From the NCBI RefSeq assembly GCF_027533845.1, contig NZ_JAPZVN010000001.1, positions 868,001-932,000 on the forward strand: a DNA stretch of 64,000 nt, given 5' to 3'. The first letter of the stretch is position 1. Every line of letters starts with the position of its first letter. Source of the stretch: Streptomyces sp. RPT161 (GTDB lineage Bacteria; Actinomycetota; Actinomycetes; Streptomycetales; Streptomycetaceae). The notes below the pieces were generated by a model. The model searched no databases. It saw nothing but the letters and a program-made list of their open reading frames with translations, and had not been told where the DNA came from. Positions 1-64,000 of this stretch are shown here, piece after piece. The position numbers were made by a program, and so were the translations under genes.

Positions 1-235
1 AGCTGAGGTCGGTGGTGCCCTGCATACGCGCCGAGTGGCCGTAGTCGAACCCGGCCGCCAGCATGATCGACAGCAGCAGTACCGCACCGGTGACGGACAC
101 GCCGTGCCGTAGCACGGCCTGGTCGGGGTCGCGGCCCTTGAGCCCGGGCGGGGCGGGCAGCAGGGCGCCGATCGCGCCCAGCAGGGGCAGGACGACCAGC
201 GCCACGAGGGCGTACTGCAAGGCGGTGTCGTTCAC
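1..235 (-). CDS. nuoM2: NADH-quinone oxidoreductase subunit M, second locus (5' part only)
   Basis: This is the first 78 codons of a NuoM-type proton-pumping antiporter subunit, cut by the left window edge. The GTG start at 235 lies 4 nt after the nuoL2 stop. The visible protein opens with a hydrophobic helix (LQYALVALVVLPLLGAIGAL), a short polar loop, then a second helix, as NuoM N-termini do. Order after nuoL2 matches the usual L-M-N gene order. Identity as NuoM rather than another antiporter-like subunit rests mainly on this order and the N-terminal helix pattern. Confidence 0.75.
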   Translation of the reverse strand, partial: MNDTALQYALVALVVLPLLGAIGALLPAPPGLKGRDPDQAVLRHGVSVTGAVLLLSIMLAAGFDYGHSARMQGTTDLS

Positions 236-238
236 GGC

Positions 239-2212
239 TCAGGCTCCGGTGGCGACGAGGACGGCGAGGACGACGGCGCCGGCGAGCAGTGCGCTGAGGT
301 AGGTCTGCACATTGCCGGTCTGTGCGCGGCGGACCACCGCGCCCAGCAGCCGGGGGGTGGCTCCTGCGCCCTGTACGTACGTCTCGACGACCTCGCGGTC
401 GAGGAAGCGGACAAGGCTGGCCGCGGCGAGCACGGGACGGACGAACAGCGCCGAGTACACGGCGTCGAGGTGGAAGCCGTGTGCCGCGTGCCGGTGCAGC
501 GGGCCGAGGAGCAGTCGGCCCGGGTCGGCGGGGTCGGGGGCGGCGGCGATGTCGCCGTACGTCCGCTCATGGGTGGCGATGGCGACCGCCTCGGTGGCGC
601 CGGGTTCGGGCTCGACATCGGTGATCACGGCGAGCGGAGCGCGGCGCGCCGCGGTGACCCGCCAGGCCGCGCTGGTGACCGCGACTCCGACCAGTGCCAG
701 GCCGAGCCCGACGATCGAGGTGGTCAGGGTGGGGGTGAGCGGCGTGCCGTCGAACCACTTCGGCAGCGCGCCGACGGTCACACCCAGGGCCAGTGCGGGG
801 ATCGCCAGCACCCACAGCACCGCGTTCATCACCACCGGCTGCCGGTGCGCCTCCGGGGCCTGACCGCCGCTGCCGCGGAAGGCCAGCAGATACAGCCGGG
901 TCGCGTAGGCCGCGGTGAGCAGGGCGGTAGCCAGGCCCGCGATGAGTACCGTCCAGCCGACCGCCACCGGTACGTGCGGCTGGTGGCCGCCCGCGGCGTG
1001 TTCGGCGGCGCGCAGCACGGACTCCTTGGAGAAGAACCCGGAGAACGGCGGCAGCGCGGCCAGCGCGGCCAGCGCGACGGTGAACGTCCACATCGCGTCC
1101 GGCACCCGGTCGCGCAGGTCGCGCATCCGGGACATGGCGGCCAGCGAGTTGGTGCCCGCGGCGTGGATCAGTACGCCCGCGCCGAGGAACAGCAGGGCCT
1201 TGAACGCACCGTGGCTGAGCAGGTGGAAGACGGCGGCGCTACGGTCGCCGACGGCCAGCGCACCGGTCATGTAGCCGAGCTGCCCGATGGTGGAGTACGC
1301 CAGGACGCGCTTGATGTCGTCCTGCGCCAGCGCTGCGAGCGCCGAGCCGATCATGGTGACCGCGGCCATGGCCGCCAGTACGGCCAGCGCGGCGGCGGAC
1401 AGCGCGAAGACCGGCAGCAGCCGGGCGATGAAGTAGACACCGGCCGCGACCATGGTGGCCGCGTGGATCAGCGCGGAGACCGGGGTGGGGCCCGCCATCG
1501 CGTCCGGCAGCCAGGTGTGCAGCGGGAACTGCGCGGACTTGCCCGCCACGCCGCCGAGCAGCAGCAGCGCGATCAGCGTGGGGTGGTGCAGTTGCCCGCC
1601 TGCGGCCGCGGTGAGGATTCCGTTGATCCGGAACGTCCCCGCGTCCGCGGCGAGCGCGAAGATGCCGATCAGGAACGGCACGTCGCCGAGCTTGGTGACC
1701 AGGAACGCCTTGATCGACGCCGATCGGGCCTGCGGGGTCTCCCAGTAGTGCCCGACCAGGAAGTACGAGCAGATGCCCATGACCTCCCAGCCGACCAGCA
1801 GCACCATCAGGTCGCCCGAGTAGACGACCAGCAGCATCGCCGCCGTGAACAGCGAGACCAGGGCCGCGTACGACGGATAGCGCGGATCGTCGCGCAGATA
1901 GCCGGTGGAGTAGATCTGCACGCAGGTCGCCACCAGCCCCACCAGCACCGCGATCAGCACCGAGAAGCCGTCGAGGTGCAGCGCCAGGTCGATGGGGACG
2001 GAGCCGGTCGGGGTGAGCCGGGTGCCCGCGTCGGTCGCCGGGCCGGTGCCCTGGCGTACCGCCACCAGCGCGGCGAGGACGAACGCGGCGAGCGTGGGCA
2101 GCACCGCCAGCGGCCGTACGAAGCCGGGCGCCCGGCGGCCCAGCAGCAGCCCGGCGGCGGCGCCCAGGAACGGTAGGAGGGGGACGAGGGCGGCGAGGGT
2201 CGTCAGGGTCAC
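239..2212 (-). CDS. nuoL2: NADH-quinone oxidoreductase subunit L, second locus
   Basis: Large Mrp-antiporter-like membrane subunit of a complex I-type enzyme, 657 aa, close to the usual NuoL length. It has the NuoL core: the [17 protein letters not shown] segment after about residue 135, then the conserved lysine/histidine channel region with [30 protein letters not shown] and [18 protein letters not shown]. About 14 hydrophobic helices are visible, with a less conserved, charged region after about residue 520 where the amphipathic lateral helix normally lies. The GTG start overlaps the nuoK2 stop by 4 nt. It should pump protons as part of the membrane arm. It is divergent from the nuoL at 31629-33569, so it is not a recent duplicate. 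Confidence 0.93.
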
Positions 2213-2619
2213 GCGGTCTGCTCCCTGGCGCGAAGTGCCTGCTCAGCGGCGGTGTCGGCGGGATTGTCAGTGGGGGGTGCGATGCTGGCGGAGCCAGCGT
2301 CGGGAAGGGTCCCGGTGTCGGCCAGATCGGTGAGCTTGTCCACGTCCGAGGTGCCCCGGTTGCGGTAGACGAGCAGCACGATCGCCAGGCCGATGCCGAT
2401 CTCCGCGGCGGCGATGGTGATGGTGAACAGGGTGAGCGCCTGGCCCGCGTGCAGGGTGTCGCGGAGCCAGACGTCGAAGGCCACGAGGTTGAGGTTGACG
2501 GCGTTGAGCATCAGCTCGACGGACATCAGGACAAGGATCGCGTTGCGCCGGGCGAGGACCCCGTACAGGCCGACGCAGAACAGGAGGACGGCGAGGACGG
2601 CCGGATAGGCGAGGTGCAT
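2209..2619 (-). CDS. nuoK2: NADH-quinone oxidoreductase subunit K, second locus
   Basis: Small three-helix membrane subunit, 136 aa. The body (residues 1 to about 100) has the NuoK pattern, including the membrane glutamate in [19 protein letters not shown] and a final helix ending in the [11 protein letters not shown] motif. A tail of about 35 polar, Ala/Asp-rich residues follows, which the nuoK of the other operon (99 aa) lacks. The ATG at 2619 shares one base with the nuoJ2 stop (TGATG), and the stop overlaps the nuoL2 start by 4 nt, so translation is very likely coupled. Confidence 0.93.
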
Positions 2620-3236
2620 CAGCTCTCCCCGGTCTTCCGCTTGGACAGCGCACCGAGCCCGGACAGCGCTCCGAGCTTGGCCGAGGCGGCACGCCTGGCC
2701 GGGGCGCCCTGCTTGGACAGCACGATCGCGCCGACGAGCGCGGCCAGCAGCAGTACGGACAGCGCCTCGAACGGCAGCACCCAGTGCCGGAAGAGGACCG
2801 TGCCGGTCACCTTGGTCGATCCCTGGGCGGCGCCACCCAGGTCGATCCAGGTCGAGCGGAACGCGTCCACGACCACCCACACCAGCGTGGCCGCGGCGGC
2901 CACGGCCACGGCGAGAGCCACCCAGCCGTTGCCGGAATCGGCGTCCGGGGAGCGGCCGATGGGGGCCCTGGTGAGCATCAGCCCGAACAGAAGGAGGACG
3001 ACCACGGAACCGACATAGATCAACACCTGTACCCAGGCGATGAACTCGGCGGTCAGCAGCAGGTACTCGATGGCGAGTCCACCCAGTGCCACCACCAACC
3101 ACAGCGCCGCGTGCACCAGTTGCCTGGTGGTCACGGTGACCAGGGCCGCGCCGAGCGTGGCGATCCCGACGAGCACGAAGGCGATCTCCACCCCCGACGG
3201 CGACATGAAGCCGGGGTGTCCTACGGCGAGGGTCAT
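2619..3236 (-). CDS. nuoJ2: NADH-quinone oxidoreductase subunit J, second locus
   Basis: Membrane subunit of 205 aa with five predicted helices. The conserved helix-3 region ([21 protein letters not shown]) identifies NuoJ; the pi-bulge helix of complex I lies here. The ATG at 3236 overlaps the nuoI2 stop by 4 nt. The C-terminus is basic and Ala/Lys-rich and shorter than that of nuoJ in the complete operon. It packs between NuoA, NuoK and NuoH in known complexes. Confidence 0.92.
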
Positions 3237-3799
3237 GCGTCGCCCTCCCGTGGCTCCGTCTCCTGGGCGGCCTCCTGCGCGGCGGCCAGCTTCTCCGCCG
3301 TCTTGCGGGCGGCGGCGATCTCCTTCGGCTCCTCGGCACCGGGGTCGAGGGCGGGCGGAGTCGGCACCGTCCACATCCACTGGCGGAGCTTGTCCCGCTC
3401 GTGGGTCAGCTCCCGGATGTCGGTCTCGGCGTACTCGAACTCCGGCGACCAGAACAGCGCGTCGAAAGGACAGACCTCGATGCAGATACCGCAGTACATG
3501 CACAGCGAGAAGTCGATGGCGAAGCGGTCCAGGACGTTGCGACTGCGCTCCCGTCCGCCGGGCGCGGCGGGCGGCACCGTCTCCTTGTGGGAGTCGATGT
3601 AGATGCACCAGTCCGGGCACTCGCGGGCGCACAGCATGCAGACCGTGCAGTTCTCCTCGAACAGCGCGATCACCCCGCGGCTGCGCGGCGGCAGTTGCGG
3701 CGCAGCGTCCGGGTACTGGTGGGTGACCGAGCGACGGGTCATCGTCCGCAGGGTGACGGCCAGCCCCTTGGCCAGCCCGTGTCCGGGAACGGGACTCAT
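3233..3799 (-). CDS. nuoI2: NADH-quinone oxidoreductase subunit I (2x[4Fe-4S]), second locus
   Basis: Ferredoxin-like subunit, 188 aa, carrying two [4Fe-4S] clusters (N6a/N6b). The two ligand sets are Cys51, 54, 57, 61 and Cys100, 103, 106, 110, each followed by proline as in bacterial ferredoxins. It passes electrons toward NuoB. I chose the ATG at 3799 because GAGGTG lies just upstream and an N-terminal extension would be arginine-rich and unlike the family. A 64-nt gap separates it from nuoH2, the largest gap within this locus. Confidence 0.93.
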
Positions 3800-3863
3800 G
3801 CGAGCACCTCGCTTCGCTCGGTGCGGCAATCGCCCAGGACGCACCTTTCCATGATTGGCTCGC

Positions 3864-4826
3864 TCATGAGATCACCACCTTGACGATGCCGGTGAGCGCG
3901 ATCTGGGCGAGGGCGAGCGGGATCAGCACGGTCCAGGCGAGCTTCTGCAACTGGTCCTCACGCAGCCGTGGATAGCTCACCCGCAGCCAGATGACGACGA
4001 AGGCGAGCAACGCGGTCTTCACCAGGGTCCACAGCCAGCCGAGGCTGCCGGACAGCGGTCCGTGCCAACCGCCGAGGAACAGCACGGTGGTCAGCGCGCA
4101 CAGCACGACGATGCCCGCGTACTCGGCGAGCAGGAACAGCGCGAACCGCAGTCCGGTGTACTCGGTGTAGGCGCCGAAGATGATCTCGGAGTCGGCGACC
4201 GGCATGTCGAACGGCGGACGTTGCAGTTCCGCGAGGCCCGCGGTGAAGAACACCAGCCCGCCGACGATCTGCCAGGGGATCCACCACCAGTGGAAGGCCT
4301 GCACGATCCCGGGCAGTGAGACCGTACCCGCCGCCATCGCGACCGATCCCGCGGCGAGCAGCATCGGCAGTTCGTAGGCCATGAGTTGGGCGGCGGTCCG
4401 CAAGGCGCCCAGAAGGGAGAACTTGTTGGCCGAGGCCCAGCCCGCCATGAGGGAACCCAGCACGCCGACGCCCATCACGGCGAGCACGAAGAACAACCCG
4501 GCGTCGATGGCCTGCCCGACGAACCCGTTCGGGCCGACCGGGATGGCGATCAGCACCAGCAGGTACGGCAACAGGGAGACCGCCGGGGCGAGTTGGAAGA
4601 TCCGTCGGTCGGCGCCCGCCGGAACCACGTCTTCCTTCTGCGCGAACTTCACGCCGTCCGCGACGAGTTGTGCCCAGCCGTGGAAGCCGCCCGCGTACAT
4701 CGGACCGAGTCGGCCCTGCATATGGGCCATGACCTTGTGCTCGGTCTGACCGACGACCAGCGGCAGCACCAGGAAGACCACCAGGACGGCGACCAACCGC
4801 AAAATGACGTCAAGGGTGCCGTTCAC
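3864..4826 (-). CDS. nuoH2: NADH-quinone oxidoreductase subunit H, second locus
   Basis: Eight-helix membrane subunit, 320 aa, that helps form the quinone chamber. The N-terminal [32 protein letters not shown] segment and the later [21 protein letters not shown] loop identify it. That loop is normally acidic (compare [15 protein letters not shown] in nuoH at 35345-36733); here PVADSEIIF replaces it, so the quinone-facing loop is altered but still has Asp and Glu. The GTG start at 4826 overlaps the nuoC2 stop by 4 nt. Confidence 0.93.
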
Positions 4827-5905
4827 TGCGTGTCGCCTCCTTCGTCGCTCGGGCCTTCGGCCGTGTCGGTCCCAGGCCGCGGTTCGGCGGCGCCCGGCTC
4901 CGGCGCGGCCGGTCGCGTAGCCTCCGGTTCCGGCGCGCCCTGCTTGGCGGCACCCGTTCGCGGCGCCGCGTCCGGCGTGGCGGGCCCCGGTTCCGGCGCC
5001 TCCGGCTGCGCGGACTGCGGCTCCGCGGCCTCCGGCTTCGCCGGTTCCGCGGCCTGCCGGGGCTGGTTCCACGGCGCGTCGGAAGTGCGCCTGCGCGCAG
5101 CCGGACGCTCCGGGGCGGGCACGCCCTCGGCCGAGGGCTCCACAGCGCGCTGGCTGGCCGACCCCTCGGAGACGCTGCGGGCACGCCGCGCCGGACGCTC
5201 GGCGGCCGCACCCGCGGCCGCCGCCTGGCTGGCCGAGCCCTCGGAGACGCTGCGGGTGCGCCGCGCCGGGCGCTCGCCGGCTGCGGTCGCGCGGGCGGGC
5301 CGGGCCGGGGCGGGCGGGAGTTGGCCCTTGAGCGGTCCCCACTCGTTGGGGTCGGGCACGCCGGGCGGCAGCATCTGCCGCCGCTTCGGGCCCCCGTGCG
5401 CGGCTCCCGCCGCGGGCTCCCCAGGCTCCTTCGCACCCGGCCAGGGCTTGGCCACCCGCGCCGCCAAAACGAAGTCCTTGCGCAGCGGATGCCCCTCGAA
5501 GCCGTCGGGGAGCAGCAGTGGAACCAGGTGCGGGTGGCCGGTGAAACCGACGCCGAACATCTCGTGCGTCTCCCGCTCGTGCCAGGCGGCACCGGCGTAG
5601 ACCCCGGTGGCGGTGGGCAGTTCGGGCGCGTCGTGCGGCACGGTGGTGCGCAGCACGAGGTGCCGGACGCTGCCGTGCCCGGGCGCGGCGACGTGCGCGC
5701 AGACCAGGAAGCCGGTACCGGGCTCGTCGACCGCGCTCAGCCAGTCGAAGTAGGTGCAGCCCAGCTCGTCGCGGGCGGTCACCAGCGCGGCGATCCACGA
5801 GGCGGCCGGGACGTCCACGGTGAGCAGGCCGTACGCCTCCTCCGCCGTCGCCTCCGCGCCGAAGATCTCGGCGGCGGCCTCGGGCAGCCGGTCGAACGCG
5901 GTCAT
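4823..5905 (-). CDS. nuoC2: NADH-quinone oxidoreductase subunit C with long low-complexity C-terminal tail, second locus
   Basis: The first about 155 residues are a NuoC (30 kDa) domain, with the signature [13 protein letters not shown] and a [10 protein letters not shown] ending. The ATG at 5905 overlaps the nuoB2 stop by 4 nt. From about residue 155 to 360 the protein is an Ala/Pro/Glu-rich tail with no recognisable fold. Inside the tail is a 25-residue tandem repeat, two copies, with core [10 protein letters not shown]. NuoC proteins usually stop near 200-250 aa. No NuoD domain is fused and no nuoD follows, so the usual NuoC-NuoD partner must come from elsewhere if this locus makes an enzyme. 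Confidence 0.88.
5150..5276. repeat. Two-copy 75-bp-spaced repeat within nuoC2
   Basis: Two copies of a roughly 52-bp sequence (5150-5201 and 5225-5276) lie 75 bp apart, so the coding unit is 25 codons. The copies differ at only a few bases. They encode ERPARR(T/A)[10 protein letters not shown] in the unstructured tail of NuoC2. Confidence 0.85.
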
Positions 5906-6531
5906 CTGCCGCCCTCCCCGGCCGGTGCGTCCGCCGAGGGCGCGGGCGGCGCGGGCACCAGTCCGCTGCTCAACGCGGCGGCCGACGGCCGCCCGGCGCC
6001 CGCACCGTCCCCGTACCGCTCGCTGAGCGACTCGCGGGCGATCTTCTCCTGGAGCTTGAGGATGCCCTGGAGCAGCGCCTCGGGCCGCGGCGGGCAGCCG
6101 GGCACGTAGACGTCGACCGGGATGATCTGGTCGACGCCCTTGGTGACGGAGTACGAGTCCCAGTACGGGCCGCCGCAGTTGGAGCAGGCGCCGAAGGAGA
6201 TGACGTACTTCGGTTCCGGCATCTGCTCGTAGAGCCGCTTGACCGCGGGCGCCATCTTGTCGGTCACGGTGCCGGAGACGATCATCAGGTCCGCCTGCCG
6301 GGGACCGGGGGCGAACGGGATGACCCCGAGCCGGATGAAGTCGTGCCGGGCCATCGACGCGGCGATGAACTCGATCGCGCAGCAGGCCAGGCCGAAGTTG
6401 AAGACCCACAGGCTGTAGCGGCGGCCCCAGTTGAGCACCACCTTCATCGGCTCGGGGGCCAGCCGGGCCAGCGTGCCGAGCCGCCTGGGCTCCAGCAGCG
6501 GCAGGGGGGTGGTCTGCGGCGTCACGTCCAT
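5902..6531 (-). CDS. nuoB2: NADH-quinone oxidoreductase subunit B, second locus
   Basis: Subunit carrying the terminal [4Fe-4S] cluster N2 next to the quinone site, 209 aa. The ligands are visible as Cys50-Cys51 (tandem, [10 protein letters not shown]), Cys116 and Cys146 ([11 protein letters not shown]). The ATG at 6531 lies inside the end of nuoA2 (10-nt overlap). A Ser/Ala/Gly-rich tail of about 40 residues is less conserved. All ligands are intact, so cluster N2 can form. Confidence 0.94.
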
Positions 6532-6971
6532 TCCAGGACGCCCTTCTTCCATGCGTACAGCAGCCCGACGGCGAGGAAGCCGATGAAGACGAACATCTCC
6601 ACCAGCGTGGTGCCGCCGAACCCGGGTGCGGCGAAGACCGTCGCCCACGGGAACAGATAGATCGCGTCCACAGCGAAGATCACGTAGAGGAAGGAGTAGA
6701 CGTAGTAGCGGATCTGGGTCTGCGCCCAGCCCTCGCCGACCGGGTCGACACCGCACTCGTACGTCAGCATCTTCTCCCGCGTCGGCGCCACCGGCCGCAG
6801 CAGATGTCCGGCCGCGAACGCCACGGCGACGAAGAGTACGCCGACGACGGCTACCAGGCCGACGACGGAGTAGGCGTGGAAGTACCCCGCCGCCAGGTGC
6901 GCGTCAACCGCGCCCCTGACACCGCCCACGGCGTCGGCGCTCGCCACGGTGGCCACGGTCGCCTCCGGCAC
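6522..6971 (-). CDS. nuoA2: NADH-quinone oxidoreductase subunit A, second locus
   Basis: Three-helix membrane subunit, 149 aa, first gene of the locus. The conserved loop [16 protein letters not shown] and the [23 protein letters not shown] helix are typical of NuoA. The GTG at 6971 follows a GAGGGG ribosome-binding sequence. The N-terminus carries about 25 extra residues before the first helix. It heads a transcription unit running to beyond the left edge. Confidence 0.92.
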
Positions 6972-7039
6972 GTCCGCCCCTCGTTCCTCTTCCGTCCCAG
7001 TGTCCCGTCCAGCGTCCGGGACGATGCCTGGGAGGTTTC

Positions 7040-7077
7040 TTTAGACTCTTTAGACGATCTGTACGCACGCGAGTCTA
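7040..7077. promoter_or_regulatory. Possible operator between nuoA2 and the histidine kinase genes
   Basis: The divergent region 6972-7204 contains a direct repeat TTTAGAC at 7040-7046 and 7049-7055. An inverted copy GAGTCTA at 7071-7077 matches TAGACTC at 7042-7048. This AT-richer patch in very GC-rich DNA is the most likely promoter/operator for one or both directions. No regulator is assigned. Confidence 0.35.
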
Positions 7078-7204
7078 TGGCCTGCCCAGGACGGCGGACC
7101 GCCGAGGGACGCGGGTGCGTACGACCGCTGGTGGGGAAAACCCCACCTTGTCCCCCCAACACCCCCCATGGCGCCGCCCCCGACGAGCCGGGCAGTCTTA
7201 CATC

Positions 7205-8413
7205 ATGAACACCCGTGCCCTGGACGAGACCGCCCCCGAGAGTGCCCAGGACGACGAGTCCCAGCCGCTGCCGCCGGCGCGGCTGGTGTTCGGCGCGGCG
7301 ACGTGGAAGGAGATCGCGCATCTCCTGGTGAACCTGCCGGTCGACCTGGTCTGCTTCGCCTACGTCGTGATCATCCTCACCCTGGGCATCGGTCTGTCGG
7401 TGACGGTGATCGGCCTGCCGCTGCTCGCGGGCGGGCTGCTGGGCTGCCGGCTGCTGGGCCGGATGGAGCGGGCCCGGGTGCGCGGGCTGCTGGGGGTGCG
7501 GATCGACGAGCCGCGGCGGCTGCGGTCCCGGGACGGCGGCTTCTTCGGCTGGCTGTGGACCACGATCAAGGATCCGGTGGCCTGGCGGCACGCGCTGTAC
7601 TTCTTCATCCGGCTGCCGTGGGGCGTGCTGACCTTCGCGCTGGCGGTGGTCCTGCTGCTCGTCGGCTGGCCGGTGCTGCCGTGGGCGGCCCGCGGGCTGG
7701 GCAACGCCGACCGGGCGATGGCCCGGGGTCTGCTGTCGCCGTCGGACGAACTGGAGCGGCGGATCGCCGAGTTGGAGAGCGACCGGGGCACGGTGGTCGA
7801 CACCGCCGCCGCCGACCTGCGCCGTATCGAACGCGATCTGCACGACGGCGCCCAGGCCCGGCTCGTCGCCCTCGCCATGGACCTCGGCCTGGCCAAGGAG
7901 AAGCTCACCGAGGACCCGGAAGCGGCCGCCCGGATGGTCGGCGAGGCGCACGGCGAGGTGAAGCTGGCCCTCCAGGAGCTGCGCGACCTGGCCCGCGGCA
8001 TCCATCCGGCGGTGCTCACCGACCGGGGCCTGGACGCCGCGCTGTCCTCGGTGGCGGCGCGCTGCACGGTGCCGGTGCGGGTGGTCGCCGACCTGCCGAC
8101 CCGGCCGGCCGCGGCGATCGAGGGCATCGCCTACTTCACCGTCTCCGAACTGCTCACCAACATCAGCAAGCACAGCGGTGCCAGCACCGGCAGCGTGGAC
8201 GTGTGGCGCTCCGACGAGCGGCTGCTGATCCAGGTGCGGGACGACGGCCGGGGCGGCGCCTCAGCCGACGCGGGCAGCGGCCTGGCGGGCCTGGCCGAAC
8301 GGCTGGACGCGGTGGACGGGCTGCTGGTGGTCGACTCCCCGCGCGGCGGCCCGACCACCATCACAGCCGAACTGCCCTGGCGGGACCGGGAGAACGCCGG
8401 AGCCGCACGGTAG
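7205..8413 (+). CDS. Membrane-bound histidine kinase, HisKA_3 family (tandem copy 1)
   Basis: Sensor kinase of 402 aa. The N-terminal half has two hydrophobic segment pairs (about residues 45-85 and 125-165) matching the 'putative sensor' type membrane domain found with actinobacterial NarL-type kinases. A HisKA_3 dimerisation/phosphoacceptor region follows, with His213 in DLHDGAQARL, then a HATPase domain ending in DDGRGGASADAGSGLAGLAERL. I took the ATG at 7205; upstream in-frame starts give an atypical extension. It is followed by a paralogue and one response regulator, so the two kinases probably share that partner. The signal is unknown. Confidence 0.9.
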   Translation: MNTRALDETAPESAQDDESQPLPPARLVFGAATWKEIAHLLVNLPVDLVCFAYVVIILTLGIGLSVTVIGLPLLAGGLLGCRLLGRMERARVRGLLGVRIDEPRRLRSRDGGFFGWLWTTIKDPVAWRHALYFFIRLPWGVLTFALAVVLLLVGWPVLPWAARGLGNADRAMARGLLSPSDELERRIAELESDRGTVVDTAAADLRRIERDLHDGAQARLVALAMDLGLAKEKLTEDPEAAARMVGEAHGEVKLALQELRDLARGIHPAVLTDRGLDAALSSVAARCTVPVRVVADLPTRPAAAIEGIAYFTVSELLTNISKHSGASTGSVDVWRSDERLLIQVRDDGRGGASADAGSGLAGLAERLDAVDGLLVVDSPRGGPTTITAELPWRDRENAGAAR

Positions 8414-8518
8414 GGATATCCCCCGCCCCAAGACGCCGATCCGCACCATGGGCCGAGGCCGCCCGTTCCACGACGCTGGAAGCACACCGAACCACAGTGA
8501 GTAGGACGGACACGAACG

Positions 8519-9838
8519 ATGGCGACAGGCTATCCCGACACGCGGTATCCCGACCACACGCGCTCCCGGGTGCCCGCGGTGCTGCGTGCCCCGCTGGAGG
8601 GCCGCACCTGGCGCGAGTTCCTGTACCTGATCCTCAACCTGCCGATGGGCGTCGTCGGCTTCGTCTACGTGGTGACGATGCTGTCCTGCGGCGCCGGACT
8701 GCTGATCACCTTCCTCGGGGTGCCGGTGCTGGCCGCGATGCTGGCGGGCTGCCTGGGCCTGGGCCATGTGGAGCGGAGCCGGGCCCGGGGGCTGCTGCGG
8801 CTGGACGTCGCTGATCCGGAACCGGTGCGGCGCGGCCGCGGGCTGATGGCCTGGGTGGGCGGCCTGTTCAAGTCCGGCACCTCGTGGCGGCATGTGCTCT
8901 ACGCGTTCCTGCTGTTCCCCTGGGGCGTTTTCACCTTCTGCGTCTCCGTGGTGCTGTGGACGTACGGCTGGGCGGCGCTGACCTATCCGCTGTGGCAGTG
9001 GGTCTTCCCGGCCTACGTCCACCAGCCGGGGCTCCAGCTGTACGGGGACGTCGACCATTCCGTCTACCTGGACGGTCCGGTCAGGGTCGCGCTCACCTCG
9101 CTGGCCGGGCTGCTGCTGGTGCTGGGCACGCCGTGGGTGATCCGCGGTCTGGTCGCCGTGGACCGGCTGATGGTCTCCGTGCTGCTCGGCCCGTCCCGGC
9201 TGGCCACCCGGGTGCACGAGCTGGAGACGGACCGCGGCACGGTGGTGGACACCGCCGCCGCCGACCTGCGCCGCATCGAACGCGATCTGCACGACGGCGC
9301 CCAGGCCCGGCTCGTCGCCCTCGCCATGGACCTCGGCCTGGCCAAGGAGAAGCTCACCGAGGACCCGGAGGCGGCCGCCCGGATGGTGGACGAGGCGCAC
9401 GGCGAGGTGAAGACCGCGCTCCAGGAGCTGCGCGACCTGGCCCGCGGCATCCACCCGGCGATCCTCACCGACCGCGGCCTGGGCCCGGCACTGTCCGCGG
9501 TGGCGGCCCGCTGCACGGTCCCGGTGAACGTCACCGTCGAGCTGCCCGCCCGACCGGTGCCCGCGATCGAGGGCATCGCCTACTTCACCGTCTCCGAGCT
9601 GCTCACCAACGTCAGCAAGCACAGCGGGGCCAGCCGGGCCACCGTCGACATCTGGCGGGCGGAGGGCCGGATGCTGCTCCAGGTGGCCGACAACGGCCGC
9701 GGCGGCGCCTCAGCCGACGCGGGCAGCGGCCTGGCGGGCCTGGCCGAGCGCCTGGACGCGGTCGACGGCCTGCTCGTCGTCGACTCCCCGCCCGGCGGCC
9801 CCACCCGCATCACCGCCGAGCTTCCCTGGCGGGCGTGA
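8519..9838 (+). CDS. Membrane-bound histidine kinase, HisKA_3 family (tandem copy 2)
   Basis: Second kinase of the tandem pair, 439 aa, same architecture as copy 1: membrane sensor domain, HisKA_3 with His258 in DLHDGAQARL, and a C-terminal ATPase domain. The sensor halves of the two kinases differ clearly (this one has a longer extracytoplasmic stretch around residues 160-185), but the His-box region is nearly identical even at the DNA level. The start at 8519 leaves a 105-nt gap after copy 1. It could phosphorylate the regulator that begins 88 nt downstream, alone or as a heterodimer with copy 1. Confidence 0.9.
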   Translation: MATGYPDTRYPDHTRSRVPAVLRAPLEGRTWREFLYLILNLPMGVVGFVYVVTMLSCGAGLLITFLGVPVLAAMLAGCLGLGHVERSRARGLLRLDVADPEPVRRGRGLMAWVGGLFKSGTSWRHVLYAFLLFPWGVFTFCVSVVLWTYGWAALTYPLWQWVFPAYVHQPGLQLYGDVDHSVYLDGPVRVALTSLAGLLLVLGTPWVIRGLVAVDRLMVSVLLGPSRLATRVHELETDRGTVVDTAAADLRRIERDLHDGAQARLVALAMDLGLAKEKLTEDPEAAARMVDEAHGEVKTALQELRDLARGIHPAILTDRGLGPALSAVAARCTVPVNVTVELPARPVPAIEGIAYFTVSELLTNVSKHSGASRATVDIWRAEGRMLLQVADNGRGGASADAGSGLAGLAERLDAVDGLLVVDSPPGGPTRITAELPWRA

Positions 9839-9926
9839 GCCGAGGACAGCGCCTTCCCCCGAATCCTGGGATGCTGGACGGCGAAAGCCGACCGGCATGG
9901 GCAAGAGGACCTGGGGGAAGCGAGCA

Positions 9927-10598
9927 GTGGTGGACAGGGTGCGGGTGGTCATCGCCGAGGATTCGGTACTGCTTCGGGAGGGCCTGACCCGCCTGCTGAC
10001 CGACCGGGGGCACGAGGTCGTCGCGGGCGTCGGCGACGCGGAGGCGCTGCTCAAGGTGGTCGGCGAACTGGCCGACGAGGACGCGCTGCCGGACGTCGTG
10101 GTGGCCGACGTGCGGATGCCGCCCACCCACACCGACGAGGGCGTCAGGGCGGCCGTGCGGCTGCGCCGCGACCATCCGTCGGTGGGCGTGCTGGTGCTGT
10201 CGCAGTACGTGGAGGAGCAGTACGCCACCGAGCTGCTGGCCGGATCGAGCCGCGGAGTGGGCTATCTGCTCAAGGACCGGGTGGCCGAGGTCCGCGAGTT
10301 CGTGGACGCGGTGGTACGGGTGGCCGCGGGCGGCACCGCGCTCGACCCGGAGGTGGTCGCCCAGCTGCTGGGCCGCAGCCGCAAGCAGGACGTACTGGCC
10401 GGGCTGACCCCGCGCGAGCGGGAGGTGCTGGGGCTGATGGCCGAGGGCCGGACGAACTCGGCGATCGCCAAGCAGCTGGTGGTCTCCGACGGTGCCGTGG
10501 AGAAGCACGTGAGCAACATCTTCCTGAAGCTGGGGCTGGCGCCCAGTGACGGGGATCACCGTCGTGTTCTGGCCGTTCTCACTTACCTGAACTCCTGA
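9927..10598 (+). CDS. Two-component response regulator, NarL/LuxR family
   Basis: Response regulator of 223 aa. The receiver domain has the acidic pair Glu11-Asp12, phosphoacceptor Asp61 (VVVADVRMP) and the lysine in YLLKDRV. The C-terminal LuxR-type helix-turn-helix begins LTPREREVLGLMAEG and contains the recognition region SDGAVEKHVSNIF. Candidate starts are GTG codons at 9927 and 9930, behind the purine-rich GGGGGAAG; an ATG at 9897 lacks a ribosome-binding site. It is the likely partner of both upstream kinases. Targets are unknown. Confidence 0.92.
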   Translation: MVDRVRVVIAEDSVLLREGLTRLLTDRGHEVVAGVGDAEALLKVVGELADEDALPDVVVADVRMPPTHTDEGVRAAVRLRRDHPSVGVLVLSQYVEEQYATELLAGSSRGVGYLLKDRVAEVREFVDAVVRVAAGGTALDPEVVAQLLGRSRKQDVLAGLTPREREVLGLMAEGRTNSAIAKQLVVSDGAVEKHVSNIFLKLGLAPSDGDHRRVLAVLTYLNS

Positions 10599-10848
10599 GG
10601 GTCTGACACGGTGTCACCCGAGCCGCCGGCCGCGCGGTCGGCGGTCATAAGAAGCGGCCGGATTTCCACCCCGTGAAGGGACGCAAGCAGGACTAAAGGG
10701 CGTCGTGACAGCGTTGTACTGACTCGGCGCCCAGCAAGCGAAATGCGCCAGGAAGGTCACCCTTACCGACGTAACATGGGCCGCGGTACCGGCGGTAAGG
10801 CAGTGATCCTTCGTCCGCGAGCCGCCGCCTCGAAGGAGGTCCAGTTCA
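10599..10848. other. Intergenic region upstream of korA
   Basis: About 250 nt separate the response regulator from korA. I see no gene. It should hold the korA promoter; GAAGGAGGT at 10832-10840 is a near-perfect Shine-Dalgarno for the korA GTG. No convincing operator was found. Confidence 0.5.
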
Positions 10849-12795
10849 GTGACCAGCCAGGTCAGTAGCCCGGCCGAGCCGCCGGCGCTCGGTGAGCAGC
10901 GCAAGCCAGGCAAGGAGATCAGGCGCCTGGAGCGGGTGATCGTCCGGTTCGCGGGTGATTCCGGGGACGGCATGCAGCTCACCGGTGACCGCTTCACCTC
11001 CGAGACGGCCTCGTTCGGCAATGACCTGTCGACGCTGCCGAACTTCCCGGCCGAGATCAGGGCGCCCGCCGGGACGCTACCGGGTGTCTCGTCGTTCCAG
11101 GTGCACTTCGCCGACCACGACATCCTCACCCCGGGCGACCGCCCGGACGTGCTGGTCGCGATGAATCCGGCGGCGTTGAAGGCCAACGTGGCCGACCTGC
11201 CGCGCGGCGCGGAGATCATCGTGAACACCGACGAGTTCACCAAGCGCGCGATGGCCAAGGTCGGCTACACCACCTCCCCGCTGGAGGACGGCGCCCTGCA
11301 GGCCTACAACGTCCACCCGGTTCCGTTGACCACCATGACGGTGGAGGCGCTCAAGGACTTCGGGCTGACCCGCAAGGAGGCCGAGCGCAGCAAGAACATG
11401 TTCGCGCTCGGGCTGCTGTCGTGGATGTACCACCGCCCGACGGCCGGAACCGAGACGTTCCTGCGCACGAAATTCGCCAGGAAGCCGGAACTGGCCGAGG
11501 CGAACATCACCGCGTTCCGCGCGGGCTGGAACTTCGGCGAGACCACCGAGGACTTCGCGGTCACCTACGAGGTGGCGCCCGCCCAGGCCGCGTTCGGTCC
11601 GGGGGTGTACCGCAACATCTCCGGGAACCTGGCGCTGGCCTACGGCCTGGTCGCCGCCTCGCAGCAGGCCGACCTGCCGCTGTTCCTCGGCTCGTACCCG
11701 ATCACCCCGGCCAGCGACATCCTGCACGAGCTGTCCAAGCACAAGAACTTCGGTGTGCGCACCTTCCAGGCCGAGGACGAGATCGCGGGCATCGGCGCCG
11801 CCCTCGGCGCGGCCTTCGGCGGCTCGCTGGCGGTCACCACCACCTCCGGCCCCGGCGTCGCGCTCAAGAGCGAGACCATCGGGTTGGCCGTCTCCCTTGA
11901 GCTGCCGCTGCTGATCGTCGACATCCAGCGCGGCGGCCCGTCCACCGGCCTGCCCACCAAGACCGAACAGGCCGACCTGCTCCAGGCCATGTACGGCCGC
12001 AACGGCGAGGCCCCGGTGCCCATCATCGCGCCCGCCACCCCCGGCGACTGCTTCGACGCCGCCCTGGAAGCCGCCCGCATCGCACTGACCTACCGCACCC
12101 CGGTCTTCCTGCTCTCCGACGGCTACCTCGCCAACGGATCCGAGCCCTGGCGCATCCCCGACGTCAGCGAACTGCCGGACCTGCGCGTCCAGTTCGCCAC
12201 CACCCCCAACCACACCGACGCCGACGGCAACCAGCACTTCTGGCCCTACCTGCGCGACCCGCACACCCTGGCCCGCCCCTGGGCCGTACCCGGCACCCCC
12301 GGCCTTGAGCACCGCATCGGCGGCATCGAGAAACAAGACGGCACCGGCAACATCTCCTACGACCCGGCCAACCACGACCTGATGGTCCGCACCCGCCAGG
12401 CCAAGGTCGACGGCATCGAGGTGCCCGACATCACGGTCGACGACCCGACCGGTACCGCCCGCACCCTGGTCATCGGCTGGGGCTCCACCTACGGCCCGAT
12501 CACCGCGGCCGTGCGGCGCACCCGGCAGACCGGCAGCCAGATCGCCCAGGCCCACCTACGCCACCTCAACCCCTTCCCCACCAACCTCGGCGAGGTCCTG
12601 GCCCGGTACCGCAACATCATCGTCCCGGAGATGAACCTCGGCCAGCTCGCCCACCTGCTGCGCGCCAGATACCTGGTCGACGCCGCCTGCCACACCCAGG
12701 TCACCGGCCTTCCGTTCAAGGCCGAACAACTCGCCGCCCGCCTCCAGGAGGCCGTGGCACAAGGCCTTACGAAGGAGGCCGCCGATGTCCGCTGA
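10849..12795 (+). CDS. korA: 2-oxoacid:ferredoxin oxidoreductase, alpha subunit with fused gamma domain
   Basis: Subunit of the enzyme that decarboxylates 2-oxoglutarate (or a related 2-oxoacid) to the acyl-CoA while reducing ferredoxin; 648 aa. Residues from about 25 to 215 form the gamma domain (VRFAGDSGDGMQLTGD). The alpha/pyrimidine domain follows, with LGSYPITPASDILHEL and the EDEIAGIGAALGAAFGG core that contacts thiamine diphosphate. The GTG at 10849 is set by GAAGGAGGT 8 nt upstream. Gene end overlaps korB by 11 nt. The 2-oxoglutarate assignment follows the KorAB family type; a pyruvate or branched-chain substrate cannot be excluded. Codon choice changes within the gene (see findings). 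Confidence 0.92.
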   Translation: MTSQVSSPAEPPALGEQRKPGKEIRRLERVIVRFAGDSGDGMQLTGDRFTSETASFGNDLSTLPNFPAEIRAPAGTLPGVSSFQVHFADHDILTPGDRPDVLVAMNPAALKANVADLPRGAEIIVNTDEFTKRAMAKVGYTTSPLEDGALQAYNVHPVPLTTMTVEALKDFGLTRKEAERSKNMFALGLLSWMYHRPTAGTETFLRTKFARKPELAEANITAFRAGWNFGETTEDFAVTYEVAPAQAAFGPGVYRNISGNLALAYGLVAASQQADLPLFLGSYPITPASDILHELSKHKNFGVRTFQAEDEIAGIGAALGAAFGGSLAVTTTSGPGVALKSETIGLAVSLELPLLIVDIQRGGPSTGLPTKTEQADLLQAMYGRNGEAPVPIIAPATPGDCFDAALEAARIALTYRTPVFLLSDGYLANGSEPWRIPDVSELPDLRVQFATTPNHTDADGNQHFWPYLRDPHTLARPWAVPGTPGLEHRIGGIEKQDGTGNISYDPANHDLMVRTRQAKVDGIEVPDITVDDPTGTARTLVIGWGSTYGPITAAVRRTRQTGSQIAQAHLRHLNPFPTNLGEVLARYRNIIVPEMNLGQLAHLLRARYLVDAACHTQVTGLPFKAEQLAARLQEAVAQGLTKEAADVR

Positions 12796-13837
12796 CGCGC
12801 TCTCGCTGATCCCCAAAGCCGACGCCAAGCAGTCGATGAAGGACTTCAAGTCCGACCAGGAAGTCCGCTGGTGCCCCGGCTGCGGTGACTACGCCATCCT
12901 CGCCGCCGTCCAGGGCTTCCTGCCCGAACTCGGCCTGGCTCGCGAGAACATCGTCTTCATCTCCGGCATCGGCTGCTCCTCCCGCTTCCCCTACTACGTC
13001 AACACCTACGGGATGCACTCCATCCACGGCCGCGCCCCCGCCATCGCCACCGGACTGGCCACCACCCGACGCGACCTGTCCGTGTGGGTCGTCACCGGCG
13101 ACGGCGACGCGCTGTCCATCGGCGGCAACCACCTCATCCACGCCCTACGCCGCAACGTCAACCTCAAGATCCTGCTCTTCAACAACCGCATCTACGGCCT
13201 GACCAAAGGCCAGTACTCCCCCACCTCAGAAGTCGGGAAGATCACCAAGTCCACCCCCATGGGCTCCCTCGACGCACCGTTCAACCCGGTCTCGCTGGCC
13301 CTCGGCGCCGAAGCCTCCTTCGTCGCCCGCACCATCGACTCCGACCGCAAACACCTCACCGAGGTCCTACGCCAAGCCGCCGCCCACCCCGGCACCGCCC
13401 TGGTCGAGATCTACCAGAACTGCAACATCTTCAACGACGGCGCCTTCGACGACCTCAAGGACAACAACACCGCCCCAGAAACCCTCATCCGCCTCGAACA
13501 CGGCCAACCCATCCGCTTCGGCACCAACAACACCAAAGGTGTGGTACGCGACCCCGCCACCGGCGACCTGCACATCACCGAGGTCACCGGCAGCAACGAA
13601 AGCGACATCCTCGTCCACGACGCCCACGCCACCACCCCCACCACCGCCTTCGCCCTGTCCCGACTCGCCGACCCGCAGACCCTGCACCACACCCCCATCG
13701 GCGTACTACGCAGCGTCCAACGCCCGGTCTACGACGACACCATGGCCGACCAGCTCGACACCGCCATCGAACACAAGGGCAAAGGCGACCTCGCCACCCT
13801 CCTCACCGGCAACGACACCTGGACCGTCACCGGCTGA
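12785..13837 (+). CDS. korB: 2-oxoacid:ferredoxin oxidoreductase, beta subunit
   Basis: Catalytic partner of KorA, 350 aa, binding thiamine diphosphate and one [4Fe-4S] cluster. Cluster ligands include Cys30 and Cys33 in WCPGCG, with Cys64 (GIGCSSR) and the later YQNCNIFND also conserved in the family. The ThDP/Mg motif GDGDALSIGGNH is at about 105-116. The start ATG is inside korA, preceded by GAAGGAGG, so translation is coupled. In aerobic actinobacteria this enzyme can replace or supplement 2-oxoglutarate dehydrogenase and delivers low-potential electrons to ferredoxin. Confidence 0.94.
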   Translation: MSADALSLIPKADAKQSMKDFKSDQEVRWCPGCGDYAILAAVQGFLPELGLARENIVFISGIGCSSRFPYYVNTYGMHSIHGRAPAIATGLATTRRDLSVWVVTGDGDALSIGGNHLIHALRRNVNLKILLFNNRIYGLTKGQYSPTSEVGKITKSTPMGSLDAPFNPVSLALGAEASFVARTIDSDRKHLTEVLRQAAAHPGTALVEIYQNCNIFNDGAFDDLKDNNTAPETLIRLEHGQPIRFGTNNTKGVVRDPATGDLHITEVTGSNESDILVHDAHATTPTTAFALSRLADPQTLHHTPIGVLRSVQRPVYDDTMADQLDTAIEHKGKGDLATLLTGNDTWTVTG

Positions 13838-13858
13838 ACACGGGTATGACGCATCGCA

Positions 13859-13905
13859 CGGGTGCCCGGTCGTCGCGTCTACAAGACACGGCGACCGGGC
13901 ACCCG
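13859..13905 (+). terminator. Strong hairpin between korB and the KimA-like gene
   Basis: A perfect 14-bp inverted repeat (13859-13872 and 13892-13905) with a 19-nt loop starts 21 nt after the korB stop. There is no T-run after it. It ends 13 nt before the transporter ATG, in the place where the ribosome-binding site should be. It may be a korAB terminator or a translational control structure for the next gene. Confidence 0.6.
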
Positions 13906-13918
13906 TATGTGTATGTCT

Positions 13919-15898
13919 ATGGCCACCACTACCGAGACCTCCGCGCCCCGTGACAAGGTCAGCTACCGCGTCAAGCGACTGCTGCTCGGGCCGCCGCTGA
14001 TCACCGAGCAGTTGTCAGAGGAGAAGCTCTCCAACCCGATCGCGCTCGGCGTGCTCGCGTCCGACTGCATGTCCTCCACCGCGTACGGCTCCGAGGAGAT
14101 GCTGCGGATCCTGGTCCCGGTGATCGGAGTCGCGGCGTTCTCCATGCTGATGCCGCTCACCGGCGTCATCATCTTCGTCCTGTTGCTACTGACCCTCTCC
14201 TACCGCGATGTGGTGACCGTCTACACCCGGGCGGGCGGCTCCTATGTCGTCGCACGGGAGAACTTCGGCCCGAACATCGCGCAGATCGCCGCCGTGGCGC
14301 TGCTGATCGACTACATCGTCACCGTCGCCGTGCAGACCGCGGCCGGAACCGACGCGATCATCTCACTGGCCCACCTGGTCGGCCATGGCTACACCGGGCT
14401 CGACCACTACAAGACCCCGATCAGCGTGGTGGTGGTACTGGTCCTGATGTACGGGAACCTGCGCGGCATCCGGGAGGCGGGACGGGCGTTCGCCGCGCCC
14501 GCCTACCTGTTCATGTTCGCGGTCGCCATGATGCTGGTGGTGGGCGTGATCCGGTTCATGGCCGACGGCCATCTGCCGCACGCCAACCTCCACGCGCCCG
14601 GCGCCCTGCACCTCGGCACGCCGGGCAGCGGACTGCTGTACGGCGCGACGCTGTTCATCGTGCTGCGGGCGTTCGCCAACGGCGGCTCCTCACTGACCGG
14701 TCTTGAGGCGATCTCCAACGGCGTCTCGGCGTTCCGCGAGCCGCAGGGCGTCAACGCCCGCCGCACCCTGATCGCGATGAGCATCGCGCTGGCCATCATG
14801 GTCTTCGGGGTCTCCACCCTCGCGTACTTCACCCACGCCGTCCCCTACTCCGACGGCAACCCGACCGTCATCGCGCAGGAAGCGCACCTGCTGTTCGGCA
14901 ACGGCTGGCTCGGTACCGTCGGCCTGATCTACGTGCAGTTGGCCACCGCGCTGATCCTCTACACCGGGGCCAACACCCCGTACACCGGCTTTCCGTTCCT
15001 GGCCAGCTTCGTGGCCGAAGACAGCTTCCTGCCACGTCAGTTCATGCGGCGCGGGCATCGACTGGCGTTCTCCAACGGGATCGTGGTGCTCACCGCACTG
15101 GCGCTGTCGCTGCTGATCGTCACCCGCGGCAACGTCGACAAGTTGGTGTCGCTGTACGCGATCGGTGTGTTCACCGGCTTCACCATGGCCGCCTCCGGAC
15201 TGTTCGCCTACCACCTCAGGCGCCAGGAGTCCGGCCGCACCTGGAAGTTGGCGGTCAACCTGGCGGCGGCCATCGCCTCCGCACTGGTCGTGCTGATCTT
15301 CGCGATCACCAAGTTCACCGAGGGCGCCTGGCTGGTGGTGGTGCTCTTCCCGATCGGCGTGTGGGCGCTGATCCGCATCAACCGGCAGTACCGCGCCGAG
15401 GCGACGGCCATGGAGACCATGCCGGTACCGGGCGCCGACCGGCCGACCTGGCGGCGGCACATCGTCTACGTCCTGGTGGACAGCCTGGACCTGGCCACCC
15501 TCAAGGCACTGCGCTACGCGCACCGGCTACGTCCCGACGAGGTACGGGCGCTGCACTTCATGGTCGACGACAAGCACGCCCGGCAGCTGATGGACAACTG
15601 GGAGGACACCGCGGGCACCACGGTGCCGCTGGAGGTGGTCGCCTGCCCCGACCGGCGGCTGCGCCGCGCGGTGGCCGATCTGGCCGACCGCACCACCAGC
15701 GATGGCGAGACGGCGCTGACCCTGCTGCTGCCGCGGCGCACCTACGCCCCGGTGATCGGCAAGATCCTGCACCGGGGCACCGGTGACGCGCTGGCAAAGG
15801 CGGTCGAGGACCTGCCGAACGTGGCGGTCACGGTCCTTCCGTTCGACGTCGAACGGGCGGTCCGGACGCTGGAGGCCGGTCGCCCGCCCGCCCCGTAA
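13919..15898 (+). CDS. APC-superfamily permease, KimA-like (probable potassium importer)
   Basis: Integral membrane transporter of about 659 aa with 12 hydrophobic helices in the first about 450 residues and a soluble C-terminal domain of about 200 residues. The N-terminal segment RLLLGPPLITEQLSEEKLSN-IALGVLASDCMSSTAYGSEE closely follows the pattern of Bacillus subtilis KimA (LSSDALSSVAYGTEQ), a proton-coupled K+ importer, from memory of that sequence. The GGSYVVARENFG and LIDYIVTVAVQTAAGTDAI motifs also match. ATG codons at 13907, 13913 and 13919 are all possible; none has a good ribosome-binding site. Amino-acid transport is the alternative reading given by generic APC annotation. Confidence 0.8.
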   Translation: MATTTETSAPRDKVSYRVKRLLLGPPLITEQLSEEKLSNPIALGVLASDCMSSTAYGSEEMLRILVPVIGVAAFSMLMPLTGVIIFVLLLLTLSYRDVVTVYTRAGGSYVVARENFGPNIAQIAAVALLIDYIVTVAVQTAAGTDAIISLAHLVGHGYTGLDHYKTPISVVVVLVLMYGNLRGIREAGRAFAAPAYLFMFAVAMMLVVGVIRFMADGHLPHANLHAPGALHLGTPGSGLLYGATLFIVLRAFANGGSSLTGLEAISNGVSAFREPQGVNARRTLIAMSIALAIMVFGVSTLAYFTHAVPYSDGNPTVIAQEAHLLFGNGWLGTVGLIYVQLATALILYTGANTPYTGFPFLASFVAEDSFLPRQFMRRGHRLAFSNGIVVLTALALSLLIVTRGNVDKLVSLYAIGVFTGFTMAASGLFAYHLRRQESGRTWKLAVNLAAAIASALVVLIFAITKFTEGAWLVVVLFPIGVWALIRINRQYRAEATAMETMPVPGADRPTWRRHIVYVLVDSLDLATLKALRYAHRLRPDEVRALHFMVDDKHARQLMDNWEDTAGTTVPLEVVACPDRRLRRAVADLADRTTSDGETALTLLLPRRTYAPVIGKILHRGTGDALAKAVEDLPNVAVTVLPFDVERAVRTLEAGRPPAP

Positions 15899-15909
15899 CA
15901 GCGTCATGG

Positions 15910-15944
15910 GGGTGCGGTTGGTTCGGCACCAACCGGCCGCACCC
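15910..15944. terminator. Hairpin between convergent genes
   Basis: GGGTGCGGTTGGT at 15910-15922 pairs with ACCAA and CCGCACCC at 15928-15944 across a bulge of four bases. It lies in the 55-nt gap between the converging KimA-like gene and the ABC-2 permease gene and can serve both directions. Confidence 0.55.
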
Positions 15945-15953
15945 GCACCGGGA

Positions 15954-16811
15954 TCACGCGGTGATGTCCCGGGTGGTGAACCGGGCCCACGCGGCGGAGC
16001 CGAAGACCGCCGCGTACAGGGCCTGGACTTCCAGGTTCTTCGCCAGGCCGTCCCACATCACCGGCGTGCGCAGCAGATCCGCGAAGCTCAGCCAGTAGTG
16101 CGAGAACAAGTACGGCTGGATGGCGTGCAGTTGCGGCACGCCATCCATGATCTGCACGGAGATCAGCACGCCGACCGTGCTGGCCATGGCGGCGATGCCG
16201 CTGTCCGTCAGCGTTGAGATGAACAGACCGAGCGCCGCGATGCCGATCAGCGACACGGCGACCACCCCCGCGATCACCGCCGCTCGCAACAGCCCGTCGG
16301 AGAACGAAACGGTGACCCCGGAGATCAGTGTGACATCGCCGAGCGGAAACAGCACCGCTCCCACCAGCAGCGCGGAGGCCGCCACGACCAGCGTGGCGAC
16401 CAGGCAGAAGGCCATCACCGCGGCGTACTTGACCAACAGCAGCCGAGTCCGCCCGGCAGGCGCCACCAGCAGATAGCGCAGCGTCCCGGCGCCGGCCTCA
16501 CCGGCGATCGCGTCGCCCGCGATGACGCCGATCGCCATCGGCAGGAAGAACGGCAGCGTCACCGCGAGCGCGGTGAACACCAGGAACAGGCCGTTGTTGG
16601 TGACCTCGGCGATGAACGCCGGTCCGCCCCCGCCGTGATCGCCGTGCGTCTGCAGTCTGACCGCGATGCCGACCAGCACCGGCACCGCCGCCAGCACTCC
16701 CAGCAGCACCAGGGTCCGCCAGCGGCGGAACACCGTACCCAGTTCGCTGCGCAGCAGCCCGAGCGTCCACAGCGGGCTCGGGGTGCGGACCAGCGGTTCA
16801 GCCAGCGACAT
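15954..16811 (-). CDS. ABC-2 type transporter, permease subunit
   Basis: Membrane subunit of an ABC exporter, 285 aa, with six hydrophobic helices typical of the ABC-2 permease fold. The order is an N-terminal cytoplasmic stretch (RSELGTVFRRWRTLVLLG), a long extracytoplasmic loop around residues 55-80, then five closely spaced helices. The start overlaps the end of the ATPase gene by 14 nt, so the two are co-translated. Substrate is unknown; location after a LolA-like protein suggests a lipid or lipid-linked cargo, which is an inference from order only. Confidence 0.88.
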   Translation of the reverse strand: MSLAEPLVRTPSPLWTLGLLRSELGTVFRRWRTLVLLGVLAAVPVLVGIAVRLQTHGDHGGGGPAFIAEVTNNGLFLVFTALAVTLPFFLPMAIGVIAGDAIAGEAGAGTLRYLLVAPAGRTRLLLVKYAAVMAFCLVATLVVAASALLVGAVLFPLGDVTLISGVTVSFSDGLLRAAVIAGVVAVSLIGIAALGLFISTLTDSGIAAMASTVGVLISVQIMDGVPQLHAIQPYLFSHYWLSFADLLRTPVMWDGLAKNLEVQALYAAVFGSAAWARFTTRDITA

Positions 16812-17808
16812 CGAAGCCCTCCCCGGTCAGCGCCACGAAGGCGTCCTCCAGCGAGGCCCGCTGCCTGCCGAAGCCGCGCACCCGGACCCCGGCGGCCACC
16901 AGCGCCGCGTTCAGCATCGCCAAGTCCGGCGCGTCGTCGGGCAGTTCACCGCTGACCTCGTCGCCTTCCGCGGTCAGCTCGGACAGCCCGTGCTCCTTCA
17001 GCACCCGTACCGCCTCGGCCGGGTCGGGGGTGGTGACGGTCAGCCGGCCGCGTACGCCCGCGGACAGCTCGGCGACGGCGCCCTGGACGATCAGACGGCC
17101 ACGGGACATCACCGCGGCGTGGGTGCACACCTGCTCGATCTCGTCCAGCAGGTGCGAGGAGAGGAACACCGTGGTGCCGTCCGCCGCCAACTCCCTGACC
17201 AGGCCGCGGATCTCCCGCATGCCCTGGGGGTCAAGGCCGTTGGTGGGCTCGTCCAGCACCAGCAGTTCACGCGGCTGGAGCAGCGCCGAGGCCAGGCCAA
17301 GGCGCTGCTTCATGCCGAGCGAGTACGCCCGCGCCTTCTTGCCCGCGGCGGCGGCCAGCCCGACCCGCTCCAGCGCCGCGTCCACCCGCGCCCCTCGGGT
17401 ACGCGGGTCGGCCGTCGGATCGGCGGCGTCGAACCGTACGAGGTTGTCGCGGCCGGTGAGGAACGGATACAGCGCGGGTCCCTCGATCAGCGCGCCGACC
17501 CTGGGCAGCACCCGGCGAGCGGCCCGCGGCATCGGCTCGCCGAGCAGATAGCCGCCGCCCGAGGTGGGCTCGATCAGCCCCAGCAGCATGCGGATCGTGG
17601 TCGTCTTCCCCGAGCCGTTGGGACCGAGGAAGCCGAACACGCTGCCGCGCGGAACGGTCAACTCCAGCCCGTCGACGGCTAGCTGCCCGCCACGGAACCG
17701 TTTGGTCAGGCCGTGAGTGGCGATCGCGGCCTGGCGGGCGGGCGGCCCAGCCGCCCGCCCGTCGCCCGCCACCGCACTCAACGGAGGCGCTTCGCGCCGC
17801 TGTTCCAC
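16798..17808 (-). CDS. ABC transporter ATP-binding protein
   Basis: Nucleotide-binding subunit, 336 aa, for the ABC-2 permease that follows. Walker A is GPNGSGKTT at about 62-70, the signature region reads YSLGMKQRLGLASALL, and Walker B with the D-loop is LLVLDEPTNGLDP. The C-terminal about 90 residues form the extra domain usual in this drug/lipid-export subfamily. The GTG at 17808 shares a base with the TAG stop of the upstream LolA-like gene. The first 30 residues are a variable, Ala-rich lead-in before the ABC fold. Confidence 0.93.
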   Translation of the reverse strand: MEQRREAPPLSAVAGDGRAAGPPARQAAIATHGLTKRFRGGQLAVDGLELTVPRGSVFGFLGPNGSGKTTTIRMLLGLIEPTSGGGYLLGEPMPRAARRVLPRVGALIEGPALYPFLTGRDNLVRFDAADPTADPRTRGARVDAALERVGLAAAAGKKARAYSLGMKQRLGLASALLQPRELLVLDEPTNGLDPQGMREIRGLVRELAADGTTVFLSSHLLDEIEQVCTHAAVMSRGRLIVQGAVAELSAGVRGRLTVTTPDPAEAVRVLKEHGLSELTAEGDEVSGELPDDAPDLAMLNAALVAAGVRVRGFGRQRASLEDAFVALTGEGFDVAG

Positions 17809-19064
17809 TAACCGGCCGCCGAATCGGCTGCCCGGACCAGCGAGTCCTGGTTGACGGCGCCCGCGAAGACCGCGCCCTTGTCGGTGATCAGCACGTTGAC
17901 CAGCCGGGTGTTGATGACCGTGCCGGTGCCGAAGCCGCCCTTGACCTGGTGGCCGAAGGAGCCGAGCAGCCCCTCGACACTCTGGCTCTGGCCGCCCTTG
18001 GCGCTGGGCAGTTGGCCGTTCGCGGACTTCAGCTCCGCGACGGAGCTCCAGTCCTTGCCGATCACGTTCAGACCGGACAGGCCGCCGTGGTCCTGGGTTC
18101 CCTGGTTCTCACCGCTGCCCTTGCCCTCGGTGACCTTGGCACCCTTGGGCACCGAGAAGTCGAAGGTGCTGGCGGCGGGCTTGCCGAAGTCCACCTTGGT
18201 GTAGCCGATGTCCACCGCCGCGGCGCCGCCGCCCTTCGGGGTGAGGGTGAACTTCAGCGGTACGCCGTTGGCCGCGTCGACCGCCACTCGGATCGAGTCG
18301 ACGGTGCTGTCCGCCTGCTTGGGCTTGATCAGCAGCTGGTAGGCCTGCTGGCCGGCGACCTCGGCGGTGCCGTCCACGCTGACCGAGGTGCTCGGGCCGA
18401 CGTTCTTCAGCGCCTGCCTGACCGCTTCCTGCGGGGTGGCGGGGACCTGCTCGGCCCGGTGCGAACGGGGGCCGTGCTTGGCGTTCTTGTCCGCCGTCTG
18501 GTGGTACACCGCGTTGCTGGCGCTGTCGTACGCCCACATCTGGTCGCCGTTGTGCACGACCGTGTACTCGGACGTGCTGTCGACGATCGACACCCGCTGG
18601 CGGTCCGGGCCGTCCGCCGCCACCCGCAGCGTGTGCGTACCGGAGAGCAGTTCGGTGAGCTTGGCCTGCGGATCGGCGGCCGAGCCGTCGCCGCCCTTGC
18701 CGCCACCGTGCTGGCCGAACGGTCCGGCACCGCCGGTCGCGCCGCCCATGGCGCCGCCGACCAGCCCCTGCGGCAGGCCGAGGTCGGTGGTGACCTGGAC
18801 CGAGCCGGAGACCGTCTGGACCTTGGACGTCGCTATCTTGTCCAGCAGTTGCTCGGCGGTGATGTTCGGCAGGGAGGGGCTGCCACCGGTGCTGGCCAGG
18901 GCGGTGCCCAGGCCGATCGTGGCTGCCGCCACGCCCGCGATGGCGACCGGCACGCCGTACCGGACCAGCTTGCGGGAGCGCGGGAAGCCGTCGCCGCCGT
19001 CCCCCTCGAACCCTGCGTACCCTCCGAAGTCCCGTTCGGGCTGCGGCGGTTGGATCGGTGCCAT
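17808..19064 (-). CDS. LolA-like membrane-anchored lipoprotein-carrier-fold protein
   Basis: 418 aa. A short cytoplasmic region (residues 1-35) is followed by one membrane helix (YGVPVAIAGVAAATIGLGTALAS) and a large extracytoplasmic domain. That domain begins ITAEQLLDKIATSKVQTVSGSVQVTTD and contains YDSASNAVYHQ and DIGYTKVDFGKPAASTFDFSVPKGAKV, the pattern of the LolA/RseB-like half-barrel family in actinobacteria. Such folds bind acyl chains. A Gly-rich insert lies around residues 100-130. It is the first gene of a three-gene unit with the ABC exporter, so it may hand a lipid-modified or hydrophobic ligand to or from that exporter. Confidence 0.82.
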   Translation of the reverse strand: MAPIQPPQPERDFGGYAGFEGDGGDGFPRSRKLVRYGVPVAIAGVAAATIGLGTALASTGGSPSLPNITAEQLLDKIATSKVQTVSGSVQVTTDLGLPQGLVGGAMGGATGGAGPFGQHGGGKGGDGSAADPQAKLTELLSGTHTLRVAADGPDRQRVSIVDSTSEYTVVHNGDQMWAYDSASNAVYHQTADKNAKHGPRSHRAEQVPATPQEAVRQALKNVGPSTSVSVDGTAEVAGQQAYQLLIKPKQADSTVDSIRVAVDAANGVPLKFTLTPKGGGAAAVDIGYTKVDFGKPAASTFDFSVPKGAKVTEGKGSGENQGTQDHGGLSGLNVIGKDWSSVAELKSANGQLPSAKGGQSQSVEGLLGSFGHQVKGGFGTGTVINTRLVNVLITDKGAVFAGAVNQDSLVRAADSAAG

Positions 19065-19269
19065 TGCCTAGTACCTCCGTTGTTGGCGGCGGCCCGGCTC
19101 CTGGCACGCCGGACCGCGTTCGCACTCGTCCACCCTTCGGGCCCATTGTCACCCGAGCCCCCTGTGGATGGTGCTGTCAATCCCACCAAACAGAGGCGTG
19201 CCGCCACATCCGCCCACGGGATCAACCAGATGTACGCCCCGGGGATGACGGACCCTGACAGTCCCGCGG
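19065..19269. other. Gap upstream of the LolA-like gene
   Basis: 205 nt with no supported gene. It should contain the promoter of the three-gene LolA-like/ABC unit, which is read leftward. A GGAGGTACTAGGCA stretch just upstream of the 19064 start is the ribosome-binding site. No clear terminator for the polyprenyl synthase gene was recognised. Confidence 0.4.
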
Positions 19270-20319
19270 CTAGCCCGCCCGGTAGACCACCGCGTCGCAC
19301 AGGGCGACCAGCGCCTGCTTCGCGGCACTCTCCGGAAGCGGGCCCAGCGCCGCACGGGCCGCGTCGGCGTACCGCACGGTGTCCCTGCGCGCCTGTTCGA
19401 GAGCCGGGTGGGCGCGCAGCAGCCGCAACGCCTCGGCGTGCCGCGCGTCGTCGCTGAGGTCGCCGTCCAGGAGTTCCACGAGCCGACGGTCCTCCGGCGA
19501 CGCCGCGGCGCCGGCCCGCGCCACCTGGTCCCTCACGTGCAGCACCGGCAGCGTCGGGATGCCCTCGCGCAGATCGGTGCCCGGCGTCTTGCCGGATTCA
19601 TGGGTGTCGCTGGCGATGTCCAGGACGTCGTCGGCCAGCTGGAACGCCACGCCCATCCGCTCGCCGTACTGGGTGAGGGTGTCCACCACCGACTCGGGGG
19701 CGCCGGACATCATCGCGCCGAACCGGGTGGAGACGGCGACCAGCGAACCGGTCTTCCCGGCGATGACGTCGAGGTAGTGCTCGATCGGGTCACGCCCGTC
19801 GCGCGGCCCCGCGGTCTCCAGGATCTGACCGGTGACCAGGCGCTCGAACGCCTCCGCCTGGATGCGCACCGCCTCCGGGCCGAGATCGGCCAGGATGTGC
19901 GAGGCACGGGCGAACAGGAAGTCACCGGTGAGCACCGCGACGGAGTTGTCCCACCGGGCGTTGGCGCTCGGCACGCCCCGGCGGACGTTCGCCTCGTCCA
20001 TCACGTCGTCGTGGTACAGGGTGGCGAGATGGGTGAGTTCCACGACCACCGCGGACGGGACCACACCCGGCGCGTGCGGGTCCCCGAACTGCGCTGCCAG
20101 CAGCACCAGCAGCGGTCGGAACCGCTTGCCGCCCGCCCGCACCAGATGCTGTGCCGCCTCGGTGATGAACGGTACGTCGCTCTTGGTGGCTTCCAGCAGG
20201 CCCTCCTCGACATCCGCAAGACCCGCGCGGATGTCGGTGTCGAGGACCTGGTCGCGCACGCTCAGCCCGAAGGGCCCGACGACGGTCACGAGGGGAACTC
20301 CTGTCGCTGATTCGGTCAC
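19270..20319 (-). CDS. Polyprenyl diphosphate synthase (menaquinone side chain)
   Basis: Trans-prenyl chain-elongating synthase, 349 aa, that joins isopentenyl diphosphate units onto an allylic primer. The first aspartate-rich motif DDVMD is at 104-108 and the second, DDVLD, at 230-234; GGKRFRP near residue 63 binds the diphosphate. The residues before the first motif (ATLYH) include no bulky aromatic at the position fourth upstream, consistent with a long product. Menaquinone-tail synthesis is inferred from the surrounding menaquinone and nuo genes. The start at 20319 is a GTG. Confidence 0.92.
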   Translation of the reverse strand: MTESATGVPLVTVVGPFGLSVRDQVLDTDIRAGLADVEEGLLEATKSDVPFITEAAQHLVRAGGKRFRPLLVLLAAQFGDPHAPGVVPSAVVVELTHLATLYHDDVMDEANVRRGVPSANARWDNSVAVLTGDFLFARASHILADLGPEAVRIQAEAFERLVTGQILETAGPRDGRDPIEHYLDVIAGKTGSLVAVSTRFGAMMSGAPESVVDTLTQYGERMGVAFQLADDVLDIASDTHESGKTPGTDLREGIPTLPVLHVRDQVARAGAAASPEDRRLVELLDGDLSDDARHAEALRLLRAHPALEQARRDTVRYADAARAALGPLPESAAKQALVALCDAVVYRAG

Positions 20320-20850
20320 GTGGCCTCAGTGCCATTGGTTGCAGCGTATCCGGTCGCCTGTGGATCACCATGGGCTGGTCCGGTTCGCCGCCATGTGGCC
20401 GTGGCCGATGACCTGCGTCTGCGACGCCTTTGCCCTCCTCCCGCCCTTTTCCGTCCCCTACGCGGAACCCGCTTACCCACCGCACACTTCACGCCATTCC
20501 ACGCCCTGGCAGGGGTTTCGCCGCTTGGGGGCAAGCCCCCAGACCCCGGCCTTTCGCGGGCAAGCCGCTGGCCCCCTTTGCGGGCGAGCCCCCAAGCCCC
20601 TGGGGGCGTCGGGCACTACGGCCGTCCCAGACCGCCGGTCCGCGCCATCGTGGTGACCCGCCGTCGCGGGGGGCTACTGCCTACCGCCGCCTCACCACCG
20701 CGACGGCAACGCATCGCCGCCGCGGACGAAAGCGCCGCGACGGCGAGCGCCGCCACGGCGAGCACCGACGGCACCGGACCCACCGGTGCGCCGGGCGCCA
20801 CCGTGGCAACCCTGCGTCGCGGCGCGAACGGACGACCCCGAGCGCCGGCC
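20320..20850. other. 531-nt non-coding region with hairpins
   Basis: No gene is supported here on either strand. Two GC-rich hairpins with the same core are visible: TGGGGG/CCCCCA at 20526-20541 and GCCCCCA/TGGGGGC at 20588-20607. The right-hand part (about 20640-20850) is simple GC-rich sequence downstream of the leftward oxidoreductase gene. The left end carries the promoter of the polyprenyl synthase gene. Confidence 0.5.
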
Positions 20851-22053
20851 CTACGCCGCCGCCCGAACCGCCTCCGCCACCCGGGGCGAAGCGAACGATG
20901 TACCGCACACGAACCGCATCAGCGGACCGAACGTCGCCGCCGACGGCAGACCGGTGAAGTACAGGCCGGGCACAGAGGCCTGGAAGCCTTGGTCCAGCCA
21001 GGGGGAGCCGCCACTGCGGGTCAGCCGGGCGCGCAGCTCAGGGCTGAGGAACCCGAGCGCGCCGAGGTCGACGCGGTAACCCGTGGCCGCCACCACATGG
21101 TCCGCCGCGAGCTGACCGGCGCGGCCCCCGGGCCCGCTGGTCGACAGCACGACGCGCCCCGCGTCGTCCACCCGTGCCCCGGTGAGCACTCTGCCCTGCA
21201 GCACCGGAACCCGCCCCGCGACCCGTTCCTTCAGCCACCACGCGCCACGCGGCCCCAGCACCTTCCGCACCAGCCACAGCCTGCTCTGCTCCGGCAGATA
21301 GCGGAACGCCGCCGGCCCCGGCACATTGCTGAACGCGTACAGCGACCAGGCCCGGCCGACCGGCGAGTCCGGCTTCCATTGCAGGCCGTCGCGCGGCGGC
21401 GCGCCGAACCCCACCGCCCCGGCGCGCCGCGCCACCACCCGTACCGACGCGCCCGCCTCGTGCAGCAGCGCCGCGCTCTCCAGCGCGGACTGCCCGGCGC
21501 CGACCACCAGCACCTCGCGGTCGGCGAACCGTGCGAAGTCGGTGTGCTGCGAGCTGTGCGAGACCGGTCCGGTCGCCGACGGCCCGTCCGGTGTCACCCC
21601 GCGCAGCAGCGACGGCACGTGTGCGAACCCGCTCAGCCCGCTGGCCACCACCACCGCGCTCGCCGCCAGTTCCTCGCCGGAGTCCAGCTTCAGCCGGAAC
21701 TCACCGGCCCCCCGGTCCACCGAGACCACCTGGACCCGTTCCACCTCGGGCACCAGCCGCTCCTGGAACCACCGCCCGTAGCGCACGAAGAAGTCCAGGG
21801 TGACCAGGTCGCGCTCGGTTACCAGCCGCGGCTCCCCCACCGCGTCGCAGAAGTCCTGGATGGTGTGGCCGGGGTGCGGCGCCGAGATGGTCGACGCGCT
21901 CGGGGTCGATTTGAGCACCATGCGGGCCGGCATGGTGTCCGTCCAGTTCGACAGCGGGGTACCGAAGACCCGTACCGTGACGCCGCGCCCCTTCAGGTGC
22001 GCGGCGGTTGACAAGCCGTACGGCCCGGCACCGATCACCACCACAGGCTTCAT
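20851..22053 (-). CDS. FAD/NAD(P)-dependent flavoprotein monooxygenase-like oxidoreductase
   Basis: Two-dinucleotide-domain flavoprotein, 400 aa. The FAD motif GAGPYG is at residues 8-13 and a second Rossmann motif, GAGQSA at 185-190, should bind NAD(P)H. This layout matches flavin monooxygenases and amine N-hydroxylases. ATG at 22053 is preceded by GGGAGGGATCAG and overlaps the ATP-grasp stop by 4 nt, so the two proteins are made together. The substrate is unknown; the tight pairing with an ATP-grasp ligase suggests a two-step modification of a small molecule or peptide. Confidence 0.85.
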   Translation of the reverse strand: MKPVVVIGAGPYGLSTAAHLKGRGVTVRVFGTPLSNWTDTMPARMVLKSTPSASTISAPHPGHTIQDFCDAVGEPRLVTERDLVTLDFFVRYGRWFQERLVPEVERVQVVSVDRGAGEFRLKLDSGEELAASAVVVASGLSGFAHVPSLLRGVTPDGPSATGPVSHSSQHTDFARFADREVLVVGAGQSALESAALLHEAGASVRVVARRAGAVGFGAPPRDGLQWKPDSPVGRAWSLYAFSNVPGPAAFRYLPEQSRLWLVRKVLGPRGAWWLKERVAGRVPVLQGRVLTGARVDDAGRVVLSTSGPGGRAGQLAADHVVAATGYRVDLGALGFLSPELRARLTRSGGSPWLDQGFQASVPGLYFTGLPSAATFGPLMRFVCGTSFASPRVAEAVRAAA

Positions 22054-23309
22054 ATCTGATCCCTCCCGGAAACGGTCGTTCTGCGGCCCTGCCACATCTG
22101 GAACAGGTGCTTCACGCCCGGCCGCACGAAGCGGGCGAGCATGGTGAAGAAGGGCTTGATGTCGTCGGGTGCCAGCCAGGCCAGTTCCGTGCCGTGCGCC
22201 CGGCGCGGTGCGTGCGGCGTGGTGTAGCCGCTGCGCCGGTAGACGAGCATCGCGGGCAGGTCGATGTTCTCGACCGTGAACCGCCGCCCGTTGAGCTGCT
22301 CGCCCTCCGGCACCCGCTGTCCGGTCAGGTCCAGGTGCTGGGCCCGGACCACGTCGATCCCGGCGGTGTTCTCGAACAGGCGGAACTGCGCGCCCATCCG
22401 GGGGTTGAAGTCCAGCAGCTTGTACCGCCCGTCGCGGCGGTCGTAGCGCCAGTCCAGGTCGACGATGCCCGAGAAGCCGATGTGCTTGATGAACTCACCG
22501 GCCAGCGTGGCCAGTTCCGGGTTGGGCACCGCGTACGCGCATGCCGTCATGCCCGCGTGCGGCGGCCAGGAGCGCACCTTGACCCCGGTGAACAGGGTGC
22601 GCGCGGCATGGTCCGCGTCCACGTAGGCGTGCACGATCCAGTCCTCGGCCTCCTCGCGCGGCAGGTACTCCTGGAGGATGACCCCGGGCCGTTCGCCCCA
22701 GCCGCGGGCCAGTGTCAGCAGCTCGTCCGGCCCGGCGATCCGGGTGGTGCCGGGCACCGCGGGGGACCGGCGGCGCTCGAAGGCCTCCCGGTTCTTGGCC
22801 ACCACGGGGAACCGCGCGGTGGCGGCGAACTCCTCGATGTCGGCGTACGAGTCGGGGAAGGCGGACTTCGGCGCCGGTACCCCGTGGGTGACGCACAGTT
22901 CGTAGAGCCCCTGCTTGCTGGCGAGACGGCGGGGCAGCCGCGGGTCGGTGCGCGGGAGGAGGAACTGATCGCCCAGCGCGTCGGCGTGCTCCGCGATCAG
23001 TACCGCCGCCTCCTCGTCGGTCGGCAGCAGCACGGTGGGCCTGCCGATCCGGCGGCCGATCCGCCGCAGCCCCTCGACCAGCCGGTCCGGGCGTTCCAGG
23101 CCGGTGGTCGGCCAGACGAACCCCTTGGTGAGATAACGCGAGGACGCTGCCGGGGTGAACCGGTCCTCGGTTATGGCGTACATCGGTACGCCAAGCCTGC
23201 CGAGGCTCCGGATGGCTCCAACGCCCCCGTGGTGCAGTGGATAGTTGCCGATTTTGACGATGAGGCCCGGGACGGACCTGTCCAGCGCGAACAACGGCAT
23301 GCTCGCCAC
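22050..23309 (-). CDS. ATP-grasp carboxylate-amine ligase family protein
   Basis: 419 aa. ATP-grasp enzymes activate a carboxylate as acyl-phosphate and join it to an amine. The N-terminal domain (residues 1-100) has a nucleotide-like fold start (GGVGAIRSLGRLGVPMYAITED). The central lysine segment FPVVAKNREAF, the QEYLPREEAEDWIVHAYVD region and the metal-binding end VDLDWRYDRR-LLDFNPRMGAQF place it in the family. The GTG at 23309 follows AGGGGGGATAA. It is first in a two-gene unit, divergent from a 39-aa peptide gene and an exporter. The substrate pair cannot be read from sequence. Confidence 0.85.
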   Translation of the reverse strand: MASMPLFALDRSVPGLIVKIGNYPLHHGGVGAIRSLGRLGVPMYAITEDRFTPAASSRYLTKGFVWPTTGLERPDRLVEGLRRIGRRIGRPTVLLPTDEEAAVLIAEHADALGDQFLLPRTDPRLPRRLASKQGLYELCVTHGVPAPKSAFPDSYADIEEFAATARFPVVAKNREAFERRRSPAVPGTTRIAGPDELLTLARGWGERPGVILQEYLPREEAEDWIVHAYVDADHAARTLFTGVKVRSWPPHAGMTACAYAVPNPELATLAGEFIKHIGFSGIVDLDWRYDRRDGRYKLLDFNPRMGAQFRLFENTAGIDVVRAQHLDLTGQRVPEGEQLNGRRFTVENIDLPAMLVYRRSGYTTPHAPRRAHGTELAWLAPDDIKPFFTMLARFVRPGVKHLFQMWQGRRTTVSGRDQI

Positions 23310-23693
23310 TTATCCCCCCTGGCCACGCAGAGTAAGGGCGTGCTCCCCCACCGTGGCGACCCGTCAGGACGCTACTGGCGAATTCACCCTGGCGGCAACC
23401 AGTTTCGGGATATTGCGATGCCTTTAGAGATCATTCCGCCGAGTACCAGCATGACCGGACATAGGCCCAGCAATCCGGCATACGCGCGTAGAACCACCGG
23501 GGAACTGTCCGTCCCCGCCCTCCGGTTGGCTGTTCACCGGTAAACGTTCGAGAATGAACTTTGGGCATATTGAACACGCTTTGGGTGGTTTCCGTATGCC
23601 CAAGTGCACCCTCCGGAGCATGGGCGCACCCGCGCCCGCGGATCTCCGGGGCGGGAGCACAGCTGTCCCGCCGAGCGTAGGAGGGAGGTCATC
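23310..23693. promoter_or_regulatory. Divergent control region with three TTGGG half-sites
   Basis: This 384-nt region separates the leftward ATP-grasp gene from the rightward peptide gene and is richer in A/T than its surroundings. CTTTGGG occurs at 23559-23565 and again exactly 20 nt on at 23579-23585. TTGGGCATA at 23561-23569 is repeated inverted as TATGCCCAA at 23595-23603. A TTGAAC at 23570-23575 could be a -35 element. The set may be an operator or a leader hairpin. Confidence 0.4.
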
Positions 23694-23813
23694 ATGAGCA
23701 TCTTCGGACGGTTCGGGCGGCGGCACGGTGACGACGGCCACCGCAGGTTCGACCACCGCGGGCGCCACCACGGTCGTGGCGGGCGCTGCGGAGGCGGCGG
23801 CTGGTACTACTGA
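23694..23813 (+). CDS. Small Gly/Arg/His-rich peptide with C-terminal CGGGGWYY (candidate secreted or modified peptide)
   Basis: A 39-residue frame with a very strong Shine-Dalgarno (AGGAGGGAGG at 23680-23689) 4 nt before its ATG. The peptide starts MSIFGRFGRR, has nine Arg, five His and twelve Gly, one Cys (position 32), and ends CGGGGWYY. There is no signal peptide. The ABC exporter begins 92 nt downstream after a hairpin. The pattern resembles a peptide precursor with its exporter. I do not recognise the family; it could instead be a small metal- or RNA-binding protein. Confidence 0.6.
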   Translation: MSIFGRFGRRHGDDGHRRFDHRGRHHGRGGRCGGGGWYY

Positions 23814-23836
23814 CCGCGCCGCGAGGGGTTCCTCAC

Positions 23837-23868
23837 CGCGGGGGTGGCGGCGCGCAGCCACCCCCGCG
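23837..23868 (+). terminator. Hairpin between peptide gene and exporter gene
   Basis: CGCGGGGGTGGC (23837-23848) pairs perfectly with 23857-23868 around an 8-nt loop; 12 bp, no T-run. Placed between a short peptide gene and its exporter, it may act as a partial terminator or mRNA stabiliser that raises peptide over exporter output. The second peptide/exporter pair has the same feature. Confidence 0.6.
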
Positions 23869-23905
23869 TAGCCCGTGACCGGACGCTGCCGAGGAGGCGA
23901 CCGGG

Positions 23906-25708
23906 TTGGACACCGCACGGAAACGGTCCGTCACCACACCGGCCACCGCGGACGACCCGCTGGTGGCGCTGGCCCCCGCGGTCTCGCCGCGCGAGGTCTT
24001 CCGCCGCTTCTGGCCCTGGGTACGCACGGACCGCCGCTGGCTGCTGGCCGCTACGGCGCTGCTGGCCGCGGGGGCGGGCGGTGAGGTGGTCACCGTCTGG
24101 CTGTTCAAGGACCTGATCGACCAGGTGCTGGTGCCCAGGCGGTTCGCCGCGTTCTGGCCGCTGGCCGGATGGATGGCCGCCGTGGCCGCGCTGACCGGGC
24201 TGCTGACCTTCCTCGGCGACTACACCGCGACCTGGGTCGCGGAACGTTTCATCCTGCGGCTGCGCACCGCGTGCGTGGCCCATCTGCACACCCTGCCGCC
24301 GGACACGCTGCGCACCCGCTGGCACGGCGACGTACTGGCCCGGCTGACCTCCGACATCGAACGCATCGAGTCCTTCGTCGCCTCCGGGGTGATCGACGTG
24401 GCCTCGGCGCTGATCAGCCTGGTGTTCTTCGCCACCGCGGCACTCTTCCTGAGCTGGCCCCTCGCGCTCGCGGTGTTCCTGGTCAGCCCGGTGTTCTGGC
24501 TCAGCGCACGGCACTTCGGCGGCCGGGTGCAGCGGCTGTCCCGGGAGGCGAGGCGGCGCGACGGCCGGGTCACCGCGGTGCTTGAGGAGAGCCTCGCCAA
24601 CGCGCCCGTGGCGCACGCCTACAACCAGCAGCGGCGCGAGGTCGGCCGGATCCGCCGGGAGGGCGAGGCGCTGCTGCGGGCCGAACTGGCCACCGCTCGG
24701 GTGGCCGCCGCGTACCCGGCGGTCCTGGACGTGCTGGAGGTCCTCGGCGGCCTCACCGTGGTCGGGCTCGGCGCCTTCGAACTCAGCCGGGGTGCGCTCA
24801 CCGTGGGCGGACTGCTCGCCTTCGCCGCGTTCCTCACCCAGTTGTTCGGTCCCATCCAGCAACTGTCCGGGCTGGCAACGGTGTTCGGCGCGGCGAGCGC
24901 AGGCGCGGAACGGATCATCGACCTGGCCCGGCTGCGCTCCCCCGTCAACGACCGCCCGGCGGCGGCACCGTTGCGCGCGGTGCGGGGCGAGCTGAGCTGT
25001 ACCGGGGTGCGGGCGTCGTACACCACGGGGGACGGGGCACCGGTGCTGCGGGACGTGACGTTCCGGGTGGCGCCGGGTGGGGTGCTCGCCGTGACGGGGC
25101 CGAGCGGGGCGGGCAAGTCGACGCTGGCCAAGCTGCTGGTGCGGTTCATGGATCCGGACGCGGGCGCGGTGCTCCTGGACGGCGTCGACCTGCGGGACGC
25201 GACGCTGGTGTCCGTGCGGCAGGCGGTGACGCTGCTGCCGCAGGCCTCGCAGTTGTTCTCCGCGTCCATCCGCGACAACATCGCCTACGGCCGCCCGGAC
25301 GCCACCGACGACGAGATCGTCCAGGCCGCCAGGGACGCCGACGCGGACGAATTCATCAGCGCCCTGCCGGACGGCTACCACTCGGTACTGGGTGAGCACG
25401 GCCTCCAGCTCTCCGGCGGCCAGATCCGCCGCATCACCATCGCCCGCGCCTTCCTGCGGGCCACGCCGGTGCTGGTACTGGACGAGCCCACCGCGGGCCT
25501 CGACCACGCGGCGGCGCTCCGCGTCTTCGGGCCACTGCGCCGCCTGATGGCGGGCCGCACGACGGTACTGATCACCCACGCCCCCGAACTGGCCGCACTG
25601 GCCGACGCGGTGCTCCGGCTCAACGCCGACGGAACACCGGCGGACTCCCCACCAGTCGGACGTCGTACGGGGTGCTACGACGGTCCGGCGGCGCGAGCGG
25701 GACGCTGA
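23906..25708 (+). CDS. ABC exporter, fused membrane and ATPase domains (half-transporter)
   Basis: 600 aa. Residues about 50-320 form a six-helix type-IV exporter membrane domain; the ATPase domain has Walker A GPSGAGKST at about 397-405, signature LSGGQIRRITIARAFL and Walker B VLVLDEPTAGLD. It works as a homo- or heterodimer. There is no N-terminal C39 peptidase domain. The TTG start at 23906 is supported by GAGGAGG 8 nt upstream. It resembles the exporter at 47713-49569 (shared lead-in FRRFWP-V--DRRWL), and both follow a short basic peptide gene. Cargo is unknown. Confidence 0.9.
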   Translation: MDTARKRSVTTPATADDPLVALAPAVSPREVFRRFWPWVRTDRRWLLAATALLAAGAGGEVVTVWLFKDLIDQVLVPRRFAAFWPLAGWMAAVAALTGLLTFLGDYTATWVAERFILRLRTACVAHLHTLPPDTLRTRWHGDVLARLTSDIERIESFVASGVIDVASALISLVFFATAALFLSWPLALAVFLVSPVFWLSARHFGGRVQRLSREARRRDGRVTAVLEESLANAPVAHAYNQQRREVGRIRREGEALLRAELATARVAAAYPAVLDVLEVLGGLTVVGLGAFELSRGALTVGGLLAFAAFLTQLFGPIQQLSGLATVFGAASAGAERIIDLARLRSPVNDRPAAAPLRAVRGELSCTGVRASYTTGDGAPVLRDVTFRVAPGGVLAVTGPSGAGKSTLAKLLVRFMDPDAGAVLLDGVDLRDATLVSVRQAVTLLPQASQLFSASIRDNIAYGRPDATDDEIVQAARDADADEFISALPDGYHSVLGEHGLQLSGGQIRRITIARAFLRATPVLVLDEPTAGLDHAAALRVFGPLRRLMAGRTTVLITHAPELAALADAVLRLNADGTPADSPPVGRRTGCYDGPAARAGR

Positions 25709-25775
25709 TCGGCACACAGGTGGCGGCGGTCGCTGCTACCTTGTCGTGTCCTGATCGACAGTGGAGGAGAAGGAC

Positions 25776-26225
25776 GTGCGCAACGCAGCGCGGATCGCGG
25801 GGGCGGCGATTGTGGCCGCCGTGCTGGTGAGTGGGTGCGGCAGCAGCAAGAACGACGGCAAGCAGTCGGACGCCACGCCTTCGGCGACCGCGTCCCAGGC
25901 CGCGCCGTCCGCCAGCGCGCCGGTGGTCAGGCTTGACGGGACGTGGGCCGGGAACAACGCGGACGGCGTGAAGTCGCTCACCGTCGTCGGCGACAAGGCG
26001 GCCATCGCGGGCAAGACGGTGTGCGCGGGCGCCACCGTGGTGGTCGGAGGGCAGACGCTGCTGCACCTCAAGTGCGCGGACCACAGCACCGATCACGCCA
26101 ATGGCGTGGTGACGCCCGGCTCGGACGGCAAGACCCTCTCCGTCAACTGGGGTTCCAGCACGGACACGTTCACCCGCACGGCGACCAAGCCGATCATCCC
26201 CAGCATCGACAAGCTGAAGCAGTAA
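25776..26225 (+). CDS. Small secreted lipoprotein, function unknown
   Basis: 149 aa. A type II signal peptide ends in the lipobox VSGC with the lipidated Cys near residue 22, followed by a Ser/Thr/Ala-rich linker and a compact domain of about 100 residues with two Cys (TVCAG and HLKCADH) that may form a disulfide. GTG at 25776 follows GGAGGAGAAGG. It comes 67 nt after the exporter gene and ends at a strong terminator, so it may belong to the same transcription unit. I do not recognise the domain. Confidence 0.82.
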   Translation: MRNAARIAGAAIVAAVLVSGCGSSKNDGKQSDATPSATASQAAPSASAPVVRLDGTWAGNNADGVKSLTVVGDKAAIAGKTVCAGATVVVGGQTLLHLKCADHSTDHANGVVTPGSDGKTLSVNWGSSTDTFTRTATKPIIPSIDKLKQ

Positions 26226-26240
26226 GTCCTGCGGCAAGGA

Positions 26241-26272
26241 CCGCCCGCGCGCCTCGGGTGTCGCGCGGGCGG
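26241..26272. terminator. Terminator hairpin between convergent genes
   Basis: An 11-bp perfect stem (26241-26251 with 26262-26272) with a 10-nt loop sits 15 nt after the lipoprotein stop and 24 nt from the end of the opposing gene. Confidence 0.75.
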
Positions 26273-26295
26273 CTGCGAACCGGGGAGCGGCCGGA

Positions 26296-26793
26296 TCAGC
26301 GCCGAGCGACCGTCCGTTGAGCCTTACCACTCGCTGCTACGCGCGCCTTCCGGCGTCTGCGGGCATCACAGGCCGACCCGTCAGTGCAGACCACCTCCGT
26401 GACCCGTTCGGCATCGCCCAACTCGTCAACCAGCACGCGGCGCCTGCGGCTGAGGGCAGCGAGGTCCATCAGGTCGTGGCAGCGGTCACAATGGTGTTGG
26501 GAGTAGCGGGACCTCACCACACGCCCCCGATCGGTAGGAGGCGTAATCCGGAACGTCACGTGCTTGCCGTTGCTGCGGACGCGGAATACGAATCCGTCTC
26601 CCCGGTGCAGACTCAACACCGCCGCCCGGTAGTTGCACCACGTGTACCAGCCCCGCCAGGAGCGGCGCTCGTCGGCCGTCATCCGCAGCACCCTGATGGC
26701 TTTGGCCATGCCGATGACGGCATCTCTGGCCGCGACGAACTCGGTTTCCGGCACGCCGTTGCGCATCAGCGTGTACAGGCGATCACTGGCCAC
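26296..26793 (-). CDS. Putative zinc-ribbon protein of an accessory island
   Basis: 165 aa, not assigned to a known family. Two paired cysteine sets, Cys102/Cys105 (HCDRCHD) and Cys136/Cys142 (VCTDGSAC), could bind zinc. The N-terminal half has WYTWCNYRAAVLSL; the tail is strongly basic. GTG at 26793 lies inside the end of the upstream small gene (11-nt overlap) behind GGAGGGCGTCA. Codon use has more A/T-ending codons than neighbours. The position beside an XRE/DUF397 pair suggests a recently acquired or variable cassette. Confidence 0.65.
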   Translation of the reverse strand: MASDRLYTLMRNGVPETEFVAARDAVIGMAKAIRVLRMTADERRSWRGWYTWCNYRAAVLSLHRGDGFVFRVRSNGKHVTFRITPPTDRGRVVRSRYSQHHCDRCHDLMDLAALSRRRRVLVDELGDAERVTEVVCTDGSACDARRRRKARVAASGKAQRTVARR

Positions 26794-27019
26794 TGACGCC
26801 CTCCCAGCACGGGCACTTGGCGCGAGCCTCGATCCATTTCGCCAACTGGGCCGCCGCCGCGACGTCCAGGCCGCCCAGCTCGAACCGTGATCCCCTGCCG
26901 CTGAGGACCTGGAACAAGGCCGGGGCCTGGATGCCGGTCATGGCGATGGCCTCACGCAACGCCCGCTTGGCCGCGACAGCCGCCTCGGCGGCGTCAGGTG
27001 TGTGCGCGTCTGTGGACAT
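26783..27019 (-). CDS. Small protein, unknown function
   Basis: 78 aa. ATG at 27019 is chosen over an in-frame TTG 12 nt upstream because GGGGG lies at the right distance. The sequence is Ala-rich and helical, with VLSGRGSRFELGGLDVAAAAQLAKWIEARAKC and a Cys-Pro-Cys near the end. It overlaps the zinc-ribbon gene by 11 nt, so they form a two-gene unit divergent from the XRE regulator at 27231. I do not recognise the family. Confidence 0.6.
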   Translation of the reverse strand: MSTDAHTPDAAEAAVAAKRALREAIAMTGIQAPALFQVLSGRGSRFELGGLDVAAAAQLAKWIEARAKCPCWEGVSGQ

Positions 27020-27063
27020 ACGTGCCCCCAACCCGATGGCATGGAGTGATCAACCGAGCACGA

Positions 27064-27141
27064 AGTGCAAGGCGTTGTGATGAGCGTCCCTTAACTCTGC
27101 TCCCGCTGCAAGCAGTTGGGCAAAAACTGCAAACTTGCACT
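27064..27141. promoter_or_regulatory. Possible operator in the divergent XRE control region
   Basis: AGTGCAAG at 27064-27071 recurs inverted as CTTGCACT at 27134-27141, and further TGCAA/TTGCA half-sites lie between. The region 27020-27230 separates two divergent small operons and is AT-richer than average. XRE regulators commonly bind such sites upstream of themselves. Confidence 0.35.
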
Positions 27142-27230
27142 CTTGCGGGGGATGCGCGGGTCAGCAGGCCGTCACGCTGTGGCAGACCGATCAACAGCAC
27201 GGGCAGACTGGGCTACGGAAGGGAGGGGGC

Positions 27231-28079
27231 ATGGGCGCACCTACCGTGAGGCGTCGCAGGCTTGGTGCGGAGCTGAGGCAGCTCCGCGAAGGCGAGGCGC
27301 TCACACAAGAGGAGGCCGCTGCCAAAGCTGGGCTGACAGCGGCGAAGCTCTCAAGGCTTGAAACAGCGCAGTTCGCCATCAAGCCGGATGTCCTGAAGAG
27401 TCTCCTGACGCTCTACCGCGCGACCGACGAAAAGCGCGCCGTGCTCCTGGCTCTGGCTCGTGAAGGTGCACGGCGTGGATGGTGGCAGCCGTACCGGGAC
27501 ATGATCGACCCCGCCTATAGCGACCTGATCAGCCTGGAAGCCGAAGCCGTCGCCATGCGCACCTTCGAAGCGCTGCTCATCCCGGGACTGCTTCAGACTG
27601 CGGCGTACGCGCGTGCCGTGATCGGTGGCGGCGCTGTTCCACTGCCAGCGGATCAGATCAACGCGCGGGTAGAGGTACGCATCGGGCGCCAGAGCGTGCT
27701 GACTCGTCCGAACCCACTGGAGATTTGGGCGATCGTGCATGAGGCAGCGCTACGTACTCGCATCAAGGGATCGAAGTCCGTGATGCGCGACCAGTTGCAA
27801 CGGCTGATCGACCTGTCCGAGTTGCCTCACGTGTACGTTCAGGTGTTGTCCTCTGAGGCCGCTCCTCACCCTGGTTACTCAGGCGGATTTTCCATGCTGC
27901 GCTTCCCCGAGGGGGAAGAACTGGACGTGGTGGTCCTGGAGAATCTGTCCAACACGCTCTACATCGAGGAGCGCGAAGACGTAGCCGTCTACACCGGGGC
28001 CTTTGAACGGCTGCGGGCCGAAGCTCTCAGCTTTGACGACTCGCGGGCCATGATCGAACGACTGAAGGACAACGAATGA
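27231..28079 (+). CDS. XRE-family helix-turn-helix regulator with DUF5753 (WhiJ-like)
   Basis: 282 aa. Residues about 10-65 are an XRE helix-turn-helix (LGAELRQLREGEALTQEEAAAKAGLTAAKLSRLE). The rest is the DUF5753 domain typical of streptomycete regulators, with WWQPYRDMIDPAYSDLISLEAEA near residue 82 and a C-terminal YTGAFERLRAEALS. ATG at 27231 follows GGGAGGGGG. It overlaps the DUF397 gene by 4 nt, the usual pairing in Streptomyces, where WhiJ-type sets influence development. Confidence 0.93.
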   Translation: MGAPTVRRRRLGAELRQLREGEALTQEEAAAKAGLTAAKLSRLETAQFAIKPDVLKSLLTLYRATDEKRAVLLALAREGARRGWWQPYRDMIDPAYSDLISLEAEAVAMRTFEALLIPGLLQTAAYARAVIGGGAVPLPADQINARVEVRIGRQSVLTRPNPLEIWAIVHEAALRTRIKGSKSVMRDQLQRLIDLSELPHVYVQVLSSEAAPHPGYSGGFSMLRFPEGEELDVVVLENLSNTLYIEEREDVAVYTGAFERLRAEALSFDDSRAMIERLKDNE

Positions 28080-28288
28080 GTACCCAACTCCCCTCGTCAG
28101 CACCGCTGAACATCGGATGGCGGAAGTCCACTTACAGCGGTCAAGCCGGCAACTGCGTTGAGATAGCCGCGACGACAGGCTCAGCCTACGTGCGTGACTC
28201 CAAGGACCCTCAGGGGCCGGCACTCAGGTTCAGCGCTGACGCCTGGTTCTCCTTCGTCCAGGCCGTCAAGGACGACGAAATCGCCTGA
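28076..28288 (+). CDS. DUF397 protein, partner of the XRE regulator
   Basis: 70 aa. The DUF397 signature is clear: WRKSTYSGQAGNCVEIA, then YVRDSKDPQGPALRFSADAWFSFVQAVKDDE. The ATG overlaps the regulator stop (ATGA). Proteins of this family act with the neighbouring XRE/DUF5753 regulator, apparently as antagonists; that role is known from WhiJ-type systems, not visible here. A strong terminator follows 6 nt after the stop. Confidence 0.94.
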   Translation: MSTQLPSSAPLNIGWRKSTYSGQAGNCVEIAATTGSAYVRDSKDPQGPALRFSADAWFSFVQAVKDDEIA

Positions 28289-28294
28289 CAGCGC

Positions 28295-28324
28295 ACAGAA
28301 GCCCCCGCTTGCGGGGGCTTCTGT
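28295..28324. terminator. Bidirectional terminator
   Basis: A perfect 14-bp inverted repeat (28295-28308 and 28311-28324), in practice 13 bp with a CTTG loop, lies between the DUF397 gene and the end of nuoN. Confidence 0.85.
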
Positions 28325-28348
28325 CGGCGAGACGCGGGCCGTGTACAC

Positions 28349-30001
28349 CTACCGCACGAAGACGCTGGCCTTCCCCGCCAGGTCCAGGAAGTACTGCGGC
28401 GCCACGCCCAGCACGAGCGTCACCGCAGCGCCCACCGTGATGGCCGTGATGGTCAGGGGGCTCGGCACGGCCACCGAGGGTCCGCCCGGCTGCGGTTCGC
28501 TGAAGAACATCAGGACGATGACCCTGATGTAGAAGAACGCGGCGACCGCCGACGAGATCACACCGATGATCACCAGCGGTACCGCACCCGCCTGCGCCGC
28601 CGCCTTGAACACCGCGAACTTACCGGCGAAGCCGGACGTCAGCGGGATGCCCGCGAAGGCCAGCAGGAACACCGCGAAGACCGCGGCCACCAACGGGGAG
28701 CGGCGGCCCAGACCGGCCCACCGGGACAGGTGGGTCGCCTCGCCGCCCGCGTCCCGTACGAGCGTCACCACCGCGAAGGCGCCCAGCGTCACGAACGAGT
28801 ACGCGGCCAGGTAGAACAGCACCGAGGAGACACCGTCCGGCGAGACCGCGATCACGCCCGCGAGGATGAAGCCGGCGTGGGCGATGGACGAGTACGCCAG
28901 CAGCCGCTTCACGTCCGTCTGGGTCACCGCGACCACCGCGCCGATGACCATCGTCGCGATGGCCACCCCCCACATCACCGGCCGCCAGTCCCAGCGCAGC
29001 CCCGGCAGCACCACGTACAGCAGCCGCAGCAGCGCGCCGAACGCGGCGACCTTCGTGGCGGCGGCCATGAAGCCGGTCACCGGAGTCGGGGCGCCCTGGT
29101 AGACGTCCGGCGTCCACATGTGGAACGGCACCGCCGCCACCTTGAACAGCAGGCCCACCACCACCATCGAACCGCCGATCAGCAACAGGGCGTCGTTCGC
29201 CGTGGTGTTGGCCAGCGCCGGGGTCATCCTGGCCGTGCCGTTGACCACGTCCGCGATCCCGCCGTACGAGATGGTCCCGGCGTACCCGTACAGCAGCGCC
29301 ACGCCGAACAGCAGGATGGCCGAGGAGAACGCGCCCAGCAGGAAGTACTTGACCGCCGACTCCTGGGAGAGCAGACGGTGCCGCCGGGCCAGCGCGCACA
29401 GCAGGTACAGCGGCAGGGAGAACACCTCAAGCGAGACGAACAGTGTCAACAGGTCGTTCGCGGCAGGGAAGATCATCATGCCGCCCACCGCGAACAGCAG
29501 CAGCGGGAAGACCTCGGTGGTGGTGAACCCGGCCCGTACCGCACGCTTCTCCTGCTCGCTGCCGGGCACCGTGGAGCCCTGCGCGGCGAAGGAGTCCACC
29601 CGTCGGCCGTGCGCCAGCGGATCGAGCCGGCGCTCCGCGAAGGTGAACGCGGCGACCAGTGCCACCAGCACGATGGTGCCCTGGAGGAACAGCGCTGGAC
29701 CGTCCACCGCGACCGCCCCCATCGCCGCGATGTGCGACTTGGTGCTGGCGTAGCCGTCGGCGGCCAGGGCGACGATCGCCGCGAACGCCGCGGCGAGCCC
29801 CACCACCGAGACGCCCAACTGCGCGATGTAGCGGCTGCGTCGGGGCAGCAGGGCCTCGACCAGGACGCCGAGGACCGCCGCGCCGAAGACGATCAGCACC
29901 GGTGAGAGCTGGGCGTACTCGATCTTCGGGGTCGGGATCCGGTCCAACGGCAGCGCGGGATCGGCCGCCGTTGTCCACAGGCTGTGGATGACACCCGTCA
30001 C
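28349..30001 (-). CDS. nuoN: NADH-quinone oxidoreductase subunit N
   Basis: Proton-pumping antiporter-like subunit, 550 aa, last gene of the 14-gene operon. Core motifs are FHMWTPDVYQGAPTPVTGFMAAATKVAAFGALLRLLY and DVKRLLAYSSIAHAGFILAG, with the functional lysines in the channel helices. The N-terminus carries an extra about 30 residues before helix 1. The start overlaps nuoM by 4 nt. Confidence 0.95.
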   Translation of the reverse strand: MTGVIHSLWTTAADPALPLDRIPTPKIEYAQLSPVLIVFGAAVLGVLVEALLPRRSRYIAQLGVSVVGLAAAFAAIVALAADGYASTKSHIAAMGAVAVDGPALFLQGTIVLVALVAAFTFAERRLDPLAHGRRVDSFAAQGSTVPGSEQEKRAVRAGFTTTEVFPLLLFAVGGMMIFPAANDLLTLFVSLEVFSLPLYLLCALARRHRLLSQESAVKYFLLGAFSSAILLFGVALLYGYAGTISYGGIADVVNGTARMTPALANTTANDALLLIGGSMVVVGLLFKVAAVPFHMWTPDVYQGAPTPVTGFMAAATKVAAFGALLRLLYVVLPGLRWDWRPVMWGVAIATMVIGAVVAVTQTDVKRLLAYSSIAHAGFILAGVIAVSPDGVSSVLFYLAAYSFVTLGAFAVVTLVRDAGGEATHLSRWAGLGRRSPLVAAVFAVFLLAFAGIPLTSGFAGKFAVFKAAAQAGAVPLVIIGVISSAVAAFFYIRVIVLMFFSEPQPGGPSVAVPSPLTITAITVGAAVTLVLGVAPQYFLDLAGKASVFVR

Positions 30002-31623
30002 TTCGCGGTCTCCTTCGCTGCGGCGGTGAGCGACGCGTTGATCTGCGGCGCGGGATCGGTCCGGTGGACGTCGGAGAGGGTGTCCTTGACCGCCGGGTTG
30101 ATCAGGTCGGTGACCGGTTTCGGATAGACCCCGAGGAAGACCAGCAAGGCGATCAGCGGTGCCACCACGGCGAGTTCACGCGCCTTGAGGTCCTTCATGC
30201 CCTCGATGCCCGCCTTCACCGGGCCGGTCATGGTGCGCTGGTAGAGCACCAGCACGTACAGCGCCGCCAGCACGATGCCCAGCGTGGCGACCACCCCGGC
30301 CGCCGGATAGCGGCTGAAGGTGCCCACCAGCACCAGGAACTCGCTGACGAACGGCGCGAGTCCGGGCAGGGAGAGGGTGGCCAGGCCGCCCACCAGGAAC
30401 GTGCCCGCCAGCAGCGGGGCCACCTTCTGCACACCGCCGAAGTCGGAGATCAACCGCGAACCGCGCCGGGTGATCAGGAAGCCCGCGACCAGCAGCAACG
30501 CGGCCGTGGAGATGCCGTGGTTGACCATGTAGAGGGTGGCGCCGCCCTGGCCCTGGGAGGTCATCGCGAAGATGCCCAGGATGATGAAGCCGAAGTGCGA
30601 GATGGACGCGTAGGCGATCAGCCGCTTGATGTCCCGCTGGCCCACGGCGAGCAGCGCACCGTAGATGATCCCGATCACCGACAGCACCAGGATCACCGGG
30701 GTCGCCCACTTCGACGCCTCGGGGAACAGCTGGATGCAGTACCGCAGCATCGCGAAGGTGCCGACCTTGTCGACCACCGCGGTCAGCAGCACGGCGACCG
30801 GAGCGGTGGATTCGCCCATCGCGTTGGGCAGCCAGGTGTGCAGCGGCCACAGCGGCGCCTTGACGGCGAAGGCGAAGAAGAAGCCGAGGAAGATCCACCG
30901 CTCGGCGGTGGTGGACAGCCGGAGCTGGCCGCTGGCCCGCGCCTGGAGGATCTGCGGCAGCGAGAACGTGCCGTGGCCGCCGAGTTGGTGTGCGGTGACC
31001 GCGTACAGTCCGATCACCGCGGCCAGCATGATCAGCCCGCCTACCAGGTTGTAGAGCAGGAACTTCACCGCCGCGTAGGAGCGTTGTTTGGCCTGTTCGT
31101 CCTCGCCCTTCGCCCCCGCGCGGTCCCCGAAGCCGCCGATGAGGAAGTACATCGGGATCAGCATGGCTTCGAAGAAGATGTAGAAGAGGAAGACGTCGGT
31201 GGACTCGAACGAGATCACCACCATCGCCTCGACCAGCAGGATCAGCGCGAAGAACCCTTGTGTGGGGCGCCAGTTGCGGTTCGGGGTGTGTCCGTCCAGT
31301 ACGTCGGCGTCATGCCAGCCCGCCAGCATCACGAACGGTACGAGCACCGCCGCCAACAGCACCAGCACCACGGCGATGCCGTCCACACCGAGTTCGTAGC
31401 GGACCCCGAAGTCCGCGATCCACGCGTGCGATTCGGTGAGCTGGTAGCGGGCGCCGCCCGGTGTGAACCGGGCCGCGTCCACCGCCGCCAGCACCAGGGT
31501 GGCCAGCGAGAAGCCGAGCGCCAGCCACTTGGCGGCGGTGCGCCGCCCGGCCGGTACCGCGGCGGTGGCGATCGCGCCGACCGCGGGGACCGCGGCGGTC
31601 ACGGTGAGCAGGGGAAACGCCAT
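29998..31623 (-). CDS. nuoM: NADH-quinone oxidoreductase subunit M
   Basis: Proton-pumping membrane subunit, 541 aa. The helix set includes FFAFAVKAPLWPLHTWLPNAMGESTAPVAVLLTAVVDKVGTFAMLRY and RDIKRLIAYASISHFGFIILG, with conserved Lys and Glu. It lies between nuoL and nuoN with a 5-nt gap and a 4-nt overlap. A short polar C-terminal tail contains the family's variable end. Confidence 0.95.
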   Translation of the reverse strand: MAFPLLTVTAAVPAVGAIATAAVPAGRRTAAKWLALGFSLATLVLAAVDAARFTPGGARYQLTESHAWIADFGVRYELGVDGIAVVLVLLAAVLVPFVMLAGWHDADVLDGHTPNRNWRPTQGFFALILLVEAMVVISFESTDVFLFYIFFEAMLIPMYFLIGGFGDRAGAKGEDEQAKQRSYAAVKFLLYNLVGGLIMLAAVIGLYAVTAHQLGGHGTFSLPQILQARASGQLRLSTTAERWIFLGFFFAFAVKAPLWPLHTWLPNAMGESTAPVAVLLTAVVDKVGTFAMLRYCIQLFPEASKWATPVILVLSVIGIIYGALLAVGQRDIKRLIAYASISHFGFIILGIFAMTSQGQGGATLYMVNHGISTAALLLVAGFLITRRGSRLISDFGGVQKVAPLLAGTFLVGGLATLSLPGLAPFVSEFLVLVGTFSRYPAAGVVATLGIVLAALYVLVLYQRTMTGPVKAGIEGMKDLKARELAVVAPLIALLVFLGVYPKPVTDLINPAVKDTLSDVHRTDPAPQINASLTAAAKETAK

Positions 31624-31628
31624 GGCTA

Positions 31629-33569
31629 TCAGACCGCCCTCATCAGCAGGGTCGCGGCAACCACGACCGCCGTACCACCGAGCATCGAGACCGCGTACGA
31701 CCGGACGTAGCCGTTCTGTACCTGGCGCAGCCGGGCCGACAGTCCGCCGACCGAGGCGGCCGTGCCGTTGACCGCGCCGTCCACCAGCGAGTGGTCGAGG
31801 TAGACCAGGCTGCGGGTGAGGTGTTCACCGCCGCGCACCAGCACGACGTGGTTGAAGTCGTCCTGGAGTAGATCGCGCCGCGCCGCCCGGGTGAGCAGCG
31901 AACCGCGCGGCGCGGTGACCGGCACCGGCGCCCGCCCGTACTGCGCCCAGGCCAGCGCGGCACCGACGGCCAGCACCACCAGGGTGGCCGCGGTGACCTC
32001 CCAGGTGGAGACCGGCGAGTGCCCCTCGCTGTGCCCGGTCACCGGCTCAAGCCACTTCAGGAACGCGGAGTTGATGCTGAACAGCCCACCTGCGAGCACC
32101 GAGCCGACGGCGAGGACGACCATGGGGATGGTCATGGACTTCGGGGACTCGTGGGGATGCGGCAGCTCTCCCGGGTGCACCTCGATGCCGGGTTCGACGC
32201 TGGGCACCTCGTCCGGGTCGGGCGCGGGCTGCCACCGCGGTTCGCCGAAGAACGTCATCACCATGACCCGGGTCATGTAGTACGCGGTGATGCCCGCGCC
32301 CAGCAGCGCGACCCCGCCGAGGATCCAGCCCTCGGTGCCGCCCTTGGCGAACGCCGCCTCGATGATCTTGTCCTTGGACCAGAAGCCGGACAGCCCGGGG
32401 AAGCCGATGATCGCCAGGTAGCCGAGGCCGAAGGTGACATAGGTGATCGGCATGTACTTGCGCAGCCCGCCGTACCTGCGCATGTCGACCTCGTCGTTCA
32501 TCGCGTGCATCACGGAACCGGCGCCGAGGAACAGGCCCGCCTTGAAGAAGCCGTGGGTGACCAGGTGCATGATGGCGAAGACATAGCCGATCGGGCCGAG
32601 TCCGGCGGCCAGCATCATGTAGCCGATCTGCGACATGGTGGATCCGGCCAGCGCCTTCTTGATGTCGTCCTTGGCGCAACCGACGATCGCACCGAACATC
32701 AACGTGACCGCGCCGACCACGCAGACCGCGAGCTGCGCGGTGGGCGCCGCGTTGAAGACGGCGCCGGAGCGGGTCACCAGGTAGACGCCCGCGGTCACCA
32801 TGGTCGCCGCGTGGATCAGCGCCGAGACCGGCGTCGGACCCTCCATCGCGTCCCCGAGCCAGGACTGCAGCGGCACCTGGGCCGACTTGCCGCACGCGCC
32901 GAGCAGCAGCAGCAGGCCGACGACGGTGAGCTTGGCCTGGCTGGCGCTGGTGGCGTGGGAGAACACCGGGGCGAAGGAGAAGGTGCCGAACGTGGTGAAC
33001 AGCACCATGATCGCGATCGACAGACCCATGTCGCCGACCCGGTTGACGATGAACGCCTTCTTCGCCGCGGTCGCCGCGCTCGGCTTGTGCTGCCAGAAGC
33101 CGATCAGCAGGTACGAGGCGAGACCGACGCCCTCCCAACCCACGTACAGCAGCAGGTAGTTGTCGGCGAGCACCAGCAGCAGCATCGCCGCCAGGAAGAG
33201 GTTGAGGTAGCCGAAGAAGCGGCGGCGGTTCTCGTCGTGTGCCATGTAGCCGACCGAATAGATGTGGATCAGCGTGCCCACACCGGTGATCAGCAGCACG
33301 AACGTCATGGAGAGCTGGTCCAGTTGGAAGGCGACGTCCGCCCGGAAGCCGCCGACCGGCACCCAGCTGAACAGGTGCGAGGTGAGGGTGCGCTGGCCGG
33401 TGGGCCTGCCCAGCATGTGGACGAACAGCGCCGCGCCGAGCGCGAAGGAGGCCGCGGCCAGCAGGCAGCCGATCCAGTGGCCTACCCGATCGAGCCGACG
33501 CCCTCCGACGAGCAGTACGCCCGCGCCGAGAAGTGGAGCCCCGATGAGGGCTCCGATGAGGTGATCCAC
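31629..33569 (-). CDS. nuoL: NADH-quinone oxidoreductase subunit L
   Basis: Largest membrane-arm subunit, 646 aa. Core sequence includes [50 protein letters not shown] and [23 protein letters not shown]. The C-terminal third contains the amphipathic lateral-helix region. It clearly differs from nuoL2 at 239-2212 while keeping the same channel residues. Confidence 0.95.
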
Positions 33570-33584
33570 GTCAACTGCCCCTAT

Positions 33585-33884
33585 CTACAGCTTCATCAGG
33601 CTGGCGTCGTCGACCGAGGCCGAGTGGCGGGAGCGGAAGAACGTCACGATGATCGCCAGGCCGACCACCACCTCGGCGGCCGCGACGACCATGGTGAAGA
33701 ACGCGAAGATCTGGCCGTCGAGGTTGCCGTGCAGCCGGGCGAAGGTGACGAAGGCCAGGTTGCAGGCGTTGAGCATCAACTCGACGCACATGAAGACGAT
33801 GATCGCGTTCCGCCGGATCAGCACGCCGGCTCCGCCGATGGTGAACAACAGGGCGGACAGATAAAGGTAGTTGATCGGGTTCAC
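33585..33884 (-). CDS. nuoK: NADH-quinone oxidoreductase subunit K
   Basis: Three-helix subunit of 99 aa, the standard length. The membrane Glu in [17 protein letters not shown] and a second Glu in [14 protein letters not shown] are present. The GTG start overlaps nuoJ by 4 nt. Confidence 0.95.
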
Positions 33885-34732
33885 TTCGCCGCCCCGTTCG
33901 CCGAGTTCGCACCGTTCGCCGAGTTCGCTCCGTTCGCCGGTGCGGGGCCCGACTCCCCTTCGCCCTCGGCGTGCCGCTCGGAGCGCTGCTCCAACTCCCT
34001 GAGACTCTCCAGTGCCTCACCACTGACGTCCCGGATCTGGCCACGGGCGCGCAGCGTCTTGCTGACGGACAGCTCGGCGGGTGTGCCATCGGGCAGCAGC
34101 CCGGGGATGTCCACCGCGTTGTGCCGGGCATATACGCCGGGCGCGGGCAGCGGTGGCACCTGGGCGCCCTCCCGCACTCGCCGCTCGGCCAACTCGCGCT
34201 GCGTGGCGGCACGTTCGGTGCGCTCCCGGTGGGTGAGCACCATCGCACCGACGGCCGCGGTGATCAGCAGCGCGCCGGTGATCTCGAAGGCCCACACGTA
34301 CGTGGTGAAGATCAGCCGCGCCAACCCCTCCACGTTCCCACCGGAGTTGGCCTGTCCCAGGCCGGTGAAGCTGTGCACCGAGGCGTTGCCGAGCCCTGCG
34401 ATCAGCAGGACGCCGAAGCCGATGCCGACCAGCGCGGCCATCCAGCGCTGCCCCCTGATGGTCTCCCGCAGGGAGTCAGCGGCGGTGATGCCGACCAGCA
34501 TGACGACGAAGAGGAACAGCATCATGATCGCGCCGGTGTAGACCACGATCTGCACGACGCCCAGGAAGTACGCGCCGTTCGCCAGGTAGAAGACGGCCAG
34601 TATGATCATGGTGCCCGCCAGCGACAACGCGCTGTGCACGGCCTTCTTCATCGCCACTGTGCCGAGCGCGCCGAGCACCGCGACGATTCCGAGCAACCAG
34701 AACTGGACGGCCTCGCCGGTGGATGTCGTCAT
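33881..34732 (-). CDS. nuoJ: NADH-quinone oxidoreductase subunit J
   Basis: 283 aa. The membrane part, residues 1 to about 175, has the NuoJ helix [21 protein letters not shown]. The remaining about 100 residues are a cytoplasmic tail that ends in a Gly-Ala-Asn-Ser repeat ([17 protein letters not shown]), encoded by an 18-bp DNA repeat at 33894-33939. ATG at 34732 overlaps nuoI by 4 nt. The long tail is usual in actinobacterial NuoJ, but this repeat looks variable. Confidence 0.94.
33894..33939. repeat. 18-bp tandem repeat in the nuoJ 3' end
   Basis: Units at 33894-33911 and 33912-33929 differ at one base and are followed by a 10-nt partial unit. They encode the Asn-Gly-Ala-Asn-Ser-Ala repeat of the NuoJ tail. 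Confidence 0.85.
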
Positions 34733-35352
34733 GCGTCGGCCTCCTCGGCCTTCCTGGCGTCGTCCGGCCGTTCGCCCTTGGAGACGGCGACCTGCCGGGC
34801 CGTGCCGGGCGCGGCCTCGGTGACCAGGCCGCGGTAGTAGTCCTGTTCGGTCATGCCCGGGAAGATGGCGTGCGGGGTGTCCACCATCGACTCGTCGAGG
34901 CCCGCGAGCAGCTCCTCCTTGGTGTAGATGAGCGACTCCCGGGTGCGGTCGGCGAGTTCGTACTCGTTGGTCATGGTCAGCGCCCGGGTGGGGCAGGCCT
35001 CGATGCACAGGCCGCACAGGATGCAGCGGGCGTAGTTGATCTGGTAGACGCGGCCGTAGCGCTCACCGGGCGAGTAGCGTTCCTCGTCGGTGTTGTCCGC
35101 GCCCTCGACGTAGATGGCGTCGGCCGGACAGGCCCAGGCGCACAGCTCGCAGCCGATGCACTTCTCCAGCCCGTCCGGATGCCGGTTGAGCTGGTGGCGG
35201 CCGTGGAAGCGGGGCGCGACCGGCTTCTTGTACTCGGGGTACTGCTCGGTCAGCCGCTTCTTGAACATGGCCTTGAAGGTCACGCCGAACCCGGCCACGG
35301 GATTCTGCCAGCGGGTACGGGACTCCTCGTCCTGGGGTTCGCGGTCAGGCAT
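34729..35352 (-). CDS. nuoI: NADH-quinone oxidoreductase subunit I (2x[4Fe-4S])
   Basis: 207 aa, with two [4Fe-4S] sites: Cys65, 68, 71, 75 and Cys110, 113, 116, 120. ATG at 35352 follows AGGAGGGC and overlaps the nuoH end by 8 nt. The C-terminal 60 residues extend past the ferredoxin fold, as in other actinobacteria. Confidence 0.95.
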
Positions 35353-36733
35353 TGCCGCCCTCCTGCTCCTTGTCCGGCGTATCGGCGGTGTCCGTGGCGT
35401 TGACCAACTGCCGTTCACCGCGCGGCCTTCGGCGCGGTACCGGCGGCAGGGCCTGTCCGGGCCGCGGCGGTACGGGGAAGCCGCCCGCCATCGGGTCGAA
35501 CCGGTCCCCGGGGGCGCCCGGCTCCGCGGCGGCCTTGTGACCGCGGTCGCGCAGCACGTCGACCACCAGCGAGAGCAGCAGCAGCGCCAGGATCCCGCCG
35601 CCCACGTACAGCACGATCCGCTGGAAGTCGTAGTTCTCGTTGCGCAGCGCGCGCACCGTGGCGACCAGCATCAGCCAGACCATGGAGACCGGGATCAGCA
35701 CCTTCCAGCCCAGCTTCATGAACTGGTCGTAGCGCATTCGCGGCAGCGTGCCGCGCAGCCAGATGAAGAAGAACAGCAGCAGCTGGATCTTGATGGTGAT
35801 CCACAGCAGCGGCCACCAGCCGTGGTTCGCGCCCGCCCAGAAGGTGCTGATCGGCCAGGGGGCCCGCCAGCCGCCGAGGAACAGGGTGGTCGCGATGGCT
35901 GAGACGGTGACCATGTTGACGTACTCGGCCAGCATGAACAGCGCGAACTTGATGGACGAGTACTCGGTGTTGAACCCGCCGACCAGTTCGCCCTCCGCCT
36001 CGGGCAGGTCGAACGGCGCCCGGTTGGTCTCACCGACCATCGCCACGATGTAGACGATGAACGAGACCGGCAGCAACACCACGTACCACTTGTCGTGTTG
36101 ACTGGCGACGATCTGCGAGGTCGACATCGAGTGCGAGTAGAGGAACACCGCGGCGAACGAGATGCCCATGGCGATCTCGTAGGAGATCATCTGCGCTGTC
36201 GAACGCAGCCCGCCGAGCAACGGATACGTCGAACCCGACGACCAACCCGCCAGCACCACGCCGTAGATGCCCACCGACGCCACGGCGAGGACGTACAGCA
36301 CGGCCACCGGCAGGTCGGTGAGCTGCATCGGGGTACGGGTGCCGAAGATCGAGATCTCGTTGTCCGCCGGGCCGAACGGGATGACCGCGAAGGCCATGAA
36401 GGCCGGGATGGCCGCGACGATGGGCGCCAGGACGTACACCACCTTGTCGGCGCCCTTGACGACGATGTCCTCCTTGAGCATCAGCTTCACACCGTCGGCG
36501 AGGGACTGCAGCATCCCCCAGGGGCCGTGCCGGTTGGGGCCGATGCGCAACTGCATCCAGGCGACGACCTTGCGCTCCCAGACGATGGAGAACAGCACCG
36601 TCAGCATCGCGAAGGCGAAGCAGAAGATCGCCTTGATGATGATCAGCCACCATGGATCGCGGCCGAAGACACCCAGGTTCTGCGCCGCGAGACCCTGCAC
36701 GGCGGACAGTCCGGATACCGCTGGAGTGATCAC
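35345..36733 (-). CDS. nuoH: NADH-quinone oxidoreductase subunit H
   Basis: Quinone-chamber membrane subunit, 462 aa, with eight core helices. The motifs [31 protein letters not shown] and the acidic loop [30 protein letters not shown] are intact. A cytoplasmic tail of about 70 residues, rich in Pro and Arg, follows the last helix. The GTG start at 36733 overlaps nuoG by 4 nt, within GTGATCAC. Confidence 0.95.
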
Positions 36734-39222
36734 TTGGCCACCTCCCGCACGGCCGCGCCGACCGACACCAACCGGCCCGGCAGCACACCGAGTTCGTCGT
36801 ACACCCCGGAGCCCGTGGAGTTGAGCGGCAGCCACACCACCCGGTCCGGCATCGCGGTGGTCCGCAGCGGCAGCGTCACGCTCCCGGCCGGGCCGGTCAC
36901 CGTCAGCTCGGCGCCGTCCTTGACTCCGACCTCCTCGGCGGTGGCCGCGGACAGCCGGGCGACCGCCGCGTGCCGGGTACCGGCCAGCGCGTCGTCGCCC
37001 TCCTGCAACCGGCCCAGGTCCAGCAGCAGCCGGTGCCCGGCCAGCACCGCCTCGCCCGCCCCCGGCCTGGCCAGCGGACGCGACGACTCCAGCGGGTCGG
37101 CGGGGCGCGCGCCGCCCCAGGGGGCCAGTCCGCGCAGTTCGCGCCGCACGGCCTGCGCATCGGGCAGGCCCAGACCCGCCGCACCGGACATGGCGTCCGC
37201 GATCATGTGCAGCACCCGCACATCGGAGAGCCGGTACCGGCTGGTCGCCTGATCGGGCTTGATAGCGGCCTCGAACGGACGGGCCCGGCCCTCCCAGTCG
37301 AGGAACGTCCCGGCCTTCTCCTCCACCGCCGCGACCGGGAAGACCACATCGGCCCGCTGGGTCACCTCGCTCGGCCGCTGCTCCAGGCTGACCAGGAACC
37401 CGACCTGGTCCAGCGCCTCCCTGGCCCGGGCCGGATCCGGCAGGTCCACCACCTCGACCCCGGCCACCAGCAGCGCGGACAGCTCACCGCCCGCCGCCGC
37501 GGCCACGATCTGGTCCGCGTCCCGGCCGAAGCGGTGCGGCAGTTCGGCCACTCCCCACAGCGCCGCGACCTCCTCACGGGCCCGCGGATCGGTCAACGGC
37601 CGCCCGCCGGGCAGCAGCCCCGGCAGCGCACCGGCCTCCAGGGCGCCGCGCTCACCGGCCCGCCGCGGGATCCAGGCCAGCCGGGCACCGGTCGCCGTGG
37701 CCAGCCGGGCCGCCGAGGTCAGCGCGCCCGGCACCCCGGCCAGCCGCTCACCGACCAGGATCACCGCACCGTCCTGCCGCAGCGCCTCGGACGCCGCCGC
37801 ACCGTCCTCGTCCAGACCGACCCCGCTGGCCAGCGCGTCCAGCCACTCCGGCTCGGTGCCCGGGGCGGCCAGCAGGAGCGTTCCGCCCGCCTTCACCAGG
37901 CCCCGGGTGGCGAAGGGGGCGATCCCGAAGGTCCGCTGGCCACGCTTGCGGTGCGCCTTGCGCAGCCGCAGGAAGACACCGGGCGCCTCCTCCTCGGCCT
38001 CAAGTCCGGCCAGCAGCACGGCCGGAGCCTGCTCCAGCGAGGTGTACGTGACCCCGTCGCCGTCGAGGTCGCGACCGCGTCCGGCCACCCGGGCGGCCAG
38101 GAAGTCGGCCTCCTCGGCGCTGTGCACCCGGGCCCGGAAGTCCACGTCGTTGGTGTCCAGCACGACCCGGGCGAACTTCGCGTACGCGTAGGCGTCCTCG
38201 ACGGTCAACCGGCCGCCGGTCAGCACACCCGTCCGGCCGCGTGCCGCCAGCAGTCCGCGGGCGGCGGTCTCCAGTGCCTCGGGCCAACTCGCCGGACGCA
38301 GTTCGCCGTTCTCCCTGACCAGCGGATGGGTCAGCCGGTCCGGGCGCTGGGCGTAGCGGAACGCGAAGCGGCCCTTGTCGCACAGCCACTCCTCGTTGAC
38401 CTCGGGGTCGTTGGCGGCCAGCCGCCGCATGGTCCTGCCACGCCGGTGGTCGGTACGGGTGGCGCAGCCGCCCGCGCAGTGCTCGCACACGCTCGGCGAG
38501 GAGACCAGGTCGAACGGCCGGGACCGGAAGCGGTACGCGGCCGAGGTCAGCGCGCCCACCGGGCAGATCTGGATGGTGTTGCCGGAGAAGTAGGACTCGA
38601 ACGGCTCGCCCTCGCCGATGCCCACCTGCTCCAGCGCGCCGCGCTCCAGCAGCTCGATCATCGGGTCCCCGGCGATCTGCTCGGAGAACCGGGTGCACCG
38701 CGCGCACAGCACACAGCGCTCCCGGTCCAGCAGGATCTGCGGGGAGATCGGGATCGGCTTCTCGTAGGTGCGCTTGCGGCCCTCGAAGCGGGTGTCGGCC
38801 TGGCCGGTGGACATCGCCTGGTTCTGCAGCGGGCACTCACCGCCCTTGTCGCAGACCGGGCAGTCCAACGGGTGGTTGATCAGCAGCAGTTCCATCACAC
38901 CGCGTTGCGCCTTCTCGGCGACCGGCGAGGTGAGTTGGGTCCTGACCACCATGCCGTCGGTGCAGGTGATGGTGCAGGACGCCATCGGCTTGCGCTGGCC
39001 CTCCACCTCCACGATGCACTGGCGGCAGGCGCCGACCGGGTCGAGCAGCGGATGGTCGCAGAACCGGGGGATCTCGATGCCGACCATCTCGGCGGCGCGG
39101 ATCACCAGGGTGCCCTTGGGCACCGAGAACTCGATGCCGTCGATGGTGACGGTCACGAGATCTTCAGGCGGCACCGCCGCTTCCTTTCCGCCTCCGGAGG
39201 GGGCGCCGGTTGCGAGTGTCAC
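36730..39222 (-). CDS. nuoG: NADH-quinone oxidoreductase subunit G (Fe-S and molybdopterin-fold)
   Basis: 830 aa. N-terminal [2Fe-2S] ligands lie in [19 protein letters not shown] and MASC; then [17 protein letters not shown] and [11 protein letters not shown] bind [4Fe-4S] clusters. The rest is a molybdopterin-oxidoreductase-like fold without cofactor, ending in a Mopterin-binding-like C-terminal domain. The GTG at 39222 overlaps nuoF by 4 nt. It carries electrons from NuoF/NuoE to NuoI. Confidence 0.94.
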
Positions 39223-40571
39223 GCGTTCACCTCCAGGTGCGGCTGGTGCGCCCACACGGTCGACAGGGCCGGGTCGAAGGGGCAGCCCTGCTCGGTGATG
39301 TGGCGCTCGTACTCGTCGCGGAAGTACTTCAGCGAGGAGAAGATGGGGCTGGCGGCGCCGTCGCCGAGCGCGCAGAAGGACTTGCCGTTGACGTTGTCGG
39401 CGATGTCCAGCAGCTTGTCCAGGTCCTCCGGGCGGCCCTTGCCCGCTTCGAGGTCCCGCAGCAACTGCACCATCCAGTACGTCCCCTCGCGGCACGGTGT
39501 GCACTTGCCGCAGGACTCATGGGCGTAGAACTCGGTCCAGCGGGTGACCGCCCGCACCACGCAGGTGGTCTCGTCGAAGCACTGGAGCGCCTTGGTGCCG
39601 AGCATCGATCCGGCGGCGCCCACGCCCTCGTAGTCCAGTGGTACGTCGAGGTGTTCGTCGGTGAGCAGCGGGGTGGAGGAACCGCCCGGCGTCCAGAACT
39701 TCAGCCGGTGGCCGGGGCGCATCCCACCGCTGATGTCGAGGAGTTGGCGCAGCGTGATGCCCAACGGGCCCTCGTACTGGCCGGGGTTGGCGACATGGCC
39801 CGAGAGCGAGTACAGCGTGAAGCCGGGGGACTTCTCGCTGCCCATCGACCGGAACCATTCCTTACCCCTGGTGAGGATGGCGGGAACCGAAGCGATGGAT
39901 TCGACGTTGTTCACCACAGTGGGGCACGCGTACAGACCGGCGACCGCTGGGAAGGGGGGACGCAACCGGGGCTGGCCGCGGCGTCCTTCGAGGGAGTCCA
40001 GCAGCGCCGTCTCCTCACCGCAGATGTAGGCGCCCGCGCCCGCGTGCACGGTCAGTTCCAGGTCGAAGCCGGAGCCCTGGATGTCGCGGCCGAGGTATCC
40101 GGCGCCGTACGCCTCGGCGACCGCGTGGTGCAGCCGCCGCAGCACCGGGACCACCTCGCCGCGCAGGTAGATGAAGGCGTGGTTGGAGCGGATGGCGTGG
40201 CAGGCGATCACGATGCCCTCGATGAGGGCGTGCGGATTGGCGAAGAGTAGGGGGATGTCCTTGCACGTACCGGGTTCGGACTCGTCGGCGTTGACCACGA
40301 GGTAGTGCGGTTTGCCGTCACCCTGCGGGATGAACTGCCACTTCATTCCGGTCGGGAAGCCCGCGCCGCCCCGGCCGCGCAGGCCGGAGTCCTTCACCAG
40401 CGCGATCACGTCGTCGGGTGCCATGGCGAGCGCCTTGCGCAGGCCCTGGTAGCCGTCATGGCGTTGGTAGGTCTCCAGGGTCCAGGACTCGGGCTCGTCC
40501 CAGAACGCGGAGAGGACCGGGGAGAGCACCTTCTCCGGGCTGGTCTCGTTGACGGCGGCTGCCACGGTCAT
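39219..40571 (-). CDS. nuoF: NADH-quinone oxidoreductase subunit F (NADH, FMN, [4Fe-4S])
   Basis: 450 aa; oxidises NADH at FMN. The FMN/NADH-binding loop is [15 protein letters not shown] near residue 65, followed by [12 protein letters not shown]; the N3 cluster ligands are in [15 protein letters not shown] with a later Cys in FCALGDGA. The start overlaps nuoE by 4 nt. This is the electron-input subunit that the second nuo locus lacks. Confidence 0.96.
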
Positions 40572-41329
40572 TCCTCACCCTCCCCGCCCTCGCACGGCGA
40601 GATCCCGCCTTCGCGTGGCGAGACGATTCGCCCGGGGGCCGTTTCGCCCTTGGCCAGCCGCAGCCCGACCAGGGTGGCGGGACCGGCGCCGCCGGTGGCC
40701 TCCACCGCGCCCGGCCGGGTGTCGGGGAAGCCGGCGAGCATCCGCGCGGTCTCCCGGAAGGTGCACAGCGGCGCGCCCCGGGTCGGCCGGACCGGCCTTC
40801 CGGCGCGCAGGTCGTCCACCAGGCGCCTGGCCGAGTCGGGGGTCTGGTTGTCGAAGAACTCCCAGTTGACCATCACCACCGGGGCGTAGTCGCAGGCCGC
40901 GTTGCACTCGATGTGCTGCAACGTGACCTTGCCGTCCCCGGTGGTCTCGTCGTTGCCGATGCCGAGGTGCCGCTGGAGCTCCTCGAAGATGGCGTCACCG
41001 CCCATCACCGCGCACAGCGTGTTGGTGCACACCCCGACCTGGTACTCCCCGGAGGACTTGCGCCGGTACATGGAGTAGAAGGTGGAGACGGCGGTCACCT
41101 CGGCGGTGGTCAGTTCCAGCAGTTCCGCGCAGAAGCGGACGCCGGTGCGGCTGACGTAGCCCTCCTCGGCTTGTACCAGGTGCAGCAGCGGCAGCAGCGC
41201 GGAGCGGGTGTCCGGGTAGCGGGCGATCACCTCCCGTGCGTCCGCCTCCAGCCTGGCACGCACCTCGGCCGGATAGTCGGGTGGCGGCATCTCGGGGATG
41301 CCGAGCGATACCGGGGGTTCGGTTGTCAC
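40568..41329 (-). CDS. nuoE: NADH-quinone oxidoreductase subunit E ([2Fe-2S])
   Basis: 253 aa. A thioredoxin-like [2Fe-2S] domain with ligands in VCTNTLC and [10 protein letters not shown]. About 60 residues after the core form a variable tail ending in a Gly/Glu-rich stretch. The GTG at 41329 overlaps nuoD by 4 nt. Confidence 0.94.
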
Positions 41330-42672
41330 CGGTCGACGCCTCCCATGACGGGGTCGATGGACGCCACCGCGACGATGACATCGGCGACCATGCCGCCCTC
41401 GCACATCGCCGCCATGGTTTGCAGGTTGGTGAAGGACGGGTCGCGGAAGTGCACCCGGTGCGGCCGGGTGCCGCCGTCACTGACGACATGCACGCCCAGT
41501 TCGCCCTTGGCCGATTCCACGGCCGTGTACGCCTGGCCGGGCGGCACCCGGAAACCCTCGGTGACCAGCTTGAAGTGGTGGATCAGGGCCTCCATCGAGG
41601 TGCCCATGATCTTCTTGATGTGGTCCAGCGAGTTGCCCAGCCCGTCCGGGCCGAGGGCGAGTTGCGCGGGCCAGGCGATCTTCTTGTCGGCAACCATCAC
41701 CGGGCCCGGCTCCAGCCGGTCCAGGCACTGTTCGACGATCCGCAGCGACTGCCGCATCTCCTCCAGCCGCACCAGGAACCGGCCGTAGGAGTCACAGGTG
41801 TCAGCGGTCGGTACGTCGAAGTCGTAGTCCTGGTAGCCGCAGTACGGCTGTGCCTTGCGCAGGTCGTGCGGGAGCCCGGCGGCGCGCAGGATCGGTCCCG
41901 TGGCGCCCAGCGCCATGCACCCGGCCAGGTCGAGGTAGCCGACGTCCTGCATCCGGCCCTTGAACACCGGGTTGCCGGTGGCGAGTTTGTCGTACTCGGG
42001 GAGGTTCTTGCGGAACTTCTTCACCAGTTCGCGGACATGGTCCACGGCGCCGGGCGGCAGGTCCTGGGCGAGGCCGCCGGGGCGGATGTAGGCGTGGTTC
42101 ATCCGCAGGCCGGTGATCAACTCGAAGGCGTCCAGGATGAGTTCGCGGTCCCGGAACCCGTAGATCATGATCGTGGTGGCGCCCAGCTCCATGCCGCCGG
42201 TGGCGATGGCGACCAGGTGCGAGGAGATCCGGTTGAGCTCCATCATCAGCACGCGGATGACGCTGGCCCGCTCCGGGATCTGGTCGGTGATGCCCAGCAG
42301 CTTCTCCACCGCGAGCGCGTAGGCGGCCTCGTTGAACAGCGGCGTGAGGTAGTCCATGCGGGTCACGAACGTCGACCCCTGGGTCCACGTCCGGTACTCC
42401 ATGTTCTTCTCGATGCCGGTGTGCAGATAGCCGATGCCGCACCGGGCCTCGGTGACCGTCTCGCCCTCGATCTCCAGGATCAGCCGGAGCACACCGTGGG
42501 TGGACGGGTGTTGGGGGCCCATGTTGACGACGATGTGCTCGTCGTCCGCCTTGCCCACGGTTTCAGCGAGTTCGTCCCAGTCACCGCCGGTGACGGTGAA
42601 GACCCGACCCTCGGTGGTGACGCGTTCCTCGGCCTGCTGGGGTGCGTGCGGTTGCTCATACGAAGCGGTCAC
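41326..42672 (-). CDS. nuoD: NADH-quinone oxidoreductase subunit D (49 kDa)
   Basis: 448 aa; forms the quinone site with NuoB and resembles [NiFe] hydrogenase large subunits without the metal. Motifs include [22 protein letters not shown] near the N-terminus, EKNMEYRTW, and the C-terminal [11 protein letters not shown] with terminal Arg. There is no counterpart in the second nuo locus. The start overlaps nuoC by 4 nt. Confidence 0.96.
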
Positions 42673-43418
42673 GAGTACGACCTCCGCTGGTCGGGAGCCG
42701 GGATCTGGGCGCCCTTGTACTCGACGGGGACGCCGCCGAGCGGGTAGTCCTTGCGCTGCGGATGGCCCTGCCAGTCGTCGGGCATCATGATCCGGGTGAG
42801 CGCCGGGTGATCGTCGAAGACGATGCCGAAGAAGTCGTAGGTCTCGCGCTCGTGCCAGTCGTTGGTCGGATAGACGGAGACGATCGACGGCACGTGCGGA
42901 TCGGCGTCCGGGGCGCTGACCTCAAGCCTGATCAACCGGTTGTGAGTGATCGACCGCAGGTGGTAGACGGCGTGCAGCTCCCGGCCCTTGTCGCCGGGGA
43001 AGTGGACTCCGCTCACCCCGGTGCACAGCTCGAAGCGCAGTGCCGGGTCGTCACGCAGGGTCCTGGCCACCCGGGGCAGGTGTTCGCGTGCGACGTGGAA
43101 GGTGATCTCGCCGCGGTCCACGACCGTCTTCTCGATCGCGTTCTCCGGGACCAGCCCCTGTTCCTCCAGCGCGCCTTCCAGCTCGTCGGCGACCTCGTCG
43201 AACCAGCCGCCGTACGGCCGGGACGAAGCGCCGGGCATCCGCACCGGCCGCACCAGCCCACCGTAACCGGACGTATCCCCACCGTTGTTGGCGCCGAACA
43301 TGCCGCGCTGGACGCGGACCGCCTCGCCCTGGTCACCGCGCTGACCCGGCAGGTTGGTGGCGTTGACGTCCTTGTCGGGGTTGACGCCGTTGGCGTCCTG
43401 GGAATTGGAGTCGCTCAC
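42669..43418 (-). CDS. nuoC: NADH-quinone oxidoreductase subunit C (30 kDa)
   Basis: 249 aa with the [17 protein letters not shown] signature and the [12 protein letters not shown] end. The first about 55 residues are a polar lead-in. The GTG at 43418 lies in the 4-nt GTGA overlap with the last mini-frame of the 92-bp repeat array, so its translation is probably coupled to that array rather than directly to nuoB. Confidence 0.95.
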
Positions 43419-43510
43419 CGTGCCACCTCGCTCGCTTCTCCGCCCACGCGGCGCAGAAGTGCGGCTTTCCTGATCCTCTGCGGCCCGGCGGCCGCGTGCG
43501 CGTCGCTCAC
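43415..43510 (-). CDS. Mini-frame 3 of the repeat array (31 codons)
   Basis: Identical to mini-frame 2. Its TGA overlaps the nuoC GTG at 43418 by 4 nt, completing the chain from nuoB to nuoC. Confidence 0.4.
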
Positions 43511-43602
43511 CGTGCCACCTCGCTCGCTTCTCCGCCCACGCGGCGCAGAAGTGCGGCTTTCCTGATCCTCTGCGGCCCGGCGGCCGCGTGCGCGTCGCTC
43601 AC
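43507..43602 (-). CDS. Mini-frame 2 of the repeat array (31 codons)
   Basis: Same frame as mini-frame 1 apart from Asn to Ser near the end (EASEVAR). It begins and ends in 4-nt GTGA overlaps with its neighbours. A GCGAGCGAGGTGG stretch precedes its end and could serve as the ribosome-binding site of the next frame. Confidence 0.4.
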
Positions 43603-43694
43603 CGTGCCACCTCGTTCGCTTCTCCGCCCACGCGGCGCAGAAGTGCGGCTTTCCTGATCCTCTGCGGCCCGGCGGCCGCGTGCGCGTCGCTCAC
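43599..43694 (-). CDS. Mini-frame 1 of the repeat array (31 codons)
   Basis: GTG at 43694 overlaps the nuoB stop by 4 nt (GTGA) and the stop overlaps mini-frame 2 in the same way. The deduced peptide begins [16 protein letters not shown] and ends EANEVAR. Translation is plausible because the frame bridges nuoB and the next frame; a stable product is not shown. Confidence 0.4.
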
Positions 43695-44245
43695 CTGAGC
43701 AGCCCCTTCATTTCAATGGTCGGGACCGCCTTCAGGGCCGCTTCCTCCGCGAGGCGCTCGTCCTCCTGGCGGTTCACGCCGAGCTTCTCGTTCTGGATCT
43801 TGCGGTGCAGCTTGATGATCGCGTCGAGCAGCATCTCGGGCCGCGGGGGGCAGCCGGGCAGATAGATGTCGACGGGGACGATGTGGTCGACGCCCTGGAC
43901 GATGGCGTAGTTGTTGAACATCCCGCCGCTGGAGGCGCACACGCCCATGGAGATGACCCACTTGGGGTTCGGCATCTGGTCGTAGACCTGGCGCAGCACC
44001 GGGGCCATCTTCTGGCTGACCCGCCCGGCCACGATCATCAGGTCCGCCTGCCGGGGCGAGCCGCGGAAGACCTCCATGCCGAACCGGGCCATGTCGTAGC
44101 GACCGGCGCCGGTGGTCATCATCTCGATGGCGCAGCAGGCCAGACCGAACGTCGCCGGAAAGACCGACGCCTTGCGCACCCAGCCCGCGGCCTGCTCGAC
44201 GGTCGTGAGCAGAAAGCCGCTCGGCAGCTTCTCCTCGATACCCAT
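43691..44245 (-). CDS. nuoB: NADH-quinone oxidoreductase subunit B
   Basis: 184 aa. Ligands of cluster N2 are Cys37-Cys38 ([11 protein letters not shown]), Cys103 and Cys132 ([11 protein letters not shown]). It differs from nuoB2 mainly in the N-terminus and the loop after Cys103 ([10 protein letters not shown] versus [10 protein letters not shown]). It begins 52 nt after nuoA. Confidence 0.96.
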
Positions 44246-44297
44246 AGCGTTTGCCCCTGTCCTAAATGCCCGGGTTCATCCATTGTGACTCGGTTGC

Positions 44298-44657
44298 TCA
44301 GTCCCACTCCAGGCCCCCGCGCCGCCACACATAGGCGTAGGCGACGAAGACAGTGAGGACGAACAGCAGCATTTCGACGAGTCCGAACAGCCCGAGGGCG
44401 TCGAAGCTGACCGCCCAGGGGTAGAGGAAGACGATCTCGATGTCGAAGACGATGAAGAGCATCGCCGTCAGGTAGTACTTGATCGGGAAGCGCCCGCCTC
44501 CGGCCGGCTGCGGTGTCGGCTCGATACCGCACTCATAGGCGTCCAGCTTCGCCCGGTTGTACCTCTTCGGCCCGGTACGTCGGGCCATGTCCACGGAGAA
44601 GATCGCGAACCCCGCCGCCAGGGCTCCGAGCACGAGGATGGGGACGTAGGTGTTCAC
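44298..44657 (-). CDS. nuoA: NADH-quinone oxidoreductase subunit A
   Basis: 119 aa, three helices; the loop DAYECGIEPTPQPAGGGRFPIKYY and the acidic helix VFDIEIVFLYPWAVSF are typical. It is the first gene of the complete nuo operon; GTG at 44657 follows GGAAGGAGCGAGG. Confidence 0.95.
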   Translation of the reverse strand: MNTYVPILVLGALAAGFAIFSVDMARRTGPKRYNRAKLDAYECGIEPTPQPAGGGRFPIKYYLTAMLFIVFDIEIVFLYPWAVSFDALGLFGLVEMLLFVLTVFVAYAYVWRRGGLEWD

Positions 44658-44702
44658 CGCCCTCGCTCCTTCCAGTCGGCGTTGACTGACAGATCGTTCC
44701 TA

Positions 44703-44718
44703 TGTGAGGCAGTTCACA
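44703..44718. promoter_or_regulatory. Probable Rex operator upstream of nuoA
   Basis: TGTGAGGCAGTTCACA is a 16-bp TGTGA-N6-TCACA palindrome, the known form of the streptomycete Rex operator (TGTGAAC-N2-GTTCACA type). It lies 46 nt upstream of nuoA. Rex is released when NADH/NAD+ rises, which would couple nuo transcription to redox state; nuo is a known Rex target in Streptomyces coelicolor. Confidence 0.75.
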
Positions 44719-44752
44719 AGCCCGAACCGCCTGCATCCTATGCCCGTCGGTC

Positions 44753-44816
44753 TGTGATCTGCGACACGGCGTACGCCAACAGCTTTGTGATCTCTACCAC
44801 CTGACAGTGGATCACA
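44753..44816. promoter_or_regulatory. Additional TGTGATC repeats upstream of nuoA
   Basis: TGTGATC occurs at 44753-44759 and 44786-44792, with the inverse GATCACA at 44810-44816, further upstream of the Rex-type site. They may be further regulator sites or promoter elements; no match to a specific regulator is claimed. Confidence 0.35.
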
Positions 44817-45203
44817 CGCCCGCGAAGAGGTCGATCTTCATACGGGAAGCACTCAGATGATCACCAATGGTGACGCGGAACGGGGTAACCGCAGGTCACG
44901 CGGGTCTGCCGCATTATCAAGCCACCGCCGTCAACGCAAAGTTGGACCGAAGACCCGCACGTGGTATAGCGCCACAGGCCCGTTGGGACGGGCGTGCCGC
45001 CGGGTGAACCGGGACACGCCGCGCTGACCATGCCGTACTTGGGGTTCGCGCGATTGTGAACGCGAGTACACGCAAACGGACTCGAAGGCTCCAGAAAGCC
45101 CAACGCAAGATCAAAGCCCGGCATTGCGACCGGGGCTCGCGAAACTGTGGCGTACCTTACGTTTTTTGTACGCGCCCAGGAATTCCTGATAGCCATATTG
45201 GCC

Positions 45204-46034
45204 ATGTCCCCAACGCAGACCCGCGCCCCGCAGTCCGATCCCCACATACGCAGCCGTCGGCACGCCCGACATACGCCGCCAAACTGGGTCAAACGCGCCG
45301 GAGTTGCCGGTGGTGTGATCGGAGCCGTCGCCCTCACCGGTGCCGCTTCCCCCGCGCAGGCCAGCAGCCCCAGCGACCAGACGCCCAACGAGGTCACCCA
45401 GACCCTCGACCTCTCCCAGCTGCGTGCCGCCGACGCCACCGCTCAGGCCGTCATCACGTACCAGCTCCAGGCCGCCCAGGACCAGGCCGTCTCCGCCGCC
45501 TCCCAGGTCGCCAAGCAGCACAAGGAAGCCGACGAGCAGAAGGCCGCCGAGGCCAAGGCCGCCGCCGAGCACGCGGCCGCCCAGCAGGCCGCTTCCCGTG
45601 ACGCGCAGCGTGCTCCGCTCTCCACCGACTCGGGCAGTTCGTCCGCTTCCTCCTCGTCTTCGGTGGCCTCGTCCACCAGCGGCAGCATCTCCAGCGTCCT
45701 GAGCTTCCTTCAGGCGCAGCTCGGCAAGGCGTACGTGATGGGCTCCACCGGCCCCAACGCCTACGACTGCTCCGGTCTGGTCCAGGCCGCGTTCCGCACC
45801 ATCGGCGTCGACCTGCCGCGCGTCTCCGAGGACCAGTCGACCGCGGGCACCCAGGTCTCCCTCAGCAACCTCCAGCCCGGCGACATCCTCTACTGGGGCA
45901 GCGCGGGCAGCGCCTACCACGTCGCCGTCTACGTCGGTAACGGCAACTTCATCGGCGCCCAGAACCCGAGCAGCGGCGTCGTCGAGCACCCGCTGTCGTA
46001 CGACGAGCCGACGGGCGCGGTCCGCGTCGCCTGA
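45204..46034 (+). CDS. Secreted NlpC/P60 peptidoglycan hydrolase
   Basis: 276 aa from ATG 45204. A signal peptide (RAGVAGGVIGAVALTGAASPAQA, cleavage after AQA near residue 53) leads to an Ala/Gln-rich coiled-coil of about 90 residues and a C-terminal NlpC/P60 domain. The catalytic Cys is residue 189 (AYDCSGLV) and the His is residue 239 (AYHVAVYVG). Such enzymes cut the D-Glu-diamino acid bond of stem peptides. No good ribosome-binding site precedes 45204; a GTG at 45147 is possible but also lacks one. Confidence 0.9.
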   Translation: MSPTQTRAPQSDPHIRSRRHARHTPPNWVKRAGVAGGVIGAVALTGAASPAQASSPSDQTPNEVTQTLDLSQLRAADATAQAVITYQLQAAQDQAVSAASQVAKQHKEADEQKAAEAKAAAEHAAAQQAASRDAQRAPLSTDSGSSSASSSSSVASSTSGSISSVLSFLQAQLGKAYVMGSTGPNAYDCSGLVQAAFRTIGVDLPRVSEDQSTAGTQVSLSNLQPGDILYWGSAGSAYHVAVYVGNGNFIGAQNPSSGVVEHPLSYDEPTGAVRVA

Positions 46035-46063
46035 ACCTCCTGACGGCGGATCCAACCCAGCAC

Positions 46064-46109
46064 ACGGCCGAGGGCCGCTGACCCCCGCGGGTCAGCGGCC
46101 CTCGGCCGT
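46064..46109. terminator. Very strong bidirectional terminator
   Basis: A perfect 21-bp inverted repeat with a 4-nt loop (46064-46084 and 46089-46109) between the converging NlpC/P60 and DUF4232 genes. Confidence 0.9.
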
Positions 46110-46121
46110 ACACGGATCGGA

Positions 46122-46787
46122 CTAGCCCGCGGTGACCGCGCCGATGGTCAGGGAGTGCACGGTCGGGCCCGCGCAGTGGTCGTGCTGCCAGGGGATGAAC
46201 AGGGCCGCCTTCTGGTTCGGGGGGTAGACCCGCAGGCCCTGGGCGGGAGACAGCTGGCACTGGCTGGGGTCGTAGCCGCCGACGCCGTTGCTGTCGTGCA
46301 GCACCGCGCTCGCCTTGCCGCCGTGCGCGCGCAGGGTGACCGTCGTGACGTGGTCGCCGGCGCGCACCGCGGCGTTGCCGGACTGGACGCCACCCTGCTT
46401 CACGTAGGAGACACCCGGGAAGCCGGTGAGCGCGCAGGTGCTGCCGGAGACGTTGGTGAAGACGATCTTGGAGTAGTACTGGCCGGCGCCGACGTCCGGG
46501 TTCTCCTGGTCCGCCTTCAGCTGGCCGGTCGTACAGGCGTGCCCACCGGCGGAGCCCTGCGCGGAGGTCTGGGTGCCCTGGGCCGTGGACGAACCGGAAC
46601 CGGTGGCGCTGCTGCCGGAACCGCCGGTGCCGGAGGCGTTGGCCGAACCACTGCCGGTGCCGATGGAGGCGTTGGCCGAACCGTTCCCCGACGAGCACGC
46701 CGTGAGCGCGAGCGCGCCGACGGCGGCGAGGACGGCGGCCTGGGTCGCGACGGCGGGTATCCGCCGGCGGGCGGTCGTGGAACGCAT
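46122..46787 (-). CDS. DUF4232 lipoprotein
   Basis: 221 aa. A lipobox ends LTACSS, with the lipidated Cys at about residue 31, followed by a Gly/Ser/Ala-rich linker of about 50 residues. The rest is a DUF4232 domain with HACTTGQLKAD, SKIVFTNVSGSTCALTGFPGVSYV and a C-terminal HDHCAGPTVHSLTIG; the Cys pairs probably form disulfides. Role unknown; such proteins are common on the actinobacterial cell surface. Confidence 0.9.
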   Translation of the reverse strand: MRSTTARRRIPAVATQAAVLAAVGALALTACSSGNGSANASIGTGSGSANASGTGGSGSSATGSGSSTAQGTQTSAQGSAGGHACTTGQLKADQENPDVGAGQYYSKIVFTNVSGSTCALTGFPGVSYVKQGGVQSGNAAVRAGDHVTTVTLRAHGGKASAVLHDSNGVGGYDPSQCQLSPAQGLRVYPPNQKAALFIPWQHDHCAGPTVHSLTIGAVTAG

Positions 46788-46880
46788 CGTTACTCCTCCT
46801 GGACGTCTGGCAGCCCATGTCCCTGAACGGCACCTACCCAGTGCCGACGCCTAGACGCTCTCACCCCGAAAAGGGATAAG

Positions 46881-47642
46881 TCAGTAGCTGTTACGCGCCT
46901 GTAGCGGAAGCCGACCGGCTTCGGGACACTGCGCCTGGCCCGCCGGACGGGTGATGTCCACACCACCGTTGACGTCGAGCACGTAGCCGACCCCGCGCAC
47001 CGTGTGGATCAGCCGAGGTCGGCCGCCCGCCTCGGTCTTGCGGCGCAGGTACATCACGTAGACGTCCAGCGCGTTGGTGGTCGGCCGGTCATGCTCGCTC
47101 CACAGCGCGCTGAGCATCTGCTCACGGGCGAGCGGCTTGCGCGGATACGACAGGAACAGTTCCAGCAGCTCGAACTCGGTGCGCGTCAGGCTGAGTTCCG
47201 CCCCGTCCCGGGTTACGGTGCGCGACGGGGTGTGCATCCGCAATCCGCCGTAGGTGAGCACGGACTCCTGCTGGGCCGCGGCGGCTCGGCGCAGCAGTAC
47301 CGCGATCCGGGCGAGCAGTTCCTCGTTGACGAACGGCTTGGTCAGGTAGTCGTCGGCCCCGGCCTCCAGACCCGTGACGCAGTCGCCCACGGTGTCCCGG
47401 GCGGTGAGCATCAGCACCGGCACCTCGTTGCCCCGCGCCCGCAGGCGGCGGCAGACGGTCAGGCCGTCGGTGCCCGGCAGCAGCACATCCAGCACCACGA
47501 GGTCCGGGCGGTGCGTCTCCAGTGCCCGAAGGGCCTGCTCGCCGTCCATCGCCAGCAGCACCTCGTAGCCGCGCCGCTGCAGGATGAGTTCCAGGGCGTG
47601 GCGGATCGCCGGTTCGTCGTCAACCACGAGGACACAGGTCAC
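46881..47642 (-). CDS. Response regulator, OmpR/PhoB family, without adjacent kinase
   Basis: 253 aa. The receiver has Asp8-Asp9, phosphoacceptor Asp52, Thr80 and Lys102. The C-terminal winged helix includes LTRTEFELLELFLSYPRKPLAREQML, VYVMYLRRKTEAGGRPRLIHTVRGVGYVLD. GTG at 47642 follows GAAGGAGG. It lies 70 nt downstream of the exporter gene and no histidine kinase is next to it, so its phosphodonor is unknown. A 35-residue tail follows the DNA-binding domain. Confidence 0.92.
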   Translation of the reverse strand: MTCVLVVDDEPAIRHALELILQRRGYEVLLAMDGEQALRALETHRPDLVVLDVLLPGTDGLTVCRRLRARGNEVPVLMLTARDTVGDCVTGLEAGADDYLTKPFVNEELLARIAVLLRRAAAAQQESVLTYGGLRMHTPSRTVTRDGAELSLTRTEFELLELFLSYPRKPLAREQMLSALWSEHDRPTTNALDVYVMYLRRKTEAGGRPRLIHTVRGVGYVLDVNGGVDITRPAGQAQCPEAGRLPLQARNSY

Positions 47643-47712
47643 CGGGGCCTCCTTCGATCGCTGGGGGCCGCACAAAGCGGCGCGGGGTCCCTCCAGGGGG
47701 TACGTAAATCGG

Positions 47713-49569
47713 TCACGCCCGGGCCTCCTGCCGCGCGGAGTGCAGTTCCGCGTAGACGCTTCGGCGGCCCAGCAGTTCCGCGTGCCCGCCGTGCTCCACC
47801 AGGCGTCCGCCGTCGAGTACGAGGATCCGGTCGGCGTCCGGGGCCAGCTGCAGATCGTGGGTGATCATGATCGTGGTGCGGCCCGCCATCAGCCGGCGCA
47901 GCGGGCTGATGACCCGGCGGGCGGCGACCGCGTCCAGACCCGCGGTCGGCTCGTCCAGCACGAGCACCCGGGCGTCGCGCAGCATCGCGCGGGCGATGGC
48001 GATGCGCTGCAGCTGACCGCCGGAGAGCCGGGCGGTGTGCGGGTCGATCAGGGTGTCGTAGCCGTCCGGCAGGGCGGTGACGAAGTCATGGGCGTCGGCG
48101 TTGCGGGCCGCCTCGACGATCTCCGCCCGGCTGGCGCCCGGCCGCCCGCAGCCGATGTTCTCGGCGATGGTGTCGTGCAGGATCAGGGTCTGCTGCGGCA
48201 GCAGGGCGACGTGGCGGCGCAGGAAGCCCAACGGCAGCGCGTCCAGCGGTACCCCGTCCAGGCGCACGGTGCCGGTGTCCGGGTCGTAGAAGCGCAGCAG
48301 CAGCTTGGCGAACGTGGACTTGCCCGCACCGCTGGGGCCGGTGACCAGCACCAGTTCGCCGGGCCGGGCCTCGAAGCTGATCCCCCTCAGGGCGTCGCAC
48401 GTGGCGCCCGGGTAGCGGAAGCCGACGTCGGTGAGCGTGACGGTGCCGTGTACGCGCCGGGGGTTGACGGGGTGCGGCGGATCGCTGACGGCCGGTTCGG
48501 TGTCCAGGATCTCCAGCAGCCGCTCGGCGCCCGCGGTGGCCGCCTGGAGGGTCAGCCCCAGGTTGCCCAGCGACTGGATGGGCGGATAGAGGTAGCCGAG
48601 GAAGGCGGCGAAGGCGAGCAGCTGCCCGATTGTCAGCCGGTGCTGGGCGATCTCCCAGGCGCCGAGTCCGATCACCGCCAGCACGCACAGGGTCTCCACG
48701 ACCTGGACGATCTGCTGGTACAGCTCGGTCAGCCGGGCGCCGGTCACCGAGGCCCGCAGCCAGGCGCGGGCCTCACGGCGCAGCCGCCTCTCCTCGGCGC
48801 GCTTACGGTTGTACGCCTGGGTGAGCACGATGTTGCCCAGCGACTCCTCAAGCACCGAGGTGATCGCCCCGTCCGCGACCCGTTCCGCCCGCGCCACGCG
48901 TTTGATCCGACCGGAGAACCGTCTCGCCGCGAGCCAGAACAGCGGCGCCAGGCAGAAGGTGGCCAGCGCCAGTTGCCAGCACAGCCAGAGCGCGGCGGCG
49001 GCGTAGAACACCACGCTGAACAGGGCCGAGATGGTGCCGACCACACCGGTGAGCACCAGTTGCTCGATGACCGCGACGTCCCCGGTGAGCCGCTCGACCA
49101 GGTCGCCGAGCCGGTGCCGGGCGAAGAAGTCCGGAGGCAGGTCCTGGAGGTGGCCGAAGACCCGGGCGCGCAGCCGCATCACGAAGCGCTCGGCGGTCCA
49201 CACCGCCAGCGAGTTGCCCAGGTACCCGATGACCGCGCCCAGGACCGTCACCGCGAGCCACTCTCCGGCCGGGTGCCAGAAAGCGGCTACCGAACCGGTG
49301 CGCAGGGCGTGGTCGGTCAGCTCGCTGAACAGCAGGATGGCGGCGGTCTCACCGAGCGCGGCCAGTACGACGCACACGCAGATGACCGCGAGCCAGCGGC
49401 GGTCGCCCTTCACCAACGGCCAGAAGCGGCGGAACGCCTGCCGCACAGCGACGCCGCTGACCCGCTGGGTGTTCTCCTCGCTTTCCGCGCCATCGGCGTG
49501 TTCCGCGTTTTCTTTTTCCGCGCCAATTCGCTTTTCGGAATCGCGCTCCTGGTAACCGCTCAACGCCAC
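47713..49569 (-). CDS. ABC exporter, fused membrane and ATPase domains (second copy)
   Basis: 618 aa. A cytoplasmic lead-in of about 45 residues, then a six-helix exporter domain, then an ATPase domain with Walker A GPSGAGKST at about 411-419, signature LSGGQLQRIAIARAML and Walker B VLVLDEPTAGLDAV. It is similar throughout to the exporter at 23906-25708, with shared lead-in and ATPase end. No peptidase domain is present. The GTG at 49569 has a weak ribosome-binding site; translation may depend on the upstream peptide gene 74 nt before it. Confidence 0.88.
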   Translation of the reverse strand: MALSGYQERDSEKRIGAEKENAEHADGAESEENTQRVSGVAVRQAFRRFWPLVKGDRRWLAVICVCVVLAALGETAAILLFSELTDHALRTGSVAAFWHPAGEWLAVTVLGAVIGYLGNSLAVWTAERFVMRLRARVFGHLQDLPPDFFARHRLGDLVERLTGDVAVIEQLVLTGVVGTISALFSVVFYAAAALWLCWQLALATFCLAPLFWLAARRFSGRIKRVARAERVADGAITSVLEESLGNIVLTQAYNRKRAEERRLRREARAWLRASVTGARLTELYQQIVQVVETLCVLAVIGLGAWEIAQHRLTIGQLLAFAAFLGYLYPPIQSLGNLGLTLQAATAGAERLLEILDTEPAVSDPPHPVNPRRVHGTVTLTDVGFRYPGATCDALRGISFEARPGELVLVTGPSGAGKSTFAKLLLRFYDPDTGTVRLDGVPLDALPLGFLRRHVALLPQQTLILHDTIAENIGCGRPGASRAEIVEAARNADAHDFVTALPDGYDTLIDPHTARLSGGQLQRIAIARAMLRDARVLVLDEPTAGLDAVAARRVISPLRRLMAGRTTIMITHDLQLAPDADRILVLDGGRLVEHGGHAELLGRRSVYAELHSARQEARA

Positions 49570-49595
49570 CCCGCTTGCGCCGTGGACGAGTTGAC

Positions 49596-49630
49596 GGCGG
49601 GACCGCGGCGTGCCCCGCCGCGGTCCCGCC
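49596..49630 (-). terminator. Hairpin between second peptide gene and its exporter
   Basis: A perfect 14-bp stem (49596-49609 and 49617-49630) with a 7-nt loop and no T-run. Its position matches the hairpin at 23837-23868 in the other peptide/exporter pair. Confidence 0.65.
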
Positions 49631-49643
49631 GGTTATGGCTCGA

Positions 49644-49787
49644 TCAGCAAACGGGGCGACGGCGCGGGTGGCGCCGGTCCACCGGCTTGTGGCACTCGTG
49701 CTTGGGCTCGCCCACCGGACGGTGCTTCTTCGGGGGCTCCGGGTGACGACGCTTGACGACGATCGGAACGATCCGACGGAAAGTCAT
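49644..49787 (-). CDS. Small Arg/Lys/Pro/His-rich peptide ending in Cys (candidate secreted peptide)
   Basis: 47-residue frame with GGAGG 6 nt before its ATG. The peptide starts MTFRRIVPIVVKRRHPEPPK and ends HPRRRPVC; it has eleven Arg, six Lys, six His, eight Pro and two Cys (32 and 47). It has no signal peptide. It precedes an ABC exporter and a regulator on the same strand. I do not recognise the family; a proline/arginine-rich antimicrobial or signal peptide is one reading. Confidence 0.6.
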   Translation of the reverse strand: MTFRRIVPIVVKRRHPEPPKKHRPVGEPKHECHKPVDRRHPRRRPVC

Positions 49788-49812
49788 GATGTCCTCCGCA
49801 TTCAATGGCCAA

Positions 49813-49857
49813 CCCGACTGCTGTCGGATTTCCGCCGCCTACTTCCGGCGGCGACAG
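49813..49857 (-). promoter_or_regulatory. Mutually exclusive hairpins upstream of the peptide ribosome-binding site
   Basis: On the minus strand CTGTCG pairs with CGACAG and, inside, CGCCGCC with GGCGGCG (49821-49857). The same CCGACAG segment can pair instead with a following GTCGG (49813-49826). The two structures cannot form together, which is the arrangement of an attenuator or translational switch. Confidence 0.4.
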
Positions 49858-49920
49858 AAAGAACGCTACACGGCCGGCGGAGCCCAGGAAGCCAATTCCC
49901 GTGAATTAGGGCTTAGAGAT

Positions 49921-49950
49921 ATATGAGGTTTTCTAAGAATGCCTTTTCAA
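49921..49950 (-). promoter_or_regulatory. Candidate sigma-70-like promoter for the second peptide/exporter operon
   Basis: On the minus strand TTGAAA (49950-49945) is followed after 18 nt by TCATAT (49926-49921). Spacing and sequence fit a vegetative-type promoter and the segment is locally AT-rich. Confidence 0.45.
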
Positions 49951-50203
49951 CCCATGAGAATTCGCTCTCGTGTACTACTGGACACCACCTGACCTGCGGG
50001 AACGTTGAGATGGAGCCGCTTTTGGCAGCTCTGGAACGCCCTGGAAATCACCCTGTCGGGCTGCAACCGTTCCCGCCGTTCAGGCGTCATTGAGAGCAGG
50101 GTGTGGCGTATTCAGAAAAGCCCGCACCGGGCAATCAAGTACCGAACAGGTTCTTACCTGCCGTGACCGGAGTTGACCGTATCGGCTATTGGTGCGCGCA
50201 CCG

Positions 50204-51493
50204 TCAGGCGCGCGGGGCCACCTTGCTCAGGCCGTTGATGATGCGGTCCATCGCGTCGCCACCGGTCGGATCGGTGAGGTTGGCCAGCAGCTTCAGCGTG
50301 AACCGCATCAGTATCGGGTGGGTCAGCCCGCGCTGGGCGGCCAGCTTCATGATCTTCGGGTTGCCGATGAGCTTCACGAACGCGCGGCCCAGCGTGTAGT
50401 AGCCGCCGTAGGTGTCCTTCAGCACCTTCGGGTAGTGCTGAAGTGCCAGCTCACGCTGGGCGGTTGTGGCCCGCGCGGCGGCCTGGACGATGACGTCGGC
50501 GGCGATCTGGCCGGACTCCATCGCGTACGCGATGCCCTCGCCGTTGAACGGGTTGACCAGCCCGCCCGCGTCGCCGACCAGCAGCAGACCGCGGGTGTAG
50601 TGCGGCTGGCGGTTGAACGCCATGGGCAGCGCCGCACCGCGGATCGGACCGGTCATGTTCTCCGGGGTGTACCCCCAGTCCTCCGGCATCGAGGCGCACC
50701 ACGCCTTGAGCACCTCGCGCCAGTCCAACTCCTTGAACGCGGCGGAGGTGTTGAGCACCCCGAGCCCGACGTTGCTCGTACCGTCGCCCATGCCGAAGAT
50801 CCAGCCGTAGCCGGGCAGCAGCCGGTCCTGCGGGCCGCGCCGGTCCCACAACTCCAGCCAGGACTCCAGGTAGTCGTCGTCGTGCCGCGGGCTGGTGAAG
50901 TACGTACGCACCGCGACGCCCATCGGGCGGTCCTCGCGGCGGTGCAGGCCCATGGCGAGGGAGAGCCGGGTGGAGTTGCCGTCGGCGGCGACCACCAGCG
51001 GGGCGTGGAAGGTGACCGGCGCCTTCTCCTCGCCCAGCCTGGCCTCGACACCGGTGATCCGGCCGGTACGGGCGTCGGTCAGCGGCGCGCCGACGTTGCA
51101 GCGCTCGTACAGCCGGGCGCCCGCCTTCTCCGCCTGCCGGGCCAGTTGCTCGTCGAAGTCGTCACGCTTGCGCACCAGACCGTAGTCCGGGTACGAGGCC
51201 AGGTCCGGCCAGTCGAGTTGCATGCGCACCCCGCCGCCGATGATCCGCAGCCCCTTGTTGCGCAGCCAGCCCGCTTCCTCGGAGATGTCGATGCCCATGC
51301 CGACCAGTTGCTTGACCGCGCGGGGCGTCAGGCCGTCACCGCACACCTTCTCGCGCGGGAAGGCGGTCTTCTCCAACAGCAGCACGTCGAGCCCGGACTT
51401 GGCGAGGTGGTAAGCGGTGGCCGAACCGGCCGGACCGGCACCGACCACGATCACATCGGCGGTGCGCTCGGACGTGGCGGTGGTCTCGCTCAC
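50204..51493 (-). CDS. Geranylgeranyl-reductase-family flavoprotein, probable menaquinone side-chain reductase
   Basis: 429 aa. FAD-binding GAGPAG lies at about residues 18-23, with VVAADGNSTRLSLAMG and LLVGDAGGLVNPFNGEGI characteristic of the geranylgeranyl reductase family. CGDGLTPRAVKQL is another family mark. In actinobacteria such enzymes (MenJ type) reduce a double bond in the menaquinone tail. It lies next to menG on the same strand, which supports that role, although reduction of other isoprenoid lipids cannot be excluded. The C-terminal helix may attach to the membrane. Confidence 0.85.
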   Translation of the reverse strand: MSETTATSERTADVIVVGAGPAGSATAYHLAKSGLDVLLLEKTAFPREKVCGDGLTPRAVKQLVGMGIDISEEAGWLRNKGLRIIGGGVRMQLDWPDLASYPDYGLVRKRDDFDEQLARQAEKAGARLYERCNVGAPLTDARTGRITGVEARLGEEKAPVTFHAPLVVAADGNSTRLSLAMGLHRREDRPMGVAVRTYFTSPRHDDDYLESWLELWDRRGPQDRLLPGYGWIFGMGDGTSNVGLGVLNTSAAFKELDWREVLKAWCASMPEDWGYTPENMTGPIRGAALPMAFNRQPHYTRGLLLVGDAGGLVNPFNGEGIAYAMESGQIAADVIVQAAARATTAQRELALQHYPKVLKDTYGGYYTLGRAFVKLIGNPKIMKLAAQRGLTHPILMRFTLKLLANLTDPTGGDAMDRIINGLSKVAPRA

Positions 51494-51611
51494 GACGGAT
51501 CTCCCGATGGTTCGGTTGCTACGTGCCGGGCACGCCGGGCACTGGACATGTGCGGCAAGTCTATTCAGGGCCCCTCGGCGGCCCTGGCGCCGGGCTCGCC
51601 GGCGTGCGGCG

Positions 51612-52313
51612 CTATGGCTTGAAGCCGCGGTGCAGGGCCACCACGCCGCCGGTCAGGTTGCGCCAGGCGACCCTCGTCCAACCGGCCTCGCGCAGCCGGG
51701 CGGCCAGGCCCGGCTGGTCCGGCCAGGCGCGGATCGACTCGGCGAGATAGACGTACGCCTCCGGGTTGCTGCTGACCGCGGTGGCGACCGGCGGCAGGGC
51801 GCGCATCAGGTACTCGGTGTAGACAGTGCGGAACGGCGCCCACGTGGGATGGCTGAACTCACAGATCACCACCCGGCCGCCGGGCCGGGTCACCCGCAGC
51901 ATCTCGGCGAGGGCCGTGCCGTGGTCCTGTACGTTGCGCAGCCCGAAGGAGATGGTGACCGCGTCGAAGGTGTCGTCCGCGAACGGCAGCTTCGTCGCGT
52001 CGCCCGCGGTCAGCGGCAGCCGCGGATGGCGCCGCTTGCCCTCGCGCAGCATGCCCAGCGAGAAGTCGCACGGCACGACCTGCGCGCCCGCGTCGAGGTA
52101 CGGCAGCGAGGAGGTGCCGGTACCGGCGGCCAGGTCCAGCACCCGCTCACCGGGCCGGGCGTCCACGGCGCGGGCCACCGCCTTGCGCCACACCCGGGCC
52201 TGCCCCAGTGACAGCACGTCGTTGGTCAGGTCGTACTTGGCCGCCACGTCGTCGAACATCGACGCGACTTCCGACGGCTGCTTGTCCAGGGAGGCTCGGG
52301 TCACGCTGCCCAT
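51612..52313 (-). CDS. menG: Demethylmenaquinone methyltransferase
   Basis: 233 aa SAM-dependent methyltransferase of the UbiE/MenG family. The SAM motif [13 protein letters not shown] is near residue 58; other family marks are [19 protein letters not shown] at the N-terminus, [11 protein letters not shown], and the [15 protein letters not shown] end. It adds the ring methyl group in the last step of menaquinone synthesis. Confidence 0.94.
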
Positions 52314-52391
52314 TGTCCACGGCGGCGCGGGGCCTTCCCCACCCGCCCACCGGTTCGGCCTCGCGCTCGCGCCGCGGCTGGCTGGGCGCGG

Positions 52392-53918
52392 TCAGCGGAA
52401 CTCGCGCAGCCGCAGCCGTACGCCGACGGCGGCCAGCGCCAGCGCCACCGCCGTACCGGCGATGACCAGGACCAGCGACGAGTCCAACTCCGACTGACCG
52501 CTGGAGACCGCGTCGGCGAACGCGTGGTCGTTGATCGCGATGTCGTCCTTCATCGCGTCGTCCCACTGCTGGAACGTGTAGTTCGAACCGCCCCTGGCCC
52601 AGCTGGTGTTGAGACGGATGGCCTGGTCGAGCCGTCCGGCGGCGACGTACTCGCGGGTGGTGCGGTCGACGTGCTCGTAGTCCACCCAGGCGGACAGCGC
52701 GCGCTCGGCGGCCGAACCCTCGCCGGGAAAGGTGATGTTGCGGAACTCGGTGCCCAGGTAGCCGCCGAACCGCACATCGTTGTGGTCGGCTAGGTAGGCC
52801 TGCCGCGCGGCGGCGACGTCCGAGGAGTACGTCGCCGGACTTGAGCCGTTGATCTGGGCGATCTCCTGGGACTTTCCGAAGAAGGCGTCCGAGTACTGGC
52901 CGCTGCGCTGGGCGTCCAGCAGGTTGCGGCTCTCGTCGGCGTTGGCGTCGTAGCCCACCGCGCGGGCGGCCGACAGCGCGACCACCGAGTCGAAGGCGTC
53001 GTGCCGGGCGATGCCCAGCTGGTGCTGCTCGTCGCCGGACATGGTGACGGCGGTGCCGATGACCGCCGCACACAGCAGGGTCGCGGCGGCCAGCGCCGGG
53101 TTGACCAGCCGGCGGAAGCGCCCGGTGATGAACACCTGCAGCGCGACGAGCGCGCCGAGGGTGAGCAGGCCCAGGCCGAGCGCGGCCCACCGCAGATCGG
53201 ACAGCAGTCCGCGCTCGTCGTCGTAAGTGGCCGTGAACGACGCGTTGTTGGCGTTGATCAACTTGTTCGCCGCCGGAAGCAGCGAATCCCGCATCAGGTC
53301 CGTGGCCTGGCGGTACGCGGTGAGGGCGGCCGGCGCCGGGTGCCCCGCGGGGGCGCCGGCCTGGTCGTTGAGCGAGGTGGCCCGGGAGGCGAGTTCCTCG
53401 TACTGGCCGAGCCCGTCCAGGATCCCCACCAGCGCGTTCTGCGCCGCGGCGTCGTTACCGGCGGAGCGGGTGGCGCCCTGCAGCTCGGTGCTGACCGAGT
53501 CACGGTCCTGGGCGTAGAGCTTCCGCGCCTGCGCGCGGGCACCGGCCAGGTCCATGGCGTTGCCGAAGACCAGGATGTTCGCGGTCTCGGCGTCCATGTC
53601 GGTGAGGGCCAGGTACAGCCCGGACGCGTGCCGGACCTGCGGGGCCAGCCGCTGCTGGATGCTGGTCCAACTGCCGCTGGTGTGGGCCGGGATCGCGGCG
53701 CACAGCGCGCCGAGCGCGATGACCAGGGCCAGGACCACCGTCAGCGCGGCGCGCAGCGTCGCGGGGACACTGCGGCGGCGCGGGCGTATTGCGCGCGGCT
53801 GCCGGCTGGGGGCGGGTGTGCGGCTGGGTGGCGTCGGCACCTTCGCGCTCGCCCGCGTTCGCGTCTGCGTCGCCGCCTCGGTGACGCGCCTGCCAGCAGT
53901 CGTGATGGTCTCCGCCAC
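52392..53918 (-). CDS. Membrane protein with two extracytoplasmic helical domains and no output domain
   Basis: 508 aa, no named family recognised. A basic, Pro/Arg-rich cytoplasmic tail (residues 1-50) leads to a helix (about 54-78), an extracytoplasmic helical region of about 160 residues, two adjacent helices (about 235-290), a second helical region of about 180 residues, a final helix and a short basic end. The two outer regions look like four-helix-bundle sensor domains of chemoreceptors, but no HAMP, kinase or other signalling domain follows. It sits between menG and the mqn genes; co-function is unproven. Confidence 0.75.
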   Translation of the reverse strand: MAETITTAGRRVTEAATQTRTRASAKVPTPPSRTPAPSRQPRAIRPRRRSVPATLRAALTVVLALVIALGALCAAIPAHTSGSWTSIQQRLAPQVRHASGLYLALTDMDAETANILVFGNAMDLAGARAQARKLYAQDRDSVSTELQGATRSAGNDAAAQNALVGILDGLGQYEELASRATSLNDQAGAPAGHPAPAALTAYRQATDLMRDSLLPAANKLINANNASFTATYDDERGLLSDLRWAALGLGLLTLGALVALQVFITGRFRRLVNPALAAATLLCAAVIGTAVTMSGDEQHQLGIARHDAFDSVVALSAARAVGYDANADESRNLLDAQRSGQYSDAFFGKSQEIAQINGSSPATYSSDVAAARQAYLADHNDVRFGGYLGTEFRNITFPGEGSAAERALSAWVDYEHVDRTTREYVAAGRLDQAIRLNTSWARGGSNYTFQQWDDAMKDDIAINDHAFADAVSSGQSELDSSLVLVIAGTAVALALAAVGVRLRLREFR

Positions 53919-54173
53919 CGCGCCGCACCTCCCCCGTTACGGATCACCCTGACGGGTGAGATGCGGGTGGAGGGGGGCCTTGACGCGTCCCTGATGTCGA
54001 ACAGGGTTGCCTTTACGGCACGTTGACGCCCCCGCTGGGGCTTCCCTGGTTTCCCTCCCGCCCACCGATTGCCGTCGGCCTTTCGCCTGGCGCACGGTTG
54101 GTCCGGCGGGTGGGTTTACTCCCAACCCCCGCCACCGCAAAAGCCGGTGCCAATCGGGCGGATCGGGCGGGGC
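53919..54173. other. Gap upstream of the membrane protein gene
   Basis: 255 nt with no supported gene. It should contain the promoter of the 52392-53918 gene. No terminator or operator was recognised. Confidence 0.35.
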
Positions 54174-54623
54174 CTACGCCCGGCGGTGTACCGCGCGGCC
54201 CGCGACGACCGTCGCCACACATGTGCCCGCGTCGTCGAAGACCGCGAGGTCCGCGCGGGCGGACGGAACCAGCTCCGCGGGCCGCCCGGGAGCCGCCAGG
54301 ACCGTGAGCCCGCTGCGCCGCGCGGCGTCCCGCAGGTCCGGGTCCGCGACCCGGTCCGCCAGCACCGCCGTGGCCCCCGACCGCAGCACCGCGTAGACCC
54401 GCTCCCGTGGCGTGGGCGCCGCGGGAAGCGCACCCTCGTGCACCAGGGCGGGTCCGACCGTGCCGGGCCAACTGCGCACCCGCGCCTGCGGATACCGCTC
54501 CCGCAGTTCCTCCAGCGGGCCGACCTCCGCCACCCGGTCGTCCCGTACCGCCACCGCGTCCCCGGGCACGGCCCGGCCGTCCGCCGTGCGCCGCAGTGCG
54601 GCGCCGACGTGGATCGTCAGCAT
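54174..54623 (-). CDS. Imidazolonepropionase-like composite domain protein (barrel-less amidohydrolase relative)
   Basis: 149 aa. The sequence has the beta-sandwich parts found at the two ends of amidohydrolases such as imidazolonepropionase (start MLTIHVGAALRR-DAVAVRDDRVAEVGP; end ARADLAVFDDAGTCVATVVAGRAVHRRA) but no metal-binding TIM barrel between them. It begins 8 nt after mqnC. I recall a family of 'composite' imidazolonepropionase-like proteins beside futalosine-pathway genes in actinobacteria. Without the barrel it is unlikely to be a hydrolase; a structural or regulatory role is possible. Confidence 0.78.
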   Translation of the reverse strand: MLTIHVGAALRRTADGRAVPGDAVAVRDDRVAEVGPLEELRERYPQARVRSWPGTVGPALVHEGALPAAPTPRERVYAVLRSGATAVLADRVADPDLRDAARRSGLTVLAAPGRPAELVPSARADLAVFDDAGTCVATVVAGRAVHRRA

Positions 54624-54631
54624 CCGCGCGC

Positions 54632-55810
54632 CTAGGAGGCGTCGATCAGCTTCAACTCGGGGTGCGCCGTGCCCCCGTCGAGCGCGGTGGACGAAAGGTG
54701 CGAGACAACGTGGTCATTGACCGGGTCGTTCGCCGGGTCGTCGTGCACGACCAGGTGCTCGTAGGTCGTCGCCCGCTGCGCCGGCACCCGCCCCGCGGTG
54801 CGGATCAGGTGGATCAACTCCGCGAGGTTGGAGCGGTGCTTGGCCCCGGCCGAGGAGACCACGTTCTCCTCCAGCATCACCGAGCCGAGGTCGTCCGCCC
54901 CGTAGTGCAGGGAGAGTTGGCCCGCCTCCTTGCCGGTGGTCAGCCAGGAGCCCTGGATGTGCGCGACGTTGTCCAGGAACAGCCGCGCGATGGCGATCAT
55001 CCGCAGGTACTCGAAGACCGTCGCCTGCGTCTGGCCCTTGAGGTGGTTGTTCTCCGGCTGGTACGTGTACGGGATGAACGCCCGGAAGCCACCGGTGCGG
55101 TCCTGTACGTCACGGATCATGCGCAGGTGCTCGATGCGTTCGGCGTTGGTCTCGCCGGTGCCCATCAGCATGGTGGAGGTGGACTCCACACCCAGGTTGT
55201 GCGCGGTCTCCATGATCTCCAGCCACCGCTCACCGGACTCCTTGAGCGGCGCGATCGCCTTGCGCGGCCGCTCCGGCAGGAGTTCCGCGCCGGCGCCCGC
55301 GAACGAGTCCAGGCCCGCGGCGTGGATCCGGCGGATCGCCTCCTCGACGCTCACCCCGGAGATCCGCGCCATGTGCTCCACCTCGGAGGCGCCGAGGGAG
55401 TGGATCACCAGCTGCGGAAAGTCCTTCTTGATCGCCGCGAAGTGCTTCTCGTAGTACTCCACGCCGAAGTCGGGGTGGTGGCCGCCCTGGAACATGATCT
55501 GCGTACCGCCCAGTTCGACGGTCTCCGCGCAGCGCCGCAGGATGTCGTCGAGGTCACGGGTCCAGCCCTTGTCGCTCTTGGGCGGAGCGTAGAAGGCACA
55601 GAACTTGCACGCGGTGACGCACACGTTCGTGTAGTTGATGTTCCGCTCGATGATGTACGTGGCGATGTGCGCGGTGTCGGCGTAGCGGCGGCGGCGAGCG
55701 GCGTCGGCGGCCTGGCCGAGCGCGTGCAGCGGAGCGTTCCGGTAGAGCTCCAGTGCCTCCTGCGGGGTGATCCGTCCCCCGGCGGCGGCGCGGTCCAGTA
55801 CGGATTGCAT
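54632..55810 (-). CDS. mqnC: Cyclic dehypoxanthinyl futalosine synthase
   Basis: 392 aa radical SAM enzyme of the futalosine pathway to menaquinone; it cyclises dehypoxanthine futalosine. The cluster motif is Cys64, 68, 71 (CVTACKFC). FQGGHHPDFGVEYYE and GTGETNAERIEHL are further family marks. ATG at 55810 follows GGAGGAACC, giving the usual length. It confirms that this organism makes menaquinone by the futalosine route. Confidence 0.95.
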   Translation of the reverse strand: MQSVLDRAAAGGRITPQEALELYRNAPLHALGQAADAARRRRYADTAHIATYIIERNINYTNVCVTACKFCAFYAPPKSDKGWTRDLDDILRRCAETVELGGTQIMFQGGHHPDFGVEYYEKHFAAIKKDFPQLVIHSLGASEVEHMARISGVSVEEAIRRIHAAGLDSFAGAGAELLPERPRKAIAPLKESGERWLEIMETAHNLGVESTSTMLMGTGETNAERIEHLRMIRDVQDRTGGFRAFIPYTYQPENNHLKGQTQATVFEYLRMIAIARLFLDNVAHIQGSWLTTGKEAGQLSLHYGADDLGSVMLEENVVSSAGAKHRSNLAELIHLIRTAGRVPAQRATTYEHLVVHDDPANDPVNDHVVSHLSSTALDGGTAHPELKLIDAS

Positions 55811-55896
55811 GGTTCCTCCGGAGGCGATGCGGTGTGGCCTTCGGCCAGGGTATCGTCCGGTACTTTTCGCCCGGCCGCCCACCCGTCGCCGTTCGG

Positions 55897-56733
55897 TCAC
55901 CCGCGCGCGGCGGCTCCGGTTCGTACCACCGCGGTGCCCGCGGCCAGCACCACCAGCAGCAGCCCGGCCATGGCGAAGCCCATGTCCCGTCCGAGGTTCA
56001 GGCTCGCCTTGGTGCCGGACACCGGAAGAACCCCTTCCGCGGGGTCGTAGACCACCGGGATCGGCCGCGCGGCGGCGCTGCCCAGGCCCGCGCAGGTGCG
56101 GTTGTCGGTGAGCAGTTCCCTGACCTGGCCGTCGGGCAGCTGGACGTAGCAGGTGGGCGAGGGCGCGGTGCCGTTGGTGTGCGTCCAGGTCTGGCTGTAG
56201 GCGGTGGCGGTGGCCTGCCGGCCCCAGATGTCGAGGTAGGCGCGCGGGCTGCCGTAGACCACGCCCAGCAGCAGCACCGGAAGCCCGACCCAGGCGAGGA
56301 TGGCGGCGGCCCTGTGGCCGGGCGCCTCCGGCATTCCGCGCATCACCCACACCCCATGCACCATCAGCAACGCCAGCACCACGGCCAGGGTGGTGGCCCT
56401 GTTGCCCGCCAGCGTCAGCAGCCAGCACAGCGCCCCGGCCGCCAGGTCGAACAGCAGCACAAGGGTCCAGCGCCTGATCACCCGGCGGGTCAGCGGCGTG
56501 TGGTCGGCGGGGCGCGGCAGCCGGTCGGGCGGCCAGGTGGTGCGCACCATCCGCTGGGTGTCGTCGGTGGTGAACTCCGCGACGATGGCGTGCACCCGCT
56601 CGTCGCCGTCCTCGCCCCTCGCCATCTCGCGCAGCCTGGGCAGGCCGAACCCGGCGCTCCGCAGCGCCCGGATCGCCTTGACGTTCAGCGCCTCCAGCAG
56701 TTCGTCGGCGGAGGGACGTTTCTTCTCGCTCAC
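55897..56733 (-). CDS. DUF3592-like membrane protein with a helical N-terminal region
   Basis: 278 aa from GTG 56733 (GGGAG upstream; an ATG at 56757 has no ribosome-binding site). The first about 60 residues (ADELLEALNVKAIRALRSAGFGLPRLREMARG) look like a helical adaptor. Four hydrophobic helices follow, with an extracytoplasmic part (residues about 165-235) containing TATAYSQTWTHTNGTAPSPTCYVQLPDGQ and PIPVVYDP, the pattern of DUF3592 proteins. It lies between mqnC and mqnA; function unknown. Confidence 0.65.
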   Translation of the reverse strand: MSEKKRPSADELLEALNVKAIRALRSAGFGLPRLREMARGEDGDERVHAIVAEFTTDDTQRMVRTTWPPDRLPRPADHTPLTRRVIRRWTLVLLFDLAAGALCWLLTLAGNRATTLAVVLALLMVHGVWVMRGMPEAPGHRAAAILAWVGLPVLLLGVVYGSPRAYLDIWGRQATATAYSQTWTHTNGTAPSPTCYVQLPDGQVRELLTDNRTCAGLGSAAARPIPVVYDPAEGVLPVSGTKASLNLGRDMGFAMAGLLLVVLAAGTAVVRTGAAARG

Positions 56734-56897
56734 CGGCCACGCTCCCGCCTCGCCCATGTCGGTTACCGCGTATGTTCCACGTACGCAGTCTGGCAACCCG
56801 TCAGGGGACGGCGGCGGATGCCCGTGCGCGCCGTGCCGCGTCTCGCCGTCCCGGCGGATGCCCGGCGGCGGGACGCGCCGCGGCGCGGGGGCGCGGG

Positions 56898-57833
<936 letters not shown>

Positions 57834-57959
57834 CTAGTCGCGACCGATCCCGATCTTGTCACGGGGCGGTCCGGAAGCGGCCGCTCGGGCGGTTTTGGCC
57901 GACGTCAAGAGGCTGGGACACGCCATGGCCGGAGATCTTCGACCTCTTCCCCGGTTCAG

Positions 57960-58107
57960 TTGTGCCGTGCTACCCTCAACGCAAGTTGCAGTTTGGTTTC
58001 CCTTGCAGTACAGAGCCTGCGGAGCATGTGACGCCGCAGGCTTTTGTAGTTTTCAGACTTCTTTGCAGGTTCTGGAGCAGGGCGACCCTTGGCCCAAGGA
58101 GGGCTTT
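57960..58107 (+). promoter_or_regulatory. Structured 5' leader of the cold shock gene
   Basis: GCCTGCGG (58015-58022) pairs with CCGCAGGC (58034-58041), followed by a T-rich run to 58053, which is the form of an intrinsic terminator. TTGCAG recurs three times in the leader (near 57985, 58004 and 58064). Leader-based thermal or attenuation control of the downstream gene is possible. Confidence 0.55.
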
Positions 58108-58311
58108 ATGGCTACCGGAACCGTGAAGTGGTTCAACGCTGAAAAGGGCTTCGGCTTCATCGCCCAGGACGGCGGGGGCCCCGACGTCTTCGTTCACTAC
58201 TCCGCGATCAACGCCGCTGGCTTCCGCTCCCTCGAGGAGAACCAGAGCGTGACCTTCGACGTCACCCAGGGCCCGAAGGGCCCGCAGGCCGAGAACGTCA
58301 CCCCGGCGTAA
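58108..58311 (+). CDS. Cold shock protein
   Basis: 67 aa OB-fold nucleic-acid-binding protein. The RNP1 (KGFGFI) and RNP2 (VFVHY) motifs are present; full start is [21 protein letters not shown] at 58108 follows AAGGAGGGC. A strong terminator follows 24 nt later. It is one of the usual several streptomycete CspA-type proteins. Confidence 0.97.
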
Positions 58312-58334
58312 TCGCGTCCGATACGCAGTACCCA

Positions 58335-58370
58335 AGGAGCCCCGCGCACCGCGCGGGGCTCCTGCCTTTT
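58335..58370 (+). terminator. Intrinsic terminator after the cold shock gene
   Basis: A 13-bp perfect stem (58335-58347 and 58351-58363) with a 3-nt loop is followed by GCCTTTT. Confidence 0.88.
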
Positions 58371-58486
58371 CCGGGCGCGCGAGTTTTCCCTCCGCACGCG
58401 TCTGGCGGTATCGGGTCCCGGCCGGGAAAATCCCTGAGCGCGGACGAACCCGTACGTCACCCAGGGCAGTTGGGAGAGCCGCCGCC

Positions 58487-59653
58487 ATGACCCCCACGAT
58501 CTCGCGCGCCCGGCGCGCCGTCCTCGCCGCACTCACCGCACTCGCGATGAGCGCCGCCCTGCCGCAGGCCGCCGCCACCGCCGCCCCCACCGGCGAGCGT
58601 CCCGGCGACATCGTCAGTGCCCGCCCGTCCAGATTCCTGCCGAACCCGCTCACCCCGTCCAACGCCAGGGCCTGGACGATCCGCTACCGCTCCACCAGCG
58701 CCACCGGTGCGCCCAACGTCGTCTCCGGCACCGTCCTGGTCCCCGACGACGGTCGCACAGGCCGACGCCCCCTGGTCACCTACGCCGTCGGCACGGTGGG
58801 ACTGGCCCCCAAGTGCGCGCCCTCGGCCGGGTTCCCCACCGGCACCGCCGTCGAGGGCAACCTGATCAACCAGGCGCTGCTGCGCGGCTGGGCGGTCGCG
58901 GTCACCGACTACGAGCTGGCCGGCGACCCGGGCGTGGAGACCTACGCGGTGGGCCGGGCCGAGGGCCAGGCGGTACTGGACGCCGCCCGCGCGGCCGAGC
59001 GCCTGCCCGGCACCGGTCTGGACGCCGACAGCCCGGTCGGCATCATGGGCTACTCGCAGGGCGGCCAGGCCGCCGGATGGGCCGCCGAGCTGCACCACGG
59101 CTACGCGCCCGACCTGAACGTCCAGGGCACCGCCACCGGCGGCGTGCCCGCCGACCTGCTGAAGGTCGCCGACTACAACAACGGCAACATCGGCGCGGGC
59201 CTGATCCTGATGGCCGGTGTCGGCCACGACACCGCCTACCCCGAGCTCGACCTGGCCAAGTACCTGAACGCCAAGGGACGTTACTACGTCAACCTGGACA
59301 AGACGCAGTGCGTGGCCGAGGACACCATCGCGGCGGCGTTCAAGACCGTCGACGAGGTGACGGTCACCGACCCGCTGGTCCAGCCCGACTGGCAGCGGCG
59401 GCTGCGCGCTGACCAACTGGGCACCCACGCCCCCGACGCCCCGGTCTACCTGTACCAGGCGACCGACGACGAGCTGATCCCGTACCCGGTGGCCGCCCAG
59501 CTGCGCCGCGAGTGGTGCGGCGAGGGCGGCACCGTGTGGTGGCGGGAGCTGCCGCTGATGGGGCACGTGGAGGGCGCGATCGCGGGCTCGCCGCTGGCCA
59601 TGGACTGGCTGGCGGAGCGCTTCGCGGGCCGACCCGCGGACGGCAACTGCTGA
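58487..59653 (+). CDS. Secreted alpha/beta-hydrolase, LIP-type lipase
   Basis: 388 aa. An N-terminal signal peptide (RRAVLAALTALAMSAALPQAAATA) precedes an alpha/beta-hydrolase of the secretory-lipase family (PF03583 type). The nucleophile Ser is residue 190 in GYSQGGQA; the acid and His are probably Asp in YQATDDELIPY and His in LMGHVEG. Cys pairs suggest disulfides in the secreted enzyme. Lipase or carboxylesterase activity is expected; substrate preference is not visible. Confidence 0.88.
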   Translation: MTPTISRARRAVLAALTALAMSAALPQAAATAAPTGERPGDIVSARPSRFLPNPLTPSNARAWTIRYRSTSATGAPNVVSGTVLVPDDGRTGRRPLVTYAVGTVGLAPKCAPSAGFPTGTAVEGNLINQALLRGWAVAVTDYELAGDPGVETYAVGRAEGQAVLDAARAAERLPGTGLDADSPVGIMGYSQGGQAAGWAAELHHGYAPDLNVQGTATGGVPADLLKVADYNNGNIGAGLILMAGVGHDTAYPELDLAKYLNAKGRYYVNLDKTQCVAEDTIAAAFKTVDEVTVTDPLVQPDWQRRLRADQLGTHAPDAPVYLYQATDDELIPYPVAAQLRREWCGEGGTVWWRELPLMGHVEGAIAGSPLAMDWLAERFAGRPADGNC

Positions 59654-59661
59654 ACGCGGTA

Positions 59662-59694
59662 CGGGAGTTCGGCTCCCGCCTCGCCGAACTCCCG
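59662..59694. terminator. Terminator hairpin between lipase and NTF2-like genes
   Basis: 11-bp perfect stem (59662-59672 and 59684-59694) with an 11-nt loop between convergent genes. Confidence 0.7.
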
Positions 59695-59710
59695 CACCAC
59701 CGGTTGACGC

Positions 59711-60097
59711 TCAACAGAAGAAGGCGTTCATCCCGTCGACATCCGACAGATACGTCTCGATAGCCGCGATCTTTCCGTCCCGTAGAAAGCACACGGTGGC
59801 CAGGTATTCGTCCAGCCGCACACCGTTGCGTTCCGCGGTGTTGTGCAGTGACAGTGCCAGGTTGTCGCGGCTGACCAGAACGCGCTGGAAGTCGAAATTC
59901 ACGCCGTATCCGGCGATCAGCCGGGCACGCTCCACCACCGCGTCCGCGCCGACCACCCGACCGGAAATCCGGTTGTCGCCGGGCAGCGTCCAGCTGGCGT
60001 CGTCGGTGAGCAGTGAACGGATCAATTCCCAGTCGGCGGTGACAAGGCCGGTGTGGAACGCGGTGGCCAGTGCGAGTTTCTCGTCAGTAGTGAGCAT
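59711..60097 (-). CDS. NTF2/SnoaL-like protein
   Basis: 128 aa cone-fold protein (SnoaL/SgcJ-like). The pattern LATAFHTGLVTADWELIRSLLTDDASWTLPGDNRISGRVVG followed by EYLATVCFLRDGKIAAIETYLSDVDGMNAF is typical. Such folds serve as small isomerases, hydrolases or ligand-binding proteins. ATG at 60097 is 99 nt from the LysR regulator, read the other way, so it is the likely regulated target of that regulator. Confidence 0.85.
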   Translation of the reverse strand: MLTTDEKLALATAFHTGLVTADWELIRSLLTDDASWTLPGDNRISGRVVGADAVVERARLIAGYGVNFDFQRVLVSRDNLALSLHNTAERNGVRLDEYLATVCFLRDGKIAAIETYLSDVDGMNAFFC

Positions 60098-60196
60098 GTA
60101 GCCAGCATCAACACCCGTCCACCAAAAGGGAAATACCGGATTTGGTGCCGGTTCATGCGCCCCGTGCATAACCCTGGGAAGAGGGACAATCTCCGG

Positions 60197-61090
60197 GTGA
60201 CCATCGACGAACTGCGCTGGTTCCTCACGCTCGCCGAGACCGAGCATGTGACCGAGGCGGCGGCGCGGCTGCGGATAGCCCAGCCGACGCTGTCGCGGGC
60301 GCTGCTGCGGCTGGAACGGCAGGTCGGCGCCCGGCTGTTCGACCGCGACCGGCACCGGCTACGCCTCAACGACCACGGCCGGATCTTCCGGCGGCACGCA
60401 CAGCGGGCACTGGACGAGCTGGACGCGGCTCAGGGCCGCATCGCCACGCTGCTCGCCCCGCCGCGGGAGACACTCGCCCTGGCCTTCGTGCACTCGCTCG
60501 GCAGCTGGCTGGTGCCCCGGCTGCTCGGCGCGTACGCCCAGGACTCCCCCGGCGCGCGCTTCACGTTGCACCAGGACTCGGCCGGGGCCGTGCTGGAGCT
60601 GCTGCGGGACGGCACCGCGGAGGCCGCGATCACCAGCCCGCGGCCGTCCGACCCGCAGCTCGGCTGGTTGCCGCTGCGCGACGAGCGGTTGGGGCTCGCG
60701 GTGCCCGCCGACCACCGGCTCGCCGACCGCGACACCGTCCGGCTGGACGAGCTGACGGACGAGCGGTTCATCATCATGCGCCCGGCGCTGGGACTGCGGC
60801 AGATCACCTGCCAGCTGTTCCACCGGGCCGGGGTGACTCCCGACGTGGTGTCCGAGTGCGCCGAGGTCTCCACCATCAACGGCCTGGTGGCCGCCGGGCT
60901 CGGCGTCGCCGTGGTCCCGGCGGGCGACGGCGGCCCACCGCCCGCCGGGGTCCGGCTGGTGCCGATCGCCGACCAGGACGCGTACCGCACCATCGGTCTG
61001 GCCTGGTACCAGGGCCGACCGGGCAGCACGGCGGGCCGCCGGTTCCGGGAGTTCGCCGCCCGCTACGCCCGCGGCGCCGAGCCGGTCTGA
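60197..61090 (+). CDS. LysR-family transcriptional regulator
   Basis: 297 aa. GTG 60197 gives the standard LysR start TIDELRWFLTLAETEHVTEAAARLRIAQPTLSRALLRLERQVGARLFDRD; an extension from 60053 would precede the helix-turn-helix with unrelated sequence. The C-terminal part is a substrate-binding effector domain (LALAFVHSLGSWLVPRLLGAYA, INGLVAAGLGVAVVP). It is divergent from the NTF2-like gene, the usual arrangement of a LysR protein and its target. Confidence 0.93.
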   Translation: MTIDELRWFLTLAETEHVTEAAARLRIAQPTLSRALLRLERQVGARLFDRDRHRLRLNDHGRIFRRHAQRALDELDAAQGRIATLLAPPRETLALAFVHSLGSWLVPRLLGAYAQDSPGARFTLHQDSAGAVLELLRDGTAEAAITSPRPSDPQLGWLPLRDERLGLAVPADHRLADRDTVRLDELTDERFIIMRPALGLRQITCQLFHRAGVTPDVVSECAEVSTINGLVAAGLGVAVVPAGDGGPPPAGVRLVPIADQDAYRTIGLAWYQGRPGSTAGRRFREFAARYARGAEPV

Positions 61091-61509
61091 CGGTTGGCGT
61101 ACGGTTCCTCGATCCGCTGGGCGGTGCGGCCCGCGGCGCCGAGCCGCCGGTGGTGGCGGCCGCGCCCATGGGCACGGCGACGGCCCGCACGGCACGGCCC
61201 GACGGAGTGGTCAACTCGGGTCCCGCGCGACCGAGTTGCGGTGACATGTCATGCGACATGGGCGTCTCTGGCACGGCCAGGCGAGTTACCGGCGGTAAAC
61301 ACATGCTGCCCGGAAGGAATCAGGCCAACGGTTCGCCGTCCTCGAAGCCCCGACCGGCGTATGACGCAAGAGCGTGAACCCGTACCACCGTCCGGGGGAT
61401 TGGCCGTGTCTCCCCCTGCCACCTCAGGGTTTCCGACGGCCGGTCCGCGCATGCTGGGCGCACCCCTTCGCACACGAGCGCACGCTCACGCACGAGAACT
61501 GAGGTCCCT
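61091..61509. other. 419-nt non-coding region
   Basis: No gene is supported. GACATG repeats lie near 61242-61260. The promoter of the SH3 gene should be here. No terminator with a T-run was recognised after the LysR gene. Confidence 0.45.
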
Positions 61510-62091
61510 ATGCGCCGCCTCGCCGTAGCAATCGGAGTCGTCGGACTCCTGTGTGTACCCGCGGTTCCCGCCCAGGCCGACACCGGCATGCCGGCCGGCC
61601 GCGGCCACCACACGATGCTCGTCCCCGACGCCAAGGGCCGCGTGGTCGCCCGGCACAGTGTGGTGATCAGGAGCGGGCCGAGCACCCGGTACCAGGCCGT
61701 CGGCCACCTGAACAGCGGCCGGGTCGTCCGCATCGTCTGCAAGGTCCGCGGCCAGCGGGTCCGCGGCAACGCGATCTGGTACAAGCTGGACACCCGCCAG
61801 CGCGAGTGGGTGAGCGCCAGCTACGTCAAGAACGTGGGCCGGGTCCCCCGCTGGTGCCGCAACGTCACCACGCTGCCCAGCCTGCCGGGCCACAAGCAGC
61901 ACCTGCGCCCCGGCCACCGCCCGTCCCGGCCGATGCCCGGCCAGCGCCCGCAGGCGATGCCCAGCCAGAGCCCCAGCATCCTGCCGGGCAACGTGGCCGC
62001 CACCCCCGGCCAGGCCTCGCCCAGCGCGATGCCCAGCGCCACCGCGCAGAACTCCACCGTCACCCACCGCGCCCGCATCCACCACGACTGA
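61510..62091 (+). CDS. Secreted SH3-domain protein with Pro/Ser-rich tail
   Basis: 193 aa. The signal peptide (MRRLAVAIGVVGLLCVPAVPAQA) is cleaved near residue 23. A bacterial SH3 domain spans about 45-115 (VVIRSGPSTRYQAVGHLNSGRVVRIVCKVRGQRVRGNAIWYKL, then WVSASYVKNVG), with a probable disulfide between two Cys. The last 70 residues are Pro/Gln/Ser-rich. Bacterial SH3 domains often bind cell-wall peptides, but no enzyme domain is present. Confidence 0.88.
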   Translation: MRRLAVAIGVVGLLCVPAVPAQADTGMPAGRGHHTMLVPDAKGRVVARHSVVIRSGPSTRYQAVGHLNSGRVVRIVCKVRGQRVRGNAIWYKLDTRQREWVSASYVKNVGRVPRWCRNVTTLPSLPGHKQHLRPGHRPSRPMPGQRPQAMPSQSPSILPGNVAATPGQASPSAMPSATAQNSTVTHRARIHHD

Positions 62092-62107
62092 CGCGTGCTG
62101 ACGGGTG

Positions 62108-62136
62108 TGCCCCTGCCGCGGACAGCGGCAGGGGCA
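62108..62136. terminator. Terminator between SH3 and methyltransferase genes
   Basis: 12-bp perfect stem (62108-62119 and 62125-62136) with a 5-nt loop, between convergent genes. Confidence 0.8.
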
Positions 62137-62143
62137 CCGCTGT

Positions 62144-62743
62144 TCAACGGCGCCGGGCGTGAACCCGCAGCCACTCGCGGTGCGTCGACTGCCGAGCGTG
62201 GTCGGCCACGTCGAACCCGGCCGCGTCCAGCAGCTCGGCGAGCGCCTCGTACCGGTGCAGTACGTACCAGCGCCGGCGCGAGGGCCCGTAGGCCCGCTCG
62301 TCCCACCCCTCGCCGTCGCCCTCGGCGACGCTGAGCAGCAACTCGCCGCCCGCCCGCAGCACCCGCCCGAACTCGCCGAGTACCACCGGCACTTCGGGCC
62401 GCGGTACGTGCAGCAGCGCGGCCACACACCACACCGCGTCCAGCGCCCCCGCGTCCACCGGCAGCGCCCGCATGTCGGCCTGAACCAGCCCCGGCACCCC
62501 GGCCGCGGTGAGCATCGCCCGCGACAGGTCGAACCCGGTGACGTCGAAGCCGCGCTCCCGCAACATCCGGGTGTGATGCCCGGGGCCGCAGCCGATGTCC
62601 GCTATCCGCGCCCCGGCGGGCAGCAGCCCGGCCAGGCGCTCCAGCTCAGCACTCATCCACGCCGGGGGCGTACTCCACTGCCGCGCGTACTCGGCGGCGA
62701 TGCCGTCATACGCGGCGCGCGTCGCCACGGTGGGATCGATCAC
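62144..62743 (-). CDS. Class I SAM-dependent methyltransferase
   Basis: 199 aa. SAM motif I is IADIGCGPGHHTRMLRERGFDVTGFDLS near residue 47; LRAGGELLLSVAEG is the later strand/helix. It belongs to the broad small-molecule methyltransferase class; the substrate is unknown. Single gene flanked by terminators. Confidence 0.9.
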   Translation of the reverse strand: MIDPTVATRAAYDGIAAEYARQWSTPPAWMSAELERLAGLLPAGARIADIGCGPGHHTRMLRERGFDVTGFDLSRAMLTAAGVPGLVQADMRALPVDAGALDAVWCVAALLHVPRPEVPVVLGEFGRVLRAGGELLLSVAEGDGEGWDERAYGPSRRRWYVLHRYEALAELLDAAGFDVADHARQSTHREWLRVHARRR

Positions 62744-62866
62744 GCCAACACCCTACGGCGCGAAGGAAGTTCACCCGGCGGCGCCTCCGCCACCCGATCT
62801 TCTGGCCAACGGCGCCGAACCTGGACCCGCCCTCCTGCGGCAGCTTGGCAGTGCCCCAGCAACGAC

Positions 62867-62898
62867 GAGAGGCCCTCGCCGACTGGCGAGGGCCTCTC
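62867..62898. terminator. Terminator of the dicarboxylate symporter gene
   Basis: 14-bp perfect stem (62867-62880 and 62885-62898), GACT loop, 11 nt beyond the stop of the leftward gene. Confidence 0.85.
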
Positions 62899-62909
62899 GA
62901 AGGGCGTAA

Positions 62910-64000
62910 CTACGCAGCCGCGGCGACCCGCTCCGGTTCGTCCGAGCCGTCCAGGTCGAACTCGCCGTCGGCCGCGTCGAAGGCCTCCCGGTCCAGCAGC
63001 CGCTCACGGGCGGCCACCAGGATCGGGATGACCGACTGCCCCGCGACGTTCGTCGCCGTGCGCATCATGTCCAGGATCGGGTCGATGGCCAGCAGCAGGC
63101 CGACGCCCTCCAGGGGGAGGCCGAGCGTGGACAGGGTGAGGGTGAGCATCACGACCGCGCCGGTCAGTCCGGCGGTGGCGGCGGAGCCGATGACCGAGAC
63201 GAAGGCGATCAGCACGTAGTCGCCTATGCCCAGGTGGATGCCGAAGACCTCGGCGATGAAGATCGCGGAGATCGCCGGGTAGATCGCGGCACAGCCGTCC
63301 ATCTTGGTCGTGGCGCCGAAAGGCACCGCGAACGAGGCGTACTCGCGCGGCACGCCCAGCCGCTCGGTGACCCGCTGGGTGACCGGCATGGTGCCGACCG
63401 AGGAGCGGGAGACGAAGGCGAGCTGGATCGCGGGCCAGGCGCCGCGGAAGAACCGCAGCGGACTGACCTTGGCCACGGTGGCCAGCAGCAGCGGGTAGAC
63501 GCCGAACATCACCAGCGCGCAGCCGACGTAGACATCGACGGTGAACGTCGCGTACTGCTTGATCAGGTCCCAGCCGTAGGTGTTGATCGCGTTGCCGATC
63601 AGGCCCAGCGTGCCCAGCGGAGCGAGCCGGATGACCCACCACAGCGCCTTCTGCAGCAGTTCCAGGACGCTGCCGCTGAGGGTGAGCAACGGCTGTGCCC
63701 TCTCACCGAGTTGCAGCGCCGCGATGCCGACGACGGCCGCCATGAAGACGATCTGCAACACGTTGAGCTGGGTGAACGGCGTGATGATGTCGGTCGGGAC
63801 GATGCCGGTGAGGAAGTCCAGCCAGGATCCGGTGTGTTGCGGCTTGGAACCGTTGGCCGCGGTCAGTCCGGTGCCCGAACCGGGGTGGGTGAGCAGCCCG
63901 ATCGCCAGGCCGATGACGACCGCGATCAGCGAGGTGGCCATGAACCACAGCAGGGTGCGGGTGGCCAGCCGGGCGGCGTTGGAGACGTTGCGCAGGTTGG
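62910..64000 (-). CDS. Dicarboxylate/amino acid:cation symporter (5' end cut by window)
   Basis: 363 codons of a DAACS-family (GltP/DctA-type) transporter; the frame stays open to the window edge, so the true start is outside. Family marks are FVSRSSVGTMPVT (the serine-rich HP1 hairpin), FAVPFGATTKMDGCA (the NMDGT-like motif, here TKMDGC), and a C-terminal DPILDMMRTATNVAGQSV. It imports C4-dicarboxylates or glutamate/aspartate with H+ or Na+. A 40-residue Asp/Glu-rich tail ends the protein. Confidence 0.9.
   Translation of the reverse strand, partial: NLRNVSNAARLATRTLLWFMATSLIAVVIGLAIGLLTHPGSGTGLTAANGSKPQHTGSWLDFLTGIVPTDIITPFTQLNVLQIVFMAAVVGIAALQLGERAQPLLTLSGSVLELLQKALWWVIRLAPLGTLGLIGNAINTYGWDLIKQYATFTVDVYVGCALVMFGVYPLLLATVAKVSPLRFFRGAWPAIQLAFVSRSSVGTMPVTQRVTERLGVPREYASFAVPFGATTKMDGCAAIYPAISAIFIAEVFGIHLGIGDYVLIAFVSVIGSAATAGLTGAVVMLTLTLSTLGLPLEGVGLLLAIDPILDMMRTATNVAGQSVIPILVAARERLLDREAFDAADGEFDLDGSDEPERVAAAA

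Follow-up and report, generated by a model that had tools for sequence, protein, structure and literature searches.

The window, the whole 64,000-nt stretch of Streptomyces sp. RPT161 DNA that was analyzed, contains between positions 20,851 and 26,225 the five genes described in the original prediction, and the sequence confirms their positions. A 39-residue peptide ending in CGGGGWYY is encoded on the plus strand, separated by 384 nt from a divergent ATP-grasp gene. The latter shares an ATGA (22050-22053) with the FAD oxidoreductase gene, which makes the proposed translational coupling of these two plausible. The features of the locus are the following:

20851..22053, minus strand: FAD/NAD(P) oxidoreductase whose gene overlaps that of the ligase, outside the module (co-occurrence across 80 loci)
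22050..23309, minus strand: ATP-grasp-like ligase, a neighbor outside the module (co-occurrence across 80 loci)
23680..23689, plus strand: Shine-Dalgarno (SD) sequence of the peptide, GGAGGGAGGT (sequence; kept in both sister species)
23694..23813, plus strand: polycationic peptide of 39 residues, MSIFGRFGRRHGDDGHRRFDHRGRHHGRGGRCGGGGWYY, type A (sister orthologues; family upstream of related exporters)
23837..23868, plus strand: stem-loop in the gap ahead of the exporter, with a stem of 12 bp (CGCGGGGGTGGC/GCCACCCCCGCG) and without a T tract (sequence; compensatory change in S. rubrisoli)
23906..25708, plus strand: ABC exporter with fused ABC_membrane and ABC_tran domains, no peptidase domain (Pfam; peptide-linked clade)
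25761..26225, plus strand: lipoprotein of the nuoN neighborhood, outside the module (relatives in exporter-less loci)

The five genes had been read as a candidate cluster, in which the peptide would be modified by the ligase and the FAD enzyme, and the lipoprotein could act as an immunity or receptor partner. Their distribution across genomes points to a different arrangement. Pfam detects Pyr_redox domains in the FAD enzyme and ATP-grasp signals of the ligase below threshold only, with no match in the window peptide or in the lipoprotein; the predicted ATP-grasp structure (pLDDT 54) was left out of the interpretation. A scan of genome contigs for ligase relatives yielded 80 loci, the closest records (92-94% identical) belonging to Streptantibioticus rubrisoli and S. 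ferralitis; the window can accordingly be assigned to Streptantibioticus. The FAD gene directly follows the ligase in 77 of them, and in many the pair sits between nuoN and a polyprenyl synthase gene. The exporter lies near the ligase in two of the 80 loci, both from Streptantibioticus; on the exporter side, the available sequence exceeds 3 kb in 73 of the 80 and is shorter than 3 kb in seven. With 78 loci lacking the exporter, the pair usually occurs without peptide and exporter, the very distribution that the original prediction had named as speaking against it. In Streptomyces, the ATP-grasp and FAD genes form a conserved component of the nuoN neighborhood. Relatives of the lipoprotein likewise adjoin nuoN in Streptomyces loci that have no exporter, and its assignment as an immunity partner was rejected on this ground. 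The peptide and the exporter occur without the pair in other genera, and in one genome (G017), the exporter/peptide genes and the ATP-grasp gene are found on separate contigs. The ligase gene of S. humicola (L063) lies almost directly beside nuoN, so that the unit of peptide and exporter appears to have been inserted into a core locus. The locus is made up of two unrelated gene pairs rather than one cluster.

Because of TTGGG-type half-sites in the control region between them, the two sides had been suggested to be co-regulated. Three such half-sites do exist, yet they barely exceed the expectation from a composition shuffle (P = 0.044) and are not conserved, as S. ferralitis has two and S. 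rubrisoli has none; a shared TTGGG operator was rejected for this lack of conservation. Within Streptantibioticus, the 130 nt directly upstream of the ATP-grasp gene (23310-23440) hardly vary among the three species and are better conserved than the peptide side; they likely hold a conserved promoter or a regulatory leader for the ATP-grasp and FAD genes. The pair itself (20851-23309) is widespread next to nuoN in Streptomycetaceae; the ligase matches no curated family above cut-off, and the pair has no close solved relative. It is an uncharacterized conserved pathway.

Comparison with the two sister species offers a closer view of the peptide. The syntenic orthologues are MNIFGWFGRRHGCGDDRRHFDHRHGHGHDHGRRRRGGYWWY in S. 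rubrisoli and MNIFGPFGRRRGGFGRRGGRFFRGYGRDRGFRGFGRGRGCGGDDWYY in S. ferralitis, and the three peptides differ in length by in-frame changes (39, 41 and 47 residues). The head MxIFGxFGRR and the end WYY/WWY are conserved, while the middle varies; the sister peptides are 55-62% identical, compared to 85-90% for the exporters. Judged by its sequence, the window peptide is more than a chance ORF, because sister species hold syntenic orthologues with conserved head and end.

Homology searches with the peptide in relatives returned low-complexity noise only, and the exporter proved to be the useful query. In Pfam, one ABC_membrane and one ABC_tran domain are the sole peptide-export domains found in the window exporter, which starts with TTG at 23906 behind GAGGAGG. 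It has no peptidase C39 domain, and the peptides, with heads of ~9 residues, carry no double-glycine leader. Searches in the family, class and phylum recovered relatives of the exporter in many genera; upstream of nearly every one is a short ORF that follows an SD sequence and encodes a peptide with a low-complexity tail. In a tree of 146 exporters, the peptide-linked ones form a single clade of 78 leaves with a support of 0.99. A peptide is recognized in 69 of these 78 by the automatic rule and in 75 with inspection (six added, including L224), whereas outside the clade 5 of 68 exporters pass the peptide rule, which corresponds to chance level; leaves numbered L346 and later were found via the peptide, and the exporter-found members alone give 54 of 62 by the automatic rule. 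Three clade exporters (L211, L214 and L230) are without a recognizable upstream peptide and may reflect losses, unusual peptides or different cargo.

As an in-genome control, we listed all ABC_membrane exporters of five genomes and examined 80. Eight stand apart with at least 487 bits to the window exporters, the next one scoring 278. A peptide according to a fixed rule, which was set after a first set of loci, including a few of the eight, had been seen, is present for seven of these eight window-like exporters versus 12 of the 72 others (Fisher P = 1e-4). The eighth is accompanied by an 80-residue Gly-rich peptide that fails the basic-residue limit only. A reverse search of 199 Streptomyces genomes with a type-B peptide alone (types are defined below) gave 30 loci, several of them neighboring copies within one genome, with the exporter directly downstream in 29. 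The pairing of short peptide and exporter, as originally suggested, is thus borne out across related exporter loci.

Beyond this pairing, the gene contexts of the module differ between genera, and the exporter is the sole conserved neighbor of the peptide. Across ~40 wider exporter loci, no modification enzyme is conserved in an adjacent position, nor is a protease or immunity gene conserved beside the module. The exporter is distributed patchily: within the family, the search threshold applied left 72 of 298 genomes with it. The plasmid collection contained no clade exporter at 1e-80. Several local associations were also observed. Two-component genes (response regulator, sensor kinase) adjoin many type-B modules. 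A small Hanks-type Ser/Thr kinase gene directly adjoins the exporter in L191, L201, L206 and L209, and since the peptide tails are Ser/Thr-rich at least in L206 and L209, phosphorylation of the peptide is conceivable there. Modules with His/Gly- or Ser/Thr/His-rich peptides are found beside argB-argD-argR in the Streptomyces loci L188, L192, L197 and L198.

The peptides share a bipartite design, in which a hydrophobic head of ~9 residues is followed by a fast-changing tail rich in Arg, Lys, His, Gly and Pro. Type A follows the pattern MxIFGxFG..RG/HR..WYY, with a relative of the form MSYFNRRDRG..RRRRFGFW, and type B, rich in Lys, Ala and Pro, the pattern MSFHKIAPVKK..KRRPVGHKG; outside the class, heads of the form MAxFSxxxPAR are seen in seven of eight loci. 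Type-B arrays contain between one and five related copies, and an SD sequence precedes each of them. Position 3 is hydrophobic in 87% of heads versus 12% in tails, a statistic taken from selections blind to the N-terminus, while N-terminal statistics in general come partly from peptides picked by low complexity. Position 2 is mostly Ser or Ala, residues that permit removal of the initiator Met. Heads are conserved at the amino acid level, with synonymous change at Pro8. The median GRAVY is +0.5 for the head, -1.9 for the tail and -1.36 for the whole peptide, with a range of -2.74 to -0.61 over 75 peptides. The median length is 43 residues and the median net charge +11; 57 of the 75 peptides have no Cys. 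Polycationic character is a majority rule, as 10 of the 75 have no net positive charge when His is excluded.

The window holds a second module (46881-49787) on the far side of the nuo genes, consisting of a Pro/Arg/His-rich peptide, an exporter and a response regulator:

46881..47675, minus strand: OmpR-type response regulator beside the second module (relatives adjoin type-B modules in Streptomyces)
47713..49569, minus strand: second-module exporter, sharing 49% identity with the one at 23906..25708 (similarity search)
49644..49787, minus strand: second polycationic peptide of 47 residues, MTFRRIVPIVVKRRHPEPPKKHRPVGEPKHECHKPVDRRHPRRRPVC, type B-like (sequence)

The linkage of the OmpR-type regulator to this module is seen directly, and from it we infer that the regulator may control the module.

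The DNA between peptide and exporter displays a further common feature. A stem-loop follows the last peptide in 65 of 66 loci, with a median of -36 kcal/mol and a start at a median of 13 nt past the peptide stop codon, the search being confined to the DNA after that stop. Five or more T within 10 nt past the stem occur in only one of 65 loci; this test is weak, because Streptomyces terminators often lack a T tract. Compared with dinucleotide shuffles, the structure after the stop reaches z below -2 in 71% of cases versus 9% in the coding control; the window locus itself reaches only z = -0.9 despite its 12-bp stem, in which a C-G pair is replaced by T-A in S. rubrisoli, a compensatory change. 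Among the tandem arrays that were inspected, a strong stem is present after the last copy only. Codon usage in the peptides resembles that of ribosomal-protein genes: the share of CGT among Arg codons is 31% in peptides, 22% in ribosomal-cluster genes and 5% in the exporter, and that of AAG among Lys codons is 99, 100 and 86%, respectively. The window peptide lacks this CGT-rich signature (one of nine Arg codons). Together, the strong hairpin ahead of the exporter and the ribosomal-protein-like codon usage suggest that the peptide would be abundant and the exporter less so; the tandem arrays and the heads found throughout the phylum likewise point to an abundant product.

Several known systems resemble the module in part. 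The leaderless bacteriocins LsbB, with its exporter LmrB, and the multi-peptide aureocin A70 also have a dedicated ABC exporter and share with the family a length of 30-60 residues, the lack of a leader, cationic character, a place beside an ABC transporter and sometimes a tandem arrangement (PMC6131525). Leaderless bacteriocins are amphiphilic, with GRAVY values near or above zero (about -0.1 to +0.7 for tabulated examples; PMC6131525), in contrast to the 75 family peptides, all at -0.6 or lower; the family tails are also of low complexity, and no immunity gene is conserved. Due to this difference in hydropathy, we do not class the family as leaderless bacteriocins, although the dedicated adjacent transporter is common to both. 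Aureocin A53-like peptides are likewise short, leaderless and from Actinomycetota, but with ~50 residues, a Trp-rich sequence and a common fold, they are by description distinct from the polycationic tails (PMC11580447). The window exporter matches ABCB/MsbA-type exporters such as Sav1866 and TM287/288 in fold class and over its full length; those are not described as peptide-linked, whereas the window exporter sits in a separate, peptide-linked clade. No Pfam or NCBIfam family matches ten representative peptides, and we found no account of such a peptide family in the open-access literature. The window peptide thus appears to belong to a large, apparently undescribed actinobacterial family of short, strongly cationic, exporter-linked peptides.

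We consider it fairly likely that the window carries a two-gene secretion module, composed of a leaderless polycationic peptide and its own ABC exporter, with a bacteriocin-like role as the likeliest one. One transcript would start upstream of the peptide, and the hairpin would make the peptide message outnumber that of the exporter. The exporter would then recognize the hydrophobic head and pump out the unmodified peptide, the most probable form of the cargo. Outside the cell, the disordered, positively charged tail could bind anionic targets, such as membranes of competitors, teichoic acids or nucleic acid; the ATP-grasp/FAD pair would play no part. In view of the rapidly evolving tail, the patchy occurrence and the tandem copies, the likeliest function is bacteriocin-like antimicrobial use, ahead of one at the producer's own envelope, and the exporter could by analogy confer immunity, as LmrB does. 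Points against this reading are the three clade exporters lacking a recognizable peptide, the ten peptides with no net positive charge, the missing CGT signature of the window peptide, the lack of a conserved immunity gene and a hydrophilicity well above that of known leaderless bacteriocins. Alternatively, the same module may serve the producer by binding its envelope, extracellular DNA, polyphosphate or metal ions, with no part in competition. This possibility, which overlaps with the preferred reading in having the module in common, is tentative. His/Gly/Asp-rich tails beside argB-argD-argR in one Streptomyces group, the response regulator and the sensor kinase adjoining many type-B modules, and the similarity of Lys/Ala/Pro tails to histone-H1-like polyanion binders all fit with it. 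Tail composition, however, varies between groups, and the scarcity of His and Cys in Lys/Pro tails excludes metal binding as a general function; the patchy distribution also argues against such a role.

Other explanations dispense with secretion of an unmodified peptide. Runs of Arg, Lys or Pro can slow ribosomes, and the peptide might be a regulatory leader, in which slowing on basic and proline-rich codons lets a hairpin gate read-through into a multidrug-type exporter. In BmrB-BmrCD of Bacillus subtilis, a short ORF and a hairpin similarly precede an ABC exporter, and rare codons affect read-through (PMC4191407); rare Arg codons are slightly more common in the family peptides than in the exporter (12% versus 8%). 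The BmrB terminator, however, lies inside the leader ORF, overlapping its 3' end (PMC4191407), whereas the family stem, searched for in the DNA after the stop codon, begins there and has no T tract. Tandem peptides, up to five, and conservation of amino acids in the head further separate the family from that system, and its codons are mostly those of highly expressed genes despite the slight excess of rare Arg codons; we regard a leader function as improbable. Modification of the peptide by the ligase and the FAD enzyme prior to export, as in a RiPP cluster, is very unlikely. Both enzyme types are known from RiPP pathways, and pair and module lie side by side in opposite orientation in each of the Streptantibioticus loci examined (three), but the distribution described above, including the unlinked genes of G017, speaks against a functional connection. 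Least credible is that small GC-rich ORFs were misread as genes and that their link to the exporter is fortuitous. GC-rich genomes do yield many spurious Arg/Gly/Pro-rich ORFs, and the composition rule also admits 12 of the 72 control exporters; for the family, this origin is refuted by the in-genome controls, the sister orthologues and the tandem arrays. The difference between clade and control exporters (75 of 78 versus 5 of 68), the amino-acid conservation of the heads with synonymous change at Pro8 and the codon bias of expressed genes add to this.

Returning to the secretion module, the family may extend to a phylum-wide class of secreted, disordered polycations, united less by their sequence as a whole than by a tiny hydrophobic N-terminal tag and a dedicated exporter clade accepting almost any tail, a proposal that we see as evenly balanced. 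Such a class may span protamine-like poly-Arg, histone-H1-like Lys/Ala/Pro, His/Gly-rich and RG/aromatic types, and may amount to leaderless secretion in which nine residues serve as the signal and the cargo is free to evolve. If so, it would follow an unusual export rule, in which a minimal N-terminal tag suffices and the charged tail is hardly constrained. Actinobacteria, as the chief source of antibiotics, would then possess a large store of short cationic peptides that come with their own exporters. Cluster searches based on modification enzymes would miss such peptides, and the exporter clade offers a simple handle to list them in each genome.

What the first reader, a model, noticed from the sequence alone, without database searches (positions are those of the whole stretch)
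46881..49950. Second peptide/exporter operon ends in an orphan OmpR-type response regulator
The order promoter, 47-aa Pro/Arg-rich peptide, hairpin, exporter and response regulator, all on one strand, resembles peptide-signalling systems, but no histidine kinase is adjacent. The regulator keeps all phosphorylation residues, so a distant kinase or another input is needed.
Basis: partly seen in the sequence, partly recalled or inferred. Interest (0 to 1): 0.6.

Follow-up and report, generated by a model that had tools for sequence, protein, structure and literature searches.

The report
Basic mini-peptide, exporter and orphan regulator
A short, strongly basic peptide gene sits just before a membrane pump gene and a regulator gene, and many related soil bacteria carry the same peptide-and-pump pair, often under a shared switch, so it is probably an unrecognised kind of exported peptide whose job is still unknown.

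Summary
In detail: on the minus strand lie a 47-aa Pro/Arg/Lys/His-rich ORF, a strong GC hairpin, an MsbA-type ABC exporter without C39 peptidase, and an OmpR-type response regulator (RR) with no kinase found nearby. Of 63 orthologous exporter loci, 62 have such a peptide upstream (58 by motif, 4 by eye; the 63rd is cut by a contig end), 1-3 copies each, with variable low-complexity bodies and a conserved N-terminus (M[ST]F-x-K-[IV]-x-P). Pooled pN is below pS. A covarying hairpin follows most last copies. An operator, TCTMAS-N4-AATTMA-N6-TCTMAS, has 14 exact hits in 388 genomes (control 0): 10 before peptide-exporter operons, 3 before family peptides elsewhere (2 of them truncated), 1 cut off. 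With one mismatch, two more lone peptide genes appear. Lone copies argue against the main rival, a BmrB-like cis leader peptide. The RR is in 4 of 63 loci; all four copies lie beside this exporter. Best reading: an unmodified cationic peptide exported by its own pump and controlled by an OmpR-type regulator. Export, activity and RR function are inferred.

The parts
49863..49938 (-). Putative operator and promoter: TCTTAG-N15-TCTAAG (49938-49912), TCTAAG-N4-AATTCA-N3-GAATTGGC (49917-49890), TAGCGT as a -10-like element (49868-49863)
   Evidence: Aligned by eye with conserved upstream regions of related peptide genes; only hit with up to 3 mismatches in 4 genomes including its own
49644..49787 (-). 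47-aa basic peptide MTFRRIVPIVVKRRHPEPPKKHRPVGEPKHECHKPVDRRHPRRRPVC
   Evidence: ORF with SD GGAGGA; N-terminus and tail like those of relatives; no Pfam or NCBIfam family
49595..49631 (-). 16-bp GC stem-loop 12 nt after the peptide stop
   Evidence: z -5.6 for the spacer, stem; the window row is part of the covariation count
47713..49569 (-). Half-size MsbA-type ABC exporter, 618 aa, no C39 domain
   Evidence: PF00664, PF00005; 62 matches (window included) in 53 of 394 genomes at E<=1e-180
46881..47642 (-). Orphan OmpR/PhoB-type response regulator, 253 aa from GTG
   Evidence: PF00072, PF00486; the four copies of its clade found lie beside this exporter

Best explanation
A three-gene operon makes an unmodified, leaderless, strongly cationic and probably disordered peptide and its dedicated exporter. 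SUPPORTED by sequence comparison: the peptide is translated and under purifying selection; its family is multi-copy (tandem, and away from the exporter in some genomes); its type tracks the exporter clade; many of its genes share one operator/promoter; a conserved stem follows most last copies; in one lineage an OmpR-type RR joined the operon. INFERRED: an OmpR-family RR (here the orphan RR, elsewhere perhaps an MprA-like RR) binds the 11-bp-phased TCTMAS/AATTMA repeats and switches on the peptide gene; most transcripts stop at the hairpin, giving much peptide and little exporter and RR; the short N-terminus MxFxKIxP is the export tag; the peptide is pumped out whole and acts outside, most likely by binding anionic envelope or matrix polymers or as a Pro/Arg/Lys-rich antimicrobial. 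Envelope stress is a plausible input, since 14 of 63 loci lie near an MprB-like kinase.
For: Peptide upstream in 62 of 63 orthologous loci (58 by motif; 4 by eye and less certain; L236 cut by a contig end); strict motif 52 of 63 against 0 of 254 control genes. Purifying selection: pooled pS 0.20, pN 0.086 over 40 non-independent pairs; Pro8 in 61 of 62 MSF/MTF-type peptides with four codons. Tandem copies in 12 loci: hairpin z<-2 after the last copy in 12 of 12, after earlier copies in 1 of 15. Stem covariation score reached by 0 of 500 shuffles in both sets. Operator: 14 exact hits in 388 genomes, control 0; lone peptide genes behind it (L275 exact; L303, L305 with one mismatch). Promoter core: 18 hits in 282 genomes, control 0; 16 followed by a family peptide, 2 cut by contig ends. 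Peptide type against exporter tree: 5 changes, shuffled mean 25.4, 0 of 200 as low. Orphan-clade RRs: 4 of 4 beside the exporter. MprB-like kinase in the flank of 14 of 63 loci.
Against: No experiment shows transcription, translation, export or activity. The RR is absent behind the exporter in 59 of 63 loci, so the unit does not need it. The exporter orthologue is patchy (53 of 394 genomes) and missing from the same-genus genomes G001 and G002. The hairpin is not universal: z<-2 after 48 of 58 last or only copies, and it is missing directly behind the peptide in L051 and L052, two of the three RR-bearing relatives (shuffles of bases, not dinucleotides). For the second set of stems the count of doubly changed cells is not above shuffles (77 of 500), and the stems were chosen on the same alignments. 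The operator is met in a minority of loci (19 of 63 in a relaxed form); a looser form is at background in 4 genomes; the window's copy is shifted by one half-site; one of 14 one-mismatch hits is not before a peptide (L304). No double repeat lies before mprA or pepD in the fetched loci. Near-copies inflate the tree test. That the peptide is the cargo rests on adjacency and matching clades.
Confidence: 0.6

Rival explanations
1. The 47-aa ORF is a regulatory leader peptide in cis, as in bmrB-bmrCD: ribosome pausing in it decides whether the hairpin stops transcription before the multidrug exporter.
For: Small ORF, strong hairpin 12 nt after its stop, then an MsbA-type exporter. The 3' end of the peptide ORF can pair over 14 bp with the exporter start region in the predicted fold. 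BmrB precedent: abstract and outline of PMC4191407.
Against: Peptide genes with the same operator occur with no exporter in the 1.5 kb flanks held (L275, L303, L305), each followed by a terminator-like stem seen by eye in the sequence. Tandem copies carry the hairpin after the last copy (12 of 12) and hardly after earlier ones (1 of 15). Bodies vary from K/P/A-rich to G/R/Y-rich, so no common stalling motif is seen. Antiterminator pairing was not tested.
Confidence: 0.12
2. A peptide-signalling (quorum) circuit: the exported peptide is sensed by a distant kinase that phosphorylates the orphan RR, which turns on its own operon.
For: RR behind peptide and exporter in 4 loci of 2 genera, its start overlapping the exporter stop in three. 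Complete phosphorylation site.
Against: RR absent from 59 of 63 loci; no kinase found nearby; peptide bodies vary widely; no partner kinase identified.
Confidence: 0.12
3. The exporter is a self-protection or multidrug pump; the peptide stays in the cell and acts there (nucleic-acid binding or modulation of the pump).
For: Basic, low-complexity peptides resemble nucleic-acid-binding tails (recalled); the exporter's best solved relatives are ABCB1- and MsbA-type pumps.
Against: Peptide type follows the exporter clade, and the pairing is seen in other actinobacterial families, as expected of cargo and carrier, though also of two proteins that bind each other.
Confidence: 0.14

Closest known systems
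Phenol-soluble modulins and their Pmt ABC exporter (Staphylococcus)
   Same: Short peptides with their own ABC exporter under dedicated regulation (abstract and outline of PMC5080381; that they are leaderless and encoded at several places is recalled).
   Different: Here one half-size MsbA-type exporter, basic low-complexity peptides, and an OmpR-like direct-repeat operator instead of a GntR-type repressor.
bmrB-bmrCD of Bacillus subtilis
   Same: Small ORF, stem-loops and ABC exporter genes transcribed together (PMC4191407, abstract and outline).
   Different: Here peptide genes also occur alone and in tandem, with a conserved protein N-terminus.
MprAB-PepD envelope-stress system of Actinobacteria
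   Same: The orphan RR's nearest own-genome paralogue is MprA (60%); 14 of 63 loci lie near an MprB-like kinase. mprAB and pepD are up under acid stress in S. albulus (passages of PMC7317143).
   Different: The orphan RR is a separate clade with a different alpha-1 helix and no kinase beside it.
Double-glycine/C39 peptide exporters of bacteriocin and pheromone systems
   Same: Peptide plus ABC exporter in one operon.
   Different: No C39 domain, no kinase found nearby, OmpR-type instead of LytTR-type regulator.

Membership tests
bmrB-type leader-peptide attenuation | Small ORF then stem-loop then exporter | tested here: met
bmrB-type leader-peptide attenuation | ORF exists only in cis, before the gene it controls | tested here: not met
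   Lone peptide genes L275, L303, L305 behind the same operator, no exporter in the 1.5 kb flanks held; L281/L302 also but cut by contig ends. Tested in relatives, not for the window's own copy
bmrB-type leader-peptide attenuation | Alternative antiterminator structure and antibiotic induction | not tested
   No antiterminator search was run; induction needs experiments
Leaderless peptide with dedicated ABC exporter (PSM/Pmt kind) | No cleavable leader and no peptidase domain in the exporter | tested here: inconclusive
   No C39 domain, no double glycine in the window peptide; processing cannot be excluded by sequence
Leaderless peptide with dedicated ABC exporter (PSM/Pmt kind) | Peptide leaves the cell through the linked exporter | not testable with these tools
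   Only adjacency and clade matching
Modified ribosomal peptide (RiPP) cluster | Modifying enzyme beside the precursor | tested here: not met
   Pfam of neighbours shows nuo genes, UbiE, an FAD reductase, DUF4232, NlpC/P60 and a radical-SAM CofH/MqnC-type protein 5 kb away that fits the menaquinone genes; a distant enzyme is not excluded
MprA response regulators | Paired MprB kinase | tested here: not met
   No kinase found near; own-genome MprA has MprB and PepD elsewhere, on C53
MprA response regulators | Falls inside the MprA clade | tested here: not met
   Separate 100/100 clade of 4 in a 14-row tree whose deeper forks are unresolved
OmpR/PhoB-type response regulator | Receiver plus winged-helix C-terminal domain with intact phosphorylation site | tested here: met
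   PF00072 and PF00486; residues read in the sequence

The most novel reading that the evidence does not exclude
A system spread through several actinobacterial families in which fast-changing, low-complexity cationic micro-peptides, in some genomes read from one dedicated regulon of dispersed genes, are exported unmodified by a matching MsbA-type pump: in effect ribosomal counterparts of poly-lysine, used as envelope- or matrix-binding polycations or as antimicrobials and tuned by MprA-type envelope-stress regulators.
Probability: 0.35. Interest if true: 0.8.

Novelty: new variant of a known kind. Interest (0 to 1): 0.62.

Why it matters
Micro-peptide genes of low complexity are easily missed by annotation: none of the peptides tested (the window's and 10 relatives) matches a Pfam or NCBIfam family, and no paper listed by my searches describes them. 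If the peptides are exported, Streptomyces and kin have a secreted-peptide system with its own pump, operator and, in some, its own regulator. The operator and promoter core give a direct way to find its genes, and an orphan regulator sitting in the operon it may control is a clean test case for orphan two-component regulators.

Tried and rejected
Peptide alone as a query: no second convincing hit in 61 genomes; the other hits (E 0.008 and above) look like chance matches of basic stretches. MprA autoregulation by the same operator: no copy before mprA or pepD in the fetched loci. Reported C. glutamicum MprA motif TKTTAAGAAM (PMC12113857, passages): its complement resembles the window's TTCTTAGAAA by eye only; not tested. 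Looser operator search in 4 genomes: hits no more numerous than the control, so only the strict form is used. Plasmid collection: one record, Nonomuraea gerenzanensis, without annotation there; it has a basic 38-aa ORF upstream. Paper searches: 41 gave none; others (15 of 17 listed; 4 of 4; 8 of 69; 15 of 153) listed nothing on the system; others gave the comparison papers. The RR tree holds only 14 rows because my text filter dropped many MprA rows. In one search locus L259 was anchored wrongly, so its upstream was not properly seen. No structure prediction, fold search, PHROGs or PADLOC search was run.
Full report
OBSERVATION. On the minus strand of the window the order is peptide (49787-49644, 47 aa), GC hairpin (about 49631-49595), ABC exporter (49569-47713), OmpR-type response regulator (GTG 47642-46881). 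Pfam gives ABC_membrane + ABC_tran for the exporter and Response_reg + Trans_reg_C for the regulator; the peptide has no family (NCBIfam). No kinase domain appears in the 17 neighbouring ORFs scanned; not every ORF between 36.7 and 61.1 kb was scanned. The stretch between peptide and exporter folds with z = -5.6. A sigma-70 consensus scan finds no promoter.

RELATIVES. The window lies in a 7.69-Mb genome. A contig of G392 (genus code g10) has the length and match coordinates of an S. natalensis contig found by name, so I take g10 to be Streptomyces and the family to be Streptomycetaceae; this is inference. Exporter matches at E<=1e-180 occur in 53 of 394 family genomes, 62 matches with the window's; with L064 (56% identity) this makes 63 loci. 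The two other same-genus genomes have none. The second exporter of the window (23906-25708) is 49% identical and belongs to a sister group.

PEPTIDE FAMILY. A relaxed motif finds 73 SD-led peptide ORFs upstream of the exporter in 58 of 63 loci. Four more were read by eye and are less certain: L054, L053 and L194 (GTG starts), L219 (weak SD). L236 has under 100 nt upstream before its contig ends. A strict motif finds 52 of 63 against 0 of 254 other genes in the same loci; the motif came from these same data. Of 62 MSF/MTF-type peptides, position 5 is Lys in 55 and position 8 is Pro in 61, the Pro spread over four codons. Pooled pS is 0.20 and pN 0.086 over the 40 closest pairs, which share sequences. 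Bodies are K/P/A-rich, Pro/Lys-rich with PPP, or R/G/Y/D-rich; many K/P/A-type peptides end in or near RRP[VI]. In the sister exporter group I count, by eye and without a control, a short low-complexity peptide in 28 of 34 loci (with L069), some of them neutral rather than basic, among them the window's first operon. Outside the family, 10 of 12 loci examined have a short basic or low-complexity ORF upstream by eye (those loci come from 11 genomes), and so has Nonomuraea gerenzanensis. Peptide type follows the exporter tree: 5 changes among 57 labelled rows (least possible 3), shuffled mean 25.4, 0 of 200 as low; near-copies contribute to this, and the tree is a quick one with some long branches.

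HAIRPIN. The 70 nt after the peptide stop fold with z below -2 for 49 of 73 copies, that is 48 of 58 last or only copies and 1 of 15 earlier copies; within the 12 tandem loci it is 12 of 12 against 1 of 15 (base shuffles). The 10 misses include L051 and L052, two of the three relatives that share the RR. In 12 PPP-clade loci 96% of cells pair and 6 of 14 pairs change on both sides; in 21 other loci including the window 98% pair and 3 of 12 pairs change on both sides. The covariation score was reached by 0 of 500 shuffles in both, but the count of doubly changed cells was reached by 77 of 500, and I chose the stems on these alignments. Lone peptide genes L275, L303 and L305 are followed by similar inverted repeats, seen by eye (sequence). 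I read the stem as the peptide gene's own leaky terminator, which would make peptide mRNA more abundant than exporter mRNA; this is inference.

OPERATOR AND LONE GENES. Upstream of the first peptide many relatives share direct repeats and a promoter core. A relaxed repeat occurs within 900 nt upstream in 19 of 63 loci and once in 1.2 million strand-bases elsewhere in these loci. The strict form TCTMAS-N4-AATTMA-N6-TCTMAS, exact, has 14 hits in 13 of 388 genomes and 0 for the reversed control: 10 before peptide-exporter operons (by position); 1 before a complete lone peptide gene (L275, G126); 2 in G164 before nearly identical peptides cut by contig ends, perhaps one locus; 1 in G022 where the contig ends before any ORF. 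With one mismatch in 18 genomes there are 14 hits, control 0, adding two lone peptide genes (L303 in G022, L305 in G164) and one hit not before a peptide (L304). The lone genes have no exporter in the 1.5 kb flanks held. The promoter core CGTARTGTTTTCCATGTCGA has 18 hits in 15 of 282 genomes, control 0; 16 are followed by a family peptide and 2 end at a contig end. In the window's own genome the matching site occurs only before this operon. A peptide gene with its own operator and stem but no exporter behind it is hard to read as a cis leader peptide; this is the strongest result against the BmrB-like rival.

REGULATOR. The RR stands co-directionally right behind the exporter in the window, L051, L052 and L055 only; in these three relatives its first start codon overlaps the exporter stop. 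Of 388 genomes, 8 have a match at E<=1e-84: three are this orphan type beside the exporter, five are MprA-type (a kinase gene was called beside 4 of these 5). The G022 copy (L052) missed that cutoff, so the search can miss others. The orphan RRs form a 100/100 clade apart from MprA in a 14-row tree, and their alpha-1 helix ([HD]AL[EH][LM]IL-x-RRGY) differs from MprA's (EA[IL][RQ]RSLAFEGY). The own genome keeps mprA, mprB and pepD elsewhere. An MprB-like kinase lies in the flank of 14 of 63 loci; 0 of 20 sister-group loci have one, but most of those flanks are shorter. In 7 Streptomyces loci a second, different OmpR-type RR lies convergent directly behind the exporter. OmpR-family regulators commonly bind direct repeats phased by about 11 bp (recalled), which fits the operator; that this RR binds it is inferred.

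MECHANISM AND NOVELTY. Most likely the operon makes and exports an unmodified cationic peptide, with the RR as a lineage-specific controller. What the peptide does is open: polycation for envelope or matrix, or Pro/Arg/Lys-rich antimicrobial. A lead: in S. albulus mprAB and pepD rise under acid stress, and that paper cites work linking them to control of the poly-lysine synthetase gene (passages of PMC7317143). I found no description of the family in Pfam or NCBIfam or among the papers listed by searches; most subscription papers and all bioRxiv preprints are outside that library.

Noticed in passing
   Followed up: partly
window 49540-49660 (-): In the predicted fold the last codons of the peptide pair over 14 bp with the exporter start region around the hairpin, which could couple exporter translation to peptide translation; not checked in relatives.
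   Followed up: no
L197, L203, L204, L206, L207, L208, L212, just behind the exporter, convergent: A second OmpR-type response regulator (ILLADDD..), not of the window's clade, lies within about 60 nt of the exporter end in 7 Streptomyces loci; no kinase directly beside it in the four viewed.
   Followed up: partly
L051, about 1.24 kb before the exporter match, minus strand: A lone TCTCAG-N16-TCTCAC repeat lies 47 nt before a divergent 688-aa ORF, a possible further regulon member.
   Followed up: no
L275 and L303, behind the lone peptide gene: A similar small ORF (MRKSRIAL[LI]LYAIALAQ..) follows the lone peptide in two genomes.
   Followed up: no
L061 (G145): The exporter has an in-frame stop while operator and peptide look intact.
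   Followed up: no
L045 and L071, about 0.5-0.6 kb before the exporter: A similar 32-aa ORF of another kind (MV[IN]PFLFPSGFGG..PVGPLRWN) precedes two sister-group exporters in which I saw no basic peptide.
   Followed up: no
window 52392-53918 (-): A 508-aa ORF close to menaquinone-related genes has no Pfam match.
   Followed up: no
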